Assembly: GCA_020342235.1 (NCBI GenBank) | Contig: CP073216.1 | Location: forward strand, 124,001 to 188,000 | Direction: 5' to 3' | Length of the DNA stretch: 64,000 bases | Source: Saccharomycopsis phalli | Lineage: Eukaryota > Ascomycota > Saccharomycetes > Ascoideales > Saccharomycopsidaceae | In this document: positions 1 to 64,000 of the stretch, one piece after another | Numbering within the stretch: position 1 is the first letter of the stretch | How the letters are laid out: every line of letters begins with the position of its first letter | The notes under the pieces: model-generated | Told to the model about the DNA's origin: nothing | The model's input: the letters and a program-made list of their open reading frames with translations, nothing else | Databases searched by the model: none | Program-made: the position numbers and the translations under genes

Positions 1-199
1 ATATTCTCTTGTGTAAACCTTTGGTATGTTTGATTGTAAAGCAGTCATGCACAAGACAAAATGGAAAACAGTCGACAACCAGCGTACATGGAAATTTCAG
101 CTCACATTGGGTTTTCAATGCAAGACAAAAGCTACAATCCAAATACGCCAACCATGTATTACTATTACAGCATCTTCAACTAATGCATATATTTTATGT

Positions 200-588
200 T
201 TAATAATAAGTATCTTGAGGATCAACGTTTCTCACCCAGTGGTCGCCAAAACATGGAATCTTCTGCAAGAATGTAGTACGGAAGATTGGCACACCCTCAG
301 TCAAGGTGAAGACAAAACCTCCAGCAGCAGCACCAAAAAACACAAGGCTTGGAGTGTAAGCCTTGAGCACATGTAAGGCCCCAGGAGCCGACTTGTATGC
401 TAATCTAGAAATAGTCTAAAAGGCTCTCAAAATGAGAGAACAAGAACATCCATCGCACATTGCTGATCACCTCTTGGAATCCCGCAAAACAGCACATGCA
501 AAGAATCCCCTTATTCGTTTCCCATTTATCGCGAGCACATGTTAGTACCAATTCATATACCAATCTCGATTTCACTTACTTGAACCAT
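200..588 (-). CDS. QCR10: Cytochrome bc1 complex subunit 10 (spliced)
   Basis: Small accessory subunit of respiratory complex III in the mitochondrial inner membrane. It has two exons: 588-580 (ATG plus two codons, MVQ) and 415-200. The intron is 579-416, 164 nt, with a GTAAGT donor and TTTTAG acceptor. The 74-residue product contains KSAPGALHVLKAY, a single hydrophobic span (SLVFFGAAAGGFVFTL), then TEGVPIF and KIP. This matches the S. cerevisiae Qcr10 pattern (LTAYAPNL, FTEGWPKF, KKIP) in order and spacing. Both splice junctions are phase 0, and only the TTTTAG acceptor gives the conserved frame. The TACTAAC branch point lies about 125 nt from the acceptor, far more than in the other introns here. 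A CCAAT box lies upstream. The gene is easily missed because its first exon is only nine bases. Confidence 0.9.
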
Positions 589-631
589 GGTTTGTATTTG
601 TATGGAGCTGGGTTTTTTTCTTGCAATTATA

Positions 632-636
632 ATTGG
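632..636 (-). promoter_or_regulatory. CCAAT box upstream of QCR10
   Basis: CCAAT on the minus strand, about 44 bp before the QCR10 ATG. CCAAT is the core bound by the Hap2/3/5 complex, which drives respiratory genes in yeasts, so the site suits a complex III subunit. A five-base core is common by chance; use of this site is an inference. Confidence 0.4.
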
Positions 637-732
637 CGGTCAGAAATGTAGGGTAATACCATCCAAACATGCCATATACTAAAATCACGGCTACAATTAT
701 TTGAAAAACATAAAATACTAAAAAAAAAATAT

Positions 733-3700
733 TTAATCCTTTTTACGATTAAAGAGTGTGTTTTTAACCTTTTCCACCGCGCCAATGCCTCCTCCGATAA
801 CCTTCCCTCCTCCCTCAATGAACGTCTTACCACCCTCAAAAATGGCAGTGTCAGTGAGATGCTTCTCATCCTTCTTCACCGGGATAATGTACTTAGGTTT
901 GAATCTGAAAACTAAATGAACCACTCCTCCGTTGGCAACTCCCTTCTCGTCCAATAGTTCCACATTAACTTCAGTCGGCGTCCCGTCGGTCTTCACTACC
1001 GATAATGGAAGATCATACTCACCCAAGAAATCATCCTGGCCAGAGCCAAAATCCCAGTCCCAGGCCGAAACCTTCAAAAGCGAGTAGAATCTATTGCTGA
1101 CTTCAAAAGTAGTGCTCTCATTCCAAACAGGATCAAGCGTCTTTTTCTTAGTCTTAGTCTTGTATATCTCCTTTTTGCCTCCATTCAAGTATAATTTGAG
1201 GAACGGATCAGACTTTCCATTACTATCCGCAGCAATCAATGTACTGGCACCAGAAATCTCCACTGTCATGATACCAGAACTTGTGAATCCATCTGCCTCA
1301 GGCAAGGACTCCGCAATAGTAGGAATAAATCTCGATTGAACGTAGACTTCAGAGCCGTCATTCAATCTGACAGCAAACTTGTCGTTGTAGGAACTTTCAA
1401 GCAAATTGAGAGTAGGAATAGTGGTCTCAGTAATTGCCTCCTCAGCTCTGTTAAAGTCAGATTCTTCTACAATTCTGAACGTGGTTTCTGACCAACTTAA
1501 ATCCTTAATGACAGCATCACCAATAGATTCAAAGTCGAATGTAGAATTGGTGATCTTGCTTGAAGTGAACTCAGCGTACCCACCAGCATCAAAGAAAACT
1601 TGCAAGTATGAATTTGTCTTGTTAAATTTGCCTCCAAACAATTGAAAGACAAACACTCCTGATTCATGTTTGACTAAATCTTCCAAAGTGACTCTCTTAT
1701 TATCGATATCATCAAAACTTTTAATTCGAGGAGCTGCTTTAATCGACTCATCAAATTTCCGCAATTCCTTCTGGGCCTCAAGCTTGTCGTCTTTCTCCTT
1801 CTTTTCCTTCTTGGACAATTTTGCGTCGGCTGCATCGGTCTCCACCTTCTTGTCAACTTCAATCTGGATTTTCTTTTCGATCGCAGGATCCAAAACCTTA
1901 GTTAATGGATAGAAACTCAATGAGTAAAAGACACTTCCCTTGGAGAATTTTCTGGCAATCAACTTATTGACTCGCACTTTTTTATCAACGAATTCAGACA
2001 ATTCCCCATCATCTCCTCGGGTTATAATGTCAACTAACTTAACGTCAAAAGAACCAAGAGAACGGTCAGCATGCGACTCCACGTCCATAGCCTCAATGGT
2101 AAGGTTTTGATTAACACTATTGACCGGCACCCACAAAGCTTCATTCCAGTCTGCATCCGTAGTAGAGTCCTTGGCGGTAGTTCTGGCCTTTTGGAAGCCA
2201 TTAAGCAACACTCTGATGTATGGATCGATGGTTCCCACAGTCTCCAAGTTACGCAAGTCTCTAGCCTTGTTGATGACAACTTTCATCACTCCGATAGGAT
2301 CGGTGTATCCAGTGGCGCCAGCAACATCCTTCATCTTAACTGGTTGCCAGAATCCCTGGACCTTTAATTGCCCAAAGCCCTCTGGGAAGTGAAGAATAGG
2401 TCTTTGAATAACAGTTCTGTCAATTATTTCAGACAAAGAACTGCTGATGGAGTTGATTTTCTTTCCGCTACCATCCTTGAGGATCAATGTAACTCTTGTT
2501 GCAGCACGGTTGGTGATGACTTTTCTGGTAGTGACATTCCATTTTGGAGAGTTGTTATTTTTAACTACGCTGGTAGATGTGACTGGCTCATCGTTAATCA
2601 ACAAGTCGACAGACGTTGTCACAGGCTTTTCGGATTCGAACGACGCCTCAACAATTTCAATTCTTGCAATTCCGGTGTTTAATTCCGGTGCCGGCTCAAC
2701 TGATCCATCAATTAATCTGGTTGGAAGGATAGCAGGCAAATACTTCATGTCAAACAAAAAGTCACCAACTGGCTTGTTGTTTCTCATAAAGTGTGTGGCC
2801 ACACCTGTTTGGACAGTTTTTTCCTTTAAATCTTGCAAGTCGTAGTCAATAATACCAATTAAACCGTCCTTACGGTCATCGTTGTAATCGTAGACGCACA
2901 TTCGCAACGGTTCAGTCAAGTTCTTTACCAAAATATAAACAGTCTCGTTCCATTTAGCGTGCTTAGTATCCTCAATAGTTGTGGTCTTAGCACCAACATT
3001 GTTGTTGAAACCAAATGTGACGTATGGGTCCATTGTGTTATCCAAAGTTCTGTCAAACAACTTCAAGTTCTGAGCCTCACGAGGTCTGATGGCCAAGATA
3101 CCAGTAGCTGCGTTAAGATCACCAGACAACAATTGCTCTACATTCAACTGGAAGGAGAATGGAGGAAGAACAAGAGGACCGGAATACTTTTGCAACATTT
3201 CGTAGATAAATGGCCACAACCCAGGAAATGCTAATACTTCCCAATTAAACATGGTGTCGCCCAAGATTTTGGTGACAAAGTCAAACATTGGGAGCTCAGG
3301 CAAGGAGATGTTAATGGTGTCAACATGAGGGAAACTTTCAGTCATGTGGATTCTGATTCTCACAGTGGCTTTGAAAGCAACGTTCTTGATGACAATCGGG
3401 AGGGAAATGCCGAATACGTTGATCTTAATAACAACCTTCTGACTAACACGGTTCTTCAACTGCTTGTATGTCAAGTCGTGTGAGTCGTTTGGAGTGAAGG
3501 AACAGGTCCAGTCCATGACCAAAACATCGTCGGAGGTCTCGCCCAACGTTTTGACAGATTCGACTCTAAAAGGCTTGGAGCCAAGCGTGATGCTGTCGAT
3601 CCAGACACCCTTTACAAATGCTGGAACCAGGGCCAACATTGGTGGAATCATTGGGTTGACATTGTCGGCAACTTGTTGACACACATATGGCTCCAAGAAG

Positions 3701-4402
3701 AGCCAGTACTTGTCCAACAAGGCATTGAACCAGTCCATGGTCTCGTAGTCTGTCTCGATTTTCTTGACCGACATTTCTCTCTGGGTGTTTTCTTTAATTA
3801 TCGTACGGTACTTGCGAATCTGTGTCCGGTAGTACATTGCCGCGGCAACCATGACAAAGAACACTGGAGCCAACGAGAATCGGAAATAACCAATTATCCA
3901 CGACAACAAACCACCGACAAACAAAACCCCTACGTTGTGATACCAGTCACCATAAGCAACCGGAGGCAAAATATCCTCCAAGGATGTTGGTGTGGAAAGC
4001 AAGTCGTCCAATTCCTCATTGGCGGACAATTTGTCGGTCTCCTTCCAGCCTGAAACCTCCTTCCAGCCTCGGAATGTTGCAGGTACAGGCACACGCTTAG
4101 GGGTTTGGTCCTCCTCCTTTTTTCCCTCTTCTGGTTTCTTCTGCTCCTTGGACTCTGGTTTCTTGGTTTGTTCCTTCGACGCCGGTCCATTGGCTTGCTT
4201 TTGTGCCGGTACTTGACCAGCTGCTTTTGCGGGCTCCTTTACTTGGGCGTTGCCGTTTGCTTGCGGTGGAACAGGGACGGTATTTGAACCAGTCCCTGTA
4301 GCTACCCCGGCCTCACCATTCGCCACAGGTTTGAACTGCGCCTTACACGTTAGTTGGGTCCAATTAACAGAGCATTTGCTGACTTACCTCCACTTTGGAC
4401 AT
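733..4402 (-). CDS. TCB1: Tricalbin, ER-plasma membrane tether (spliced)
   Basis: Extended-synaptotagmin-type protein that tethers cortical ER to the plasma membrane and moves lipid. Exon 1 is 4402-4388 (MSKVE), the intron 4387-4336 (52 nt, GTAAGT donor, ACTAAC branch, GCAG acceptor) and exon 2 4335-733, giving about 1205 residues. Exon 2 has no ATG near its start; a GTG-led frame begins at 4326, so the missing start lies in exon 1. Order: Pro/Lys/Glu-rich tail (1-115), hydrophobic hairpin (about 135-175), SMP lipid-transfer domain (about 195-405), then four C2-like domains near 430, 575, 715 and 1030. Asp-rich calcium loops are clearest in the last (ADSNGKSDPF). A charged Lys/Glu stretch near 870-920 links the third and fourth. 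Length fits Tcb1/Tcb2 better than the longer Tcb3; which paralogue it is remains open. Confidence 0.9.
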
Positions 4403-4501
4403 TGCTTAAGACAAGAGCAACTCCGCTGCGTGAAATTTGGAGGAGTGAAATTGGCGGGTAACCACCATCGCTACGTTCCAAAATCACGGATATTTCATTA
4501 G

Positions 4502-5647
4502 CTATATAGTAATGCCTTGGGCAACCGGATGGCCTTTGCAGATCGGATCTTCGCCCGAGGCTATGTTGCATTGATGCATCAACCGCTTATCCTTCTCTGC
4601 AAACTCCCCTGTCACCGAATGCCAAACCTGTCTGTTGGAGAAAATCACCAAGTCCCCAGCAGTCCAGGTGTGTGCATACACATGCTTTGGGGCAATGGCA
4701 GGTCTCATCAACCTGTGTACCTCTTTTCGCGACTCCTCCAACGAGAGAACCTCGCCGGTTTTGTTGCGCACCAATTTATACAAGCAGCACCCGTGAACCT
4801 GTAGACTGTTCTCGCCCGTAATACCATCGGTCCACACCAACGGAAGTCGCTTGACTTTAGACTCCTCCCATTCAGGAAGCTCGCTGAATGGCAACTCTTT
4901 TCCCTCAGACACCATTGTCAATCCATCCGAGGTCGCCCGTGCTGGACCTATAAATATATACGGATGTGGCGCATACACAACCGTAGTGTCGAGCGCAAGT
5001 TCCTTATCCTGGTCAGAGAGTAAGTCAAAGGCATTGGAGCCGGAAATGAACGCAGTCGCACCCTTGGTAAGTTCAAGCGACTCCTTGGTATCCTCATACA
5101 CGACCTTCTGCTTTTCGTCAGCACCAGGTACATGTATACCAAGTAACGTGGTGACTTTTGGAGGTGCCAAATCGTACAACGCAGAATCAATGTGCCATCG
5201 ATAGAATCTTGTCTGGCCGTTTGCAATCTCATCCTCGGTCAATGTCTTTTTGTGGAACGTTCGCTGCGATGGCTGGGTCAATTTGAAGTCCTTCAATCCG
5301 CTGTCCTCTTCCCAGAACCCATTGCCAATAATTTGCACTTGCGGCTGGTCAGGTACGGTCTGGCCATCTTTCTTCAACACCGAGTCCTTGTGCCGAAACG
5401 TTTTCCCATGGCCATAACTCTTTCCCTGCTTATCGCAGGTATCGTCGAATCTAGTAGTAAGAACAAATTGCGACTTTGGCGGCAACTTGGCCTGGTCCGG
5501 AATAACCACCACTTTGTAGGTGTGCAATGCCTTTTCCAAGTCCTTGAAGTCCGACTCGTTCAATGTGCTTGGGTCAGTAACCCCAGATGGAAGTTCAATT
5601 GTGGCTCCCAATGGAGAATCGTGCAACGGCGTGACTTTGATTGGCAT
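4502..5647 (-). CDS. XAN1: Fe(II)/2-oxoglutarate-dependent xanthine dioxygenase
   Basis: TauD-family dioxygenase of 381 residues resembling fungal XanA/Xan1, which hydroxylate xanthine to uric acid in place of molybdenum xanthine dehydrogenase. The iron triad is visible: H152 and D154 in RWHIDSALYDL, and H343 in QVWHSVTGEF; R355 is the expected 2-oxoglutarate-binding arginine. The block APPKVTTLLGIHVP after the HxD motif is typical of XanA. The ATG at 5647 is the first in frame and length matches the family. It lies 99 bp upstream of the tricalbin start on the same strand. Inverted CGG triplets sit in its promoter, as expected for a zinc-cluster regulator. S. cerevisiae lacks this enzyme; here it suggests purine use as a nitrogen source. 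Specificity for xanthine rather than another small substrate is inferred from motif resemblance. Confidence 0.85.
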   Translation of the reverse strand: MPIKVTPLHDSPLGATIELPSGVTDPSTLNESDFKDLEKALHTYKVVVIPDQAKLPPKSQFVLTTRFDDTCDKQGKSYGHGKTFRHKDSVLKKDGQTVPDQPQVQIIGNGFWEEDSGLKDFKLTQPSQRTFHKKTLTEDEIANGQTRFYRWHIDSALYDLAPPKVTTLLGIHVPGADEKQKVVYEDTKESLELTKGATAFISGSNAFDLLSDQDKELALDTTVVYAPHPYIFIGPARATSDGLTMVSEGKELPFSELPEWEESKVKRLPLVWTDGITGENSLQVHGCCLYKLVRNKTGEVLSLEESRKEVHRLMRPAIAPKHVYAHTWTAGDLVIFSNRQVWHSVTGEFAEKDKRLMHQCNIASGEDPICKGHPVAQGITI

Positions 5648-5727
5648 TCTGATTAACTAGATTGTGCTTCCTACCCCAGGCTTTTATTTCACGTCTCCGG
5701 AGCATAGGCCAGTCAATCTGTTATCAG

Positions 5728-5808
5728 CCGCGGACAAACCGCGGTAGGCTGCATATGTAGCCTCAACCGAGACTTACGCAGGTCAATCAATGTCGCTCGG
5801 AGAACCGA
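5728..5808. promoter_or_regulatory. Inverted CGG triplets before XAN1
   Basis: The stretch 81-161 bp before the XAN1 ATG holds CCGCGG-ACAAA-CCGCGG (5728-5744), which contains CGG-N5-CCG, and TCGG-AGAA-CCGA (5797-5808), a CGG-N4-CCG inverted pair. Dimeric Zn2Cys6 activators bind inverted CGG triplets at fixed spacing; the Aspergillus purine regulator UaY uses TCGG-N6-CCGA. The spacing here is not identical, so the regulator is unknown. Confidence 0.45.
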
Positions 5809-5819
5809 ATGATACGTTG

Positions 5820-5945
5820 GGAGTGGCTGATACAGTATTGGAGAATGGCTGACAGTACATTGAGAATGGATGGCACTACATTGAAAATGGATGACGCTAC
5901 GCTGAAAAACGGATGTCACACCAAAGAATGAATCACACTACATTG
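5820..5945. repeat. Degenerate tandem repeat between XAN1 and BIR1
   Basis: About five imperfect copies of a unit near 25 bp built on CACTACATTGAAAATGGATG. They lie in the 355-bp gap between the XAN1 start (5647) and the BIR1 stop (6003). No open frame or RNA gene was seen in the gap. Confidence 0.6.
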
Positions 5946-6002
5946 TAGAACCGAGCACATTGCCTATTAGTATAATCGTCACATCTCATAGCTATTTAAA
6001 CT

Positions 6003-8117
6003 CTATGGCATATTCAAAACAAATTCAATCGCCTTTTCCCCCTCCTTTTCAAACTCTTGTATCATCTGGTCCGACTTCAACCGCAACAACTTAGCGCATT
6101 GCTTCGTCTGGAACTTCACCCATTCGCCAATTCCCATTTCTAATTCCTTCTTTGGAACCTTGGCTATAAACGTGGTCAATATCCCATCAATATCCTCGCT
6201 CAACTGATAGTCCAACTTCGACATATCCTTCAAGAAGCTGTTGGCCTTTTGCAAGTCCTTCAACCCATCGGCAATCTCAGACCGCGGTTTTGGGTGCCAT
6301 TGAGGCTTGCTATCCGCCGTTCGCAACGGGATTCCAGAACTCTTAATATCCGACAACGGGGTCGACTCATCCGCACTCAAAAACTTTGTTCCTTCACTCT
6401 CAGGATTGAACACGGGTGTGCTTATTACCGGGGCAAATGGCTTAACTGGGGTCTTGACTTTTGTAAAGTTGTTGTCAATCTTCTCATACACCGATATGCT
6501 TTCATCAAAGTCAGAGTCGTCGAGATTCGCAGGATTTAAGGAGTAGTTTCTGAAATCCATTTGCGGACTTGCCATGGGCTTGGGCTTGCGCATCTCATGC
6601 ACCACGTCTTCCTTTTCTTCATCGTCCTTTGTAAGTTTTAGCTGAGGTATCGAGGTGAAATTGCTAGTCGGTAAGATATTACTCGAATAAAGACTCGGGT
6701 CCTTCTTTTCAGGCGATATTATGGCCGAGTCATCCATCATAGAGCTCATGTCCAGCATCTCTGGCCCAGGTTGAAACCCAATGTCGTCCACATCTTTTTG
6801 CTGCATCGTGTCGTCGATTTCTTCAATCGGCGGCTGTACACTTGCTGCGGCCTTAAAGTCAGGGACATCATTGTTGGTCGACTCTCCAATTATTTCCGAA
6901 CTCTTCAAATCTATAGCAATACTCTCTGCGGTCTTGCCTTCATCCTGTCCAGCGACAGATTTTTCAATCATGTCTACTTTCAATCGCGTGCCTCTTGGAG
7001 CCCTGCGCCGGGTTCGCGTTGATTTAGCATCATTCTCTTCGTCGCTCGGAAATAGTATTCCTTGTTGCTTGCTCGTTACAGCCAATGGTTTGGCCTTTTT
7101 CACCATCGTCGGGTTATATCGTGTCATGCCTTTCAACTTCCGTAGCGACCGATCTGAACTGGTCAATTCTTCAAAGTCTTCACTATAACGGTTTTCCTTG
7201 TTATCGTCCGTTATCTTTTTCAAAAAGTTTAGCGTGTCATCGGTTTTATCGTCAAGAAGCTTTCCTGATTTTGTCTTGTGGTTACTGGTCGACGCAGCCG
7301 TTAGTACCGATTTGTTTCGCTTGCTTCGCTTGCTCTTCTGACTAGAAGCTACGCTTATCAAAGCGTCCGAATCTTCGACGCCCTCGGAACTTCTTCGCTT
7401 GCTTGTTTTGATGCTCTCCTTGGTTGCTGACGCACTTGGAAGCTTGTCCTGGCTGCTGAAAAAAAAACAGTCGGGCGAATTTTTGCGGTGCTCAGCAAGA
7501 GGATTATCGTTAGGATCCCACTCTTCCAAGGACAATTTACAGTATAGACATACCGTTGTATCGTCCTTTGGGAATTTTGGAATATTGTAGAAGCCCGCGC
7601 CAATTAAACTGAACTTGGACGGCACCTGCTTGTACCAACTCTTGAAGAACTCTTTCCTTACCTTGATGGCTTCTCTAGAGCCAGGGTTGCCAAAGACATC
7701 AACATTTGCCCAATCATAATCCACTAAAGCCATACTGACATCTTTACTACCGACCTTCTTTTTTCCTTTCGCCTTTCCCAGACTTGTGCGATGTATCGAT
7801 GTTTCAATATATCGATCACGCTCCAGTTTGGCTTTAAAGAACAAGGCAAACGCACACTTCGGGCTTATCTCCAAATGTGTCTGCGATATATCAGTGACAT
7901 TTCTCCACCCTGACTGTTTCTTTGAGCACCCTAAACACGTCACCTGGTCTTTTTTGACTTTAGTAGGCGTGAAATAGAAGCCAACAATTGCCATTTGCCC
8001 CGCGCTGGGCGTTTTGTATGGCCAAGAAAGTTCTTCAGTCTTTGATTTACCAACTATCTGATCATTAAATGTCAATACACGCGATTCAATTGACCCAAGT
8101 TCCTCCTTTGACGCCAT
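6003..8117 (-). CDS. BIR1: Survivin-like chromosomal passenger protein Bir1
   Basis: Subunit of the Aurora B/Ipl1 chromosomal passenger complex, acting at kinetochores and the spindle midzone. Two N-terminal BIR zinc domains are clear: C61, C64, H81, C88 in the first and C190, C193, H210, C217 in the second. A long low-complexity region follows with many Ser/Thr and basic clusters, including a KSKRSKRNK nuclear-localisation-like stretch near 265. The C-terminal 120 residues are predicted helical and probably bind Sli15/INCENP and Nbl1/borealin, as in yeast Bir1. The total of 704 residues is somewhat shorter than S. cerevisiae Bir1 (954). The ATG at 8117 is the first methionine, with the BIR fold beginning about 20 residues later. 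The only other BIR-type yeast proteins are orthologues of this one, so the identification is firm. Confidence 0.92.
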   Translation of the reverse strand: MASKEELGSIESRVLTFNDQIVGKSKTEELSWPYKTPSAGQMAIVGFYFTPTKVKKDQVTCLGCSKKQSGWRNVTDISQTHLEISPKCAFALFFKAKLERDRYIETSIHRTSLGKAKGKKKVGSKDVSMALVDYDWANVDVFGNPGSREAIKVRKEFFKSWYKQVPSKFSLIGAGFYNIPKFPKDDTTVCLYCKLSLEEWDPNDNPLAEHRKNSPDCFFFSSQDKLPSASATKESIKTSKRRSSEGVEDSDALISVASSQKSKRSKRNKSVLTAASTSNHKTKSGKLLDDKTDDTLNFLKKITDDNKENRYSEDFEELTSSDRSLRKLKGMTRYNPTMVKKAKPLAVTSKQQGILFPSDEENDAKSTRTRRRAPRGTRLKVDMIEKSVAGQDEGKTAESIAIDLKSSEIIGESTNNDVPDFKAAASVQPPIEEIDDTMQQKDVDDIGFQPGPEMLDMSSMMDDSAIISPEKKDPSLYSSNILPTSNFTSIPQLKLTKDDEEKEDVVHEMRKPKPMASPQMDFRNYSLNPANLDDSDFDESISVYEKIDNNFTKVKTPVKPFAPVISTPVFNPESEGTKFLSADESTPLSDIKSSGIPLRTADSKPQWHPKPRSEIADGLKDLQKANSFLKDMSKLDYQLSEDIDGILTTFIAKVPKKELEMGIGEWVKFQTKQCAKLLRLKSDQMIQEFEKEGEKAIEFVLNMP

Positions 8118-8273
8118 ACTTTGGAACTCTTTGAATTATTATTATCAACTAACAAACATAAATAAACAACAGTCACGTGATGCACATGTCATCACCCGGA
8201 CTGTCCTATGATGTTCAAGCAAACTTAATACAATTCGACAAGGGCATAAATTGAAGTGCTTAAATCAAAAGGA

Positions 8274-8345
8274 TCATAAAGGAAATTCATAAAGGGAGTT
8301 CATAAAGGGAGTTCATAAAGGGAGTTCATAAAGGGGTCATAAAGG
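8274..8345. repeat. 13-bp tandem repeat in BIR1 upstream region
   Basis: Five to six copies of TTCATAAAGGGAG, the central three nearly perfect, in the 286-bp gap between the BIR1 start and the INH1 stop. A CACGTG palindrome lies closer to BIR1 at 8174-8179. The array could alter BIR1 promoter spacing; no function is shown by the sequence. Confidence 0.8.
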
Positions 8346-8403
8346 ATTTATAAAATGTTCACCAGGGTTCACCATGTGTCATAAGTTGCGGGGTATAGTA
8401 CAG

Positions 8404-8752
8404 CTAAACAAGCTCCTCAGCGTCATTTAGCTTCTTCTCCAACAGGTAGCTTTGGCTTTTGATAGCATTCAATTGTCGTTTCAATTCGGTAAGAATTTGG
8501 GCTTGTCTTTGCTGGACATAATAGTTTTCAATTGCCTTTTCGCGTTTCTGGAAATTAGTACAAGATCAACCACGAACATATTTTTGTACAACTTACAGTG
8601 AAAGAATCTGAATAGCCATCTTGTCTAGCATGTGATCCAACAGCACCATCTGAGTAGAATCGCAACAGGGTGATTCTTAGTATTGATCTGGCAATTGGCA
8701 CTGAAGCACACTTCAACGGGATCATTGATAATTGGAACGAGAACGGCGTCAT
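8404..8752 (-). CDS. INH1: Mitochondrial F1F0-ATPase inhibitor (spliced)
   Basis: IF1-type inhibitor that blocks ATP hydrolysis by F1 when the membrane potential falls. Exon 1 is 8752-8597 (52 codons), the intron 8596-8548 (49 nt; GTAAGT donor, TACTAAT branch, CAG acceptor) and exon 2 8547-8404, giving 99 residues. The start is a likely matrix presequence with Arg and hydroxyl residues, followed by RFYSDGAVGS and SDSFT|KREKAIENYYVQQRQ. This matches yeast Inh1 (RFYSEGSTG, EDSFVKRERATEDFFVRQR) on both sides of the splice. A C-terminal coiled coil, which dimerises IF1, ends at EKKLNDAEELV. The phase-0 junction falls inside the inhibitory core, so only the spliced product is functional. A CTG codon at residue 87 aligns with serine in S. 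cerevisiae Inh1, in keeping with CUG-to-Ser decoding. Confidence 0.93.
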
Positions 8753-9229
8753 ATTGAAAAAAAAATGTTATTTAAAAAAGATAAGGAGAATCTATCTCAA
8801 AGTGGAGATCTCAGCATTTATTATATAATGATCACCCCTTGTTGGTTACGTGCCCTGTGCAGAAAGTTAAATCTAGATTAATTAGGGTTACCGGAACAAG
8901 AGAGTTTAAAGGAATAGTCGATCTTTAGTTTTGTTGCTGTATATGGGTTGCTATCAAAAAGGTTGTGTGCTATTATAGGCTGTGTGGTTTTAATCTGGAT
9001 TTTTTGACTGGCAAATGCTTGTACTGTTAGAAGATATAGAGGTGATAACATACAAACAGCTTGCAATTCAAATATTCAAATCCATTAATTGAAAAATGAT
9101 CAATTTCTATAAAACATCTCTGTAGTTCCCCATTGTGCACATTTATTTCCTTGTCTCTTGCCCTCTACGCGAAAATGCTATACGCACTCCACATGAATTG
9201 AAGAATTTGATGCATGCAAAGTAATTAAA
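8753..9229. other. Intergenic: divergent INH1 / SNRNP40 promoters
   Basis: A 477-bp AT-rich gap between divergent genes. It has short poly-A runs and no recognisable RNA gene. An open frame of up to 57 codons from an ATG (9051 to 8878, minus) begins with a hydrophobic stretch but has no recognisable family; I treat it as chance. Confidence 0.6.
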
Positions 9230-10293
9230 ATGTCAATTGTGAAGCGTCAGAAGGTTAATTCACAAGTTGCTAATAGCACAGTAAGTTTATTTGGTTGTTA
9301 ATAGAGTTGAGTTACTAACGCAAATAGCACAATGACTCACGATTGATAGAACAGGCTCTTGTGCTTGAAGGTCATCAGAGGTTTGTGTTGGCCAACAAGT
9401 TCAGCACCGATGGGTCAATGATTGCTTCTGGAGGTTCAGATAAGCTTCTTCATCTCTGGAACACACCCTCATCGGATATTCTAAAGGATGACTCGATTCC
9501 CGTGAATTTTGCCAGTTTGGCTGGCCATAAAAGTGCAATTACGTCTATTGAATGGATTTCCGACGGACATACATTGGCAACAGGAAGTGCCGACCGGACT
9601 TTAGGAATTTGGGACACTGTGACAGGAAGCAGAGTCAGAAAGCTCACTGGTCATTCTTTAGTGGTCAATGACATTAGTAGTTTCCAAGGAGACAGTTTAG
9701 TTAGTGTCTCTGATGATGAGCGAGTGTTCTTGTGGGATGCACGAACGAAGCGTCATGTGGGTGAAATGAAAACGGAATATCCGCTATTGGCGGTTGCTGT
9801 GGGGAAAAGGGAACCTAATCTTGTGTTTTGTTCCGGTATCGATCCCACAATCTACGCATATGATACAAGAGATACAGCTACACCACTTTTTCAGATAGAT
9901 ACGTTGCATTCAGACGCTATAACATCGCTCAGTTTATCCAATGATGACTTCACTTTGGTGTCAAACTCCATGGATGGGAGCATTAGAGTGTATGATGCAA
10001 CCCCGTTTGCAGATTCTAATATCGAGCGAATAAAGCCCATTATCTTCGAAGAGGCTTCTGCCGGAGACGAAAAGTTATTGATTCGCGCAAGGCAGTTCAT
10101 TAGGGATGGTGTTCCTTATGTGATTGCAGGATCAAGTGACAGTTGCAGTGTGGTATTGAACATGAGAACTGAAACATTGACTACAAAACTACACGGTCAC
10201 GAAGGAACAGTGATTGATGTAGATGTGCACCCAACAGAAAATATAGTTCTTTCAGGTTCTACTGACGGGAAGCTAATTGTGAGAGAAATTTAA
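9230..10293 (+). CDS. SNRNP40: WD40 protein of the U5 snRNP (SNRNP40/Cwf17 type, spliced)
   Basis: Seven-bladed WD40 propeller resembling human U5-40K and S. pombe Cwf17, which sit next to Prp8 in the spliceosome. Exon 1 is 9230-9280 (17 codons, starting MSIVKRQK), the intron 9281-9327 (47 nt; GTAAGT donor, TACTAAC branch 10 nt before the TAG acceptor) and exon 2 9328-10293, giving 338 residues. The exon 2 frame contains no ATG until well inside the first WD repeat, so exon 1 supplies the start. Repeats show GH...W(D/N) pairs: GHQRF-LWNT, GHKSA-IWDT, GHSLV-LWDA and a final GHEGTVIDVDVHP. S. cerevisiae has lost this gene. Its stop codon overlaps that of the convergent SNF2 gene. The exact spliceosomal assignment rests on overall resemblance; another WD40 role cannot be fully excluded. 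Confidence 0.82.
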
Positions 10294-13200
10294 ACCGAGA
10301 ACCTAAGTCTCTTTTGTTTCAAGAGAGCCTTGAGTTTCACTCGCTTGTCTCTTGACTCGTCCGCAACATCGGCTTCATCGGCTTCTTGAATGGAGTGCAT
10401 TATAGAGTCATCATCTACCATATCTTTCTTTAAATGCGTCTCGTTGATCTTGTTTAGTGCCTCCTCAGTGAACAATGGCAAGTCCCATTTTCTCAAACTC
10501 TTGTCCAAGTATCCAACAGGCCTTAACAATGCATAGGGATCGTCGTATAGTTCCTTTATTAATCCAATCTTGGCATCTGTATCATTATTGGGCTGGTTAA
10601 TGTCTATCAAATACTTATCCTCAGAAAGTGTCGGTGCGCTGAAACTGCTATACTCATTCTCATCATTTCCAATATCCAAAAATTCGTGGTGTTCAAAATA
10701 ATCCTTCATTCCATGGTCGTCATATACGTCCTTGGTACTCTCATCCGTTTCGTCTAGCTCTCGACGCCGTTTATACATTTCCTCCTCCAATGTGCCTTTG
10801 AGTATCAATGTTTCCACGGCAACATGCTTAGTCTGACCAATTCTATGGGCTCTTTTTATTGCCTGTGCCTCCACTTCTTTTTGCCACACAGGACTTATAA
10901 AATACATCCTAGTCGCTGAAATGATAGTGAGCCCTCTTGAGGCGAGCTTGATGTCCATTATTAAAGAAATGCCAGTACCCGTATGCTGCTTGAACTCGAT
11001 CAACTTTGAATTTCGCTTGTATACTGGGATCGAAGCGCTGTACAATAGATAGTCTAGCCCTAGTAAGTCGAGCATTTCGACCAAATAATACGCAGAATCC
11101 TCAAACTGATAGAATACAATGCTTTTAACACCATTACAAGAATGGTCTAGTAGCCGAGATACTAAATAGGTTAATTTGGCCGATAATGTACCCAAAACTT
11201 TGGCCTTTCTGGTGTCATTGACTGCGATTTCCGAAAAGTCCAGTGGCTTGTAGATATCATCGATCAAAGCCTCATAACTATTCCGTCGTTTGCGCTTTTT
11301 CTTCTTTTGCTTCAGCGGGATAGAGCCAGTATCTTCTGCAACAGACTTGATCAACTTTACATCAAGCCCATCAGAATTACCTGCAAGCTTCTTGGCTTTC
11401 TTGTGCTGTGTCTTCCAATAAGCTCTCCAGAACTTCTTTGAATCTTCTTCGATTCGTGTCAGGAGTTCATCTCGGTTATTCAAGAATCGGTTCTTGAAGT
11501 AGAACTTTTGAATGGAATTCAACTGCATGTAAGGGTATATGCTGACGTTTCTGGACTCCGAGAGATAATCAACACAATAGTTCTTGGAATACTCCACTGG
11601 CAATCCCGACACAAAGATCAACATCTCGTGCATTGTAGAAGATGCTCTCCAAATTTTATTTGATAGTGCAAGTCTGGCTGATTCAATGCATCTCGAGAGC
11701 TTGAGTCTATCCTGAACAGAATAATAAAACTGGTTGCTTGGCTTGACCTTCATTTTATTCAATGACTTCTCACAAATGGACACTAACGCTTCGATATCAT
11801 GCTGAGAAAATCCAACCCAATGGAATGTCAGCCTTTGGAGGTTAGTGATCAAGCGCTTTAATGATCCTCTGTTCTTTGGATGAAACATATAGTCCTGATC
11901 CTCACGCTCAGAGGTAACAGCATTAGTAGCAAGAACCGATATAAATAGATTAATGGATATTTTGTTGTGCAAAGAAGGTTCAAGGAATATGGCCTTATGC
12001 GTCAAAGGTGGAAGATTTATATCAGCCTCCACGGTAGAAATAGCGTGCCTAATCAACAACCCTCTAAGGAAACTCGCTACGCTTTCCAGTGAGCCAAAGG
12101 CATTGGAAATAAACGGTTTAATAATTGTCTTTGAAAATAAGCTTGAATCACTAGCCCACGGGTCAATCTTGAAGAAGTTTCCTACTAAAGTACCAATCTT
12201 TGCCAAGTCGTTACGGGCAACGAATTTGCGCTTGATAGAGTACTCCTGTTTACCAACATCCAGGTTTTTTTGCTGTTTTTCATGATTGACATTGTTGTTG
12301 AATGAAGAGCTTTCCAACTCCTCATTGACATGGATGTTGGTTAGCCCAGAGGTAGGTGTACCACTGATTAACCACTTTCTTTCTACTTGCAAGTGTTTTG
12401 ACAAGTCAGCCAACCTTGTGGTCTTTGTGCTAACAGAATGTCCTTCATCAATTATAAGTCTTTTCCAGTAGACACCTTTAAGTGGAGAATCGTGTACGCT
12501 TGCTTCTTGAACATAAGAAGAGACGCCCATAAGAACCAAGTCATAGTTGATGATTTCCAATGAACTTGGAAGCTGGTAATCGCTCTTGATAGTTGTGTTG
12601 TGATATGGTACATATAAGACGTTCAAATAATCGTCTAAGCAGTGTTTTCGGATCTCAGTTATCCACTGGTAGTATAGATTGTTAGGCACCACCACTAGTG
12701 TTGTACTGGAAAGATATAGTCTTGTGGTAGCTTGTTGCGGTAACGATCTCAAGCTGAGTCTCCTCTCGGGCTGCTTGCTGTTTATCATTTCAAAATAGCA
12801 CGGGTTCTTTGTTAATAGTTCGATAATGGAATCGGGTAGGTACTCCTTGTAGACTTTCCAGGATATACTGTTGTAGTTTATTGCATGGGAGCATAGTTCT
12901 GTCAACGATAGAACCCGGTTGGGTAGCAACAGACCTTTTAAAACATTTTCTGGCATATCTGCCACTTGGCTTTTGGTCAAACATATCAAAGCGAGGCATA
13001 TGCATGTTTTGCCAAATCCCATATTCTCTGCTAGAATTCCTCCTCTGGGCAGCTGGTATGTTATTGAATTGAGGGCAAACTCGCAGGTATCCAAGTCGAA
13101 ATAATACTTATGCTGCTGACATATGCCTTTGAATTCCACCATGTTGGGAATCAATAGCCGGGACTCTTCCATCTCCCGCCTTGCCATTTGGAACACGGAT

Positions 13201-14033
13201 TCCCGCTGGTACTTGTACATTGAACTCTTGATGCCGGGGACTTCGTTACTAAATAGACACTCGGTTAACTCCTTTAATTCGCTATTGGAACTCAAACATT
13301 GCTTGAGATCCTCCTCAGCGACCTCTGTAATGTCCACATTCTCGTACAACTGCAACAACTTCTCTTCCAAGGACATGGAACTGCCTCGAGGCTTGACTGT
13401 AACACCAAGGGCCGTCCGCTGTTTCAATCTTGTAATGTGAACGCCGAAATTGTCATTGTCAAAAACTCGCTGTTCGAAGAATTGGCCCTGTTTCAACAAC
13501 TGTACCGAAAATTCTTGCCATGGCTGGAGACAAGGAAAGAGAATCACCTTGCGTGTTCCATTCAAGATATGGCACACACTGCGCACGTTCCAGCCACAGA
13601 CACTATAATCGAGCACCTTCATCAACTCGGCCATCAAGGACTTGTACGTGGCTTTGTGCCAATCCTGTCCCTTGCCTCGACGGTATCCTAGTCGCGCGTT
13701 GTTGACACTGTCACTGGCTACATCTCTGGGAACGGCATACACCCTAACAGCAACGATGGAGCTGTTTCCAACCGGGAAGTAGTTGTAAGTCGCCCGGACA
13801 TGCCAGCGTTCTATCAAATAACGCAATACAATCAAGATATAGGAGAGGGTGTGTGGTTTGAGGGGATCATGCAATCTATAGTACCGGGAGTCGTAGGCCA
13901 ATGGCAAGACAAACCATCTCCATCCATCTGGGGCTAGGCCTTCTTGGTGGATTCGCGGGCAATCATACAAATACAACGTGCCCAAAGGTATTAGAGAATC
14001 CAATTTTCCCGCGACAGTAGTGAGCTCCTCCAT
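10290..14033 (-). CDS. SNF2-family DNA-dependent ATPase
   Basis: Large (1247 aa) Swi2/Snf2-type ATPase. The sequence shows motif I in the block LAENMGFGKT (about residue 345), a DEGH Walker B box (about 520), ISGTPTSG (motif III) and, in the second lobe, a motif V region (SLIMDIKLASRGLTI) and motif VI RAHRIGQT (about 1090). The N-terminal 270 residues (rich in Trp/Tyr, for example GLAPDGWRWFVLPLAY) match no domain I can name. The inter-lobe insert carries Lys-rich clusters (KKKKRKRRN, about 905) and no RING Cys/His pattern, arguing against Irc20/Rad5/Uls1-type ubiquitin ligases. Probably a nuclear chromatin or repair translocase. It ends in a four-base convergent overlap with SNRNP40, and a CACGTG at 14069-14074 lies 36 bp before the ATG. 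No S. cerevisiae orthologue is assigned. Confidence 0.85.
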   Translation of the reverse strand: MEELTTVAGKLDSLIPLGTLYLYDCPRIHQEGLAPDGWRWFVLPLAYDSRYYRLHDPLKPHTLSYILIVLRYLIERWHVRATYNYFPVGNSSIVAVRVYAVPRDVASDSVNNARLGYRRGKGQDWHKATYKSLMAELMKVLDYSVCGWNVRSVCHILNGTRKVILFPCLQPWQEFSVQLLKQGQFFEQRVFDNDNFGVHITRLKQRTALGVTVKPRGSSMSLEEKLLQLYENVDITEVAEEDLKQCLSSNSELKELTECLFSNEVPGIKSSMYKYQRESVFQMARREMEESRLLIPNMVEFKGICQQHKYYFDLDTCEFALNSITYQLPRGGILAENMGFGKTCICLALICLTKSQVADMPENVLKGLLLPNRVLSLTELCSHAINYNSISWKVYKEYLPDSIIELLTKNPCYFEMINSKQPERRLSLRSLPQQATTRLYLSSTTLVVVPNNLYYQWITEIRKHCLDDYLNVLYVPYHNTTIKSDYQLPSSLEIINYDLVLMGVSSYVQEASVHDSPLKGVYWKRLIIDEGHSVSTKTTRLADLSKHLQVERKWLISGTPTSGLTNIHVNEELESSSFNNNVNHEKQQKNLDVGKQEYSIKRKFVARNDLAKIGTLVGNFFKIDPWASDSSLFSKTIIKPFISNAFGSLESVASFLRGLLIRHAISTVEADINLPPLTHKAIFLEPSLHNKISINLFISVLATNAVTSEREDQDYMFHPKNRGSLKRLITNLQRLTFHWVGFSQHDIEALVSICEKSLNKMKVKPSNQFYYSVQDRLKLSRCIESARLALSNKIWRASSTMHEMLIFVSGLPVEYSKNYCVDYLSESRNVSIYPYMQLNSIQKFYFKNRFLNNRDELLTRIEEDSKKFWRAYWKTQHKKAKKLAGNSDGLDVKLIKSVAEDTGSIPLKQKKKKRKRRNSYEALIDDIYKPLDFSEIAVNDTRKAKVLGTLSAKLTYLVSRLLDHSCNGVKSIVFYQFEDSAYYLVEMLDLLGLDYLLYSASIPVYKRNSKLIEFKQHTGTGISLIMDIKLASRGLTIISATRMYFISPVWQKEVEAQAIKRAHRIGQTKHVAVETLILKGTLEEEMYKRRRELDETDESTKDVYDDHGMKDYFEHHEFLDIGNDENEYSSFSAPTLSEDKYLIDINQPNNDTDAKIGLIKELYDDPYALLRPVGYLDKSLRKWDLPLFTEEALNKINETHLKKDMVDDDSIMHSIQEADEADVADESRDKRVKLKALLKQKRLRFSV

Positions 14034-14068
14034 GGGTCAATGGGCATCTGAAATTGTTCAAGAAGCCA

Positions 14069-14074
14069 CACGTG
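14069..14074. promoter_or_regulatory. CACGTG palindrome before the SNF2-family gene
   Basis: CACGTG, the E-box bound by Cbf1 and related bHLH factors in yeasts. It sits 36 bp before the ATG of the SNF2 gene, in the 95-bp gap to homocitrate synthase. Similar sites occur at 8174, 15895, 30950, 48605, 61342 and 63813, each between genes. Confidence 0.4.
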
Positions 14075-14128
14075 ACGCACCTACAAGGCTACAAGTATTG
14101 GGTCCATGGGACTGTATATTCATCTGTT

Positions 14129-15454
14129 TTAAGCGGTCTTTTGCTTTTTAGCGTCCGGTTCCTCGTTAATGTCCAAGCTGTCGCTCACTTTGTCGCCTTT
14201 GGCTGGGCGAACCTGAGGCGTGGTGATGTCAGCATGAAACTCCTTGATGATGGAGTCGACGTCGTCAATGTTCAATGGACGAACGTCAGCCAATTGCTTG
14301 ACCTTGACAGTGACCTCCTTGACCTGGTCGTCGGTTAAGTGCAAGTTCAATTGGTCGACTCTGGTCTTGATTGCGTTCCAGCCAGTGAGTCTGTGGGCAA
14401 AGTGGATGTATCTGGTCAATCCAAAGTCAGAAGGATTCAAGATCTCGTAGGTGGATGGGTTGGCCAAGATCGCCTTGGAGTGGATTCCAGCCTTGTGGGT
14501 GAATGCACAGAACCCGGTGATTGGGTTGTTGAATGGCACGTTCACCTGTACCGCATCAGCCACCAAGTTCTCCAAGTCCCGCAACTTGTGCAACTTGTAT
14601 TTGGACATCACGTACTCTCTGTCGGCGGCAATCATCCGGGCCATGAGTCCTCCCAACGGAGTGATTCCGTTTCTCTCTCCGATTCCCAACACCGACACGT
14701 CAATCAACTTGGCTCCAGCCTCCAAGGCAGTGTACGCATTGGCAATGGCACAGCCAGTGTCATTGTGGAAATGGCACTCAATGTCACAGTGGACAACGGA
14801 TTTCAAGGTTCTCACCAAGTCGTAAACCTGTCTAGGGTTGGCACAGCCCACGGTGTCGGCAATACCCACTCTGTTGACACCAATCTTGTCGACGGTCTTG
14901 TAGATGTTCAACAAGTCGACAATGTCAGAACGGAACGAGTCCTCCGAGGAAAATCGGATCTCAATACCGTGCGACTTGACAAACTCAATGACCTCGACCG
15001 CAGCGTTGGTAATATACGTCATATCCTTTCCATGAGAGAATTCCCGCAAAAACGACGAGGTTCCAATCACCACATCAACACCGTCAACACCAGTCTCCAC
15101 TGCGATTCTGGCATCGTCCATGTGACATCTAATGTGTGTGAGAATCTTGGCCTTCAAGCCGAGTTTACAGATAGCCTCACAGTCACTCTTGGATTGCTCA
15201 GAGGCCACTGGCGAAGTAAGTTCAATGTAGTCTACTCCGAAATCATCCAATGCCTTTGCAATTTCAATCTTCTTTTCGGTGGTGAAAAAAGCGTTGGAAA
15301 ATTGCTCACCCTCTCTCAAGGTAGATTCGATTAACTGGAACTTGGAGACGTTGGACAAAAAGTCTGCAGGATTTGGTCCATATGGATTAACCTGGACTGT
15401 GGACTTTGGTTCCTCTGATATTTTTTTAAACCCGTTTTCTTCTGGATTGCTCAT
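14129..15454 (-). CDS. LYS21: Homocitrate synthase
   Basis: Condenses acetyl-CoA with 2-oxoglutarate to homocitrate, the first and lysine-inhibited step of the fungal alpha-aminoadipate pathway. The 441-residue DRE-TIM barrel enzyme has STLREGEQF near residue 44 (substrate and metal site), HFHNDTG near 225 (metal-binding histidines) and [12 protein letters not shown] near 255. It is followed by the C-terminal region carrying [11 protein letters not shown] and [10 protein letters not shown]. The tail ends in a short basic DAKKQKTA, like the nuclear Lys20/Lys21 forms of S. cerevisiae. The length is as expected (428-440). The start at 15454 is the first ATG, and the conserved region begins about 35 residues in. 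The paralogue (LYS21 or LYS22 in CTG-clade naming) cannot be decided from one copy. Confidence 0.95.
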
Positions 15455-16179
15455 TTTCGTTTCGGTAATAAATCGTAATTCTGGTTGGAAAAACTATTTT
15501 TGCTCAGGCGTGACGAAATATTTAAAGTGAAATTTTTCAGCGAATGACTAATAGCCTGCGCCTAACCGTGAGCCCCTCCAAAGCGGATCCGACAAAGTGC
15601 CAAAATGTCAAGTACCGTAATACCCGCCCCGTTGGTACTTGTCCCGACTTGAAATTTTCAAGCTCCTTCAAGCAATAAAGACGGTCTGATACCTGCGTAT
15701 TTACCCGGCCAGAGTAAGCAATGGGATTGGCGTCTCATCCGGCCTAATTGGGGTAATATAATGATACATTATTTGCATGTATCAGAAGTATGCTTATTAT
15801 AAATTAAGCCCAAATTCAATGGCAAACAATATGTAGGCCCTGTACCTTAAAACCATATTTCCAGCCCTAGCAAATATCCACATAAACCCATCATCACGTG
15901 ATCGGAGTGTAAAGCTGGTTAACCTTTTGGCACAATTGAGTAAAGCTGTACTTTAGGTTGTTACCTTAAAAATACTTTACAAGTGCAAGTAGCGAATATA
16001 ATACTGCGATTACAGTGAAACTATCAAGGTTTATCAGGGCAAAATATTTGGAAACGTTCGGTTAAATTGCTGGGTCTAATATATTACTGTTGCTTTTGAC
16101 TGGTGTTGTCCCAGTTTCTCGAAGCAGAAATTTAGAATTTGATTTGGTTACATCCACCTTGGCGAACTAGACCGTTAAA
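15455..16179. other. Intergenic: divergent LYS21 / BNI1 promoters
   Basis: A 725-bp divergent region. Near LYS21 it holds TGACTAA (about 15546), one base from the Gcn4 core TGACTCA. Nearer BNI1 it holds the palindrome TCACGTGA (15894-15901). No open frame of note, RNA gene or strong repeat was seen. Confidence 0.55.
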
Positions 16180-19100
16180 ATGAGTGCACAAAGACAAGGG
16201 TCCAGTTCTTTATTCTCCGGATTGAAAAAATTCACTTCCCGGAGTGATAACGATGGGGAATCTGTGTACTCTGATAAAAGAAGACAACCTAGCATATCTT
16301 CTTTTTCGTCGCAATCCACCAATCAAAACTCGATGCTGCACCATGGCTCGGTCCAAACATTGGATACAAAGATGTCAACCACTCAGTCCCCGCCTTCTCC
16401 CTCGCTGCGTGGCTCCAACATAACATTGACTTACAAGGATATCAACGCGCTCACAGACATCAAGCCCATTCCCTCGGTCAAGGGATATGTCTCGAGCCCG
16501 TATCAAGTGGGTAAAAAGTCCCAGTTCCGCAACCACATGTCTTCGTCGCACCACTCTTTGCATTCATCGACCAGTCACAGTAGCCACAAGACCAGCCACA
16601 GTGTGAGCTCCAACGCTACAGACTTCCAGATGAAGATGCCAGATGATCCTGCTATTATTGACGAGAAGTTCAACGAGCTTATGGCCAAGCGGGACTTTAA
16701 GAGCTTACCACCCAAGGCTAGAAACGAAATGTACAATTATAGCTATGCAAAGAAATGGATGCTCATCTACCAGGACGCGTTGGGTGACTACAAAAAGCAG
16801 GAGCGTCGTGATAAGCAGGGCGAGGAGTCTGTCACCCCTGAGTTTTATGTTAAGAGACTCGTGGACAAGACAATCACCGTGCAACAATTGGGCAACTTGT
16901 GGGTGTCCTTGAGAACCGAGCCTGTGTCATGGGTCTCAGGGTTTATAGACTCTCAGGGCGTGATAGTGTTGTGTAACGTGCTCCAGCAACTATACACAAG
17001 GAACCGACACCTGAACGTGCTAGCGGATGAGATGTTGGACCGAGAGAACCTGATCATGAGATGTATCAAGGCTGTCTTGAACGTTGCACCGGGCGCAAAC
17101 GCGGCCTTGCGGTCTAAATTATGTGTGAGCACTATTACCCAGGCCATTGTATCTCCCAAGTTTTCCACCCGGAAAGTAGTGACGGAAATGATGTTGTTTT
17201 TCCTGCACTGGATGCCGCCTGAAGGGTATAAGCAAGTGTTGAAGGCCTTGGACAATCTAAGTGCAGATAACCCGTACGACAATGTCAAGGGCATGGAGAA
17301 GTACATGCCAAAGTCCAAGAAGGACTCCTCGTCCAGCTCCAAGTCAAGACGTTTCGAGGAATGGCTTAATGTAGTGTCGCAGACCATCGAGGGAAGAGGC
17401 AAGATGGGGTCCTTGGTAGGTGCCTCGGATGAATACAAATCCGGTGGCCAGAGCAACGAGAACCAGTTTTTGGAGTATTGTGCCACGACTGTGATATTGA
17501 TCAACTCCATAACCCAAGGAGGAGAAGACTTTCGAATCAGAACACACATACGAGCCCAGCTTAGAGCCGCCGGATTAACCAAGCTCTTTAAGCGGATGCT
17601 GGATTTGGGTAGTGAAGCCCTCAACTCGCGAATGCAAGACTTTGAAACCAACGCGGCCATCGACTATGAGTCCTTGGTGAAGACTGACCGAGTCGGTAAG
17701 AATGTCAATATCAACGATCCAGTGTCTTTGACTGAACAGGTATGGAACAAGGTCAAGGGCACTGAGGCAGAGGGATTCTTCATGTCGACAATGCAGCACT
17801 TATTCTTGACACAAGCCGATCCAATGAAGGCAAATGACAGCAAAGAATTAGTGAGATCTTACAGATTGATCGACGGGATTGTCAGTGGCGTCACCATGCA
17901 CAATACTAGTTCGGATGACGAAACATCCATCAACATTGCCGTGCAGCGATTGTTTGCTGGTTTGCAAAGCGACGAGACTGCCAAAAGAGCCATTTTAGAG
18001 GCAAAGGAGGCCACTCGAAGAGCGGAGGAGTCCAGAGCTGAGCGAGATGAGTTGGCCAGGCAATTATCACTAGGGGCTGACGGAATGTTGGAGAAGTTGA
18101 CCAAGGAGTTGAAGGAGCAAGAAATCGTATTGATGAGACAGGGTCGCATGAATGCGCAATTGGCTAACGAATTGGACGAGTTGAAAAGCCAGCACTTGCT
18201 CGAAAAGAACCACCAGGAGTTGGAGATGAGAGAGTTGTTTATTGCACTCAATGGAAAGGGGGCTACTCCCGATGGAGATTCCAAAGAGCAGATATTAAAG
18301 CAGTTGAAACAGAAATTGGCAGAAAAGAAGGACGAGTACAAGATACAGAGTAACACTTGGGGTAAGACTGTGGAACCTAACACACGGTTAAGAAGTTTAA
18401 GAGACAAGATGGACGACTTGGGACGACAGGCTCGGGAACTCGAAATGACTGATTTCGAAAACAAGTCGAGAAACTCCAGGGATATCTTGCAGGAACAAGT
18501 TACTGTGCCTGTTCGGCCGGCTCGAGATGATGACCGCGATAAGTTGGGTCAATTGAGAAAGCGGTTGGAAAGCTTGCAGAATGATTCTAATGATATTATG
18601 AAATACAGCGACGATCAGCGTTTTGCTGAGCTTATGAAGCGACAAAAGTACTTGGCATATGACCGCTTGAAGCAGTTGGAGCTTGATTTTGGCGACTTTA
18701 ATATTGATTTCAACAGCGATCTCCCTGAAAAATCCATGAGCGACGATGCGGGCCAGAACGAGTATATGTCAAAACTCAGGGAAGAATTATCAGAAGTGGC
18801 GAGATTGAAGAATGAATTGCAAAACAGATTGAAGCAGTTGAACGAGCAAAAGACAGTGTCTTCGACCGAAGAACCGGTAGACTATAACGCGGTGCCTCTG
18901 GTGAAGACCGAACAGATGCCAGAATCAAATGTGGCCGTTAGCCGGAAAACAGTGCAACAGTTGGAAGAGAAATACGTCTCTGGAAAGGTGCAACCGTCGA
19001 TCAGCGAGGTGATTGAGAGTGGAGCAGGCACTAATGAAGTGATCAAAGGAAACGTGGATGCGCAATTCAAACCAGTTTTGAATGAAATAATCAAAAAAGG

Positions 19101-21144
19101 CGCGTCCTCTTCTTCTCCTCCACCCCCACCCCCACCTCCTCCACCTTCTTTCTTATCTCCTGAACCAGAAACAGAACTTCCTGTTTCTCCGCCAATGTCT
19201 CCAGCTGCTCCTCCACCTCCACCATTACCTCCAATGTTGCTGCCATCCATATCTGTTCCTGGATCTCCTCCTCCTCCTCCTGCCCCACCATTACCTGGTA
19301 TTTTGTCGCCAACCCCGCCTCCTTTCTCTCCGAGCTCACCTGTTCCTCCTCCTCTTCCTGGTACCAGAACTGTAAACAAGCATGATTCTTTGGTAACTGT
19401 GGTGGATCCATTCATCAACTACCCACGGCCAAAACGGAAGTTGAAGCAGTTACACTGGGATAAGCTTGACAACACCTCGAATTCTGTGTGGGATGGGCTA
19501 AACGGCGAAGCCTTTGCAAACGATTTGATGGACAAGGGTGTGTTGGAAGAAATGGAAGAAATGTTTGCAGCTAGGGAAATCAAGAAACTCACTGCTAAGA
19601 AATCTGCGGAGGTGAACAAGTTGACATTTTTGCAGCGTGACATCAACCAGCAGTTTGGTATTAATTTGCACTCATTTGCGTCGTTATCAGACGAGGAAAC
19701 TGTATGCAAGATTCTCGAGTGTGACTCAAAGGTTTTGGAAAACCAGAATATTCTCGAGTTCTTGTCCAAGAGGGAAATTCTTGAAATTCCAAACAACTTG
19801 GCAAGAAATTTGGAGCCTTATAGTACTGACTGGACAAGAGGATCTGAGAAAAAACCTGATAAAGACCCTAACGAATTGCAACGTGCTGACAGAATTTATC
19901 TCGAATTAATCTACAACTTACAACATTACTGGGGGTCGAGAATGAGAGCTTTGTTGGTCATGACAAATTTCGAGAAGGATTACCTGAACTTAGTGGGAAA
20001 GTTACAACTATTGGATGACGCGGTTGAATCAATTCAGAACTCTGATAATATAAGATACACTTTTAATATCATTTTGGCTGTTGGAAACTACATGAACGAT
20101 GCCGGAAAACAAGCCAAAGGGTTCAAGTTGTCGACGTTACAGCGGTTGAGTTTCATGAAGGACGACAAAAATTCCATGACGTTTTTGCATTATGTGGAAA
20201 AAATAATCAGAACAATTTATCCGCAGTTTACAAAGTTTCTCGATGAGTTAAAGCCAGTATTAGCGGTATCCAAGTTGTCGGTTGAAATGGTACAAACGGA
20301 TTGCCGAGAGTACACCAGGTCTGTTAAGAATGTCGAAGACTCCATAGACATTGGAAATTTGAGTGATTCCAGTTTGTTCCATCCGAAGGATACTGTATTA
20401 AGCTCAGTTTTACCTTTCTTACCGGAGGCCAGACGCAAGAGTGAATTATTATCTGAGCAAGCTAAGATCATCTTGAATGGATTTGACCGGTTAATGACGT
20501 TCTTTGGAGAGAACACCTCGGATACTTTTGCTCGAAATTCGTTCTTTTCCAAATTTTCTGATTTCATACTCGAGTATCAGAAGGTTCAAAAGGAGAACTT
20601 GAAACGTGAGGAAGAGACCAAGGCATATGAGTTGAGAAAAGAGGCATTGGAAAAGAGTATATTGGAAAATAAAAAGGCAAAGGAAGACGACAAAGAGGGC
20701 AACGCGGTCATGGATAACTTACTCGAGAAGTTGAAACAGGTGGGTCCTACAAAGGGAGATCCATCTTCAGCTAGAAGAAAGGCACTTGCCAGAAAGAAGC
20801 TACTAGAAGCAAAGAAAGGTGGTCTTGATTTGACAGCTGCCGGATTAGGGCTTATGTCGGATGATTCAGTAGATGAAGGGACAGACACACATAGCTCCGT
20901 TAGCGTACCTCTATGTGATGACTTAATTACAGAGGAATCAGCGGTAGAACTGTCGGATGACAAGGAATTGGATGAGAATGAAGAGGATCAGGGCGATCTC
21001 AGTGCAAGAGCCAGGGAGATGTTGAAATCTATACGTGGTGACAGCAATGCTTCTAGTACTAATGAGGATGGGCTAACACCCGCTCAGCAGTTACGGAAAC
21101 AAAAAAGATTGGAAAGATTGCAAGGGTCGAGCCCTCAACCTTAG
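16180..21144 (+). CDS. BNI1: Formin Bni1
   Basis: Actin-nucleating formin that builds actin cables at the bud tip and neck under Rho GTPases. The 1654 residues run: Ser-rich N-terminus (1-140); GBD/FH3 region (about 155-620; FVKRLVDKTITVQQLGNLW-like start, armadillo-type helices); coiled coil (about 610-900); FH1 with four long proline runs (about 978-1063) that bind profilin-actin; and the FH2 actin-binding domain (about 1080-1490; LKQLHWDKLDN, ILAVGNYMNDAGKQAKGFKL). A C-terminal DAD-like region near 1510-1530 carries basic residues (SSARRKALARKKLL). Length matches Bni1 (1953 in S. cerevisiae, shorter in Candida) rather than Bnr1. The ATG at 16180 has AAA at -3 to -1. Antisense frames within FH1 are by-products of the proline repeats. 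Confidence 0.95.
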   Translation: MSAQRQGSSSLFSGLKKFTSRSDNDGESVYSDKRRQPSISSFSSQSTNQNSMLHHGSVQTLDTKMSTTQSPPSPSLRGSNITLTYKDINALTDIKPIPSVKGYVSSPYQVGKKSQFRNHMSSSHHSLHSSTSHSSHKTSHSVSSNATDFQMKMPDDPAIIDEKFNELMAKRDFKSLPPKARNEMYNYSYAKKWMLIYQDALGDYKKQERRDKQGEESVTPEFYVKRLVDKTITVQQLGNLWVSLRTEPVSWVSGFIDSQGVIVLCNVLQQLYTRNRHLNVLADEMLDRENLIMRCIKAVLNVAPGANAALRSKLCVSTITQAIVSPKFSTRKVVTEMMLFFLHWMPPEGYKQVLKALDNLSADNPYDNVKGMEKYMPKSKKDSSSSSKSRRFEEWLNVVSQTIEGRGKMGSLVGASDEYKSGGQSNENQFLEYCATTVILINSITQGGEDFRIRTHIRAQLRAAGLTKLFKRMLDLGSEALNSRMQDFETNAAIDYESLVKTDRVGKNVNINDPVSLTEQVWNKVKGTEAEGFFMSTMQHLFLTQADPMKANDSKELVRSYRLIDGIVSGVTMHNTSSDDETSINIAVQRLFAGLQSDETAKRAILEAKEATRRAEESRAERDELARQLSLGADGMLEKLTKELKEQEIVLMRQGRMNAQLANELDELKSQHLLEKNHQELEMRELFIALNGKGATPDGDSKEQILKQLKQKLAEKKDEYKIQSNTWGKTVEPNTRLRSLRDKMDDLGRQARELEMTDFENKSRNSRDILQEQVTVPVRPARDDDRDKLGQLRKRLESLQNDSNDIMKYSDDQRFAELMKRQKYLAYDRLKQLELDFGDFNIDFNSDLPEKSMSDDAGQNEYMSKLREELSEVARLKNELQNRLKQLNEQKTVSSTEEPVDYNAVPLVKTEQMPESNVAVSRKTVQQLEEKYVSGKVQPSISEVIESGAGTNEVIKGNVDAQFKPVLNEIIKKGASSSSPPPPPPPPPPSFLSPEPETELPVSPPMSPAAPPPPPLPPMLLPSISVPGSPPPPPAPPLPGILSPTPPPFSPSSPVPPPLPGTRTVNKHDSLVTVVDPFINYPRPKRKLKQLHWDKLDNTSNSVWDGLNGEAFANDLMDKGVLEEMEEMFAAREIKKLTAKKSAEVNKLTFLQRDINQQFGINLHSFASLSDEETVCKILECDSKVLENQNILEFLSKREILEIPNNLARNLEPYSTDWTRGSEKKPDKDPNELQRADRIYLELIYNLQHYWGSRMRALLVMTNFEKDYLNLVGKLQLLDDAVESIQNSDNIRYTFNIILAVGNYMNDAGKQAKGFKLSTLQRLSFMKDDKNSMTFLHYVEKIIRTIYPQFTKFLDELKPVLAVSKLSVEMVQTDCREYTRSVKNVEDSIDIGNLSDSSLFHPKDTVLSSVLPFLPEARRKSELLSEQAKIILNGFDRLMTFFGENTSDTFARNSFFSKFSDFILEYQKVQKENLKREEETKAYELRKEALEKSILENKKAKEDDKEGNAVMDNLLEKLKQVGPTKGDPSSARRKALARKKLLEAKKGGLDLTAAGLGLMSDDSVDEGTDTHSSVSVPLCDDLITEESAVELSDDKELDENEEDQGDLSARAREMLKSIRGDSNASSTNEDGLTPAQQLRKQKRLERLQGSSPQP

Positions 21145-21331
21145 ATTCGTTTACTTCTTCATCTTCTTCTTTAATTGTTTGACTTTTTTTATTTATTAGC
21201 TTCATTTCTTTTTTATTTTTGCTACCTTCTTTTCATTACAATCGAAAGTTAGATTGCATTATAATTACTATACAATAAATATTAATAATAGTATGCATGT
21301 GGTAAAAGCCTGCTGTCCAAAGCAGTCTGTC

Positions 21332-24196
21332 TTAGCTAAATAACGCGGCCCAAGCATTTTTATTTGGTGCCTTTTTCTTCTTCTTTCCCAAGACTTGTCT
21401 AGAAAGCTTGGCACTAACAAACTTCAGGCTACTATTACTCGACTCTTTGTCAGAATCCGAGGCCGAATCTGAATTAGAACTACTACTATCGTCAACCTCA
21501 CCTTCAGAAGAAGACGAGGAAGATGAAGAAGTAGTCTTTGCTACTTCCTTTTTAGAGTCCTTGGAGTTTTCCTTCACATCAGGAACCCCGTCATTCGCCA
21601 AATCCAGAAGAGATCTAAAAGGTTTTCTGATATTCTTTGTCACATTTGCACCTTGTGAAAGCGAAATTGGCTTGTCTGGCTTAACAATAGGCGTATTAGA
21701 AGTATCCTTTTGGGTGGAAGGAATTAACTGGCTTAGTGGTATTTCATCATCCAGCTTATTGCTGCTATTATCCGAGTCTGAAGATTCCGAGGATTCTGAG
21801 GATTCTGAATCTGATCCTGAAGACTCTTTTGTTAGATCTTGTATATTTCTCTTGGGTTTTACTTTCTCTGCCTCATGTTGTCCATCACGCAAGTCACTGA
21901 CGGCATCCTTGAAACTATCCTCATCCGAAACATCACGTACAGTGCTGTCTCTACTTTCGTCATTGCTGTTATCACTATCGTCACTATCCGAATCGCTAAG
22001 ATCAGTTTCATCGGATGATTCGCTCACTTCTTTTGACTTGGAGCTATCAATAGGCTTTGCAGGTGATTCAACAGTACTTTGGTCAGGATTCTCGTGCTCT
22101 TTTTCTGCATGTGGCTTTGGTGACTTTGGTTGATCCTTGTCAGTCAGGGATGGTGCATGATCTTGCCGTTTAGCTGATTTTTGAAAATTCCCATTATGCA
22201 ATGGCTTGGCATTCGCAGGTAACGAGTCCAGTAATTCATCATCCGATTGTGTGAGAAATTTTGTAGACCCATCTGACAATTGAACAGAGCCTTGAATTAC
22301 ATCTCCACTTTTTCCAGATCCTCCAGATATTGTTCTTATAAGACTAGTTGCCTTTTGTGCAGCTTGTCTTGTTCCTCTAGTGGCAGCATTAAAATCCACA
22401 GACTCTAAAAACAAATCTTTACTTTTGCTTCTCATACTTGCAGGAATTGTTCCGTCTTTAATGAGCTTCAAGATTTGTGCCTTGGGATACTCCCTGTCTT
22501 TATGCTTGGCGTAAGTCTTGTATGATTTTGGAGTAAGCTTCAAAATACTAGGATGTTGCTTAGTTGGTGTTTCAGAAGCAGTGGCTGATTTCTTTGGCGG
22601 CTCCAGTTTCAGGTTAGCAGGATCCTTCTTTGGAACAATCTTTTCCTTTGCATCTGGTGATTGAGTAGCTTTCTTTGAAGGTCTGCCTCTCTTTATCTTA
22701 GTAGGCGAATCCTGTTCCGTGAAATGCTTTTCCAACTCACTAGCATCATAGTCACATTTCTGGCCATAGCCATTGAAGCATTGGAAGCATTGCGGATAGT
22801 TTCTGCTGCACTTCTTTGCCCGTTTCTTGGCGATACAATTTCCACAAGCAATAGGAGAAACCACAGGAAGGTTGTCGTGTAGAACGACAGTCAGTGCAAA
22901 CTTTTCTACCCACTTTTCCGAATTTTTTCTGCGGGTCAACTTCACCAAGAGATCTTTATTCAAGGACTCGACTTTCAACGGCCAATTGAATCTGTCGTAG
23001 ATTTGGAAATCCGCTTGGTGGGACCCAGAAGCCTGTGAGCTTCCTTGGCTGCTTTCTATAAAGCTTTCCTGTTCTCCGTTTTGACTGTTGAGAATGTCGG
23101 TACTTGCCTTTTTGGTGTCGCCATTTATCTTTTTAGCGTTACCAACTACCTTTTTAGTCTCGCCATCTATCTTTTTTCCGGGTTGCACCTTCTTGCCTTG
23201 AGCCGCGGTTTTCTTTTCCCCATTAGTTTCGGGTTTTTTGGAGGTTCTCTTTGGGCTATCTTTAGCAGCTGTCTTGGAGACCAATGCCTTTTTTAGGTCT
23301 TTATTTTGAGTCACGGGCTTCTTTTCTTTGGTATTAGTTTTTGCAGGTTCGTCTTCGCTGTCGCTTGAGCTGGAACTGGAGCTATCACTGGTGCCTGAGC
23401 TGGAGCTATCACTTTCCTTCTCACTCTTTACGGAGCCATTATCGTCGCCAGCTTGGCTACTGTCGCTATGAGCTTGTCTACTTTCACTATGATCTTGTCT
23501 GCTTTCCTCCTGCTGGATACTTTGTTCCTTATCTTGCACGATACTCTGCTCCTTATCTTGAACAATACTCTGCTCCTCATCTTGAATACTTTGCTCCTTA
23601 TCTTGAATACTTTGCTCCTTATCTTGAATACTTTGCTCTTTATCTTGAATACTTTGCTCCTTATCTTGCACGATACTTTCTTCCTCCTTCTCTTCTAGTA
23701 ATACACTATTGTCAAAAATATTTCTGAGCCGAGTGCATGGGGTCACCAAGTCGTTCTGTGTCCATAAACTGGTTTGCCCCGGAGTAGAAGTGGCGACTTC
23801 ACTCATTGACGTGTTAAAAACGCGGCCTGACCAAATGGAGCCGCTTTTCACCCTCTTACTGATTGTGGTATCCATGGTTGTGTCTGCAGGTCGCTTGGAG
23901 ACACTGGTGGTTTCAGGGTCGATTGACAGCAACTCATTATTGACAATGACCCGTATCACATTAATCTGGTTGTCGCTAAACACGTCCTTCACCAAGTACT
24001 CTGGGTCCAAGTCCAAATGGCTCTCGTCCTGGATTCGGTTGATGTCGAGTATTTCATCCTTGGGATAGAGCCTGAAATACCTATCCACGATATTCTTGGC
24101 AATTTCGCGAAACGTGAGATTCGAGTCTGTAATGTGAAGAAACTGTCTACTGCAGTTTTGATTATTTGGTGGTATGATGACCACTTTCAACTTCAT
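21332..24196 (-). CDS. NET1: Nucleolar RENT-complex protein Net1/Tof2
   Basis: Nucleolar scaffold that in S. cerevisiae holds Cdc14 and Sir2 at rDNA. The N-terminal 95 residues fit the Net1/Tof2 family pattern: LKVVIIPP, LHITDSNLTF, DLDPEYLVKDVFSDNQINVIRVIV. Next comes a 7-residue tandem repeat (SIQDKEQ, about 174-228), acidic Ser/Asp/Glu tracts alternating with Lys-rich blocks, and a basic C-terminus (GKKKKKAPNKNAWAALFS). Unusually for the family, residues 451-481 hold six cysteines spaced C-x2-C-x8-C-x6-C-x2-C-x7-C inside a conserved-looking block (about 395-490). A second folded-looking segment lies near 565-640. The protein is 954 residues against 1189 for Net1. One family member is present here; the S. 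cerevisiae pair Net1/Tof2 arose by duplication, so orthology is to both. Confidence 0.85.
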   Translation of the reverse strand: MKLKVVIIPPNNQNCSRQFLHITDSNLTFREIAKNIVDRYFRLYPKDEILDINRIQDESHLDLDPEYLVKDVFSDNQINVIRVIVNNELLSIDPETTSVSKRPADTTMDTTISKRVKSGSIWSGRVFNTSMSEVATSTPGQTSLWTQNDLVTPCTRLRNIFDNSVLLEEKEEESIVQDKEQSIQDKEQSIQDKEQSIQDKEQSIQDEEQSIVQDKEQSIVQDKEQSIQQEESRQDHSESRQAHSDSSQAGDDNGSVKSEKESDSSSSGTSDSSSSSSSDSEDEPAKTNTKEKKPVTQNKDLKKALVSKTAAKDSPKRTSKKPETNGEKKTAAQGKKVQPGKKIDGETKKVVGNAKKINGDTKKASTDILNSQNGEQESFIESSQGSSQASGSHQADFQIYDRFNWPLKVESLNKDLLVKLTRRKNSEKWVEKFALTVVLHDNLPVVSPIACGNCIAKKRAKKCSRNYPQCFQCFNGYGQKCDYDASELEKHFTEQDSPTKIKRGRPSKKATQSPDAKEKIVPKKDPANLKLEPPKKSATASETPTKQHPSILKLTPKSYKTYAKHKDREYPKAQILKLIKDGTIPASMRSKSKDLFLESVDFNAATRGTRQAAQKATSLIRTISGGSGKSGDVIQGSVQLSDGSTKFLTQSDDELLDSLPANAKPLHNGNFQKSAKRQDHAPSLTDKDQPKSPKPHAEKEHENPDQSTVESPAKPIDSSKSKEVSESSDETDLSDSDSDDSDNSNDESRDSTVRDVSDEDSFKDAVSDLRDGQHEAEKVKPKRNIQDLTKESSGSDSESSESSESSDSDNSSNKLDDEIPLSQLIPSTQKDTSNTPIVKPDKPISLSQGANVTKNIRKPFRSLLDLANDGVPDVKENSKDSKKEVAKTTSSSSSSSSEGEVDDSSSSNSDSASDSDKESSNSSLKFVSAKLSRQVLGKKKKKAPNKNAWAALFS
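23520..23680 (-). repeat. 21-bp coding tandem repeat in NET1
   Basis: About seven in-frame copies of a 21-bp unit encoding SIQDKEQ or SIVQDKEQ (24-bp variant) at residues 174-228 of the Net1-like protein. Copies are nearly identical at the DNA level, so the array is recent and probably variable in copy number between strains. Confidence 0.9.
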
Positions 24197-24276
24197 GGTC
24201 TCTGTTTACACTGCAAGAATATTTTGGGATTCAACCGATTTTTTCGTTTTCACGCGCACAATCGAAAAATGCAATG

Positions 24277-24340
24277 AGAAAAAGGCACTCTGAAAAAGGC
24301 ACTCTGAAAAATGCACTCTGAAAAATGCACTCTTGAAAAA
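24277..24340. repeat. 14-bp tandem repeat upstream of NET1
   Basis: Four copies of GCACTCTGAAAAA(T/G), beginning 81 bp before the NET1 ATG in the 417-bp gap to PBP2. Further upstream (24482-24523) a 14-bp unit AAATTGCCCCGCCC is repeated about three times. No gene was found in this gap. Confidence 0.8.
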
Positions 24341-24613
24341 TCCGCCCAAAATCCTCGCAAATGCTCCTAAATTCTCCCATGTATATGCCCTTGAAAATTC
24401 CTCGCTAGGCCAGTCCGTCCACGAAATACATGCTACACGGAAATTCGCCTTGACTATAAAAAAAAAAAATACCAGGACACGCCAAAATTGCCCCGCCCAA
24501 ATTGCCCCGCCCAAATTGCCCTGTAAAGGGTACTACATTAATTTCAGCATGTCCATATCCGCTTCAATGCACACGTATATAAATTACATAACTTCAAGTC
24601 CCAGCAACACAAC

Positions 24614-25945
24614 TCACAGGGCAACCTGGTCGCTGTTTGCACTGCTGGTATTGCTGTTCTTTTGTTTATCCATCTCAATGCGCCCATTGATCATATACAT
24701 TGCCATTTGGTTGTTGGCCGAGCCCCCAATTAGCACAATCTTCCGCTCGTGGGTATTCACCGGGTCCGGGTCCTCGATCTTCACTTGCGACCCGCTGGCC
24801 TCCCGAATCTCTCTTATATTGTTCCCGCGCTTGCCTATCACCAGGCCAACATGGCTGTTGGGGATGTATATATCCTGGGTAATGGGTTGGTCCAGCTGCT
24901 GGCCCAACACAAAGTTTTGCGGCGGCAGTATCGTGCCCAGTGGCGCCTGTCCCTGAGACATTGATATATTGTTAGGTTGCGGGTTGGTTTGCTGTGTGAA
25001 GCTGCTCTGGTATGGCGTTCCGTAGGGCTTGATGCCGCGTGCGTTTCGGCCATTGACCCCCATTTGGTACATTTGCATTGGCATCATGCCCATCATCTGC
25101 GGCTGGTTGAACCCGTTGTTGAAGCCTGTGAACTGGAACCCGTGGCTGATCCCCAGGCCACCGCCAAGGAACTGCGGCCCACCAAACCCCGGCTGATTCG
25201 ACGAGTTTCCCGGGTTGTAGAATATCACCTTGCCCTTGTGCATCTTCTTGTTCTCGTAAATCGTCTGCCCGACGTAGTATGTGGCAATGTGAATTGCGTC
25301 CGGTACTCCAGTGATGGAGAGACACCGGTCGGTGGAAAAGGGTAACGTAGTCTCCGAGGCTTTGAGCTTGGCCGCGCTCTTCTCCTCGATCTCGCGGAAC
25401 TTGGTGCCGCCCTTGCCTATCACAAACCCAATCACCTGGTGTGGAATCAAGAGATTCAACACATACTGCCTGCTCTCGGGCCGTGACGGGGTCTCGGGCT
25501 CGTCGATGATTGCTCGGGTAATAAGCCCAAACGCCTTTGCGTCCTTCTCTGCCGGCCCGCGCACATGCACCACCCGCTCGTAGACTCCCTTGATGTTCTC
25601 CGACACGTTAATTCGCGCACCAGCCTTGTCCTTGATGTAGTTGATCTTCTCTCCTCCCTTGCCGACAATCAACCCGGCTTCCTTCACAGACACGAGCATG
25701 CGAAAATGCACATACGTCGGGTCGTCGTCCTGCACTTTGTGCGACGATATTGGCGTCGCGCGCTTGGGAAGATCACCTTGGCCTGCTAAACTGTCCGCAG
25801 GAGAGTCCACTCCATCATTGAGAAGCGGCGCAGTCAATGTCTTATCCTTCTGGGCGTCCCCGGCTTCTAGAACCTCGGAATCAATCGCCACTCGCTTGGT
25901 GAGTGGATCTTCCAACTGGGAATCCTCGTTCTTTCGTTTTAGCAT
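24614..25945 (-). CDS. PBP2: Three-KH-domain RNA-binding protein (Pbp2 type)
   Basis: The protein has 443 residues with three KH domains, each carrying the GxxG loop: GLIVGKGGEKI (about 90), GFVIGKGGTKF (about 173) and GLVIGKRGNNI (about 367). KH1 and KH2 are adjacent; KH3 follows a 125-residue Gly/Met/Asn/Gln-rich linker (QPQMMGMMPMQMYQMG). This 2+1 layout with a late KH3 fits Pbp2 better than Hek2/Khd1, whose KH3 comes earlier; both belong to the PCBP/hnRNP K-like family. Pbp2 is known in S. cerevisiae as a Pab1-binding-protein partner connected to telomere length and mRNA fate. A basic KR patch near the N-terminus (LKRKNEDS, LTKRVA) could be a nuclear signal. Codon use is unusually GC-rich compared with neighbours. 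It is divergent from SWC5, with 140 bp between the ATGs. Confidence 0.82.
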   Translation of the reverse strand: MLKRKNEDSQLEDPLTKRVAIDSEVLEAGDAQKDKTLTAPLLNDGVDSPADSLAGQGDLPKRATPISSHKVQDDDPTYVHFRMLVSVKEAGLIVGKGGEKINYIKDKAGARINVSENIKGVYERVVHVRGPAEKDAKAFGLITRAIIDEPETPSRPESRQYVLNLLIPHQVIGFVIGKGGTKFREIEEKSAAKLKASETTLPFSTDRCLSITGVPDAIHIATYYVGQTIYENKKMHKGKVIFYNPGNSSNQPGFGGPQFLGGGLGISHGFQFTGFNNGFNQPQMMGMMPMQMYQMGVNGRNARGIKPYGTPYQSSFTQQTNPQPNNISMSQGQAPLGTILPPQNFVLGQQLDQPITQDIYIPNSHVGLVIGKRGNNIREIREASGSQVKIEDPDPVNTHERKIVLIGGSANNQMAMYMINGRIEMDKQKNSNTSSANSDQVAL

Positions 25946-26085
25946 TGCGGAGTGTAGCTGGGTGCCCTTTCCTTTGGCGATTCATGCGTTAACCCATTTC
26001 CAGGTAGGGTAACTGAGCCGCGTACCGTGGAAAAATATATTCCAGGGCGGCGCCCCCCCAACCAAATGATTATTTTTTGTTTACA

Positions 26086-26925
26086 ATGAGCATTCCTCAA
26101 GAATCTAGCAAGCCACAGGATCATAGCGACGACGACTCGTCCGACGAGGATTACGTCCCAGGTACGTGTTTATATATATTTCTTATTTTATTTCCCGCAA
26201 TATACTAATTGCTAGGTAACCAAGACGACGAGGAACATGATGATAAGCAAGACGAGCCGGACGAATTGGAAACCAAGAAGGAAATCAAAAGCGCAAACTA
26301 CTCCGCAATTGAAAGTTCCGAGGGCGGGTTGATCAAGACGCGAAACCAGCGCTTGAAAGAAGAGCAGCAGAACTCCGACGGCGTATACAAGAAGTTGTTG
26401 AGCGAGCCTACCCTGGCATCGGTAGACATCAATTCTATATGGAGTGAAATGAACGAGTCCAAAACCCCAAAACAGGACACTCCTCGGCCTGCACCAGTGC
26501 CTGCTGACAAAGAAAAGGATGCCAAAATAAAGATAAAGCGAACGTATGAATACGCCGGTGAAACCATCACCGAAGACAAGTGGGTCTTGGAATCCTCTGC
26601 CGAAGCAAAGGCGTATTTGAACTCTTTGAAGATTCAAAAGGACGAGGAAACGCCCAAGACCCAAACGCCTGTGGTACGTTCAGGACCGGTGCGGAAACGA
26701 AAGAAATCCTCCATTGTAGACAATATCATCAAAAGCTCCAAGCTAGCAAAGATTAGCACCTTGGAGAAAAGTCGCTTGGACTGGGCAAACTATGTGGACT
26801 CAAACAAGTTGAATGACGAACTTGTACATCACAACAAGGATGGGTACCTCAACAAACAGGACTTTCTCCATAAAGTGGAAGCCAACATGGATCGCAAGTT
26901 CAAAGAGGGGGCGAGCGGAATATAG
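26086..26925 (+). CDS. SWC5: SWR1-complex subunit Swc5 (BCNT protein, spliced)
   Basis: Subunit of the SWR1 remodeller that exchanges H2A for H2A.Z. Exon 1 is 26086-26161 (MSIPQESSKPQDHSDDD...), the intron 26162-26215 (54 nt; GTACGT donor, ATACTAAT branch, CTAG acceptor) and exon 2 26216-26925, giving 261 residues. The junction is phase 1 and rebuilds VPG|NQDDEE, extending the acidic N-terminus. The acidic N-terminal third (histone-binding DEF/Y-type tract, DDDSSDEDYVPG) is typical of Swc5. The C-terminal BCNT domain (about 185-255) shows the conserved LDWANYVD...L..HNKDGYLNKQDFL core. Length is close to S. cerevisiae Swc5 (303). Without the intron only a TTG-led frame would be seen. Convergent with POP5 across a short repeat array. 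Confidence 0.93.
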
Positions 26926-27021
26926 ATGTAAATATGTAAATAAGTATTAATTTTCTTGTATCTTGATACATATTTTGTAGTTTTATTCATTTCCTGGCAT
27001 TTTTTTTATACTTGTCAGCTG

Positions 27022-27116
27022 TTGGTTATATATTCCCATGCCGTTGTATATTCTCATGCCATTGACTATTCTTATGCAGTCGTATATCCTCATACCGTTG
27101 TATATTCTCACGCCGT
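27022..27116. repeat. Tandem repeat between SWC5 and POP5
   Basis: About five imperfect copies of an 18-22 bp unit (GTTGTATATTCTCATGCC) fill the convergent gap and run into the last codons of POP5, whose stop lies at 27108-27110. The unit includes TATATT, so it could serve as an AT-rich 3'-end signal for both genes. Confidence 0.7.
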
Positions 27117-27533
27117 TAGTCGTAGTATTTCATCAATCGAATCCTGATTATACTGGATTAAAAAGTCCTGTGCCATTTTAATCGTTCCGCTCACTCTTAT
27201 TATAGAAAAAATCACCCCGGCATCATTCAACTTTGTTATGCACATTAGCACAAAACAAACCATCTGCAATTCATCTCGCCCTATTCGTATCATACCCGTT
27301 GATGTTTTGTTTGAAAAGTACTTGACACTTAGGGAATTATTGATCCTTCCCATGCCATAGTCACCAAAATTTGTATGAATCTCTTTTTTGATCAAATTGG
27401 ATAGCACTTTGGAATTAATTGATCCGGGTGTTGACTTATGCACCAGTAAGGAGGTCTCAGAATTGTATTCCGAAACCGAGCTTTGAGGGTACAATATCTG
27501 AAATGTAATGTATCTATTCTTTATTCTAACCAT
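27108..27533 (-). CDS. POP5: RNase P / RNase MRP protein Pop5
   Basis: Shared protein subunit of nuclear RNase P (pre-tRNA 5' processing) and RNase MRP (pre-rRNA cleavage). The 141 residues begin MVRIKNRYITFQILYP, matching S. cerevisiae Pop5 (MVRLKSRYILFEI), and the diagnostic block SVKYFSNKTSTGMIRI (about residues 69-84) is nearly identical to Pop5 LKYFSNKTSTGIIRC. A GDYGMGRINN segment precedes it and VSGTIKMAQ follows, as in Pop5. The start is set at 27533, because the codons before it in frame are GTG-CTC-ATC and the MVR start matches homologues. The C-terminal acidic tail of S. cerevisiae Pop5 is absent; the last residues are encoded within a tandem-repeat region. Divergent from BRN1, with 125 bp between start codons. 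Confidence 0.95.
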   Translation of the reverse strand: MVRIKNRYITFQILYPQSSVSEYNSETSLLVHKSTPGSINSKVLSNLIKKEIHTNFGDYGMGRINNSLSVKYFSNKTSTGMIRIGRDELQMVCFVLMCITKLNDAGVIFSIIRVSGTIKMAQDFLIQYNQDSIDEILRLTA

Positions 27534-27658
27534 GATGAGCACTCTGTAACTCGATCAATTTTTCCCCCAGCCAATTCACACATCTGCATGGTAACGCATG
27601 GATCACGGTACCAGTTTTTGTTTATTTTTACCTGGATGGTAAACACATCAAATTCAAC

Positions 27659-29905
27659 ATGTCATATGTCCACGCGAAAAATCTTGCCAAGAGATTTAAA
27701 CAGGACCGGCGAGTAAGCGGTGCTGACATTTTAAGGCAGGAACTTGATCTTGGCGATGATTTGGATGTCAGCTTATTGACGGAATCCAGTGATTTAGGAA
27801 GGCGTCAGCAGAGTGGATTGAGCAGAGTAGTGACTTCGGAGGATACTGGCGTTTCCAAAATACAAAAGAACCAAATGTCGTCTGCTGATTTCGAAGAGTG
27901 GATCAAATTGGCGACGGATAACAAAATCAACTCTACAAATAGTTGGAATGTCGCCTTGATTGACTATTTCCATGAGATGAGTTTGTTAAAGGAAGGCGGC
28001 AATATAAATTTTCAAAAAGCATCGGCTACCTTGGATGGATGCGTGAAGATCTACTCCTCAAGAGTTGATTCAGTTGCCACTGAGACTGGAAGGTTACTTA
28101 CTGGTTTGGCTACTAAGAAGAATGAAGATGGGGAGAGTGGGGATGCGCAAGAAAGTGGTGAAGCTGATCCTGATACTAGCAATTTGGAAAATAGCGACTT
28201 GAAAAAGAAAAAAATGAGCAAGGCTAGGTTTGTTGACTCGACATTGGTTAATTTCGGCTCGATAAAGATTAAGAAATTGGACCAGGAATTAGAGATCGAT
28301 CCCTTGTTCAAAAGGGCCTTGTCGGAATTCGACGAGGGTGGAGCCAAGAGTTTGTTGTTGAATATCTTGAATGTCAATTCACAAACGCGAGTGGTATTTG
28401 ATACTGCTGGAAAGCAGGAATCTGATGATTTCGAAGCACCAAACGCTAGTATAGCGGACGATAGCAGGATTGAGGAGGATGAAATTGAGGAAGATAAAAG
28501 CGATGAGGATGAAATAGAAGAAGATAAAAGCGAGGAAGATGAAATTGAGCAGGAGGAAAGTGATGATGAAATTGAAGAAGAAGTGGAGAACGAAGTAGAC
28601 GAACCAAAAACTGAAAATAATGAAGTGGAATTACTGAATCTTCGCGACATGATGTTTACGTCCCCAGAGGAAATTGTAAATCAAGAGATATGTCCATCAT
28701 TGAAATCCTTAAACATTGTTCTTGACGATATTAACAAGGCAAAAAGTGTCCTAGGAGACGTGAATTCCAGCAAAGACTTCTATCCAATTGGCCATTCTGG
28801 CAGTGCTAATGGATCTGCAATTATACCCGAAGGTGAAGGTGATGCCAATAATTTTCAGTTGGGGGACGATATCCCTGACTTGGCATTTGATAATGGGGCA
28901 GATTTCGATATAGACGGGGATAATAGCTTTGGCTCGGACAATCAAGATAATGTAGGAAAAATATTTGACGAGGAAAGACCCGAGGAGGATGGTGAGATGG
29001 AAGTGATAAAGATGGATAAAGATTTGATGGCGTACTTTGATCAGAATATGCGAACTAACTGGGCGGGCCCGGAGCATTGGAAAGTATCGGCACTTAAGAA
29101 AAGAGAGGTCAAAGTGACGTCAAGTAATGAACCAGTGGTGCCGAAGAAGGCTAAAGAAGAATTTAGAATCAACTTCTTGGATAGTCTGGACTTGAATGAA
29201 GAGTTTGAAACTGAGCTATTCAAACCAGGCACAAGAATAGACTTGCCAAAGAACCAGCAGGTGTCGGAGAATAACAACTTGTTGCCCAAGGATTTCTTCT
29301 TTGGTTCTGAAAGGCTCTTGAAGCTCTTTACGAAGCCTGATCACATGCGGTCTTTGGTTCACAAGGGTGGCAGTAACCACACTGCTGATGGCTCTATATT
29401 AAACAATGATGATCTAGAAGAACCTGCGGATGAGAATTTCTGGGCCAACAAGTATGAGGAGGATGAGAAGCTAAAAGAGGAGCATCTGGAAAACGATGCT
29501 GGGGAGTTTTTTGGGGACGACGATTTTGGAGCCATTCCAGATGAAGAGCCGACAGATGAACAGTCTGCCAATGTTGGAAATAACTTGATTACTGGTGGAA
29601 GAAGGGTGCGTCCGGAATATGTGAATTTCTCAAGGATTGCCAAGAAAGTCGACGTTAAGTACTTGAAGGATAACCTTTGGAAGTCGGTGAACATTGAGAA
29701 GAAGAAGGATCCTGGCGAAAAGATTGGCTTCAAAGACGTGGTGAAAAACATTGGCAAGATGTATCTGGAGGAAGAGAGTAAGGACTTGAGTACAAGTTTC
29801 TGCTTTATTTGCATGCTACACTTGGCTAACGAGCATGGGTTGACGATAGAAAACAGCAACAACTTCAGTGACTTAAAAATTACATACAACGAAAGTAATG
29901 TATAA
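27659..29905 (+). CDS. BRN1: Condensin kleisin subunit Brn1
   Basis: Kleisin (CAP-H/Barren) that closes the Smc2-Smc4 ring of condensin. Conserved motifs appear in order: the N-terminal helical region DFEEWIKLATDNKINSTNSW (Smc2-binding, about residues 77-96) followed by FQKASATLDGCVKIYSSRVD; an acidic linker with a DEIEEDKS repeat (about 276-300); the WAGPEHWKV block (about 467) that contributes to the DNA-binding safety-belt region; and the C-terminal winged helix (FSRIAKKVDVKYLKDNLWKS, about 655-675) that contacts Smc4. The total of 748 residues equals the usual length (754 in S. cerevisiae). It shares a 125-bp divergent promoter with POP5 and converges on ERG25 with only 15 bp between stop codons. 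Acidic repeats at 28480-28590 are length-variable candidates. Confidence 0.95.
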   Translation: MSYVHAKNLAKRFKQDRRVSGADILRQELDLGDDLDVSLLTESSDLGRRQQSGLSRVVTSEDTGVSKIQKNQMSSADFEEWIKLATDNKINSTNSWNVALIDYFHEMSLLKEGGNINFQKASATLDGCVKIYSSRVDSVATETGRLLTGLATKKNEDGESGDAQESGEADPDTSNLENSDLKKKKMSKARFVDSTLVNFGSIKIKKLDQELEIDPLFKRALSEFDEGGAKSLLLNILNVNSQTRVVFDTAGKQESDDFEAPNASIADDSRIEEDEIEEDKSDEDEIEEDKSEEDEIEQEESDDEIEEEVENEVDEPKTENNEVELLNLRDMMFTSPEEIVNQEICPSLKSLNIVLDDINKAKSVLGDVNSSKDFYPIGHSGSANGSAIIPEGEGDANNFQLGDDIPDLAFDNGADFDIDGDNSFGSDNQDNVGKIFDEERPEEDGEMEVIKMDKDLMAYFDQNMRTNWAGPEHWKVSALKKREVKVTSSNEPVVPKKAKEEFRINFLDSLDLNEEFETELFKPGTRIDLPKNQQVSENNNLLPKDFFFGSERLLKLFTKPDHMRSLVHKGGSNHTADGSILNNDDLEEPADENFWANKYEEDEKLKEEHLENDAGEFFGDDDFGAIPDEEPTDEQSANVGNNLITGGRRVRPEYVNFSRIAKKVDVKYLKDNLWKSVNIEKKKDPGEKIGFKDVVKNIGKMYLEEESKDLSTSFCFICMLHLANEHGLTIENSNNFSDLKITYNESNV

Positions 29906-29920
29906 TGGGGGGAATATAAA

Positions 29921-30889
29921 CTATTTGGCTTTCTTAGCAGCGGCAGTAGCTTTATTCTTCATAGCTTTTTCCCGAGTGCTCTTGGCAGTGATACCGGCTT
30001 CGGTATTCAACACAAAGTCCCACCATCTGAAGGAACTACTGTAGTTTCCAATAAAGTGATGATGGTGCTCATCATGATGGTCTGCGCCAGCCCAGATAGG
30101 AAGCACGTGATGAAGAGACCAAGGGAATTCATAGCCAGAGTGGGCGTCGACAGCTTGGAACAAACGCAAAGTGATCCAGATACAGATTGTAAACAAGTGC
30201 AAGTCACCAGTAAAGTACAACCAGATCAAAGGGCTTCCAATGGTACCAGTACCTAAAAGAGCCACTTCGATTGGATGCGCGTACTCAGCAGCAAAGCCAA
30301 AAGGAGCAGCGTAACGATGATGCTGTTTGTGGATATACTTGTAAAAGACACCATAGTGCAATCCACGGTGAAACCAGTAGTGCCAAGCGTCCTCCATGAC
30401 AAAGAAGACTGCGACTTGCATGGCGATTTTAGTCCAACTAGGGAACGGCACAGAATAGCTGATTCCCAACTTGGTGCAAAGAGGATGGAACAACCAGATT
30501 GGAAACGCCTCTACCAAGAAATGGGAGATCAAGACCGATTTGGCGCATTCCCACTGCTCCTGGTTGGAAGGAAGTTTTGTGTCTTGAATCTTGTACTTGT
30601 TGAAGTATGGTGTTCTGTCGATAATCAACCATGGCAAGCAGCGACCAAAATACATTATTTCGTGCGTCAAAAAGAACAAGAGGCCGGTTGCAAACAAGTC
30701 ATTTTGCATCCACCCGTAATAGGAGGCCCATAATTTTTCAACGAGATTGAGATCAGACACGGACCAGAGGTTGTGGAAAGTTGCTGAAAAAGTCGGTTCC
30801 ACAAGCTCGCTGTAAGTCGAATTTATAAAAACGCTATACCCATTAGTAAAATATACACAGAAGTTCCCATAGTCAACTTACTTGGACAT
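29921..30889 (-). CDS. ERG25: C-4 methylsterol monooxygenase (spliced)
   Basis: ER membrane di-iron oxidase that starts C-4 demethylation of 4,4-dimethylzymosterol in ergosterol synthesis. Exon 1 is 30889-30882 (eight bases, ATGTCCAA), the intron 30881-30834 (48 nt; GTAAGT donor, TACTAAT branch, TATAG acceptor) and exon 2 30833-29921, giving 306 residues. A second in-frame acceptor 24 nt downstream (CTTACAG) would drop eight residues, but the upstream one gives [14 protein letters not shown], matching S. cerevisiae MSAVFNNATLSGLV. Histidine boxes are [18 protein letters not shown] and [12 protein letters not shown]. Several membrane spans precede and separate them. The tail is Lys/Ala-rich and lacks a strong dilysine signal at the expected place except KKAK. 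A sterol-element core lies upstream. Confidence 0.95.
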
Positions 30890-30937
30890 TATGTTTGTTG
30901 ATAACAGCCTAGCCCTGCTGTTGCAACAAAAACTTCT

Positions 30938-30944
30938 TATACGA
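30938..30944 (-). promoter_or_regulatory. Sterol regulatory element core before ERG25
   Basis: TCGTATA on the minus strand, 49 bp before the ERG25 ATG. TCGTATA is the core recognised by the zinc-cluster sterol regulator Upc2/Ecm22. The whole gap between the upstream gene and ERG25 is only 87 bp, so this is a compact promoter. TCACGTGA lies next to it at 30949-30956. Confidence 0.6.
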
Positions 30945-30976
30945 ATTGTCACGTGATATAAACGAGATGTACGACG

Positions 30977-32593
30977 CTATACCAAGCTAAGATTCCAATT
31001 GAATCTTTTTAATGCACCCAACCATTTCACGTAAATATCGTCGTCTTGGTTGTTATTCCAGCTCTCTTTTATTATTTCTAATGCACGCTGTAGGTTGGCA
31101 ATCTTGTAACCTGCCAGAAGAATCTCGGACCGATTAAGAAACATTTGGCGATCAAACTCGGTGACGCAGTTAAAGCCCACCAATACGCATGCTAGACAGA
31201 GCATTGATTTCACCGGAGAGATTACAAGCTCATCTATAAGTTTGTTGCTTTGGAGTACCAATAGCTGTATATCGGGTAATGATGCGGGCATGTGCTTTAG
31301 GCACTGTTTAAGTAAAATGGTCACAATTAGCTTGTAGAGCTGGAAGAGTTTTAGGTGATACTCCAACTGGAAAATGGACTCAAAGTACTCCAACTCGGAC
31401 TGCTTGGGTTTCAAATTCGCAATTTGGGCCTCGAACCCTCGATATTTTGCCTGCAACTCAAGCAAGTAGTGCATGCGTTCATCTTCGGTGAGATCCTGCC
31501 GGTATTCAAGCCTTGAATGTTTCACAACGTAAATGCAATCTCTAAACTTCTTTGAGGTATTCAAGATCTCGCCCATTATCACAAACAATGGTCCGACACA
31601 ACTCTGCAATGAGTCGATATAATGAACACCCTTGTCGTAAACACTGTCATAGCAATCAGTTGGGAATGCCGTACCATTTTCTAATGCAGATGATCCTAGC
31701 AAATCGTGATAGACGAAATTGGATACCAAGAACTTCTCCTCCTTAGAATGTATCAAGCTTTCGATTCCTCCGAGTTTACTTATAATCTTTTGGCAAACTT
31801 TATGGAACTCGAGCCACTTGCCAGAGACATCTCCTATTGATATCTCCACACCTTGGAGAACCGTGGCGCATGCCAACATGCTGATTAGGGACTCTCTATC
31901 GATGGAGTGGTTATCCAAAGTCCTCAAATTCTCGTGCATCTGCTGTACCGAGACATCAAAATATTCAGTATCCTGGCTTCTAAACCGCTCACCCCAGCCG
32001 ATAAGAGCGCATAGCAAAGCCTTGTCCTTAAATGCCAAGGGCAAGTAAAAGTTCAAAAAGTAGTTCTTCTCCGAGGGAACCACGCTTATGGACGATGCAA
32101 TTGAGTAAATAAAGTACTCCAAGTACCCCCTGCCCTTGACACAACACTGGCCATCGGGAATGGTGTACAAGGGTACAGGAAATGACAATTGGAAAATCGT
32201 GTAGTCATCAATATCTGTTGGGCTGAAGTCAATCCCAAGTGAGCCATCGAAGTCAATAGACGAATCAAGCGGGCTATTATTCCTGATCGAGTGGCGGGGT
32301 TTCAGGACTAATGTCAGCCTAGTGGGTGCCTTGTCCTTACGTTCAGTGCTTACTTCCGGCCAGTGACACTGCCTATTAGTACGAACACATAATCCACAGC
32401 TAGGTTTCTTCTCGTCACACTTTTTCCTAGGATATTAGTTACCAAAGCTAGGGGGCCTATTGATGACTTACTTCTTTAGTTTACACTGTTTACAGCCAGT
32501 TCTCGAGCGAAAGGTCGAGCCCATCACAATCCGTAGCTTTTTGAAGTCGCCACTATGAGAATCCATCGATTTGCTAGCTGTTTCCCGCGTCAT
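30977..32593 (-). CDS. Zn2Cys6 fungal transcription factor (spliced)
   Basis: Zinc-cluster regulator whose DNA-binding domain is split by an intron. Exon 1 is 32593-32472, the intron 32471-32427 (45 nt; GTAAGT donor, AACTAAT branch, CTAG acceptor) and exon 2 32426-30977, giving 523 residues. The rebuilt cluster at about residues 34-59 reads C-x2-C-x6-C-x6-C-x2-C-x6-C (GCKQCKLKK|KCDEKKPSCGLC), the canonical binuclear zinc form, preceded by RSRTG. The rest resembles the Fungal_trans_2 middle-homology region (Uga3/Arg81/Lys14-like): a helical block LLCALIGWGERF and a long helical C-terminus. I cannot assign an orthologue or target. It lies just downstream of ERG25 on the same strand, but adjacency does not prove a sterol role. 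A two-codon upstream frame overlaps its ATG. Confidence 0.9.
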
Positions 32594-32598
32594 GACAT
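32590..32598 (-). other. Minimal upstream frame overlapping the zinc-cluster factor start
   Basis: ATG-TCA-TGA, starting five bases before and overlapping the assigned ATG (32593). Ribosomes starting at the first ATG would stop after two codons at the edge of the true start, a layout that can damp translation or permit reinitiation. Whether it is transcribed in the leader is not known. Confidence 0.45.
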
Positions 32599-33028
32599 TG
32601 TCGTGTATCGTTTAATTTAGTACCCCTCCAGGAGGATCTTAACTTCGCCAGTCACGGGGAACGCAGCCTGCTGCACTTACTTGTAGGTAGAAAATTTCGC
32701 CACTAGGAGAGAGTGGTGAAAAAAAGAAACTCATACTTAAAACCACAAATTTTCGGCTTAGTTACGAAAAGTTACCTAAAAGCTAATAACCGTATCTTGT
32801 GTTTGCTTGGTGATATTATTTGCTAGTTGCTGTTGTGAGATCAAAATTACATGGTATTTGTGTAGCCGTGTCTGTCTGGTTTTTCATTGGTTGATTTTCA
32901 AAATAGGAAAGGTTGTGTGACGTTGGCCTTTTACTTCTGTCTTTATTTTTACAAACACAGACTAATACATTGTCGACTCGGATTTTCTGTGTGAAACAAG
33001 TGTTGAACGTTTGCAGATAATTATCATC
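32594..33028. other. Intergenic: divergent zinc-cluster factor / YCK2 promoters
   Basis: A 435-bp divergent region, T-rich on the YCK2 side. No open frame, RNA gene or clear repeat was seen. Confidence 0.5.
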
Positions 33029-34429
33029 ATGAGCAACAGATTATCTGCACAATATCAGTCGAAGGATGGTTCGGCTAACCATCAACTGTCTCACCAATCT
33101 GCCAACGGATCATCATCCGGTGGGAACTCCAACACTATTGTTGGGCTACACTACAAGATCGGCAAAAAGATTGGTGAGGGATCCTTTGGTGTCATTTTTG
33201 AAGGCAGCAACATTATAAACAATGTTCCCGTTGCTATAAAGTTTGAGCCGAGAAAGACTGAGGCACCTCAACTACGTGACGAATACAAGACTTACAAATT
33301 TTTATCGGGCAGCAAGGGTGTTCCTAGTGCTTATTATTTTGGTCAAGAAGGTTTGCACAATATCCTTGTTATTGACTTATTGGGTCCTTCTTTGGAGGAC
33401 TTGTTTGACTGGTGCGGAAGAAGATTCAGTGTAAAGACCACAGTCCAAGTGGCAGTGCAAATGCTTTCGTTAATTGAAACAATCCACAGTCATGACTTGA
33501 TCTATAGAGATATAAAGCCAGACAACTTCTTGATTGGCCGATTAGGCCAGCCGGATGAAAACGAGGTTCATTTGGTGGACTTTGGTATGGCCAAGTTTTA
33601 TATTGACCAACGGACAAAGCAACACATTCCTTATAGAGAAAAGAAGTCATTGAGTGGTACTGCCAGATACATGTCTGTCAACACACATTTGGGCCGGGAG
33701 CAATCTAGAAGAGATGACTTGGAGGCTTTGGGACATGTGTTCTTTTATTTCTTGAGAGGCCAGTTGCCATGGCAAGGATTGAAGGCACCTACTAACAAGC
33801 AAAAGTACGAGAAGATTGGCGAAAAGAAGCGGTCTACTCCGGTTTTGGAGTTGTGTGCCGGCTTACCAAGACAGTTTGCTCAGTATTTGGAGACTGTTCG
33901 GGGGCTTGGCTTTGACCAACAGCCAGACTATGATGGATATAGACGATTGTTATTGTCCGTCTTGGACGATATAGGAGAAAAGTCTGACGGTAAATACGAC
34001 TGGATGAAGCTCAATGGTGGTAGAGGATGGGACTACGCCATTAACAAGAAGCCTAATTTACATGGATACGGGCATCCAAATCCACCGGGTGACAGAGATC
34101 GACACCACCGCCACAACCAAAGAAAAAGAACTCAACAGCCTACTACTGGTGCCAATGGAAAGAGCAACTTTGCCAATGGCACGAATGTCAACGCCCAAGT
34201 TGGCCTTAAAAACAACTCTTCTACTCAAGTGCAGACCACCCAACCTAATAGAATTACTAATCCAAAATCCTCCCAGCCACTTGCAAACAACCAGGCGTCG
34301 AATGCAAACGCCGAAACTAAAGAGGCAGTTGAGCAAGGAGGTGACAATAACATGCGACAAGCACAAGCCGCAGACAAGGAAGAGGAAACCAATAATAAAG
34401 GTTTCTTTGCCAAGCTTTGTTGCGCTTAA
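33029..34429 (+). CDS. YCK2: Membrane-anchored casein kinase I (Yck1/Yck2)
   Basis: Palmitoylated casein kinase I of the plasma membrane, involved in endocytosis, morphogenesis and glucose-sensor signalling. The kinase domain (about residues 41-315) has the glycine loop KIGEGSFGVIFEG, lysine in VAIKFEPRK, catalytic HSHDLIYRDIKPDNFLIG, DFG in HLVDFGMAKF and the CK1 signature SLSGTARYMSVNTHLG in place of APE. The tail is Gln/Asn-rich and ends FFAKLCCA, whose paired cysteines match the palmitoylated C-terminus of Yck1/Yck2. The start is set at 33029 (MSNRLSAQ); the same frame upstream is opened only by a TTG at 33011. At 466 residues it is shorter than S. cerevisiae Yck2 (546), mainly in the low-complexity tail. 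Hrr25 and Yck3 are excluded by the tail and the N-terminus. Confidence 0.93.
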   Translation: MSNRLSAQYQSKDGSANHQLSHQSANGSSSGGNSNTIVGLHYKIGKKIGEGSFGVIFEGSNIINNVPVAIKFEPRKTEAPQLRDEYKTYKFLSGSKGVPSAYYFGQEGLHNILVIDLLGPSLEDLFDWCGRRFSVKTTVQVAVQMLSLIETIHSHDLIYRDIKPDNFLIGRLGQPDENEVHLVDFGMAKFYIDQRTKQHIPYREKKSLSGTARYMSVNTHLGREQSRRDDLEALGHVFFYFLRGQLPWQGLKAPTNKQKYEKIGEKKRSTPVLELCAGLPRQFAQYLETVRGLGFDQQPDYDGYRRLLLSVLDDIGEKSDGKYDWMKLNGGRGWDYAINKKPNLHGYGHPNPPGDRDRHHRHNQRKRTQQPTTGANGKSNFANGTNVNAQVGLKNNSSTQVQTTQPNRITNPKSSQPLANNQASNANAETKEAVEQGGDNNMRQAQAADKEEETNNKGFFAKLCCA

Positions 34430-34497
34430 TTTTCTAAATATATTTTTTTTTATTGAACAGTTGACTTAAGATCTGATCTTTTTTTTTCGATTGCCAA

Positions 34498-34560
34498 AAT
34501 TTCCAAAAAAAAAAACAAAAAACAACCATAAAAACAAAACAAAAAAAAAAAAAAAAAAAC
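34498..34560. repeat. Poly(dA)-rich tract
   Basis: About 60 bp that is nearly all A on the plus strand, including a run of 18 or more, in the 295-bp gap between YCK2 and CUZ1. It is likely a nucleosome-excluding element for the CUZ1 promoter and may also help 3'-end formation of YCK2. Confidence 0.7.
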
Positions 34561-34685
34561 TTAGAGGTTCTTGTCAAAGTCGCTTGATTTTTATCACCAA
34601 CACATTGTTTACTAATTGCATATTGAATATTATCCCATTTACTGTAGATGTATGTGCGGGTGTGTGCTGACTAACGGTACTTGAA

Positions 34686-34694
34686 TTTGCCACC
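34686..34694 (-). promoter_or_regulatory. PACE (Rpn4 site) before CUZ1
   Basis: A perfect GGTGGCAAA on the minus strand (TTTGCCACC on plus), 31 bp before the CUZ1 ATG. PACE is the Rpn4 site of proteasome and associated genes. Cuz1 delivers ubiquitylated substrates to the proteasome with Cdc48, so site and gene agree. Confidence 0.7.
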
Positions 34695-34724
34695 ACCCTT
34701 GGCATTGTTATAAATAGCGAGAGG

Positions 34725-35513
34725 ATGGATGTAGGGTCGGCGAAAATGGTCGACAGCGAGGGGATGATGAATATCGGGAAACATTGCGATTACTGTAGAA
34801 ACATTGACTTTTTGCCGTTTCAATGTGACGAGTGTGGGCTAACGTTTTGTGGAGAGCACCGTCAGAAGCACAACTGCAAAGGCGGGCTAGCGAAGCCAGT
34901 GGAGAAAAAGAAGAGCACGGTGACGCAAAATGGGCCTACGGCTGCGTCGTTGTTCCAGGAGGCGTTGATGCCCAAGTCGTACGAGGCTGAGAAGCAAAGG
35001 AAAGAGGCGAGTGTGGCGAGCGTGCTCAGCAGCACTAGTGCTGGAGCTGCTGCGTTGAGCAAGGTGAAGAGCTTTATTGCGCTGCAAAAGAAACTTGCAA
35101 GCACCCTGACGTCATTTTCGTTCAAGTCTGTGTTTAGCTCCAAGTCTAGTCCCAGCCAGCGGATAGTGCAGATCCACAAGTTGAAAGAAGCAGCCAAGGG
35201 CGACGCGAAGGTACCCTTATCGGAGCGTGTGTATGTGTGGGTGACGTTGGTGCCTGAAAACTCCGGCAGTCTTGCGAGCATCCAGCCGACGCCATTGTAC
35301 TTTAGCCGGAGTTGGCCGGTGGGACGAGCGTTGGACGTGACTGCTGCGCAGTTGAAGATCAAGAACGACAACAACAGGGTGACGGACAAGAAGATGAAGT
35401 TGCAGCTCTACAAGCAGGACGCGCAGGCAGTGCGGCTTGTTCCGGCCAATGGCAGGGTTAGCAAGGAGTTGTTTGACGGTGACAAGCTATATTTGGTGCG
35501 TGGCGAATTATAA
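34725..35513 (+). CDS. CUZ1: AN1 zinc-finger / ubiquitin-like proteasome cofactor Cuz1
   Basis: Cdc48- and proteasome-associated protein of 262 residues, comparable with the 274 of S. cerevisiae Cuz1 (YNL155W). The N-terminal AN1-type zinc finger spans about residues 21-51 (HCDYCRNIDFLPFQCDECG, FCGEHRQKHNC). A Lys/Ala/Ser-rich linker with SSKSSPSQ follows. The C-terminal 100 residues (VYVWVTLVPENS..., ARALD-like turn, KLYLVRGEL) form the ubiquitin-like domain. Three methionines lie before the finger (residues 1, 8 and 14); the first is annotated, but initiation at MMNIGKHC would match homologues equally well. A perfect Rpn4/PACE element and a poly(dA) tract precede it, in line with proteasome-stress induction. 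In other organisms arsenite is a known inducer of this family (AIRAP/ZFAND2). Confidence 0.92.
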   Translation: MDVGSAKMVDSEGMMNIGKHCDYCRNIDFLPFQCDECGLTFCGEHRQKHNCKGGLAKPVEKKKSTVTQNGPTAASLFQEALMPKSYEAEKQRKEASVASVLSSTSAGAAALSKVKSFIALQKKLASTLTSFSFKSVFSSKSSPSQRIVQIHKLKEAAKGDAKVPLSERVYVWVTLVPENSGSLASIQPTPLYFSRSWPVGRALDVTAAQLKIKNDNNRVTDKKMKLQLYKQDAQAVRLVPANGRVSKELFDGDKLYLVRGEL

Positions 35514-35615
35514 AGTATGTAGGGATTGTCTGTTTGCTAGGCATGAATATTTTTAGCATGGCTTTTATCTGCTCTGTTTATGTAGCTCAGCCCCACGATG
35601 CTGTACTAAATGTGA

Positions 35616-37133
<1,518 letters not shown>

Positions 37134-37241
37134 AGCAAAGAATAATTGTAATTTCCAAAGCAGCGTAGACTCAACATGTGCCCCGGGTAACTCTGGCCAT
37201 TGGTTTTTGCAGATGCATTGAATCGGCACACATCCAAGACA

Positions 37242-38156
37242 ATGGTGCCCGCAAAGGTTAAAACGTTGAGTTTATTGTGTACCCTGAAGCTCATGGAGCA
37301 CTTGAGGTTCATTTCTGATGTCGGAGACCTTGCTCCGTTCCATGCTCTCGAGCCTGTGCTCCGCAAAATGACGTCTAGTCAGTTGATGGAAGTCGAATCC
37401 AACTCGCCCCATCTCCAGGACTTTACCCAAAAGGTATGGCGCGATATCATTGGAAAGGAGTTTCCGGAGGCGAAAATAGGACCGGGTGCTGATTTCCGCC
37501 TAGCGTATATGCGTCTTTCTGGCGATTTGCAGAGAAAGCGGCAGAGGGCACTCAGTAACCTCAAGCAAAACTACAAGAAGATTGAAATGGCAAAGTCGCA
37601 AAATGAGGCGGTACGGCTAAGCCAAGAGAAGTCGGTGCGATATATTGCATTGACCACCACTCGAAAACGAAAGAAGTTGTTTTTCAACGATGACACTGCG
37701 CCGGCCATGAAGAAGGTCATGAAAGGGTTTAGTGAAAGAAACAAAATGTTCCAGCCCAGGTTTAATACCACTGCAAGCAGTGGTTCTTCGGGATTGTCCA
37801 AATCAAAGCTTTTTCAGCCGAGAACCGCATATACTTCACCCACTAGTGGGTCTTCACCACGAGCGAATCCAGCACCCAAGACGAGGTCAACGAGTCAACG
37901 AGCGTCTCTAAAGCCCAAGTACGCTGTCCCCCGAGCAATACCTTTGTCGGTACAGCCCAGCAACCAGTCTGGAAGCGTGGGTTTACGGACAGACCGGGCT
38001 GCTAAATCGAGTGTGTTTATGCCGCGGTCAAAGCCGACTGCTGCTACTTACAAGAGGGATTTCGGCACTACAAGGCGACTTGATTCGCAGGTGTCGTTAA
38101 AACCAAGACATGACCAAGAACGACATGACCAAGAACGACATGACCAAGAGCAATGA
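37242..38156 (+). CDS. ELA1: Elongin A
   Basis: F-box-like subunit that, with elongin C and cullin 3, ubiquitylates stalled RNA polymerase II. The N-terminal 100 residues carry the elongin-A pattern: LSLLCTLKLMEHLRFISDVGDLAPFHALEPVLRKMTSSQLMEVE..., then VWRDIIGKEFPE and a basic helical segment. The remainder is basic, Ser/Pro/Arg-rich and low in complexity, ending in three copies of a 15-bp repeat (RHDQE, 38108-38153). The start is set at the ATG at 37242 (MVPAKVKT), because the upstream frame opens only with TTG. At 304 residues it is shorter than S. cerevisiae Ela1 (379). It lies 108 bp after PDR16. The family call rests on the N-terminal block only. Confidence 0.85.
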   Translation: MVPAKVKTLSLLCTLKLMEHLRFISDVGDLAPFHALEPVLRKMTSSQLMEVESNSPHLQDFTQKVWRDIIGKEFPEAKIGPGADFRLAYMRLSGDLQRKRQRALSNLKQNYKKIEMAKSQNEAVRLSQEKSVRYIALTTTRKRKKLFFNDDTAPAMKKVMKGFSERNKMFQPRFNTTASSGSSGLSKSKLFQPRTAYTSPTSGSSPRANPAPKTRSTSQRASLKPKYAVPRAIPLSVQPSNQSGSVGLRTDRAAKSSVFMPRSKPTAATYKRDFGTTRRLDSQVSLKPRHDQERHDQERHDQEQ

Positions 38157-38214
38157 CTAATGTATATTCGCTTTATATTTATCTGCTTTAATCAATGAAA
38201 TAGAGCCCGGCATT

Positions 38215-38445
38215 CTAATGGCCATAGTGCTGCAACGAGGCACTGGCAAATATCTTGTGTAGAGTTTCATTGTCGTCCTCACGAATAAGTGCAATCACAT
38301 GGGTAGCATTGTTCAACTCGACCACTGCATACAAATTAGCGGCCTTTTTGTCAATGACAGATCGAGGTGCCCACGGGGCGTCGTCGTAGTCCTTTAAACT
38401 AATAACCGGCGGCTTCCCGTCAACGTAAGCTGGAAAGTCAGACAT
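38215..38445 (-). CDS. Small conserved-looking protein of unknown function
   Basis: A 76-codon open frame that starts with a proper ATG (38445) and is divergent from CSL4, with 97 bp between start codons. The product is acidic in its first half (PPVISLKDYDDAPWAP), has one moderately hydrophobic strand-like stretch (NLYAVVELNNATHVIALI) and ends QHYGH. There is no signal peptide, membrane span or cysteine. Amino-acid makeup resembles a small globular protein rather than random translation. I do not recognise a family. The compact divergent promoter and the space between ELA1 and CSL4 favour a real gene, but no orthologue is known to me. Confidence 0.55.
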   Translation of the reverse strand: MSDFPAYVDGKPPVISLKDYDDAPWAPRSVIDKKAANLYAVVELNNATHVIALIREDDNETLHKIFASASLQHYGH

Positions 38446-38542
38446 GGTGAATATTCGGAGCTCGCTTTGGCTGATAGCCTGTTTGGTGCGGGTAACTGCG
38501 GTGGAAAGTTTTCTGCGACCTTGTCTAAATTGACAATAGCCA

Positions 38543-39325
38543 ATGTCAGTGGAAATACCAAAGGTCGCGCTTCCGGGGCAGCCAATTGTGCCGAAATTGG
38601 ACCAGACCAGTTCAGGCGAGTCTATAAGCTACGTCAGTGGTCCGGGGACCGCTTTGGAGAAGATTGCCGTCGGCGACGGCACCACTGTGACTGTGGTGAA
38701 AGCTACGGTGTTGGGACCAGTGGCTCGTCAGGAGATTGTCGGTGGCGACAACAGTGCCAAGAGGTACTTGATCAGCGTGGGACAGAACGTCGTGCTGCGC
38801 ACCATTGAGGAGAAGGACGTGCCTGCAGTCGCCAACAGCAACATTCCACAAGAGGGGGACCGTGTGCTTGCGCGGGTAAGCCGCTTGAGTCTCCGGCAGG
38901 CGAATGTGGAGATCTTGGTCATTGAGGGCAAGGGCTCGATTCTCAAGGACTCTGGCGCCGGGTCGTTGGCCGATGTGAATGTGTCGTCGATGCAGAACAT
39001 GGGCGCGACCAATGCGTCGATGAACCTGCATCCAAGCGACTTGGGTGAAAACTTCAAGGGCATTGTGCGGAGCCAGGACATTAGAGCTACAGAGCGCGAC
39101 AAGACAAGGGTCATTGATTCGTTCCGGCCAGGCGACATCATCCGGGCCGAGGTCATATCGCTTGGCGACGGCAGCTACTACTATTTATCCACGGCCCAGG
39201 ACGACTTGGGAGTGGTGTTTGCCAAGAGCCACAACGGCGAGTTGTTGTATCCAATCGACTACCAGACCATGATCTCCGACAAGACGGGCTTGACCGAGGC
39301 GCGCAAGTGCGCCAAGCCATTTTAA
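38543..39325 (+). CDS. CSL4: Exosome cap subunit Csl4
   Basis: S1-domain protein on the cap of the RNA exosome, needed for 3'-5' RNA processing and decay. The 260 residues open with a Csl4 N-terminal domain (VALPGQPIVPK, YVSGPGT), followed by an S1/OB region (about 95-200; GDRVLARVSRLSLRQANVEIL, FKGIVRSQDIRATERDKTRVIDSFRPGDIIRAEVISLG). The C-terminal part YYLSTAQDDLGVVFAKS matches the Csl4 zinc-ribbon-like end. Length is close to S. cerevisiae Csl4 (292). The ATG at 38543 gives a start matching the family. The stop codon shares TTAA with the convergent PTH2 stop. Confidence 0.93.
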   Translation: MSVEIPKVALPGQPIVPKLDQTSSGESISYVSGPGTALEKIAVGDGTTVTVVKATVLGPVARQEIVGGDNSAKRYLISVGQNVVLRTIEEKDVPAVANSNIPQEGDRVLARVSRLSLRQANVEILVIEGKGSILKDSGAGSLADVNVSSMQNMGATNASMNLHPSDLGENFKGIVRSQDIRATERDKTRVIDSFRPGDIIRAEVISLGDGSYYYLSTAQDDLGVVFAKSHNGELLYPIDYQTMISDKTGLTEARKCAKPF

Positions 39326-39849
39326 TACAACTTGAGGTGGCCCGTGATTCCGTCAATGACTGACTTGGGCGCCGGCCCCAACCCAACCACTGTAGCTGAG
39401 TTTGGCGCAATTTGCGTCCGGCCTGCGTCGTGGACAATCGAGCAATTGATCTTCTTCTCGGTGGCCTGTTCAAAGAGCGAGTACAACTCGTCTTCCGACG
39501 GACACTTGAGCGTGATCTTTGCCTGTCCGCCGCGCTCCCATCGCTGAAGCAAGTCTCGGTTGAACGACGCAAGTCCAGGGGTAGACATCTTGCGGTAGCA
39601 CCCGACCGCAGCATGGCAACACTGCGCTGCGACCTTGCCTTTGGTCATACCAAGATCTGTTCGGATAATCATCACCATCCGCACCTCGCCGGCCACACTG
39701 TTCAATTCCCGCGAGTCTACTTCCAAATCGTCCTCCTCATCTGAGCTATACTCGTCGTTTGACGGCCCTGCTATCGATCGGCTAATGAGAACCCCAGTTG
39801 CTAATGAAACAACAGATACTATGCCTAGTACAAGATTCGAATGTGACAT
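39322..39849 (-). CDS. PTH2: Peptidyl-tRNA hydrolase 2 (membrane-anchored)
   Basis: Frees tRNA from peptidyl-tRNA that drops off ribosomes. The 175 residues begin with a hydrophobic segment (6-28; LVLGIVSVVSLATGVLI) that anchors the protein in a membrane, probably the mitochondrial outer membrane, as for human PTRH2 and yeast Pth2. An acidic linker (SSDEEDDLEVDSRE) follows, then the PTH2 domain from about residue 57: MVMIIRTDLGMTKGKVAAQCCHAAVG, KITLKCPSEDELYSLFEQA, HDAGRTQIAPNSATVVGLGPAP. Catalytic-site residues K66 and the Asp/Gln set of the family are visible. Length matches. The convergent stop overlaps CSL4 by four bases, and the 5' end is 61 bp from the next gene on the same strand. Confidence 0.95.
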   Translation of the reverse strand: MSHSNLVLGIVSVVSLATGVLISRSIAGPSNDEYSSDEEDDLEVDSRELNSVAGEVRMVMIIRTDLGMTKGKVAAQCCHAAVGCYRKMSTPGLASFNRDLLQRWERGGQAKITLKCPSEDELYSLFEQATEKKINCSIVHDAGRTQIAPNSATVVGLGPAPKSVIDGITGHLKLY

Positions 39850-39910
39850 GGGAGTGGAAAACCTCCCAAAAATTTAATCTGTAGCTGAGCAGGGCTTCAA
39901 ACCAGGGCCC

Positions 39911-40531
39911 CTAGACTAGCACATTGGACTTTTTTTTGCGCTTGTTCAGCTTCTGCACCCACGACTGCCAGTTGGCAACCCGACCTTCCCGGTTGTCCTC
40001 CCAGTTCTTGGCCATCTTCCGCTTAATTTTCCGTAATTCCGCAACCTCTTCCAATTTACGCTTCATCTCCCCTTCCTTTTGTAGCTGCTGTTTTGCCTCC
40101 AACCGCTTGACAAACTCCTCCTCAATAAGAAGTGTCTTGGTTTTAAGCCGCCAGTCACGAAGAAACTCGTCCGACTTGAGCCGCTCGTCATCGATACTCC
40201 ACTTTCTTTCCCGAATAAGCAAGCGTCGCGCATCGGCAAAGAACTCGTCCAACCTCTTGCGCAGCTTGTCGTCTTCCAAATTCGTATGCGCCTTTTTAAG
40301 CATATCAAAGGCGTCGGGCGCTCTCGGATTACTGGTCTTGTCCGGATGGATGAGCAACGACTTTTTTCTATATGTCTTTTTGATATCGACGGGCGAACAT
40401 CCAGGTAGGAGCTCTAGGATGGAGTATGAATCTAGCTTGAAACACGACAAAATCCGGTCAATTTCATTATCCTTGAATAACTCCAGCTCCTCCTTGGCAA
40501 GGGCCTTTTCGATATCTTCTGAATCGCTCAT
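39911..40531 (-). CDS. J-domain protein of the DNAJC8/Spf31 type
   Basis: A 206-residue J protein with the J domain in the first half: the helix I-II region SYSILELLPGCSPVDIKKTYRKKSLL, the catalytic HPD (about residue 62) in IHPDKTSN, and helix III DAFDMLKKAHTNL. The C-terminal half is a long charged helix rich in Lys/Glu/Arg (REGRVANWQSWVQKLNKRKKK), as in DNAJC8 and S. pombe Spf31, proteins tied to the spliceosome. The start is set at 40531 (MSDSEDIEK), because 21 upstream codons in the same frame open only with GTG. S. cerevisiae has no close counterpart. Together with SNRNP40 it suggests a fuller spliceosome than in S. cerevisiae. Another cytosolic or nuclear J protein remains possible. 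Confidence 0.78.
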   Translation of the reverse strand: MSDSEDIEKALAKEELELFKDNEIDRILSCFKLDSYSILELLPGCSPVDIKKTYRKKSLLIHPDKTSNPRAPDAFDMLKKAHTNLEDDKLRKRLDEFFADARRLLIRERKWSIDDERLKSDEFLRDWRLKTKTLLIEEEFVKRLEAKQQLQKEGEMKRKLEEVAELRKIKRKMAKNWEDNREGRVANWQSWVQKLNKRKKKSNVLV

Positions 40532-40847
40532 GCGTGACCTGATAGGGACTGGTGTAAAAAAGTTGCCGAGAATCTCCTTAAGTGAGTACTGCACAGATTA
40601 TCCGGGATCAACCGTTTACAAGAGTCTGGGGTGATGTTGCTGACTAAGATCTGCGTCAGCAATGTGCGAGTCATGACAAATCAGAGTAGTTTTTTCGAGC
40701 CAGCTTGCAACAGTGCAGGAAAATTTTTCTCAAACCTACTTTTGTCACTTAAATTTTTTCAGCAGTTTATGAATAAGAAACTCTTTTCGGAATACTTTGA
40801 AGATATATTTGCTTGAATAATTTAGTTTTTCTTTGATTTAGCACAAA
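40532..40847. other. Intergenic: divergent J-protein / PTC2 promoters
   Basis: A 316-bp gap with T-rich stretches before the phosphatase gene. An open frame on the plus strand (40631-40816) starts out of context and has no family resemblance. Nothing else was seen. Confidence 0.5.
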
Positions 40848-42248
40848 ATGGGACAATTTCTATCGCAGCCTGTCACGGAAAAGGGCTCAGAAAGTGGAGG
40901 CGACGAGTTCATACAGTATGGTTTGTCAATAATGCAAGGATGGAGAGTCTCCATGGAAGATTCTCACAGCACGGTGTTGGATTTGAATAAAATCAAAACG
41001 TACAAGGAGTCCCTTGCAGAGGAGGCCACGGAATCTGATGTAGATAAGGAATCAGCCGAGAGTGCCAAAGCTCAAGTAATACAACCCTTTGACGAGCAGA
41101 TTGCCTTTTTCGGCGTCTTTGACGGCCATGGAGGCGCAAAGGTCGCGGCTTTTACAGGAGATCATCTTCCAGGCGTCTTGAAGGAGCAGCATGAACTACT
41201 AAGAGACAAGCAGTATGCCAAGGCGTTGCAAAACTCGTTTTTGGCCTGTGACAGCGCAATACTAGAAGATCCATGGTTCAAGAACGACAGCAGCGGATGT
41301 GCAGCCACCACTATAATGATGACCAAGGACACCTTGGTCTGTGCCAATGCCGGTGACTCGAGAATAGTGTTATCGATAGACGGAAACGCCAAGGCGATGT
41401 CGTACGACCACAAGCCAAGTAACGAGGGAGAAAAGGCAAGAATCGTCGCTGCCGGAGGCTTTGTCGACATGGGCAGAGTCAACGGTAACTTGGCCTTGTC
41501 GCGATGTATTGGCGATTTTGACTTTAAGCGATCGGCCAACTTGCCGGCTGAGGAGCAGATTGTCACTGCTTTCCCAGATATCATTGAGCACAGCTTGGAC
41601 TATTCGCACGACGAGTTTCTTATTTTGGCCTGTGACGGTATCTGGGATTGCTTGACTTCGCAGCAGGCAGTCGAGTTGGTGCGCAAGGGTATCCACGAGA
41701 AACTCAGCTTGAGTGATATTTGCGAGCGTATAATCGACGTCTGTGTTGCGCCAAACTCCATGGGATCAGGAATTGGATGCGACAACATGTCGATCTGCGT
41801 GGTTGCATTGCTAAATGGTAAGAAATTGGACGACTGGTACGACGAAATCATAGCAAAGGGCGGGCCAGTCTCTCCAGAGTTCAAGGAGGTTCGAAAAGAA
41901 ATATACAATACGGATTTGGGTCCAAATGAGAGTGCCGCTGGTCAATTCCCAGAGCCTGGTGCATCTGGTGGGGAAGGAGATGAGCCGGAGCTTGAAAACT
42001 TCAGCGACATTGGCAAGTCCTTGAGCCAGTTAATAAATAAGAGCTCGGCTACGTTCCAGGACGGAACCTACTATATCGATGCCAGCAGCTCATCCTCGTT
42101 GTTGGCCACATTGGGAATGCTAGGCAACAACTCGGGCGAGCTGGCGGAAGACGCTTCAGTAGAGGAGATTGAAGGTGAGGAGAAGCCTGAACTGGCCGTC
42201 AAAGAGATCAAGCCGGATGAGGAGTCGACAGAGAAATCAAAAGACTAG
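40848..42248 (+). CDS. PTC2: Type 2C protein phosphatase (Ptc2/Ptc3)
   Basis: Mn/Mg-dependent Ser/Thr phosphatase that turns off checkpoint (Rad53) and stress MAP-kinase signalling. The 466 residues start MGQFLSQP, like Ptc2 MGQILSNP, and a glycine at position 2 allows N-myristoylation. PP2C motifs: SIMQGWRVSMEDSH (about 27-40), the metal-binding FGVFDGHGG (88-96), AATTIMMTKDTLVCANAGDSR, DHKPSNEGEKARI, and EFLILACDGIWDCLTSQQAVELV, with the late Asp in CDNMSICVV (about 306-314). A 30-residue acidic insert (about 50-82) between motifs 1 and 2 is not usual in Ptc2. The acidic C-terminal 140 residues match the variable Ptc2/3 tail. Ptc2 and Ptc3 were duplicated only in the S. cerevisiae lineage, so this is the single parent form. 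Confidence 0.93.
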   Translation: MGQFLSQPVTEKGSESGGDEFIQYGLSIMQGWRVSMEDSHSTVLDLNKIKTYKESLAEEATESDVDKESAESAKAQVIQPFDEQIAFFGVFDGHGGAKVAAFTGDHLPGVLKEQHELLRDKQYAKALQNSFLACDSAILEDPWFKNDSSGCAATTIMMTKDTLVCANAGDSRIVLSIDGNAKAMSYDHKPSNEGEKARIVAAGGFVDMGRVNGNLALSRCIGDFDFKRSANLPAEEQIVTAFPDIIEHSLDYSHDEFLILACDGIWDCLTSQQAVELVRKGIHEKLSLSDICERIIDVCVAPNSMGSGIGCDNMSICVVALLNGKKLDDWYDEIIAKGGPVSPEFKEVRKEIYNTDLGPNESAAGQFPEPGASGGEGDEPELENFSDIGKSLSQLINKSSATFQDGTYYIDASSSSSLLATLGMLGNNSGELAEDASVEEIEGEEKPELAVKEIKPDEESTEKSKD

Positions 42249-42451
42249 TTTTTTTTGTAACACCGGTGTCCCTGTATTATTGCTGCTTGATTTCACTAGT
42301 ATATTTGTATTATTCTATTATGGTATTGTCGCTGGCAAGTTTTTTTTATTTGTATTTTCTCTAGAAATCATATTCATGAGTAACGATCAGATATAACTAA
42401 TACGCAAAGTATAATTGGCATTGGGTATGTAGTGGGGGGTGCAGTTCAGTC

Positions 42452-43495
42452 TCACACCTCAAAGAGACGGCAGCTATTCTCGTAGGTCGTGTCAATTAGC
42501 AATTGAGGAGATACATTGAGTAGCTTGCAAAGAATCTCAGCGACAAAGCCAATGTACACCGGCTCGTTTCTGGACTTTATTGTTGGTGCCGCCAACATCC
42601 CAATCTCAGTCCTGGTGGCAGGATCATATCTCTTGTGAAACTGGTCTCTTTTGATCGATGGGAACGGCAAAAAGTCGTGCAATTTGCCCGACGCGTCGCC
42701 GGGCTTTTCGGGATAAAAACTGTTGGGGTATGGAGTGATGAAACCATAGCCTGCATGCGATTTACGAATCTCGCACCATGGAGCATCGGTCTCGATCATC
42801 AATCTATCCAATGGGATTTCGGCAGCGACTTTGAGGTTTTCAGGGGTCTTCAACGAACACCCGTTGATGCCAATATAAAATCCCAACTTTAGGAGTGCCT
42901 GCAATTCCTCAGAAGTGCCGGTGAACGAATGTACCACCCCATTCTTGGTCAACTTTTTCACCTGGCCCGCAGCATTTGTAAAGCCCTGGATGTACGGCTC
43001 AATAATGCCGACAAAATCGTCGCAGGCGGCTCTCATGTGTAAAAAAAGCGGTAGGTCAACCTCGCAGGCAACATCCAACTGCCGCCGGAAGAAATTCTTT
43101 TGTACGTCTTTCAGAGCATGGAATAGCCGGTCATAGTCGAGACCAATCTCGCCAAACGATTTGACAATCCCCGACTTTTTTCCCTCAATCGCGAGATCAC
43201 GTAATTTTTCCAAGTTCTCCTCGTGGCCAATGAATTCTGTCACTGAACAAGGATGAACACCAACAGTTGAGTACAACAATTTGGGGTGGCTTTTACACAT
43301 TTCTATGCAACTGGCACTAGAAGCAAGTGACGAGCCAGTGACAAGCATTTTGTCCACGTGGAACAACTTGGCTCGGTCGATGACTTCATTCAAGTCATCA
43401 GAGTGATACTTCTTGTCGTTGTATATTCCTCTGAACATATGGTCCGTGAAGTTTACCCCAATATCAAAGTATCTGACATTCTTACTCAAGCTCAT
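42452..43495 (-). CDS. TatD-family metal-dependent deoxyribonuclease
   Basis: A TIM-barrel hydrolase of 347 residues related to S. cerevisiae YBL055C and human TATDN1, 3'-5' DNases that take part in DNA repair and breakdown in cell death. Signature elements: RYFDIGVNFTDHMF near the start (the eukaryotic IGVN form of the bacterial HxH motif), VGVHPCSV, EIGLDYDR (metal-binding Glu), LPLFLHMR and VVHSFTG (metal histidines), and the C-terminal LMIETDAPWCEIR (catalytic Asp). Length equals the eukaryotic members. Convergent with the PTC2-like gene, with a 203-bp AT-rich gap. The start at 43495 is the only ATG near the conserved N-terminus. Confidence 0.92.
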   Translation of the reverse strand: MSLSKNVRYFDIGVNFTDHMFRGIYNDKKYHSDDLNEVIDRAKLFHVDKMLVTGSSLASSASCIEMCKSHPKLLYSTVGVHPCSVTEFIGHEENLEKLRDLAIEGKKSGIVKSFGEIGLDYDRLFHALKDVQKNFFRRQLDVACEVDLPLFLHMRAACDDFVGIIEPYIQGFTNAAGQVKKLTKNGVVHSFTGTSEELQALLKLGFYIGINGCSLKTPENLKVAAEIPLDRLMIETDAPWCEIRKSHAGYGFITPYPNSFYPEKPGDASGKLHDFLPFPSIKRDQFHKRYDPATRTEIGMLAAPTIKSRNEPVYIGFVAEILCKLLNVSPQLLIDTTYENSCRLFEV

Positions 43496-44283
43496 GATTC
43501 AATTTGGATTTGACTTTTTTCGCCCGACATGGGTGACGCACAATGAAATTTAAATGCTCGGAAAAAATGAATTAAACTGTATTTCAACTACCATTTAAGA
43601 AATCGTGTAATAATAAAGAAAATTTAATATAGAATACTCTATGCCATTGATTTCAGTAGCCATTTCGCTGTTTTCGCCGTGGTGAAAAACTGCTGCTGTT
43701 GTACCTCAAAATCGTGACTATTGTACCTCAAAGTTTTGACTTTGAAACAGTTCAAACGGGAAATTGCAAAAAAGAAACTTGCAAAAAGTAACTTGCAAAA
43801 AGTAAAACATGTCTAAGGTGAGTGAGACAATCTTATAGATGTACTAAACATTCCATTATGCCAATGAAACACTCTATTACAATAAATGTTTCCGGAATGC
43901 AAATTTCATTTACATTAAATTTCATCCAAGCCAGAACGTGAACATACCATCAAATTTGTAATATAGCAGCAAGTATACGCGTTGAAAAATTATTAGAATA
44001 TATTCGTTTGAAAATTCCGAAAAAGCTTAGCTATTCATAATTATGAAAGCAGTGTTGGTGACTATGAAAGTAGGGTTTATAACTATAAAAGTAGGTATGG
44101 TAACTATAAAAGTAGGGATGATAACTCTTGCCCAAACCTTACTGGGTTTGCCTGTATTATGCAATGTGGAAAGTCAAGTTAATAGGGCCTAGCCTAGGAT
44201 AATCTAGACTACAACTGCAGTAACAATACGAGGCGTGGGATTTGTACAGAAAACTAAAAACGGGTATTTCATCACTAACATGA
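43496..44283. other. 788-bp intergenic region with two short tandem arrays
   Basis: An AT-rich gap upstream of the TatD gene. It contains two to three copies of ACTTGCAAAAAGTA (43775-43806) and three to four copies of an 18-21 bp unit, TAACTATAAAAGTAGGNATG (44042-44126). A nine-codon frame, ATGTCTAAG followed by GTGAGT (43809), looks like a start and donor, but no convincing second exon follows. No RNA gene was recognised. Confidence 0.6.
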
Positions 44284-45996
44284 TCACGTAACAAAATAGT
44301 CAAAATTAAATATGAAATTCTGCTGCTCAGGCGCAATATTCAACACTTTGCCATACTCCAAGAAATATTTGATGTTTTTAACCACCCATTGCTCGTTCTC
44401 GTCTGCAATCTGACTAGAGTGTAAGCTCATGGAGGGAGTGAGAATCACATTGGTGCTTTTAACCACGCGTATCCAGTCCTTGTCAAGGGGATCCATGGAG
44501 TCTATTCCGAGTGCCCTAATTTTTCCATTTACTAGATACTTCATTAGACTCTTTGGGCTGAAAATTCCATAATCATCGGTATTGACTAGCACCACGCCAT
44601 CCCTCATTCTCCGTATATCCTTATCAGAAACATTTTTATGCACAGAAATCACACTTGATGTTTCTAGTAACTCGGTGCGTGGTACGTAGACAAGTCCAAG
44701 CTCTTCTTCTATACTAGCTGGCAACTTGAATTCGTCAAAATAAATCACCTTTTCAAACCCAAAATTAGTTATCCTCTTGGCGAAAGCCTTGCTGACACCA
44801 GTGATCCCAAGTATTCCAAGAGTCTTATCTTTCGGAGATTCGCCATAATTAACCATTCCCAATTGTTTATACTTGTCCACAAACTCTTCCTGACTCGACT
44901 GCACCAAGTTCTGTATGGACTGCTGGAAATTTCGCATAGCACTGATCATTAAATACACATGGGTATCAGCAGTGGCATTGTCTTGCAATTCAGAGCCCAT
45001 GCTGTATGATAGCTGAATATTGCGACTCGTCATTGCCCGAACAAGGTCAGTATCGTAGTTTGAATGCGAATTCATCATCGCCACTATGTTGCTTGGTAAA
45101 GTAGCAATTGCTTCGTGGCTTACAAAAGCATCTGTCAATGGGTTGGTCACAAGAATATGAAACTCGCTGGCAGACAGTACCACGTTCAAGAATTCTTGTT
45201 TGGTTTTAGGAAGCTTCAATTGTTTAATCTCCAGATTGTAGCCTAGCTTTAACTCATTCCAAGCCTCCAGTGACCCAAGTGGTTGAAAAACTGCAATCAC
45301 TGGCCGCTTAATATACTTGGCACGGGAGTGTTCAGCCAAAAAGATGGCCTGGGTTCTATTGTGTATCATGAATCCTAAACCAGACATGACCGCAATTATA
45401 AGCACAACTGCTGAACCAATGAGGATCATCTTCCACTGATCAGCATTCAACGGCTGATTTTTGGCCACACGTTTACTTTTGATTGACTTCTTTGGAGCAA
45501 TGGCATGCTTGACATCCTCAAGGGTCTCTAAAAAAGCGTTTCTTTTATTCTTCCCCAGAATTTTCTTTCGTTGCTTAATAGGAATTGGTGCCAAGGGTGG
45601 AAGAGGAGGAAACATCGTAAGAAGCGTGCCATTGGGTCCAAGAGGAGGAAATGGCAAAAAATTTGGAGGAATTATTGGAGGCATGACTGGCGGAATAGGA
45701 ACCTTGGGAAACAAATTTGGCGCTGCCAATCCATGATCTTGCATCTGAGTTCCAAAAGGATAGTTGAAAGAGTTTTGAGTAAACAAGAGTGGATTAGGGA
45801 TTGGGTCTGGAGGAACATAAAACTTGTAATCCTGGGGGTTATAGTCAAGCTTCTCAGCCGTATCAGTCGCGTTAAAGTCATTGTAAAACTCTTGTGGATT
45901 TTGACTTTTCTTCATCCCCTTGGGTCTCCGATAACTCGAAGAGTATTTGATGGAGTACTTAAAGTCTCCATGGAAATCTTTATACTTCTCTGCCAT
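44284..45996 (-). CDS. Membrane-anchored D-2-hydroxyacid-dehydrogenase-like pseudoenzyme
   Basis: The 570 residues fall in three parts. The N-terminal tail has a proline-rich stretch (61-140, many PP and PL) and then a basic KR-rich segment (141-180). One membrane span is at about 190-211 (ILIGSAVVLIIAVMSGLGFM). The C-terminal half (about 230-560) has the two-lobe layout of D-2-hydroxyacid dehydrogenases: TLGILGITGVSKAFAKR (392-408), an acidic strand end in VIYFDEF, and GVVLVNTDDYGIF, KIRALGIDSMDP, NVILTPSMSLHS. The catalytic Arg (normally NTARG), Glu (DVFExEP) and His (TPHIG) are all replaced, and the GxGxxG motif is degenerate. The basic flank predicts an N-in, C-out (type II) topology, and sequons (N213, N340, N455) lie on the lumenal side. 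I recognise no named yeast gene; regulator or scaffold roles are guesses. Confidence 0.75.
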   Translation of the reverse strand: MAEKYKDFHGDFKYSIKYSSSYRRPKGMKKSQNPQEFYNDFNATDTAEKLDYNPQDYKFYVPPDPIPNPLLFTQNSFNYPFGTQMQDHGLAAPNLFPKVPIPPVMPPIIPPNFLPFPPLGPNGTLLTMFPPLPPLAPIPIKQRKKILGKNKRNAFLETLEDVKHAIAPKKSIKSKRVAKNQPLNADQWKMILIGSAVVLIIAVMSGLGFMIHNRTQAIFLAEHSRAKYIKRPVIAVFQPLGSLEAWNELKLGYNLEIKQLKLPKTKQEFLNVVLSASEFHILVTNPLTDAFVSHEAIATLPSNIVAMMNSHSNYDTDLVRAMTSRNIQLSYSMGSELQDNATADTHVYLMISAMRNFQQSIQNLVQSSQEEFVDKYKQLGMVNYGESPKDKTLGILGITGVSKAFAKRITNFGFEKVIYFDEFKLPASIEEELGLVYVPRTELLETSSVISVHKNVSDKDIRRMRDGVVLVNTDDYGIFSPKSLMKYLVNGKIRALGIDSMDPLDKDWIRVVKSTNVILTPSMSLHSSQIADENEQWVVKNIKYFLEYGKVLNIAPEQQNFIFNFDYFVT

Positions 45997-46137
45997 TTGA
46001 GTACTATAAAATGCACATCTTTGGTTAGCGAATATATTAAACCCAGAGCTGAGGTGCCTCGTCTAGAGGAATCAAGCCAGGGCACGCAACCAGAATGAAT
46101 CTGATTTTCTCGACAGCACGAGAACAACATTGGTTAG

Positions 46138-46399
46138 ATGGTAAGTGGTTGAGTACAGTTTTGAGTCCGAGGAAACTAACAAATAGTCTGCGTTATTCAA
46201 TTTTCAATCTTTATTGCAAGTACTTTTGCTTCTTATATGCACTTCCACATACCTCCACTCGGCAGTTCCAACGATATTAGATCGCAACAAGAGCGGGCTT
46301 CTAGGGATATTTTGGAAGTTTGCTAGAATAGGCGAGAGAATGAGTCCCTACATTTCTATTTGTTGCATCATCATGGCGTTATCACACTGGACTACGTAA
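46138..46399 (+). CDS. KSH1: Kish protein, Golgi secretory-pathway membrane protein (spliced)
   Basis: Orthologue of S. cerevisiae Ksh1 and human TMEM167, a small essential membrane protein of the early secretory pathway. Exon 1 codes only the ATG (46138-46140). The intron is 46141-46186 (46 nt; GTAAGT donor, ACTAAC branch nine bases before the TAG acceptor) and exon 2 46187-46399, giving 71 residues. The product begins [21 protein letters not shown], then [32 protein letters not shown]. cerevisiae Ksh1 is 72 residues and reads MSALFNFRSLLQVILLLICS...ARVGERASPYVSLACILMA. There are two membrane spans. Without the splice no start codon exists in this frame. An upstream out-of-frame ATG at 46095 sits 43 bp earlier. 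Divergent from the pseudo-dehydrogenase gene, 141 bp apart. Confidence 0.96.
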
Positions 46400-46523
46400 T
46401 TATTCTGTATTGAATGCAGCTATGCTAGTGGTACCTGGGAATTACAAACAAATGGACAGGCCAATTTTGTCTAACGTGAGACATGCCACTTGGAACTAAT
46501 AATGTGAAATGCTAATATTCTGG

Positions 46524-48560
46524 CTATTTAAATTCATAGGTCTCGTTGTCGTCATAACAAAGTCGAGGAACTTTTTTGGTCCCCACGATTCTTTCTAAAC
46601 TTGTAGCGTCCCATTTTGAGAATAAAACCCGAACAAAGTTAAGCCCAATGTCGGTAATTACCTCCTTCAGTAAACTGTCCCCCAAAAATCTCAAGATGAT
46701 TTCCGAGTAATATAGTTCGTTGGTTGGTGGTTGGTAGAAGATGATGTTTTGTGTGCCTCGGATATCAAACCGATTATAGTGATGCAATCTCTCGGTGTAC
46801 AACAAGACCTTTACCTTATTGTTTTGAAACTGTGCTCTAGCCTTGGTCTGCTTCGACTGGGAAGTGTACTCATCAATTGCGGCAAAGTTAACGGACGTGG
46901 AAAACTTCAAATGGTTCTTCACACGAACATAGTCATTGTAGTCGGGAATGTAAAGTAATATCCCCTGCTTATCTTCGTCAGATAGCATAGGGACAATGTT
47001 AGACTTGAAGTAGTTAAATCTCATGTCTGGGTCGTTTAGCGGAGAGCCGGAGTCGAACCGTTGAAATATCTGCTTGACCTTGAATACAATCTCGTTGATT
47101 GATCCTGAATACTCAGGCTTGTATTTTATTTTTCCCGCCAAGTTACTGGATTTGGAAAACAACGAGCTGATTTCTGGGGTAAGAAACTTGCAAAAAACCA
47201 AGTTTTGTCTTAGGCACGGATACTTTTCGTTGATGGCCCACATGCGGATCCGACTAAAGTCCAAATCCTCAGAATATGTCTCTGGAATCTTGTTAACATG
47301 GTTCAAGATATACGACACATTTGCCCAGTTTTGGTACTGCAATGAATTTGCCTGGTCAAAAATGATCACTTCCACTGAGGACAAGAAATGCTGGTCATTC
47401 TTTTGAAGGATTGCCTTCAAGCCAAGAGGCGAGCCAAAAATGATGTCTGATTGATTGAATGAGGAGTACAATTTCAAAGTGCGGCGCGTGAACTTCATGC
47501 CCAAGCAGAAAAAGTCGTTGCTGTTGCCGTCAAATAAGTACTTGAAATCCTCGGACTTGTACTCCGGAACTGAGTCATCTGATTGATACTGTCCTAGAAA
47601 CCGTTTCTTGTTCTCCACAGTTTTCAAGTCGACAATCAGGATGATCTTCTCAACAACCTGATAGCAGCTGTCCCTACTGGGCAACACAATAAGCACCTTG
47701 GGTCTGTCAAAGCCCTGGTCCCGCAATTCGGGTTCTTGCGTCGGGTCGGCGGTGCCGTTTTTGACCTGCTCTTTGAAGTTTGAAATCTTGACATTGTTTT
47801 TTAGAATGCGGTCTCTGGTCTTGAGAATATGATTCACTGCATGAAGACAGTAAAGGTCCCTGACCTCTGACTCATTGGCATACTCGCAGTAGGGAAAAAC
47901 CATGTCCATGTACTTCATCATCCCATCCAATAATATTTGTTGGATACTGCTAAGCTTCCCGTGGGCATCTATAAACGGGTTCAATATGCGCGATTTAATG
48001 TTATATTCTGTCAACCTGCGCTTTTCCTTTGAACCAAGGAAAAACTGGTCACTCGGGTACTGCACCATTTTCAAGTACTCACCAGACTTTTCCTTGGTCA
48101 TTGGCCATTTCCCATGCTTTGACTGGTCAAATTGATCAATCTTATTTTCGTCGGGATTATTAAAGTGGACCTCGAACGGATCACTGGTTTCTGAGTCGGA
48201 ATCTGAGTCGGACCCTAAAATGTTCTGCTCATCTAACAACTCATCCTGCTTGGTTTCCTCGACATCTTCCTCGTCCTGCTCAATCACATATTCGGGTTCT
48301 GGCTTTGAAAGCTTCTGCTTCTTTGCGGTCCCAGAAGACTTTTTGTCGGGCTTTAGAAGCACCATCAAAGCATTGTAGGCCTTCCTATTGTCGCTCTGGG
48401 TATACTCTTGCTCCATGTCGGACTCGGTATCAGATCCCTCTGGCAACTCTACATTGGGTTTATCCGTTATATCTTGCCGTTGTCGCTTCCCCGCACGTGT
48501 TACAGTCCTTAATTGACTTCGTCCCGATTTATCCGGATGGCTATAATTGCGTACACGCAT
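46524..48560 (-). CDS. UTP25: U3 snoRNP-associated protein Utp25
   Basis: Small-subunit processome factor for 18S rRNA maturation, a DEAD-box relative (Def/digestive-organ expansion factor family) without ATPase motifs. The 678 residues start basic, then have a Ser/Asp/Glu-rich stretch (about 42-130), then the Utp25 body: GKWPMTKEKSGEYLKMVQYPSDQFFLGSKEKRRL, RPKVLIVLPSRDSCYQVVEKI, SDIIFGSPLGLKAIL, SSVEVIIFDQANSLQYQNW. The C-terminal block contains FAAIDEYTSQSKQTKAR and TERLHHYNRFDIRGTQNIIFYQPP. There is no GKT or DEAD, as expected. Length is close to S. cerevisiae Utp25 (721). An RRPE-like A/T block lies 22 bp before the ATG, fitting ribosome-biogenesis control, with a CACGTG at 48605. Confidence 0.95.
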   Translation of the reverse strand: MRVRNYSHPDKSGRSQLRTVTRAGKRQRQDITDKPNVELPEGSDTESDMEQEYTQSDNRKAYNALMVLLKPDKKSSGTAKKQKLSKPEPEYVIEQDEEDVEETKQDELLDEQNILGSDSDSDSETSDPFEVHFNNPDENKIDQFDQSKHGKWPMTKEKSGEYLKMVQYPSDQFFLGSKEKRRLTEYNIKSRILNPFIDAHGKLSSIQQILLDGMMKYMDMVFPYCEYANESEVRDLYCLHAVNHILKTRDRILKNNVKISNFKEQVKNGTADPTQEPELRDQGFDRPKVLIVLPSRDSCYQVVEKIILIVDLKTVENKKRFLGQYQSDDSVPEYKSEDFKYLFDGNSNDFFCLGMKFTRRTLKLYSSFNQSDIIFGSPLGLKAILQKNDQHFLSSVEVIIFDQANSLQYQNWANVSYILNHVNKIPETYSEDLDFSRIRMWAINEKYPCLRQNLVFCKFLTPEISSLFSKSSNLAGKIKYKPEYSGSINEIVFKVKQIFQRFDSGSPLNDPDMRFNYFKSNIVPMLSDEDKQGILLYIPDYNDYVRVKNHLKFSTSVNFAAIDEYTSQSKQTKARAQFQNNKVKVLLYTERLHHYNRFDIRGTQNIIFYQPPTNELYYSEIILRFLGDSLLKEVITDIGLNFVRVLFSKWDATSLERIVGTKKVPRLCYDDNETYEFK

Positions 48561-48581
48561 TGTGTGGAGGAGATAATGGAA

Positions 48582-48590
48582 AAAAATTTT
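48582..48590. promoter_or_regulatory. RRPE-like element before UTP25
   Basis: AAAAATTTT core preceded by GGAA, 22 bp before the UTP25 ATG. The RRPE of yeast ribosome-biogenesis genes (TGAAAAATTTT) has the same core and is bound by Stb3. It is very near the start codon and no PAC element was seen nearby, so support is modest. Confidence 0.4.
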
Positions 48591-48754
48591 AGAGGTTAAA
48601 ATCGCACGTGACCTGCGGTAGTGAGGCCGTGCATTTTGTCTTACAATTCGCTTAGTTTAGCATGCATTCGCATCACTACAATAGTCATTAAAGCAGCTTA
48701 TCATTATTAACTGTGGGAATAACAAAAAATATAATATTATAGACATGAAAGACA

Positions 48755-49753
48755 TTAGACACTAAATTTGTAGAGCTTGTTAATTTTGCTCAATGGGTTC
48801 TTTTTGCCACTAGTAAGACTGCCCGTCGAGTCGCTCGAAGGTGCAGCCTTCTCGAAAGAGGACTTGGAGGTGATCATGGTTGCCAAGGAATGACTACTGC
48901 TCTTTGATTTCACCAACCCGGAGTCCACCGATGGGATGGTCTCAATGTCACTCGAGAGACTCGAGTTAACCAGCTCATAAGTGCTGATTGGCATGGCATT
49001 GAGGTTCTCATCAAGCATAAAGTCCTCCTCGTAGGCTTCCAAGATCTTGTTACTCAAAAAGAGGAACAACCGAAGCCAAAGCTCCTCCAACTCATATGTG
49101 AACTTGTCTCCAAATCTAGTTTCGAATGTCGTTATAAGAGCCCCGGCTAACATCTCAAAGTGCATTGGCTCCACATTTAAGAGCCGTGAATGGCGCCGTC
49201 CCAACTTCTCCAAGTAGTCATCCAACACACTCAAGTTTTCCAACATGCCAATTGCCATGGAGATCACGCCGGAAAGCGCAGTCGCCTGGTGTGATATTGT
49301 TGGGAACACCGAGATAAGATCTGGGTGCTCTGATATTAAGTTGTGGTATATTTGTCTGCAAAAGAGAGAGGTAGCTGCCCCGGCATTGGCATACGAAGCA
49401 CGGTCATGGTAGTTTGGTTGTTGCCTGCTCGAGTTGTTTTCATCGGAGCTATCGCTTGACTCGTCAAACACATCGTTAAGCATTCTGGTCCATGAGGATC
49501 TGAGCTTGCGTATTTCATGGGGCGTAAGGCGTAATCCACTACCCGAAGGCTGTGCAAGGGTTTGACTTCGGAGAGGTGCTGGTACCGAAATTTTCGGGGT
49601 AGCGTATTGAGGGCCAGTGATCTCGTATTTCGTTTGGACCGGTATCGGGGGACTTATAGATGTCACCCTAGAGGTGGATGACAAACTGGTAGGAACAGCA
49701 GAAGGTGCAATTGAAGAAGCAGCGGACAGCGGTCTTTTCTTGAAGAGAGGCAT
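48755..49753 (-). CDS. Fungal globin-domain protein (YNL234W type)
   Basis: A 332-residue protein with one globin domain (about 85-235) flanked by low-complexity tails. The fold begins TPHEIRKLRSSWTRML and has an insert rich in Ser/Asp/Asn (DESSDSSDENNSSRQ) between helices A and B. Helices C-E run ISEHPDLISVFPTISHQATALSGVI, where the distal heme residue would be H or Q in ISHQ. The proximal histidine F8 is in LEKLGRRHSRL. Helices G-H end in ELEELWLRLFLFLSNKILEAY. S. cerevisiae YNL234W has the same layout and binds heme. The C-terminal Ser-rich tail ends in a basic KKNPLSKINKLYKF. The start is set at 49753 (MPLFKKRPLSAAS), since the frame upstream opens only with TTG. Gas sensing is likely, but its output is unknown. 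Confidence 0.85.
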   Translation of the reverse strand: MPLFKKRPLSAASSIAPSAVPTSLSSTSRVTSISPPIPVQTKYEITGPQYATPKISVPAPLRSQTLAQPSGSGLRLTPHEIRKLRSSWTRMLNDVFDESSDSSDENNSSRQQPNYHDRASYANAGAATSLFCRQIYHNLISEHPDLISVFPTISHQATALSGVISMAIGMLENLSVLDDYLEKLGRRHSRLLNVEPMHFEMLAGALITTFETRFGDKFTYELEELWLRLFLFLSNKILEAYEEDFMLDENLNAMPISTYELVNSSLSSDIETIPSVDSGLVKSKSSSHSLATMITSKSSFEKAAPSSDSTGSLTSGKKNPLSKINKLYKFSV

Positions 49754-51143
49754 TGTTATGATAAAGGTATATGATTCAGATAACAAATCCGAGACCCCCG
49801 CCAGATATATATATAATTTTCACTTATTATTCAAATTTTTTTGCTGTAGGTAGGTAGATCGACGATCGCAGCAAGCAAGACACATACATCAGTGCATGTA
49901 TGCCTACTTTGGAAAGTAATAATAGCGAAAATAAGCTTCGTGGGATGCATGCAAAAGCTGAGTTTTATCTCCCAAAGATACCATAATCAGCGGGCTAAAT
50001 ATGCTTCATCGCCTAATGACCTCTCTAAATAAGCGAATCAAAAGTTTTCGTTAAACCCGACTACGATTTACCTCCACCACTTTATGGTATCCCTGCTTAT
50101 TTACCTACATGAGTAAATTTTACTCCACACACAGCTATTATTGCCTGAAAAACCCCTACAACTCGCTCCTGCAAATGCTTACGGCATGCAAGATTGTCAT
50201 GAAAAGCACCTCCCAACCTTACCCATGCAGTAATGAAATCGGCCCACAAAATATTATGCCTTACAATATGGAGATAAGGCTCCGTAAATCATAGTGTGGT
50301 AATTGTTATATGGCACTTCTCAGGATCCTTGCATTAAAATAATGGTAAACGACTGTATTCAATATTTAGCCGGGATTTTACGATGATTACCCGGTACGAA
50401 GTGAACCATCCTCATCCTTGCCACCTCCTTCAGAAACTCTGACTCGGGCATTTCACTTCCACCACCTATTATTACATAATGTATTTTGCAAATTTGAGGA
50501 GCGGGCGAGCCATACTCAATAGTATAATTGTCATTCCTCGGCCAAGCGTATTGCACAGGGTAGGCGCGAAATATGCTAGAGAATTCTTTGGCGATCTAAG
50601 AGCCTAAGAGGCTCACACCATTTTTTTTTGAACAATAGCATGCAAAGCGCTCTAGAGTAGTATGCCTGGTTATGAAACCACGCACCGGGTAATCCGAAAC
50701 GCGGATCTTCGGTTAATGACTCTCAGAAAATGGGCAGAAAAAAAAAAATTCTCCCCAATAGCGGAGGATATTTTTGCTATGAGCCCTGCTTGATGTTGAC
50801 CCACGCTCCAGGTGTTGTTTGGCCACCTGACTAGCCTAAACGGGAAAAACTACTTGCTGAATATGGGCTAACCAGTTTAGTGGAAAGAAAAAACTCTCGC
50901 AAAACTTTTTTTTGGGAGACATTGGTGGATATATATCGACAGTCAAGCGTCACATTATATCTCTAACTAGCTTGCCAGTGGCTCTTTCTCCTTTTTATCA
51001 GTGTCTTTTTTTGTCCTTTTTTTTGATTTTTTTTTTAGCCTGTTTTCTGTTCATTTTTGTTGATTGTTTTTTTGGTTTACATTAATCATAGCTCAGTTGG
51101 TAATATTTTGTTATATTATATTTTTGAATAAAGAATTATTAAA
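49754..51143. other. 1.39-kb divergent promoter region, globin / PUB1
   Basis: The longest gene-free stretch of the window. It contains the 10-bp CCGGGTAATC twice in opposite orientation (minus 50394-50385; plus 50685-50694), a CCGGG...CCCGG inverted pair at 50370-50394, a poly-A run near 50740, and a T-rich leader next to PUB1 (50985-51079). A 65-codon frame on the minus strand (50359-50556) opens with GTG and has no family; I consider it chance. No tRNA or snoRNA signature was recognised. Confidence 0.6.
50985..51079 (+). promoter_or_regulatory. U-rich leader of PUB1
   Basis: Five T-tracts of 5-10 bases in about 95 bp, ending 64 bp before the PUB1 ATG. If transcribed, they form poly(U) sites like those bound by Pub1 itself, so autoregulation of its mRNA is possible. 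Core-promoter T-richness is common in yeasts and is the simpler reading. Confidence 0.4.
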
Positions 51144-52229
51144 ATGACTGAACCACTTATTAAAGCTGAAGAGCTTCCGCTGGTTGCACCGATAACGAGC
51201 CAGCCACTGGCGAATGGGACTCCAGAGCTTCAAGAAAACCTATCGCCTGCGAGTGCTACTGATGGGGGTCGTGAGGTGTCGAATAAGATACTTTATGTTG
51301 GTGGGTTGCCAAAGTCTGTGACCGAGGACATGCTCCGGGAATTGTTCAACGTCACTGGGCAGGTCAAGAGTGTAAAGATTCTCTTTGACAAGAACCGGGC
51401 CGGGTATAATTATGCCTTTATTGAGTACGATAATACACAGTCTGCAGAGATGGCTAAACATACATTGAATGGCAGGGCAATCAACAGTTCGGAGATCTCA
51501 ATCAACTGGGCGTTCCAATCGCAGAGCGCGAACAAAAGCAACGAGTCGTTCAATATCTTTGTCGGGGACTTGTCTTCCGAGGTGAATGACGAATTGTTGG
51601 GGAAGTCATTCAGCCGTTTTTCGTCCATCACCTCTGCTCATGTCATGTGGGATATGCAAACCGGCAGATCGCGCGGGTATGGCTTTGTTTCTTTTGCCGA
51701 CCATCAGGATGCGGAAAACGCGCTCCAGATTATGAATGGCGAGTGGATTGGCGGGCGACAAATCCGCTGCAACTGGGCCAGCCACAAGCAGCAGGTGGGG
51801 AAGAACGTAAACCCGGCCTTTGTCATGGCCAACAACGGCAACCCAGGGCTCTTGGGCGGTCCTGGGAATGCTGGGCCTATTCCACTAGGTCTCAATCCGG
51901 TGCAGACGTACGACTTTGTTTTAAGACAAACCCCAAACTGGCAAACCACGGTATATCTCGGGAACTTGGCGCACTTTACCTCCCAGAACGATTTGATTCC
52001 GTTGTTGCAGACATATGGGTTTATCGTGGACTTTAAATTCCACCCTGAAAAGGGGTGTGCGTTTGTAAAGTACGACAGTCACGAGCGCGCTGCAATTGCA
52101 ATTGTTCAGTTGAACGGATACAGTTTGAACGGCCGATTGTTGAAGTCGGGATGGGGCAAGGATACTCGGCCGCCGCCAAACATGCAATACCAGAACTACA
52201 GGGTGGTATATGGGCAACAGCAGCACTAA
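51144..52229 (+). CDS. PUB1: Poly(U)-binding protein Pub1 (TIA-1 type)
   Basis: Stress-granule and mRNA-stability protein with three RRMs. RRM1 is at about residues 49-123 (RNP2 LYVGGL; RNP1 YNYAFIEY), RRM2 at about 137-212 (IFVGDL; RGYGFVSF, then GGRQIRCNWASHKQ) and RRM3 at about 272-343 (VYLGNL; CAFVKY, with GWGKDTRPP after it). The GNWA/NWA-type ends after RRM1 and RRM2 (INWAFQS, CNWASH) are diagnostic of the TIA-1/Pub1 family. The Asn/Gly/Pro-rich linker between RRM2 and RRM3 is shorter than in S. cerevisiae Pub1 (453 aa), and the long Gln/Met tail is nearly absent, giving only 361 residues. A long T-rich upstream region and a tandem repeat directly after the stop mark the locus. Confidence 0.94.
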   Translation: MTEPLIKAEELPLVAPITSQPLANGTPELQENLSPASATDGGREVSNKILYVGGLPKSVTEDMLRELFNVTGQVKSVKILFDKNRAGYNYAFIEYDNTQSAEMAKHTLNGRAINSSEISINWAFQSQSANKSNESFNIFVGDLSSEVNDELLGKSFSRFSSITSAHVMWDMQTGRSRGYGFVSFADHQDAENALQIMNGEWIGGRQIRCNWASHKQQVGKNVNPAFVMANNGNPGLLGGPGNAGPIPLGLNPVQTYDFVLRQTPNWQTTVYLGNLAHFTSQNDLIPLLQTYGFIVDFKFHPEKGCAFVKYDSHERAAIAIVQLNGYSLNGRLLKSGWGKDTRPPPNMQYQNYRVVYGQQQH

Positions 52230-52234
52230 TTGGT

Positions 52235-52402
52235 TGCTGTACTCCTATTACACTGTTTCTGTTGAGCTGGTTTCGGTGCACTGTTCCTATTACCCTATTC
52301 CGGTACACTGTTCCTATTACGCTGGTTTCGGTACACTGTTCCTGTTAGGCTGGTTTCGGTACACTCATTCCTGCTACGCTGGTTCTGGCCAGACCCCTCC
52401 GG
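52235..52402. repeat. 27-bp tandem repeat downstream of PUB1
   Basis: Five to six imperfect copies of GCTGGTTTCGGTACACTGTT followed by CCTATTAC, starting within ten bases of the PUB1 stop codon, so probably transcribed as its 3'-UTR. The rest of the gap to the next gene (to 52893) holds no gene; its main feature is a TATA box at 52817. Confidence 0.8.
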
Positions 52403-52816
52403 TACACTGATTCCCAGTACTTATTTTTTCAATACTACTTTAATTCGGGAGCGCACTTTTAAATTTCCACTTAAATTTTAATCTTGTTTATTGGCGTAAG
52501 CAAGCACTGTTGAAAAATTTTTATATAAATTCCAGGACATGCATACTCATGCAGTCATGTGACAAGCCTCGGGCGCCCCTGCTACGGATCACCTTGAAGG
52601 AAATCTGGCCAGGAGAATTGAGGGCTAGCCAATCTCACTAGCATTGCTGTGCCTTGTTATAAGCTCGAGTTACAGATTGTACTAACGGCCCCTGAAACCT
52701 TCGGTTACCATAACGGGAACCTTTGTTTTTTCCTGTACCACTTGCAGTGGCTGGAATGTGGAACAAACCAGTATTCAGTACTGCCTAGTGCTTGGCTGAT
52801 TCAGCGGTACAGGTAC

Positions 52817-52823
52817 TATATAA
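52817..52823 (+). promoter_or_regulatory. TATA box of the secreted barrel protein
   Basis: TATATAA, 71 bp before the ATG at 52894, within a run of clean core-promoter layout. Strong TATA boxes in yeasts mark highly regulated genes, in keeping with a secreted or cell-wall product. Confidence 0.6.
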
Positions 52824-52893
52824 GGTGGTGCGCCTTCGCTAGTCTGCCAAAACTCACAAACTTACATTCCTTTACTACTATACATTCCTTACA

Positions 52894-53652
52894 ATGGTTT
52901 CCGTCCAAGCTATCAGTGTTGTTGCGCTTTCCCTCCTTCAATTGTCTCTCGGGGCTACCATTGACAAGAGAGCCCAAACCGTCGCCACCACCACCGACTT
53001 CCAAGTCGTAACCGTCACCCCAACCGTCTGGCAAACTGTCTACGTCACCGGTGGTGCTAACCCGGCCATCAACAACGCTGCTTCGCACTCTCATGCCAGC
53101 GCTGCTCAGCCTTCCGCCGATCCAGTTGCTCAGCCTGACGCCCAATCGTCGGCTGACGCTGTCTCCAGCGACGCTGTTTCTAGCGCTGTTGCCTCTAGTG
53201 ACGCTGCTCCTAGTGACCCAGCCACTTCCAGCGCCCCAGTCTCGTCTAGTGCTCCAACCGTCGTCTCCAGCAGTGTCGAAGCCAAGGCCGTCCAAACCAG
53301 CGCCTCGAGCTCCGGCTCCGGCTCCTCAGACTCGTCTGTTCACACCGGTGACGGTACTTTCTACGACGTCGGCTTAGGTGCTTGTGGTCAAACCAACACC
53401 GACCTGGACCTCATTGCTGCTATCCCAGCCGAGTTGTATGACGCTACCAGACCAGCTCCAGGTAAGCCATCCAACCTCTGTGGAAAGTTTGCCAACGTCC
53501 TGTACCAAGGCAAGTCTGTCAAGGTGCAATTCGTTGACAGATGCCCAGGATGCAGCGGAGGAAGTCTTGACTTGTCTCCAGCTGCTTTCCAGCAACTTGC
53601 CAGCGAGTCTGTCGGCAGACTCCACGGAATTGAGTGGTCGCTCACCTCTTAG
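52894..53652 (+). CDS. Secreted double-psi beta-barrel (expansin-like) protein
   Basis: The 252 residues are built as a cell-surface protein: signal peptide (1-20, ending LSLGA), a Kex2-type site IDKR at 23-26, a conserved-looking VTVTPTVWQTVYVTGG stretch, an Ala/Ser/Asp-rich linker (about 60-145, likely O-mannosylated), and a C-terminal domain from about 150. The domain reads GDGTFYDVGLGACGQTN, then LCGKFANVLYQGKSVKVQFVDRCPGCSGGSLDLSPAAFQQLA. This is the fungal RlpA/barwin-type double-psi barrel with its Cys pairs and DRCPGC signature. Such proteins resemble the catalytic-like half of expansins but are not known to cut polysaccharide. A CTG codon (53404) falls in the usual TNxDSD motif, supporting serine decoding. 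Codon bias (CC-ending Ser, Val, Thr) suggests high expression. Confidence 0.85.
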   Translation: MVSVQAISVVALSLLQLSLGATIDKRAQTVATTTDFQVVTVTPTVWQTVYVTGGANPAINNAASHSHASAAQPSADPVAQPDAQSSADAVSSDAVSSAVASSDAAPSDPATSSAPVSSSAPTVVSSSVEAKAVQTSASSSGSGSSDSSVHTGDGTFYDVGLGACGQTNTDLDLIAAIPAELYDATRPAPGKPSNLCGKFANVLYQGKSVKVQFVDRCPGCSGGSLDLSPAAFQQLASESVGRLHGIEWSLTS

Positions 53653-53807
53653 ATTATATATATATACCAACATAGAATTACCCATATAGATATATCTTAC
53701 TACTCCCATGTAATGTGTTGCGAGCCCTGCCACGCGTACTGATGAGAATCTTTTTTTTTTCTCGCTTGCCTCAAGAGAGGCTGTAACTGACGAGAGTGCA
53801 TCGATAT

Positions 53808-55952
53808 ATGACTTACATTGTGTTGTTCATATTTATAGCCCACATAGTACGCTGCGATCCTCTAGAGTTTAATTCTTCCATCATTCATTCCAACAAGGAC
53901 AGCAATCTTCGCTTTGGCCTAGTCATCACCGCATCATTGCTTCTTCTCTACATCCCAGTGCAGTACTTTGTCTTCTCAGTCACTGGCCGTTCAAGAAGAA
54001 AAGAAAAGAGAAATTACACCAGTTTATCCTCGTGGGCTTATAGAAGAGTCATGGCTGGCTTCGACTACTTTTCGTCAAAACCCGACGCCATGCCACTTCG
54101 CAAGTTGATTAGAATCGCCAACAAGCGAGGAGGGAACGTCGGCGGACTCATTAATGACGGCAATACCTGTTTCATGAACTGTGTCCTACAGAGCTTGGCG
54201 TCGTCCAACAGCTTTGTGGACTTTTTGCACGAGGAAGTACTGGCTATTGAATCTGCAACTCCCACGGAAGACAAGAAAACTCTCTTGAATAAAATAGGTC
54301 TAGGCGACCGCAAGGACAAAAACGCCTATTTCATCGACTCGTTGAACACATTGTTGGCCAGATTGAACGCTAAGCACGGGTCAAAGAACTCAGACTACAC
54401 CGTCAAGTACCTAGTCAAGCGCATGTCCAATGGGTTCGAGAAACACAGCTTCTTGGGTTATAATCAAGAGGACGCACAGGAGTTTTTTCAGTTGGTGTTG
54501 AGCAACATCGAGAAAGAGTCCAAGGTCGTAAGGCACCTAGATAAAAATGAGCAAAAATGGATACTGGCTGATGACGTGGATGCTTTGAACCAGTCGCGCA
54601 AACTCCTCAGCGTCGGCGACTACTACGTCCCAGGGTACCAGATCGACCCTTCGTTGCCCGACGTCGAAAGTAAGGCGTATAAATTCAAATTCCTTACCCC
54701 AGCCGACGGCTTGAATGTCGAGAGAATCGGCTGTTTAAAGTGTGGTGAGACCGGGGGTATCCGCTACTCTGTATCGTCGGGACTCAGCTTATCATTACCT
54801 TTGATGAAGGCCTACAGCTCCCGACCATCTATAGAATTGGAGTCGTTGTTGCAACAATTTACAGAAGAGGAAATTATCGAGGGAGTGGAGTGCAACCGAT
54901 GCAGTCTAGAATACGTTGCCGAGTATTTGCAGGAACAAGTCGACACTGCAACCGTGCCGGATATGCTAAAGGACAAGTACAGGGAGCGGATTGTCAGCAT
55001 CAAGGAGGAGTTGAAGAAACCAATCATTTCCGACGAGGCAGCAAACACTTATAAAAGCAAGAACATCAAGCAAAAGGGCAAAAAGTCAAAGCAGGGCTAC
55101 GTCTCCAAGCCGCCAGCCACATTATCCATTCATTTTAACCGGTCTGTGTTTGACCCTAGTACCGGGTACATTCGCAAGAATGACTGTGTAATCAAATTTC
55201 CTTCCAAGCTAGACTTGAACCCGTTCATTGGGAACTACAATGACATTAATATCGACGCCAGATTGCCTATGCGAAAGCAGGACCAGATCGTGGCAGAGAA
55301 GAAGCAGATCATTAGCGAACAGTTGGAAAAAGTTAAAAAGGTGAACGAGTCGGCACAACTGTCAGCAGACGAGTCGCATGTCACACATGGATCGTCCGAA
55401 TCTAACGAAAGTGTCAGCAGCGACGTCAGCAATATATTTGAAGAGGCTGGCGTCTCAGACACATCTGACTTGGAAGACTCAATAACCACCAAACAGACAA
55501 TCGGAGAAGAGCTCAAGACCAAACTTGCCTCTCTTAACGCAGACTTGAAGAAATTCCACAGCCCGGAGTTGATCTACAACTTGAAGTCGGTGATTGTACA
55601 TTATGGTACCCACAACTATGGTCATTACATCGCATTCAGAAAACATAGGGGGGTATGGTGGAGAATCTCCGATGAAACAGTGGAGGTCGTTGCCGAATAC
55701 CAAGTGTTGCAAACCCCAGGAGTGTTTATGTTGTTCTACGAGCGTCCAAATGCCCAGGACGAGGAGTTGGACAAGGCAAACTCAGAAGCCGAGGACGATG
55801 ACTCTGAGGAGTCTTTAGAAGAGGACGATGACAAGAAGGACTTTAAAGTGGAAATAGACACTGGTGCTTTGAAAGCTGCAGGACTCAGTGATGAACCAGC
55901 CACAGAAGCCCAGCAAGAAAACTCCATGGCAATTGCCACTCCTAACTTGTGA
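53808..55952 (+). CDS. UBP1: Ubiquitin-specific protease Ubp1 (membrane-anchored)
   Basis: Deubiquitylating enzyme with a membrane anchor, as in S. cerevisiae Ubp1, whose long form localises to the ER. The 714 residues show a hydrophobic start (MTYIVLFIFIAHIV), a membrane span at about 37-57 (GLVITASLLLLYIPVQYFVF), then the USP fold: Cys box GGLINDGNTCFMNCVLQSL (catalytic C121), a QEDAQEFFQLVL helix, a zinc-ribbon-like CLKCGE...CNRCSLE pair, and the His box SVIVHYGTHNYGHYIAFRKHRG. A Ser/Glu-rich insert (about 500-570) splits the C-terminal lobe. The tail is acidic. The start is the ATG at 53808; four earlier codons open only with GTG. It overlaps the convergent FOL3 gene by 11 bp. Confidence 0.92.
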   Translation: MTYIVLFIFIAHIVRCDPLEFNSSIIHSNKDSNLRFGLVITASLLLLYIPVQYFVFSVTGRSRRKEKRNYTSLSSWAYRRVMAGFDYFSSKPDAMPLRKLIRIANKRGGNVGGLINDGNTCFMNCVLQSLASSNSFVDFLHEEVLAIESATPTEDKKTLLNKIGLGDRKDKNAYFIDSLNTLLARLNAKHGSKNSDYTVKYLVKRMSNGFEKHSFLGYNQEDAQEFFQLVLSNIEKESKVVRHLDKNEQKWILADDVDALNQSRKLLSVGDYYVPGYQIDPSLPDVESKAYKFKFLTPADGLNVERIGCLKCGETGGIRYSVSSGLSLSLPLMKAYSSRPSIELESLLQQFTEEEIIEGVECNRCSLEYVAEYLQEQVDTATVPDMLKDKYRERIVSIKEELKKPIISDEAANTYKSKNIKQKGKKSKQGYVSKPPATLSIHFNRSVFDPSTGYIRKNDCVIKFPSKLDLNPFIGNYNDINIDARLPMRKQDQIVAEKKQIISEQLEKVKKVNESAQLSADESHVTHGSSESNESVSSDVSNIFEEAGVSDTSDLEDSITTKQTIGEELKTKLASLNADLKKFHSPELIYNLKSVIVHYGTHNYGHYIAFRKHRGVWWRISDETVEVVAEYQVLQTPGVFMLFYERPNAQDEELDKANSEAEDDDSEESLEEDDDKKDFKVEIDTGALKAAGLSDEPATEAQQENSMAIATPNL

Positions 55953-57228
55953 TGGCGCCGCTGTTCTTACCGTGAATCCGTAGGATCTGGCCTGCCAAAT
56001 ATAGACTGCCGCAAACCACTAGACGCGGCTCCAGTATGTTGGCGAAAAGCTTCTCAATGTTGGGCTCGGTGCGGATGTTTTCAGGGGGGATATTTGGAAA
56101 TAACTTTAGTATTTCGCGTTTGAGCAAATCGACATTGTACGATTCAATCCAAGGCATTTCATCTACCTTACCGTTGTAGTCAAAATTCGTCAAGAAAATC
56201 CGGGGACTGCGGTCCCTAAGGAGTGGCGTGAGAATTCCTCGTAGATCCTTCTGATTTGTTATTGAAATAACAAAGGAAACGTCCTTTTCATGCTTCAAGT
56301 ATTCAGCCAACTCAACTGCAGCACTTTCATTGTGTGCCCCATCTAAAAGAATAGCCTTGGACGGCTTTCTCGCATCAAACTTAAAATCTATTTCCTGCAA
56401 TCTCCCAGGCCACACCGTCTTGGATATACCTTCACAAACAGTGTCTACAGTTATTTCCTGGTAGTCAAGCTTGTCAAGGACATTCAAGGCCACTGCCAAA
56501 TTATTATACTGGTACAGTCCGTGCAAGGGTAACTTGCGAATAGCCACATCTCCCAAGCGGGTCAAATGGTAATTCAAGGAATTGGTCTTGCTGGTAATCG
56601 TCAAGTCTGCGTCATGTTGCTGGGCATATCCCCTCACTACTTTTAAAACAGACAGATCGTTACTCCCATCAATCACACAGGGTATATGGTCTTTTATTAT
56701 ACCAGCCTTTTGTAACGATATTTGCTCAATTGTGCTGCCAAGGAGACTTTCGTGATCCATGGAGATTTTTGATATTCCAGTGGCTAGAACCCCGTAATTT
56801 TTGCCAGTGTTTCCAACCATGACGTTTGTAGAGTCCAATAATCCTCCTAGCCCCACTTCAATAGCCGCAATCTCAACTTTTTCCTCCTTGAACGCCATGA
56901 ATGCTGTTGCCGTGAGCATTTCGAATTCGGTCGCGTTAATGGCATGTTTATGATTAACATGGGCAACTTCATGTTTAATTGACCGGTACAATTCCATCAG
57001 CACAGGCTTTTCATTTATCTGAATCGTTTCATTGATACTGGCCAAATGCGGAGACGTGAACTTTCCACTTTGAATTTTCGAATTGGTAATCACAGAACTG
57101 ATGTATGAACATATAGATCCTTTCCCATTAGTTCCAGCAATATGTACAGCCTTCCAATTAGATAGATGTGGGTTTCCAAGTTTATTTAGCAAGAGTTTTA
57201 TCCGGGAAAGTCCCAAATCAATACCCAT
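55942..57228 (-). CDS. FOL3: Dihydrofolate synthase
   Basis: ATP-dependent ligase that joins glutamate to dihydropteroate, completing de novo dihydrofolate synthesis. The 428 residues begin MGIDLGLSRIKLLLNKLGNP and carry the Mur-ligase-type P-loop IAGTNGKGSICSYI (about 30-43), the TSPHLASINETI omega-type loop, and EVGLGGLLDSTNV (metal-binding Glu). WPGRLQEI and LLDGAHNESA (His and Asp of the second lobe) follow. The start and length equal S. cerevisiae Fol3 (427) and differ from Met7 (548), which extends glutamate chains. The 3' end overlaps UBP1 by 11 bases. The tRNA-Asp gene lies 99 bp upstream on the opposite strand. Confidence 0.93.
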   Translation of the reverse strand: MGIDLGLSRIKLLLNKLGNPHLSNWKAVHIAGTNGKGSICSYISSVITNSKIQSGKFTSPHLASINETIQINEKPVLMELYRSIKHEVAHVNHKHAINATEFEMLTATAFMAFKEEKVEIAAIEVGLGGLLDSTNVMVGNTGKNYGVLATGISKISMDHESLLGSTIEQISLQKAGIIKDHIPCVIDGSNDLSVLKVVRGYAQQHDADLTITSKTNSLNYHLTRLGDVAIRKLPLHGLYQYNNLAVALNVLDKLDYQEITVDTVCEGISKTVWPGRLQEIDFKFDARKPSKAILLDGAHNESAAVELAEYLKHEKDVSFVISITNQKDLRGILTPLLRDRSPRIFLTNFDYNGKVDEMPWIESYNVDLLKREILKLFPNIPPENIRTEPNIEKLFANILEPRLVVCGSLYLAGQILRIHGKNSGAITS

Positions 57229-57327
57229 TTCTTGAAGAACAGTACAATTCCCAACAAAGACATTTTGAAAACCACAATTTTCATTTTGCGCCTTAAATAC
57301 TCTATTTTAAAATTTACTTTCAATAAG

Positions 57328-57399
57328 TCCGTGATAGTTTAGTGGCTAGAATTTCCGCTTGTCGCGTGGAGGACCGGGGTTCAATTCCCCGTCGCGGAG
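57328..57399 (+). tRNA. tRNA-Asp (GTC anticodon)
   Basis: A 72-nt tRNA closely matching S. cerevisiae tRNA-Asp. The seven-pair acceptor stem TCCGTGA/TCGCGGA (one G-T) is followed by discriminator G. The D arm carries the A box TAGTTTAGTGG. The anticodon stem is TCCGC/GTGGA with loop TTGTCGC, so the anticodon is GTC at 57361-57363. The T arm is CGGGG-TTCAATT-CCCCG with B box GGTTCAATTCC. No intron. The anticodon stem differs from S. cerevisiae (GGCGC/GTGCC) by paired, compensating changes, evidence that it is functional. Confidence 0.98.
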
Positions 57400-57402
57400 T
57401 AA

Positions 57403-57409
57403 TTTTTTT
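57403..57409 (+). terminator. RNA polymerase III terminator of tRNA-Asp
   Basis: A run of seven T residues beginning four bases after the tRNA end, the usual Pol III stop. Confidence 0.85.
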
Positions 57410-57474
57410 GCTCCTTACTCCACTAGGAGTATTTTTTGAAAATCATCATTTGTTTCAATGAAGTTAATTCCATC

Positions 57475-58404
57475 ATGAGTAAACTTTTTATTAGGAGACT
57501 CGGTTCATTCAAACCTCTTTTTCATGAAAATCCATTGGTAAGATTCTATATATTGACAATGACCTTTTAACCTAACATCAAGGGTATTCCAAGAAAAGGA
57601 CCAGCAATTCCTCGAATGCTGCAAGGATTGCCTATTAAGCAGAACATTCCTGGAGTCGAAAAGATACTTTTGGTATCATCAGGGAAAGGCGGTGTTGGGA
57701 AGTCTACAATCTCCGCTAATTTGGCTCTTCTGTTGCAAGCTTGTCACAAGAAAGTTGGTCTATTGGACGTGGACATATTTGGGCCCTCAATTCCGAAATT
57801 GTTCAATTTACAAGGTGAACCCAGAATCTCTGAAAATGGAAAGTTACTTCCAAAGGTCAATTATGGAATTCCTACCATGTCAATGGGTTATCTAATACCA
57901 GCGGAAAGTTCAGCAATAGCTTGGAGAGGACTTATGGTCATGAAGGCCTTGCAGCAATTGCTTTTTGAAGTTGAGTGGGGAAAACTCGAGTATCTTGTAA
58001 TTGACATGCCACCGGGTACAGGAGATACGCAGCTAACCATTGGGCAACAATTAAAAGTTGATGGTGCTATCATTGTATCAACTCCACAAGATATGGCACT
58101 CCTAGATGCCAAGAAGGGAATCACCATGTTCAATAAAGTGAACATTCCCATTATTGGCTTGGTTGAAAATATGAGTTATTTTGTTTGCCCAAATTGTAGC
58201 CATGAATCGCATATATTTGGAAAAGATGGAGGAAAGCATGAGGCTGAAAAGCAAGGCATTGAGCTTTTAGGATCCATTCCTTTGAATCAAGAGGTGTGCA
58301 CAAAGTCAGATGAAGGTGTTCCAATTACAATTTCAAATCCTGAATCTATTGTCACAAAGTCGTTTTTTAACATTGCCGAGAAGGTTATTTCTGCAACCAA
58401 TTGA
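57475..58404 (+). CDS. IND1: Mitochondrial Fe-S P-loop NTPase Ind1 (spliced)
   Basis: Mrp/NBP35-family protein that delivers 4Fe-4S clusters to respiratory complex I (human NUBPL). Exon 1 is 57475-57537 (21 codons, a matrix presequence MSKLFIRRLGSFKPLFHENPL), the intron 57538-57582 (45 nt; GTAAGA donor, CCTAAC branch, CAAG acceptor) and exon 2 57583-58404, giving 294 residues. HENPL|GIPRKGP spans the junction as in other Ind1 proteins. P-loop SSGKGGVGKST is at about 53-63; DVDIFGPSIPKL, IDMPPGTGDTQLT (switch II) and the cluster-binding CPNC (about 222-225) follow. S. cerevisiae lacks complex I and this gene, so its presence shows that this yeast keeps proton-pumping NADH dehydrogenase. The next gene starts 56 bp later on the same strand. 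Confidence 0.95.
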
Positions 58405-58460
58405 TTTTGTGGTAGCACAAACAAAAGACCCAAGTGTGGAATCCGGCACTTTTTCTGATC

Positions 58461-59531
58461 ATGTTTGGGTTATTTATATTGCTTAATATTTGTCAAATCC
58501 TTACAGTTACTGGCTTGGGATCATTCTCGTCTAGAGAGAGTTTTGAATTTCTAATTCCAGAAGCTATCGAGACTCCTAAATTTCCTGAATCAGATATAAC
58601 CAAAGATTTGAGACTGGAGATGGAAGAATTTCAAGCCGAGGATCCTGAAGATGATTTTTATGGATTCCCCAATGAGGAATCTGAACTGTACCCATTAGAT
58701 TCTGTTGAAAATTACCATGCTGACGATAATAATGTGCAGTCTGGCATTGATTCTGCTTCATCTGAAAATCATGATTTTGAATACGATGAATATGATGAAT
58801 ATTACGAACAGGACACTGATAAACAATCTAATACCGTAGAGTCCGCAGACACGTTGGGGAGTTATCAGAAAGGATACATGGATGCAATTCAAGATTACGG
58901 TCGGAAGTACGAAAAATTGTTAGAAGCTCTTGGTTTGAGAACCCCAGAAGCAATGCCTAATTTGAAAGCTCAAAGTATTGAGGATGTATCCTCAGGAAGT
59001 TCGGAATTAGATGTGGGTGATGACTCATCAGATGATGATGTATTCACGGAAGGTATTAACGATGAAGCATTTGACAACGACCGTATTGAAGAGATTATAA
59101 GCTACCCAGATGAGGATATGTCGGTCTCGGCGCCAATAGATATCGACACTACAAGAACGACTGAAATTATGCGACTACCTACTTCTACATCTGTAGGGTC
59201 CAAAACTTTCTTTGCTCGCCCTTCTACTACAGAGTTGACCAGTCATCTTCCATCTAGAGTTTATACAAGTAGTATCAACTCTAATCAAACGTTGGTTGCC
59301 CCGACGCTTCGAGCTGCTCTGCCAAGTGGAAATTCGATAATTTCTTCCAATGAGTCGGCTTCAAATGGAAGCTTGACTATAATCGATATCAGTGACCCCG
59401 ATGCAGTCTTTGAGCAAGCACCTGAAAGCAAGCGGCCCTCGTTCTGGTCTTCGCATTTTAGCAACAATGGAAAGCATGTACATGCTACCAAATTTTATAT
59501 CTTGCCAGTTTTAATATCGTTACTTATATAG
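58461..59531 (+). CDS. Probable GPI-anchored acidic surface protein
   Basis: The 356 residues look like a wall or plasma-membrane GPI protein. They have an N-terminal signal peptide (MFGLFILLNICQILTVTGLG), a strongly acidic middle (many Asp/Glu/Tyr: EYDEYDEYYEQD near 105-120; a second acidic stretch near 190-220), a Ser/Thr-rich region (about 230-310), and a hydrophobic C-terminal tail (YILPVLISLLI). A small-residue site (SNNG, about 335) and a polar spacer precede that tail, as GPI transamidase requires. The start is the ATG at 58461; the same frame upstream opens only with GTG. I recognise no family. Being 56 bp downstream of IND1 with no room for a long promoter suggests a short core promoter. 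Function unknown. Confidence 0.65.
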   Translation: MFGLFILLNICQILTVTGLGSFSSRESFEFLIPEAIETPKFPESDITKDLRLEMEEFQAEDPEDDFYGFPNEESELYPLDSVENYHADDNNVQSGIDSASSENHDFEYDEYDEYYEQDTDKQSNTVESADTLGSYQKGYMDAIQDYGRKYEKLLEALGLRTPEAMPNLKAQSIEDVSSGSSELDVGDDSSDDDVFTEGINDEAFDNDRIEEIISYPDEDMSVSAPIDIDTTRTTEIMRLPTSTSVGSKTFFARPSTTELTSHLPSRVYTSSINSNQTLVAPTLRAALPSGNSIISSNESASNGSLTIIDISDPDAVFEQAPESKRPSFWSSHFSNNGKHVHATKFYILPVLISLLI

Positions 59532-59676
59532 GCAAACAATCTTATAAAGTTGTAGTGATGTCATAAGTCTACATGCAAGATTTTATCCGTGTAATTCTAG
59601 AAAATCACAACTACGCTATACTTCCTAAACCAGAAACAATGATAAAAAAATTTGTCAAAACCAAATTAAGCTAGTA

Positions 59677-61068
59677 CTATAGGCTCGGCTTTTCGCTAAT
59701 CTCTGTATGCCTTTCTTGGGCGATACTCTCTTTTGCCATTTCTTCATTTGCCATTTCTTCATTTGCCATTTCTTCATTTGCCATTTCTTCATTTGCCATT
59801 TCTTCATTTGCCATTTCTTCATTTGTTGTTTTTCTATTAGTCTCATCTGTTATTTTGTCCGTTATTTTTCCGTCGGTCGGGTTCTCATTTTGAGTTTCTT
59901 CGCTGGATGCCAACCCCTGGCTCATCAGTTCCAATTTTTTAATTTCCAATTGTTTCTTGATCTCCACCCAGTCATCCATTTTATTTAAGTTGCTATCGAA
60001 TATTTTTATAATATTTGCAAAAGAGTCCAACGATTCTTTCGCCAATATAAGGATCTTTTTGTTTGCATAGTTTGGATCAATCTGATCAAACTTTAAAAAT
60101 GTCGATTCGGTAGGCCTTGGTGATCCATGGTGAGATACCAGAGGCGTCATTGCAGGCGATGCGGGACATGAATTAATTGGAGTGTTCTCCAAGGTAGTAT
60201 TTAGGGCTTTGGACAAATTTTCGGGAAGTTTTAACAAGACATCTCTTACACTTGACCGAGCAGGTTCAGGCAATGAGCTGCCTGCGAATTTTGATATCAT
60301 GGTGACGGCTTTTTTCACCGTCACTACAATATCTTTCTTCACCTGTGTAAGACCATCTCCCTCGACCCTTTGTCGTTTGGAACCAGTCTTCTTTGCCGTG
60401 GCTTTGCTTTCAAGCAGCTTCTCACGGGATGTTATTAATGATTGTAGCGAGTCCACGCCTGTTATGAGTTTATTATTTGCCAACTTCAAAATCTTCAAAA
60501 GCACAGTGAGATTCTTCTTACTCTCGATCGACACATTCAAATTGAAGCTCTGGATCTTTTGGTGCTGAGTCATTATGTAGTTATTCAAAGGGTTTTGTTG
60601 CATTTTCGTCTTTGAGTTGGGGAACCGTTGCTCAAATCTCTTGACTATTGGCAAGGCTTTCTTCTCAACAAACTCTGCGCCCACCTTAAACGTTGGCGAA
60701 TAATCCTTGGAAGATTGATAATAGTTGGAAACCGTATTGAAAAATTTTTTTTGGTAATAGTTTTGTCCCTTTCCCTGGGTCTCCTCTATGGAGCTCGTGG
60801 CAAGTGATTGTCCATTTGCCGGAATTGCAAGTGGTGAAGGTGAATCTGAGGTGATAGATGAGTTGGACGAATTCTTTAATTTCCCCAAAGCTTCAATTGC
60901 AACCATGAAATTTCGGTCACCTTTATAGTCCTCAATATCGCTTTCCAAAGTATCATTGTCTAATCCACTACTTTCCTCCTCAGTATTGTTCTCTTCCTCC
61001 TCCAAATGTCGTTTCCTCAAGTTTGTAGAATTGTTGGTCTGTATCGACGTAGAAAGGTTGTTTGGCAT
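59677..61068 (-). CDS. OPI1: Transcriptional repressor Opi1 of phospholipid genes
   Basis: Senses phosphatidic acid at the ER and, when it falls, enters the nucleus to repress inositol/choline genes by acting on Ino2-Ino4. The 463 residues show the Opi1-family helical blocks: DRNFMVAIEALGKLKN (about 51-66), a basic-aromatic GQNYYQKKFFNTVSNYYQSSKDYSPTF segment, and VGAEFVEKKALPIVKRFEQRFP (about 128-150, PA-binding and zipper region). A basic KRQRVEG patch lies near 235. The C-terminal helix LDSFANIIKIFDSNLNKMDDWVEIKKQLE probably contacts Ino2 (activator interaction domain). The last 60 residues include six NEEMA repeats not present in S. cerevisiae Opi1. No clear FFAT motif was seen. An inositol-type element lies in its own promoter. 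Confidence 0.9.
   Translation of the reverse strand: MPNNLSTSIQTNNSTNLRKRHLEEEENNTEEESSGLDNDTLESDIEDYKGDRNFMVAIEALGKLKNSSNSSITSDSPSPLAIPANGQSLATSSIEETQGKGQNYYQKKFFNTVSNYYQSSKDYSPTFKVGAEFVEKKALPIVKRFEQRFPNSKTKMQQNPLNNYIMTQHQKIQSFNLNVSIESKKNLTVLLKILKLANNKLITGVDSLQSLITSREKLLESKATAKKTGSKRQRVEGDGLTQVKKDIVVTVKKAVTMISKFAGSSLPEPARSSVRDVLLKLPENLSKALNTTLENTPINSCPASPAMTPLVSHHGSPRPTESTFLKFDQIDPNYANKKILILAKESLDSFANIIKIFDSNLNKMDDWVEIKKQLEIKKLELMSQGLASSEETQNENPTDGKITDKITDETNRKTTNEEMANEEMANEEMANEEMANEEMANEEMAKESIAQERHTEISEKPSL
59737..59826 (-). repeat. 15-bp coding tandem repeat in OPI1
   Basis: Six perfect or near-perfect in-frame copies of AATGAAGAAATGGCA encode NEEMA near the C-terminus of the Opi1-like protein. 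DNA identity between copies points to recent, probably variable, expansion. Confidence 0.92.
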
Positions 61069-61221
61069 TGTGATGTAGCTTTTAGAAATATTTGAAAGGA
61101 GAGGAGTGCTCCCCCGCTATATAATTTGAAATTTTAGGAAATTTTGTGCAATGTCAAAAAGTTATACCTTCATATGACAGACAAAGCCTATTATGAAAAC
61201 TCAAACAAATGTTGAGTTTGC

Positions 61222-61231
61222 CATGTGAAGA
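61222..61231. promoter_or_regulatory. Inositol/choline-responsive element candidate before OPI1
   Basis: CATGTGAAGA (reverse TCTTCACATG) lies 154 bp before the OPI1 ATG. It fits ten of eleven positions of the ICRE bound by Ino2-Ino4 (TYTTCACATGY). S. cerevisiae OPI1 is itself under ICRE control, so negative feedback is plausible. In Candida, Ino2/Ino4 have been rewired to other genes, so the regulator may differ. Confidence 0.5.
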
Positions 61232-61400
61232 ACATTTCCATGCGGGGTCATGAGAGCCGAGCATATGCTTGCATACAATTGTATTGTGTTGCGTGCCCTG
61301 GTGTAGAGAGTCATCGCACATGTCACTGAGTTAATAATCATCACGTGATTGGTTAAATACCTGATGTACAAATTTCTTTGTTCAAACATTTTGCCAAACA

Positions 61401-61922
61401 ATGTTTCCAAGACTTTTAGTGAAGCAGACACTAAATATCAGCCGTTTTACTGTTAGACCCGCTAGAATATACCGATTGCCCACAGTCAGTAAACGATTCG
61501 TGAGCGTTGCACAAGATACGCATGACCTCCAAACAACCTTGCCGAATCTAGGACTACCACTAAACAAGGAACTAATGGGTTTAAAATTGTATAAGGATGC
61601 AAGATTGCCTAGAGATCAGGATGAATACGAGTTGTATGAAGACATGTACAATTTGATAATCGATCGTATATTGCCAAATATCCAAGAAGATGGTGGTGAT
61701 ATGGAATTTCGCGGTTTTGACTTTGATAACGGCGTGGTGTTTGTCAAGCTCGCAGGGGCATGCACTTCTTGTTCAATGAGCGAAACTACTCTTAATCATG
61801 GAATTGAGAAAATGCTCATGCATTATGTTCCCGAGGTAACTGGGGTTAAGCAGGTATTTGATCCCGAGGAAGAGATTGCATTTCAGGAGTTTGAGAAGCT
61901 CGAAAAAAAGTTGAAGGGTTGA
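61401..61922 (+). CDS. Short mitochondrial NifU-domain (Nfu1-like) protein
   Basis: The 173 residues comprise a likely matrix presequence (1-35: Arg-, Ser- and Leu-rich, no acidic residues) and one C-terminal NifU domain (about 78-150) with LPNIQEDGGDMEF and the cluster-binding C121-x2-C124 in GACTSCSMSE. Fe-S transfer to lipoate synthase and complex II is the known job of Nfu1. Unlike Nfu1 (256 residues in S. cerevisiae) it has no Nfu_N domain; the 40 residues before the NifU domain are short and acidic. It could be an early-truncated Nfu1 or a distinct paralogue such as those found in plants and protists. It is divergent from OPI1 with CACGTG at 61342-61347. Which proteins it serves is unknown; IND1 nearby also handles clusters, but the two are not joined by a shared promoter. 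Confidence 0.85.
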   Translation: MFPRLLVKQTLNISRFTVRPARIYRLPTVSKRFVSVAQDTHDLQTTLPNLGLPLNKELMGLKLYKDARLPRDQDEYELYEDMYNLIIDRILPNIQEDGGDMEFRGFDFDNGVVFVKLAGACTSCSMSETTLNHGIEKMLMHYVPEVTGVKQVFDPEEEIAFQEFEKLEKKLKG

Positions 61923-61947
61923 CTGGTTTGAGTTTCAAAAATATATT

Positions 61948-62292
61948 CTAGTTATTTGTTTTCTTTTCATGCTCTCGTAGCAAAAAGTCGCCCAAGAACT
62001 GCAACGGATTTGGTGGCTTCTCTTTGGAAAGCTCTTTCATACCTTTAAGTAAATACGGAGTAACTTCTTCGTTCAACCATTGCCTTATGGGAGCGCCTCC
62101 AATCACTTGAGCAGGAGTGATATTTGGTGGCAATGCAGGTACGCTTTGTTGGTCTGTTGAAGGTGCTGGAGAACCTGTCTTCAGCTTGCTGGTACTCACT
62201 ATAACTTTATCAATTACTAATGCCGGCTTTTCAGTACTTTGTATTTCCTCTTTTTTAATGCTATTCTCTTCTACTTCTGTTTTATGCTCCAT
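61948..62292 (-). CDS. SDC1: COMPASS subunit Sdc1 (Dpy-30 domain)
   Basis: Subunit of the Set1/COMPASS H3K4 methyltransferase; its Dpy-30 dimer binds Bre2. The 114 residues have a low-complexity Lys/Glu/Ser N-terminus (1-65) and a C-terminal Dpy-30 motif (about 68-106) with IRQWLNEEVTPYLLKGMKEL and PPNPLQFLGDFLL, matching the L-x3-V-x-P-x-L...P-x-x-P-L-x-x-L pattern. Length is smaller than S. cerevisiae Sdc1 (175), mainly in the N-terminus. Convergent with the NifU-like gene (26 bp between stops) and followed upstream by UGO1 on the same strand with an 87-bp gap. Confidence 0.93.
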   Translation of the reverse strand: MEHKTEVEENSIKKEEIQSTEKPALVIDKVIVSTSKLKTGSPAPSTDQQSVPALPPNITPAQVIGGAPIRQWLNEEVTPYLLKGMKELSKEKPPNPLQFLGDFLLREHEKKTNN

Positions 62293-62379
62293 TTTTATGT
62301 ATATATATTTATTTACAATAACTATTAATTGACAAAAAGTTCAGCTAGGCAGGGCTCGTAACTCTGAATTTATATACAA

Positions 62380-63762
62380 TCAGAAGCGCTCCTCCAAAAA
62401 CTGCAGGTCGTTGTAGCTGCTCATTCTAAAGCCCCATCTGGCAAATATAGTCAATGCACCCATTCGCCAGCCCTGGTATAAGCTCTTGATTCCTATATTT
62501 CCAGTGTGGGCATTATCCTCTCTTGATCGCGGATATATTGCCCCGAAAATTGTGTCAAAGGCACTGGTGTAGCCGCAAAACTCCACAATGAGGTCGTCCT
62601 TTACTATTTCCAACCCGTTGGAATCCCCCGCTAGTCTGTTATTTTCAGCATTAAGTAAATAGCTGGTCTGGGCTCTCCGTAGAATAGTCTCGGCAGGTAA
62701 TTTCAAGGAAAGCTCGACGAGTTCAGTCAGAACCTTTAGGAGCTGATAGTAGGCAGAAGAAGTGTCTGTCTTGAAGTTGTTCATAAATATTATTGGGAGG
62801 ATGTTTTTCCCAAAGTTTGAAATGAATGAGTTCAACACCGTTGGGAATATCAACTGCACAGGGCACAAATAGAGGGACATTTGTCTGATGTTCTCCCGCA
62901 AACTTCTCTTTAACTTTGAACTGTTTCGGGTAATAATCAACTTTGTCCGGATCAAGTCGAGGGGTGCGAGAACCATTCCGGTTGTGATTGATGCAAACAA
63001 AATTAACCAGAGTGACGTCAATGGCTCAGGCGAGAAATTGATATCAATATAATACGGGTCCGGGATTTCCAAAAAAGGTGATAAAAACCCAGTTAGCCAC
63101 GACTCCAAAGTCAATGCCAAGCCCTGGTAAATGTATGAAATGTTAGTTGCTTTCCACAAGCTTGTGAATCCTTCCTTGGAGATAATCGCCGACATGACAT
63201 CTATTGTATGGAAAGAAAAGGGCTGAATGTGATTTTCGTTTGTGACAATTGTTTCGGTGATTCCTTCATCGTCATTCTCCTCCTCATCCACATCCTGCTC
63301 TTTTTGCCCTTGTCCAAAATCAGAAGGACCAGTCTCTCCCTCGGTAAAAAAAAACTGCGCACTCTCGCTATCCTCCAAATCTAAATAGCTGGCGTTGTTC
63401 GCTTTGCGTCTGGTACGTCTCAATTTCAGACCAAGCATGTTGAAGCTACCAACTTCGAGCAATAATCGAACCACATCAAACGGCTGATTGAGTATCACTC
63501 TGAAATAACTGCGAATCACTTTTCTTATCAAGGCCCCAAAAGCATCAGAAGTTCCGCCCCATATATCCAGGCCCCTGGACTTGCTGTAAATATGTCTGTT
63601 TCTCACTCCAAACTTCAACGCTGCCTTTGCGTCATCGGAAAAAATACTGTCTATTATAGGAACACCAGACTGGTTCAACACGCCGATTCCAGGCTTATAA
63701 GTGACCAAATACCCAGCGTCAAAAGTATCTGGATCATAGTATGGTCGTAGCTCCTTCACCAT
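62380..63762 (-). CDS. UGO1: Mitochondrial outer-membrane fusion protein Ugo1
   Basis: Links the fusion GTPases Fzo1 and Mgm1 across the mitochondrial outer membrane; a divergent mitochondrial-carrier relative. The 460 residues begin MVKELRPYYDPDTFDAGY, matching Ugo1 (IRPYYDPDSFNAGY). Two carrier-like repeats are recognisable: RVILNQPFDVVRLLLEVG (residues about 94-110) and GMVLAPLDLIRTKLIITRN (about 270), degenerate forms of Px(D/E)xx(K/R), the last giving PLDLIRTK. An acidic, Gln/Glu-rich insert lies near 135-180. The third repeat is weak (KLPAETILRRAQT), as in known Ugo1. The start is set at the ATG at 63762; the frame upstream opens with TTG. Divergent from TLG1, 99 bp between starts, with CACGTG at 63813. 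Confidence 0.92.
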   Translation of the reverse strand: MVKELRPYYDPDTFDAGYLVTYKPGIGVLNQSGVPIIDSIFSDDAKAALKFGVRNRHIYSKSRGLDIWGGTSDAFGALIRKVIRSYFRVILNQPFDVVRLLLEVGSFNMLGLKLRRTRRKANNASYLDLEDSESAQFFFTEGETGPSDFGQGQKEQDVDEEENDDEGITETIVTNENHIQPFSFHTIDVMSAIISKEGFTSLWKATNISYIYQGLALTLESWLTGFLSPFLEIPDPYYIDINFSPEPLTSLWLILFASITTGMVLAPLDLIRTKLIITRNSSKLKRSLRENIRQMSLYLCPVQLIFPTVLNSFISNFGKNILPIIFMNNFKTDTSSAYYQLLKVLTELVELSLKLPAETILRRAQTSYLLNAENNRLAGDSNGLEIVKDDLIVEFCGYTSAFDTIFGAIYPRSREDNAHTGNIGIKSLYQGWRMGALTIFARWGFRMSSYNDLQFLEERF

Positions 63763-63861
63763 TGTCAGTGCAGGAGTCAAGAGTTAAATTGAACTCTAGA
63801 TGTCCGCCCGGTCACGTGAGTAAAAACACATCATCAAATCTTGGTGAGGCCGGAGCTAATT

Positions 63862-64000
63862 ATGGATCCGTTTAACCAGGTTGAGGAAGATTGTAAAGAG
63901 CAGGTCAAGAATTTGGACCTGTTCATTGGAGGAATAAAGGTAGGTGGTATTGGAATCAATGAAAAGTTGGATTTTGAAAATCAAATGGGGGAGTTGAAAG
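63862..64000 (+). CDS. TLG1: Endosomal/Golgi SNARE Tlg1, 5' part
   Basis: Only the first 46 codons lie in the window; the gene runs off the right edge. The frame MDPFNQVEEDCKEQVKNLDLFI fits the N-terminal domain of Tlg1 (DPFQQVVKDTKEQL in S. cerevisiae), a t-SNARE for traffic from endosomes to the late Golgi. The ATG at 63862 is the first in frame and divergent from UGO1. No membrane anchor or SNARE motif can be seen yet, so the assignment rests on the N-terminal pattern only. A GTAGGT in the frame (AAGGTAGGT) could be read as a splice donor, but the reading frame stays open through it. Confidence 0.75.
   Translation, partial: MDPFNQVEEDCKEQVKNLDLFIGGIKVGGIGINEKLDFENQMGELK

Follow-up and report, generated by a model that had tools for sequence, protein, structure and literature searches.

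Both plants and animals have put folds of the D-2-hydroxyacid dehydrogenase (D-2HADH) type to new use as scaffolds. According to the relevant passages of PMC9907507, the bilaterian protein CtBP keeps the Arg-Glu-His catalytic triad and needs NAD(H). RIBEYE (A-domain plus CtBP2), as described in part of PMC8831697, is a structural component that carries a proline-rich N-terminal domain before its D-2HADH fold, and its B-domain binds NAD(H). The CtBP-like plant protein ANGUSTIFOLIA of Arabidopsis has lost the triad according to excerpts of PMC6303947 and PMC9907507, and in formate dehydrogenases, as excerpts of the former state, an Asn occupies the position of the catalytic Glu.

Here we describe a yeast gene whose product, the pseudo-dehydrogenase, combines such a fold with a proline-rich tail and a hydrophobic span (Table 1). 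It lies in a window of 64,000 nucleotides, the whole stretch of DNA that was analysed, from a genome of 14.15 Mb in 8 contigs. Its 570 codons form a single uninterrupted frame. A codon-usage score was trained on 28 genes of the window, the pseudo-dehydrogenase gene not being among them and two of the 30 other ORFs (30977-31939 and 52894-53652) being left out. It amounts to 0.158 per codon in this frame and to between -0.27 and -0.56 in the five other frames; the 28 genes span 0.063-0.287, and the value of the pseudo-dehydrogenase falls inside their range. The score is near zero in the proline-rich (0.031) and span (0.001) segments, both of which stand above the two other forward frames. An ORF on the opposite strand, 45733-46098, was considered as a gene and rejected, as the other frames score low in codon usage.

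Table 1. Features of the pseudo-dehydrogenase gene and its product, in window coordinates
Feature	Position	Strand	Basis
Whole ORF, 570 aa	44284..45996	-	One open frame; codon-usage score
Uncharged proline-rich run, residues 99-140, 17 Pro in 42	45577..45702	-	Sequence; sits in predicted disordered N-tail
Basic stretch before the span, residues 141-178	45463..45576	-	Sequence
Hydrophobic span, residues 190-211	45364..45429	-	Hydropathy; predicted helix 185-224
D-2HADH fold, residues ~226-560	44317..45321	-	Profile, sequence and fold match
Predicted helices 336-355 and 357-365 (ATADTHVYLMISAMRNFQ...), best-kept region, residues 336-365	44902..44991	-	Model; sliding identity
Degenerate dinucleotide loop GILGITGVS, residues 394-402	44791..44817	-	Alignment A4
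7-8-residue deletion after strand 449-452, about residues 454-457	44626..44637	-	Alignments; exact place varies between them
Asp475 replacing the catalytic Arg	44572..44574	-	Alignment A4; Arg in 63/63 relatives
Asp502 opposite the catalytic Glu	44491..44493	-	Three of four MAFFT alignments (A1, A3, A5)
Ser522 replacing the catalytic His	44431..44433	-	Alignment A4; His in 63/63 relatives

The gene is flanked by UTP25 (46524-48560) and by a TatD-type nuclease (42452-43495), beyond which lies a PP2C phosphatase. Downstream of it, the intergenic region contains a 21-bp unit repeated in tandem about four times (44037-44126). Elsewhere in the window, the gene 48755-49753 on the reverse strand encodes a globin domain (PF00042, residues 134-230, E = 4.5e-11) preceded by an N-terminal extension of some 130 residues, the start of which is Ser/Pro-rich. 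The forward-strand gene 52894-53652 encodes a Ser/Ala-rich protein with a C-terminal DPBB_1 match (E = 1.8e-8) and, by eye, a signal-peptide-like start, and its product is possibly a secreted cell-wall protein.

An earlier note on this DNA had claimed a D-2HADH scaffold in the C-terminal half, and both the profile search and the structure prediction bear it out. The Pfam family 2-Hacid_dh_C (PF02826) matches residues 348-522 with an E-value of 2.9e-19, and the same profile search gave no match to the catalytic-domain family PF00389 up to E = 10. With phmmer, the glyoxylate reductase structure 3wnv matches residues 293-559 (E = 1.5e-25). An AlphaFold2 model built with 64 rows has pLDDT block means of 80-98 over residues 231-560. 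The Foldseek search with this model again put 3wnv at the top (E = 1.1e-26, TM-score of 0.80 by target length, 353 columns), and another fold for the domain was thus rejected. The profile match is significant and the fold has both of its domains, so the protein belongs to the D-2HADH superfamily. A second model, in which CTG codons were read as Ser and whose 32 rows included 26 of the 58 prokaryotic relatives and five paralogues described below, shows a nearly identical secondary structure with block means of 66-98; the fold search was made with the first model alone.

The reading of CTG matters for four residues of the pseudo-dehydrogenase (147, 243, 255 and 274), none of which falls within the span or coincides with a triad position. 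In the coding regions of the paralogues L002, L003 and L006, CTG codons are found mainly in columns of hydrophilic character: the five of seven that could be aligned have a mean hydrophobic fraction of 0.135, whereas it is 0.631 for Leu codons other than CTG (148) and 0.196 for Ser codons (87). Because these columns are Ser-like, the source yeast probably belongs to the CTG-Ser clade, and the four residues are probably Ser and not Leu. A search for tRNA-Ser(CAG) by its anticodon arm gave 23 matches, all with 3 mismatches, versus 38 for the reversed control, and hence no signal.

When the genome was searched with the full-length protein, four places besides the gene itself were recovered (E-values from 1.3e-33 to 4.6e-4). 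Their matches are confined to the D-2HADH domain (residues 266-564), and a second copy of the tail-span build thus did not turn up, in a search that covers low-complexity stretches such as the proline-rich tail poorly. PF02826 has nine matches in the genome. Two of these, L008 and L009, are weak and were excluded; on visual inspection they resemble an adenosylhomocysteinase and an alcohol dehydrogenase. The genome's six D-2HADH genes besides the one described here, L001-L006, each contain both Pfam domains. Viral contigs queried with the protein and with alignment A1, and genome contigs queried with A1, yielded no confirmed relatives. Genome contigs queried with two intact paralogues gave 200 relatives, of which 80 were kept as loci and 58 were used, the other 22 being dropped for a frame outside 290-362 aa. 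Alignment A4 comprises 63 relatives, namely five from the same genome and 58 from prokaryotes. The patterns by which rows were fetched (AGY[DN]Q... and ...I[SL]KMKD) bias their own columns, but not the triad or glycine columns. Because the C-terminal part of L001 is longer, this paralogue was excluded from A4 and from the tree and retained in A3.

Comparison with these relatives shows what the pseudo-dehydrogenase has lost. The claim that the entire triad is gone stands for Arg and His, which all 63 relatives keep. For Glu it needs qualification: the loss may be a change to Asp, since Asp502 opposes this residue in A1, A3 and A5. In A4, the Glu column contains 62 Glu, one Gln and a gap for the pseudo-dehydrogenase, and the ungapped phmmer alignment to 3wnv places Leu504 there. 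In L001-L006, the Arg and the His are present in all six and the Glu in five, L003 being the paralogue with Gln. The dinucleotide loop is degenerate as claimed and reads GxTxxS in place of GxGxxG: its second and third glycines, each present in 63 of 63 relatives in A4, are replaced by Thr399 and Ser402, and the first one (Gly397) is retained. Asp448, also present in all 63, is a Ser. Hence, neither the Arg and His nor the GxGxxG loop of an active D-2-hydroxyacid dehydrogenase is found in this protein.

General divergence also strips conserved residues. The pseudo-dehydrogenase retains 9 of the 21 columns that are conserved in at least 55 of the 58 prokaryotic rows, and L002, L004, L005, L003 and L006 retain 21, 20, 16, 16 and 13, respectively, with Arg and His spared; L006 is thus without 8 of the 21 and yet keeps the triad. 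An intact enzyme with one mutated site was rejected in view of the many losses.

The N-terminal part is of a different nature. Residues 1-152 have pLDDT values below 50 almost throughout and are predicted to be a disordered tail, and its composition, first proline-rich and then basic, is as the earlier note described it. The tail contains three [FWYL]PxxP sites and one PPLP, which we take to be of EVH1 and WW type, respectively, and a motif scan of the tail found neither a class I or II SH3 consensus nor PPxY; short polyproline motifs of this kind are to be expected in any proline-rich stretch. The single span that had been proposed is also present: its 22 residues are uncharged, its best 19-residue hydropathy is 2.50, and no other strong hydrophobic span exists in the protein. 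The best 19-residue values of the six paralogues are 0.91-1.43, and they are without a comparable span. Hydropathy and the predicted helix thus classify the product as a single-pass membrane protein. We consider it fairly likely that such a protein uses its C-terminal D-2HADH pseudoenzyme as a dimer for binding or scaffolding.

The side of the membrane on which this domain would lie is less clearly marked. The net charges of the N-side and C-side flanks are +6 and +4 over 25 residues, +3 and +1 over 15, and 0 and +1 over 10, which is a weak, length-dependent bias whose nearest 10 residues slightly favour C-in. The three sequons that had been cited as a mark of the lumenal side do exist (residues 213, 340 and 455, the first only two residues from the span), but shuffling of residues 212-570 gives a mean of 3.2. 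They therefore carry no weight as topology evidence and were rejected as such. Without a signal peptide, it would be unusual for a basic tail of 189 residues to be exported, and it is only for this reason that N-in was chosen as the likelier orientation. Together with the weak charge bias, this makes N-in/C-out the likelier topology.

The same pseudoenzyme could also reside on the other side, in the cytosol, nucleoplasm or mitochondrial matrix, with the span anchoring it to an organelle. This arrangement differs from our best explanation in side alone and is what one would expect of a domain derived from soluble enzymes. In its favour, the six paralogues are without a comparable span. The entire protein contains no cysteine (nor does its closest paralogue L002; the other four that were counted have two each), so that, with sequons at chance level, it bears no mark of a secretory domain, and its C-side flank is basic as well. 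Nevertheless, the greater charge of the N-side flank over 15 and 25 residues and the difficulty of exporting the tail speak against it, and we regard a cytosolic-side domain as unlikely.

A pocket that is repurposed instead of dead would lead to a different function, with the protein binding a new ligand or a nucleotide and acting as a metabolite sensor at the membrane, or catalysing a different reaction. Asp421 at the end of the second strand is retained, as are Gly397 and several structural glycines, and polar residues (D474, D475, Y476 and D502) are present at the former active site of a fold that is well predicted in both models. The change of the third glycine to Ser occurs in some working Rossmann folds, and given the kept Asp421 and Gly397 residual nucleotide binding may persist. 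However, without two of the loop glycines, Asp448 and a loop of 7-8 residues, much of the cofactor site is gone, which makes a repurposed pocket quite improbable.

At positions where L002 and L004, the nearest two paralogues that are intact, agree, the pseudo-dehydrogenase retains 14 of 18 residues in the segment 326-365, 11 of 44 in the catalytic and cofactor segments, and 40 of 75 elsewhere. The Fisher p-values are 1.8e-4 for the helices versus the active site and 4.3e-4 for the active site versus all else, and they are only indicative because the segment limits were drawn after the alignment and sliding identities had been viewed. The helices being better kept than the active site, we interpret the protein as a maintained pseudoenzyme and not as a product of decay. 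Combined with the confident fold, this pattern fits a protein in which the fold and the long helices would still be needed while the chemistry is not, a constraint deduced from a single copy.

In a tree computed without CtBP rows, the domain groups with L002 and L004 (100/91). Its end branch is 2.06, compared with 0.82 and 1.03 for the latter two, and because the branches are long its exact place is unsure. Identity to L002 is 33% in alignment A1 and 36% locally. As part of our best explanation, the domain would on balance derive from a yeast glyoxylate-reductase-like branch of the D-2HADH family. The long branch and the low identity to any relative would also suit a lineage-specific gene on its way out, in which a duplicated reductase gained a tail and a span and is now drifting, but the 570 open codons, the codon usage within the range of the neighbours, the confidently predicted fold and the concentration of losses in the active site with the long helices retained make this very improbable.

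Returning to the maintained pseudoenzyme, the protein most likely acts as a binding platform instead of an enzyme. The D-2HADH domain would transfer no hydride and have little or no affinity for NAD(P). It would retain the dimer of its family, because the best-kept part comprises what we take to be the hinge and dimer helices. A chemically inert dimer held at a membrane could then serve as a binding or scaffold domain, and the disordered tail, most likely cytosolic, could be an arm that recruits proteins with polyproline-binding domains. Only tentatively do we extend this to a receptor-like protein of the secretory pathway or cell surface, with a dimeric, cofactor-free fold in the lumen or outside the cell, one span and a proline-rich recruiting tail in the cytosol. 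If this were true, a D-2HADH fold would have become the part of a membrane protein that senses or adheres. A lumenal domain would also mean that an enzyme fold of soluble origin has moved into a compartment without its usual cofactor pool.

Among the literature matches listed, as judged by title or the start of the abstract and with subscription papers thinly covered, there is no yeast counterpart of this build, and the combination of a membrane span with loss of both the triad and the cofactor loop is absent. Nothing in these listings contradicts the earlier note, whose author knew of no described yeast protein built in this way. The best neighbours by sequence, structure and tree are the fungal glyoxylate reductase 3wnv (Paecilomyces), L002 and L004, which share the full-length two-domain fold. 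Unlike the pseudo-dehydrogenase, which has a tail and span, they keep Arg, Glu, His and GxGxxG, and L002 and L004 are without a comparable span. CtBP is more distant: by sequence, 3wnv matches at 1.5e-25 versus 1.2e-11 for the best CtBP chain, 3wnv is ahead by fold too, and Asp475 and Ser522 break the triad that CtBP has. We take CtBP/BARS to be soluble, and we presume that RIBEYE keeps the triad and has no membrane span. CtBP/BARS, which the title of 1hku ties to Golgi membrane fission, uses the D-2HADH fold for protein binding but keeps its triad, unlike the pseudo-dehydrogenase. The passages on RIBEYE indicate that it shares the proline-rich N-terminal part and the fold. ANGUSTIFOLIA, compared by description only, resembles the yeast protein in its triad loss, and the excerpts describing it mention no membrane span or proline-rich N-terminal tail. 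In relation to these two, the predicted membrane span is the new element. A yeast gene of this type permits tests of enzyme-fold reuse by ordinary genetics. In summary, a membrane-tethered, catalytically stripped yeast protein would add a further case to the plant and animal D-2HADH scaffolds, and its position near the yeast reductases suggests that it is probably independent of them.
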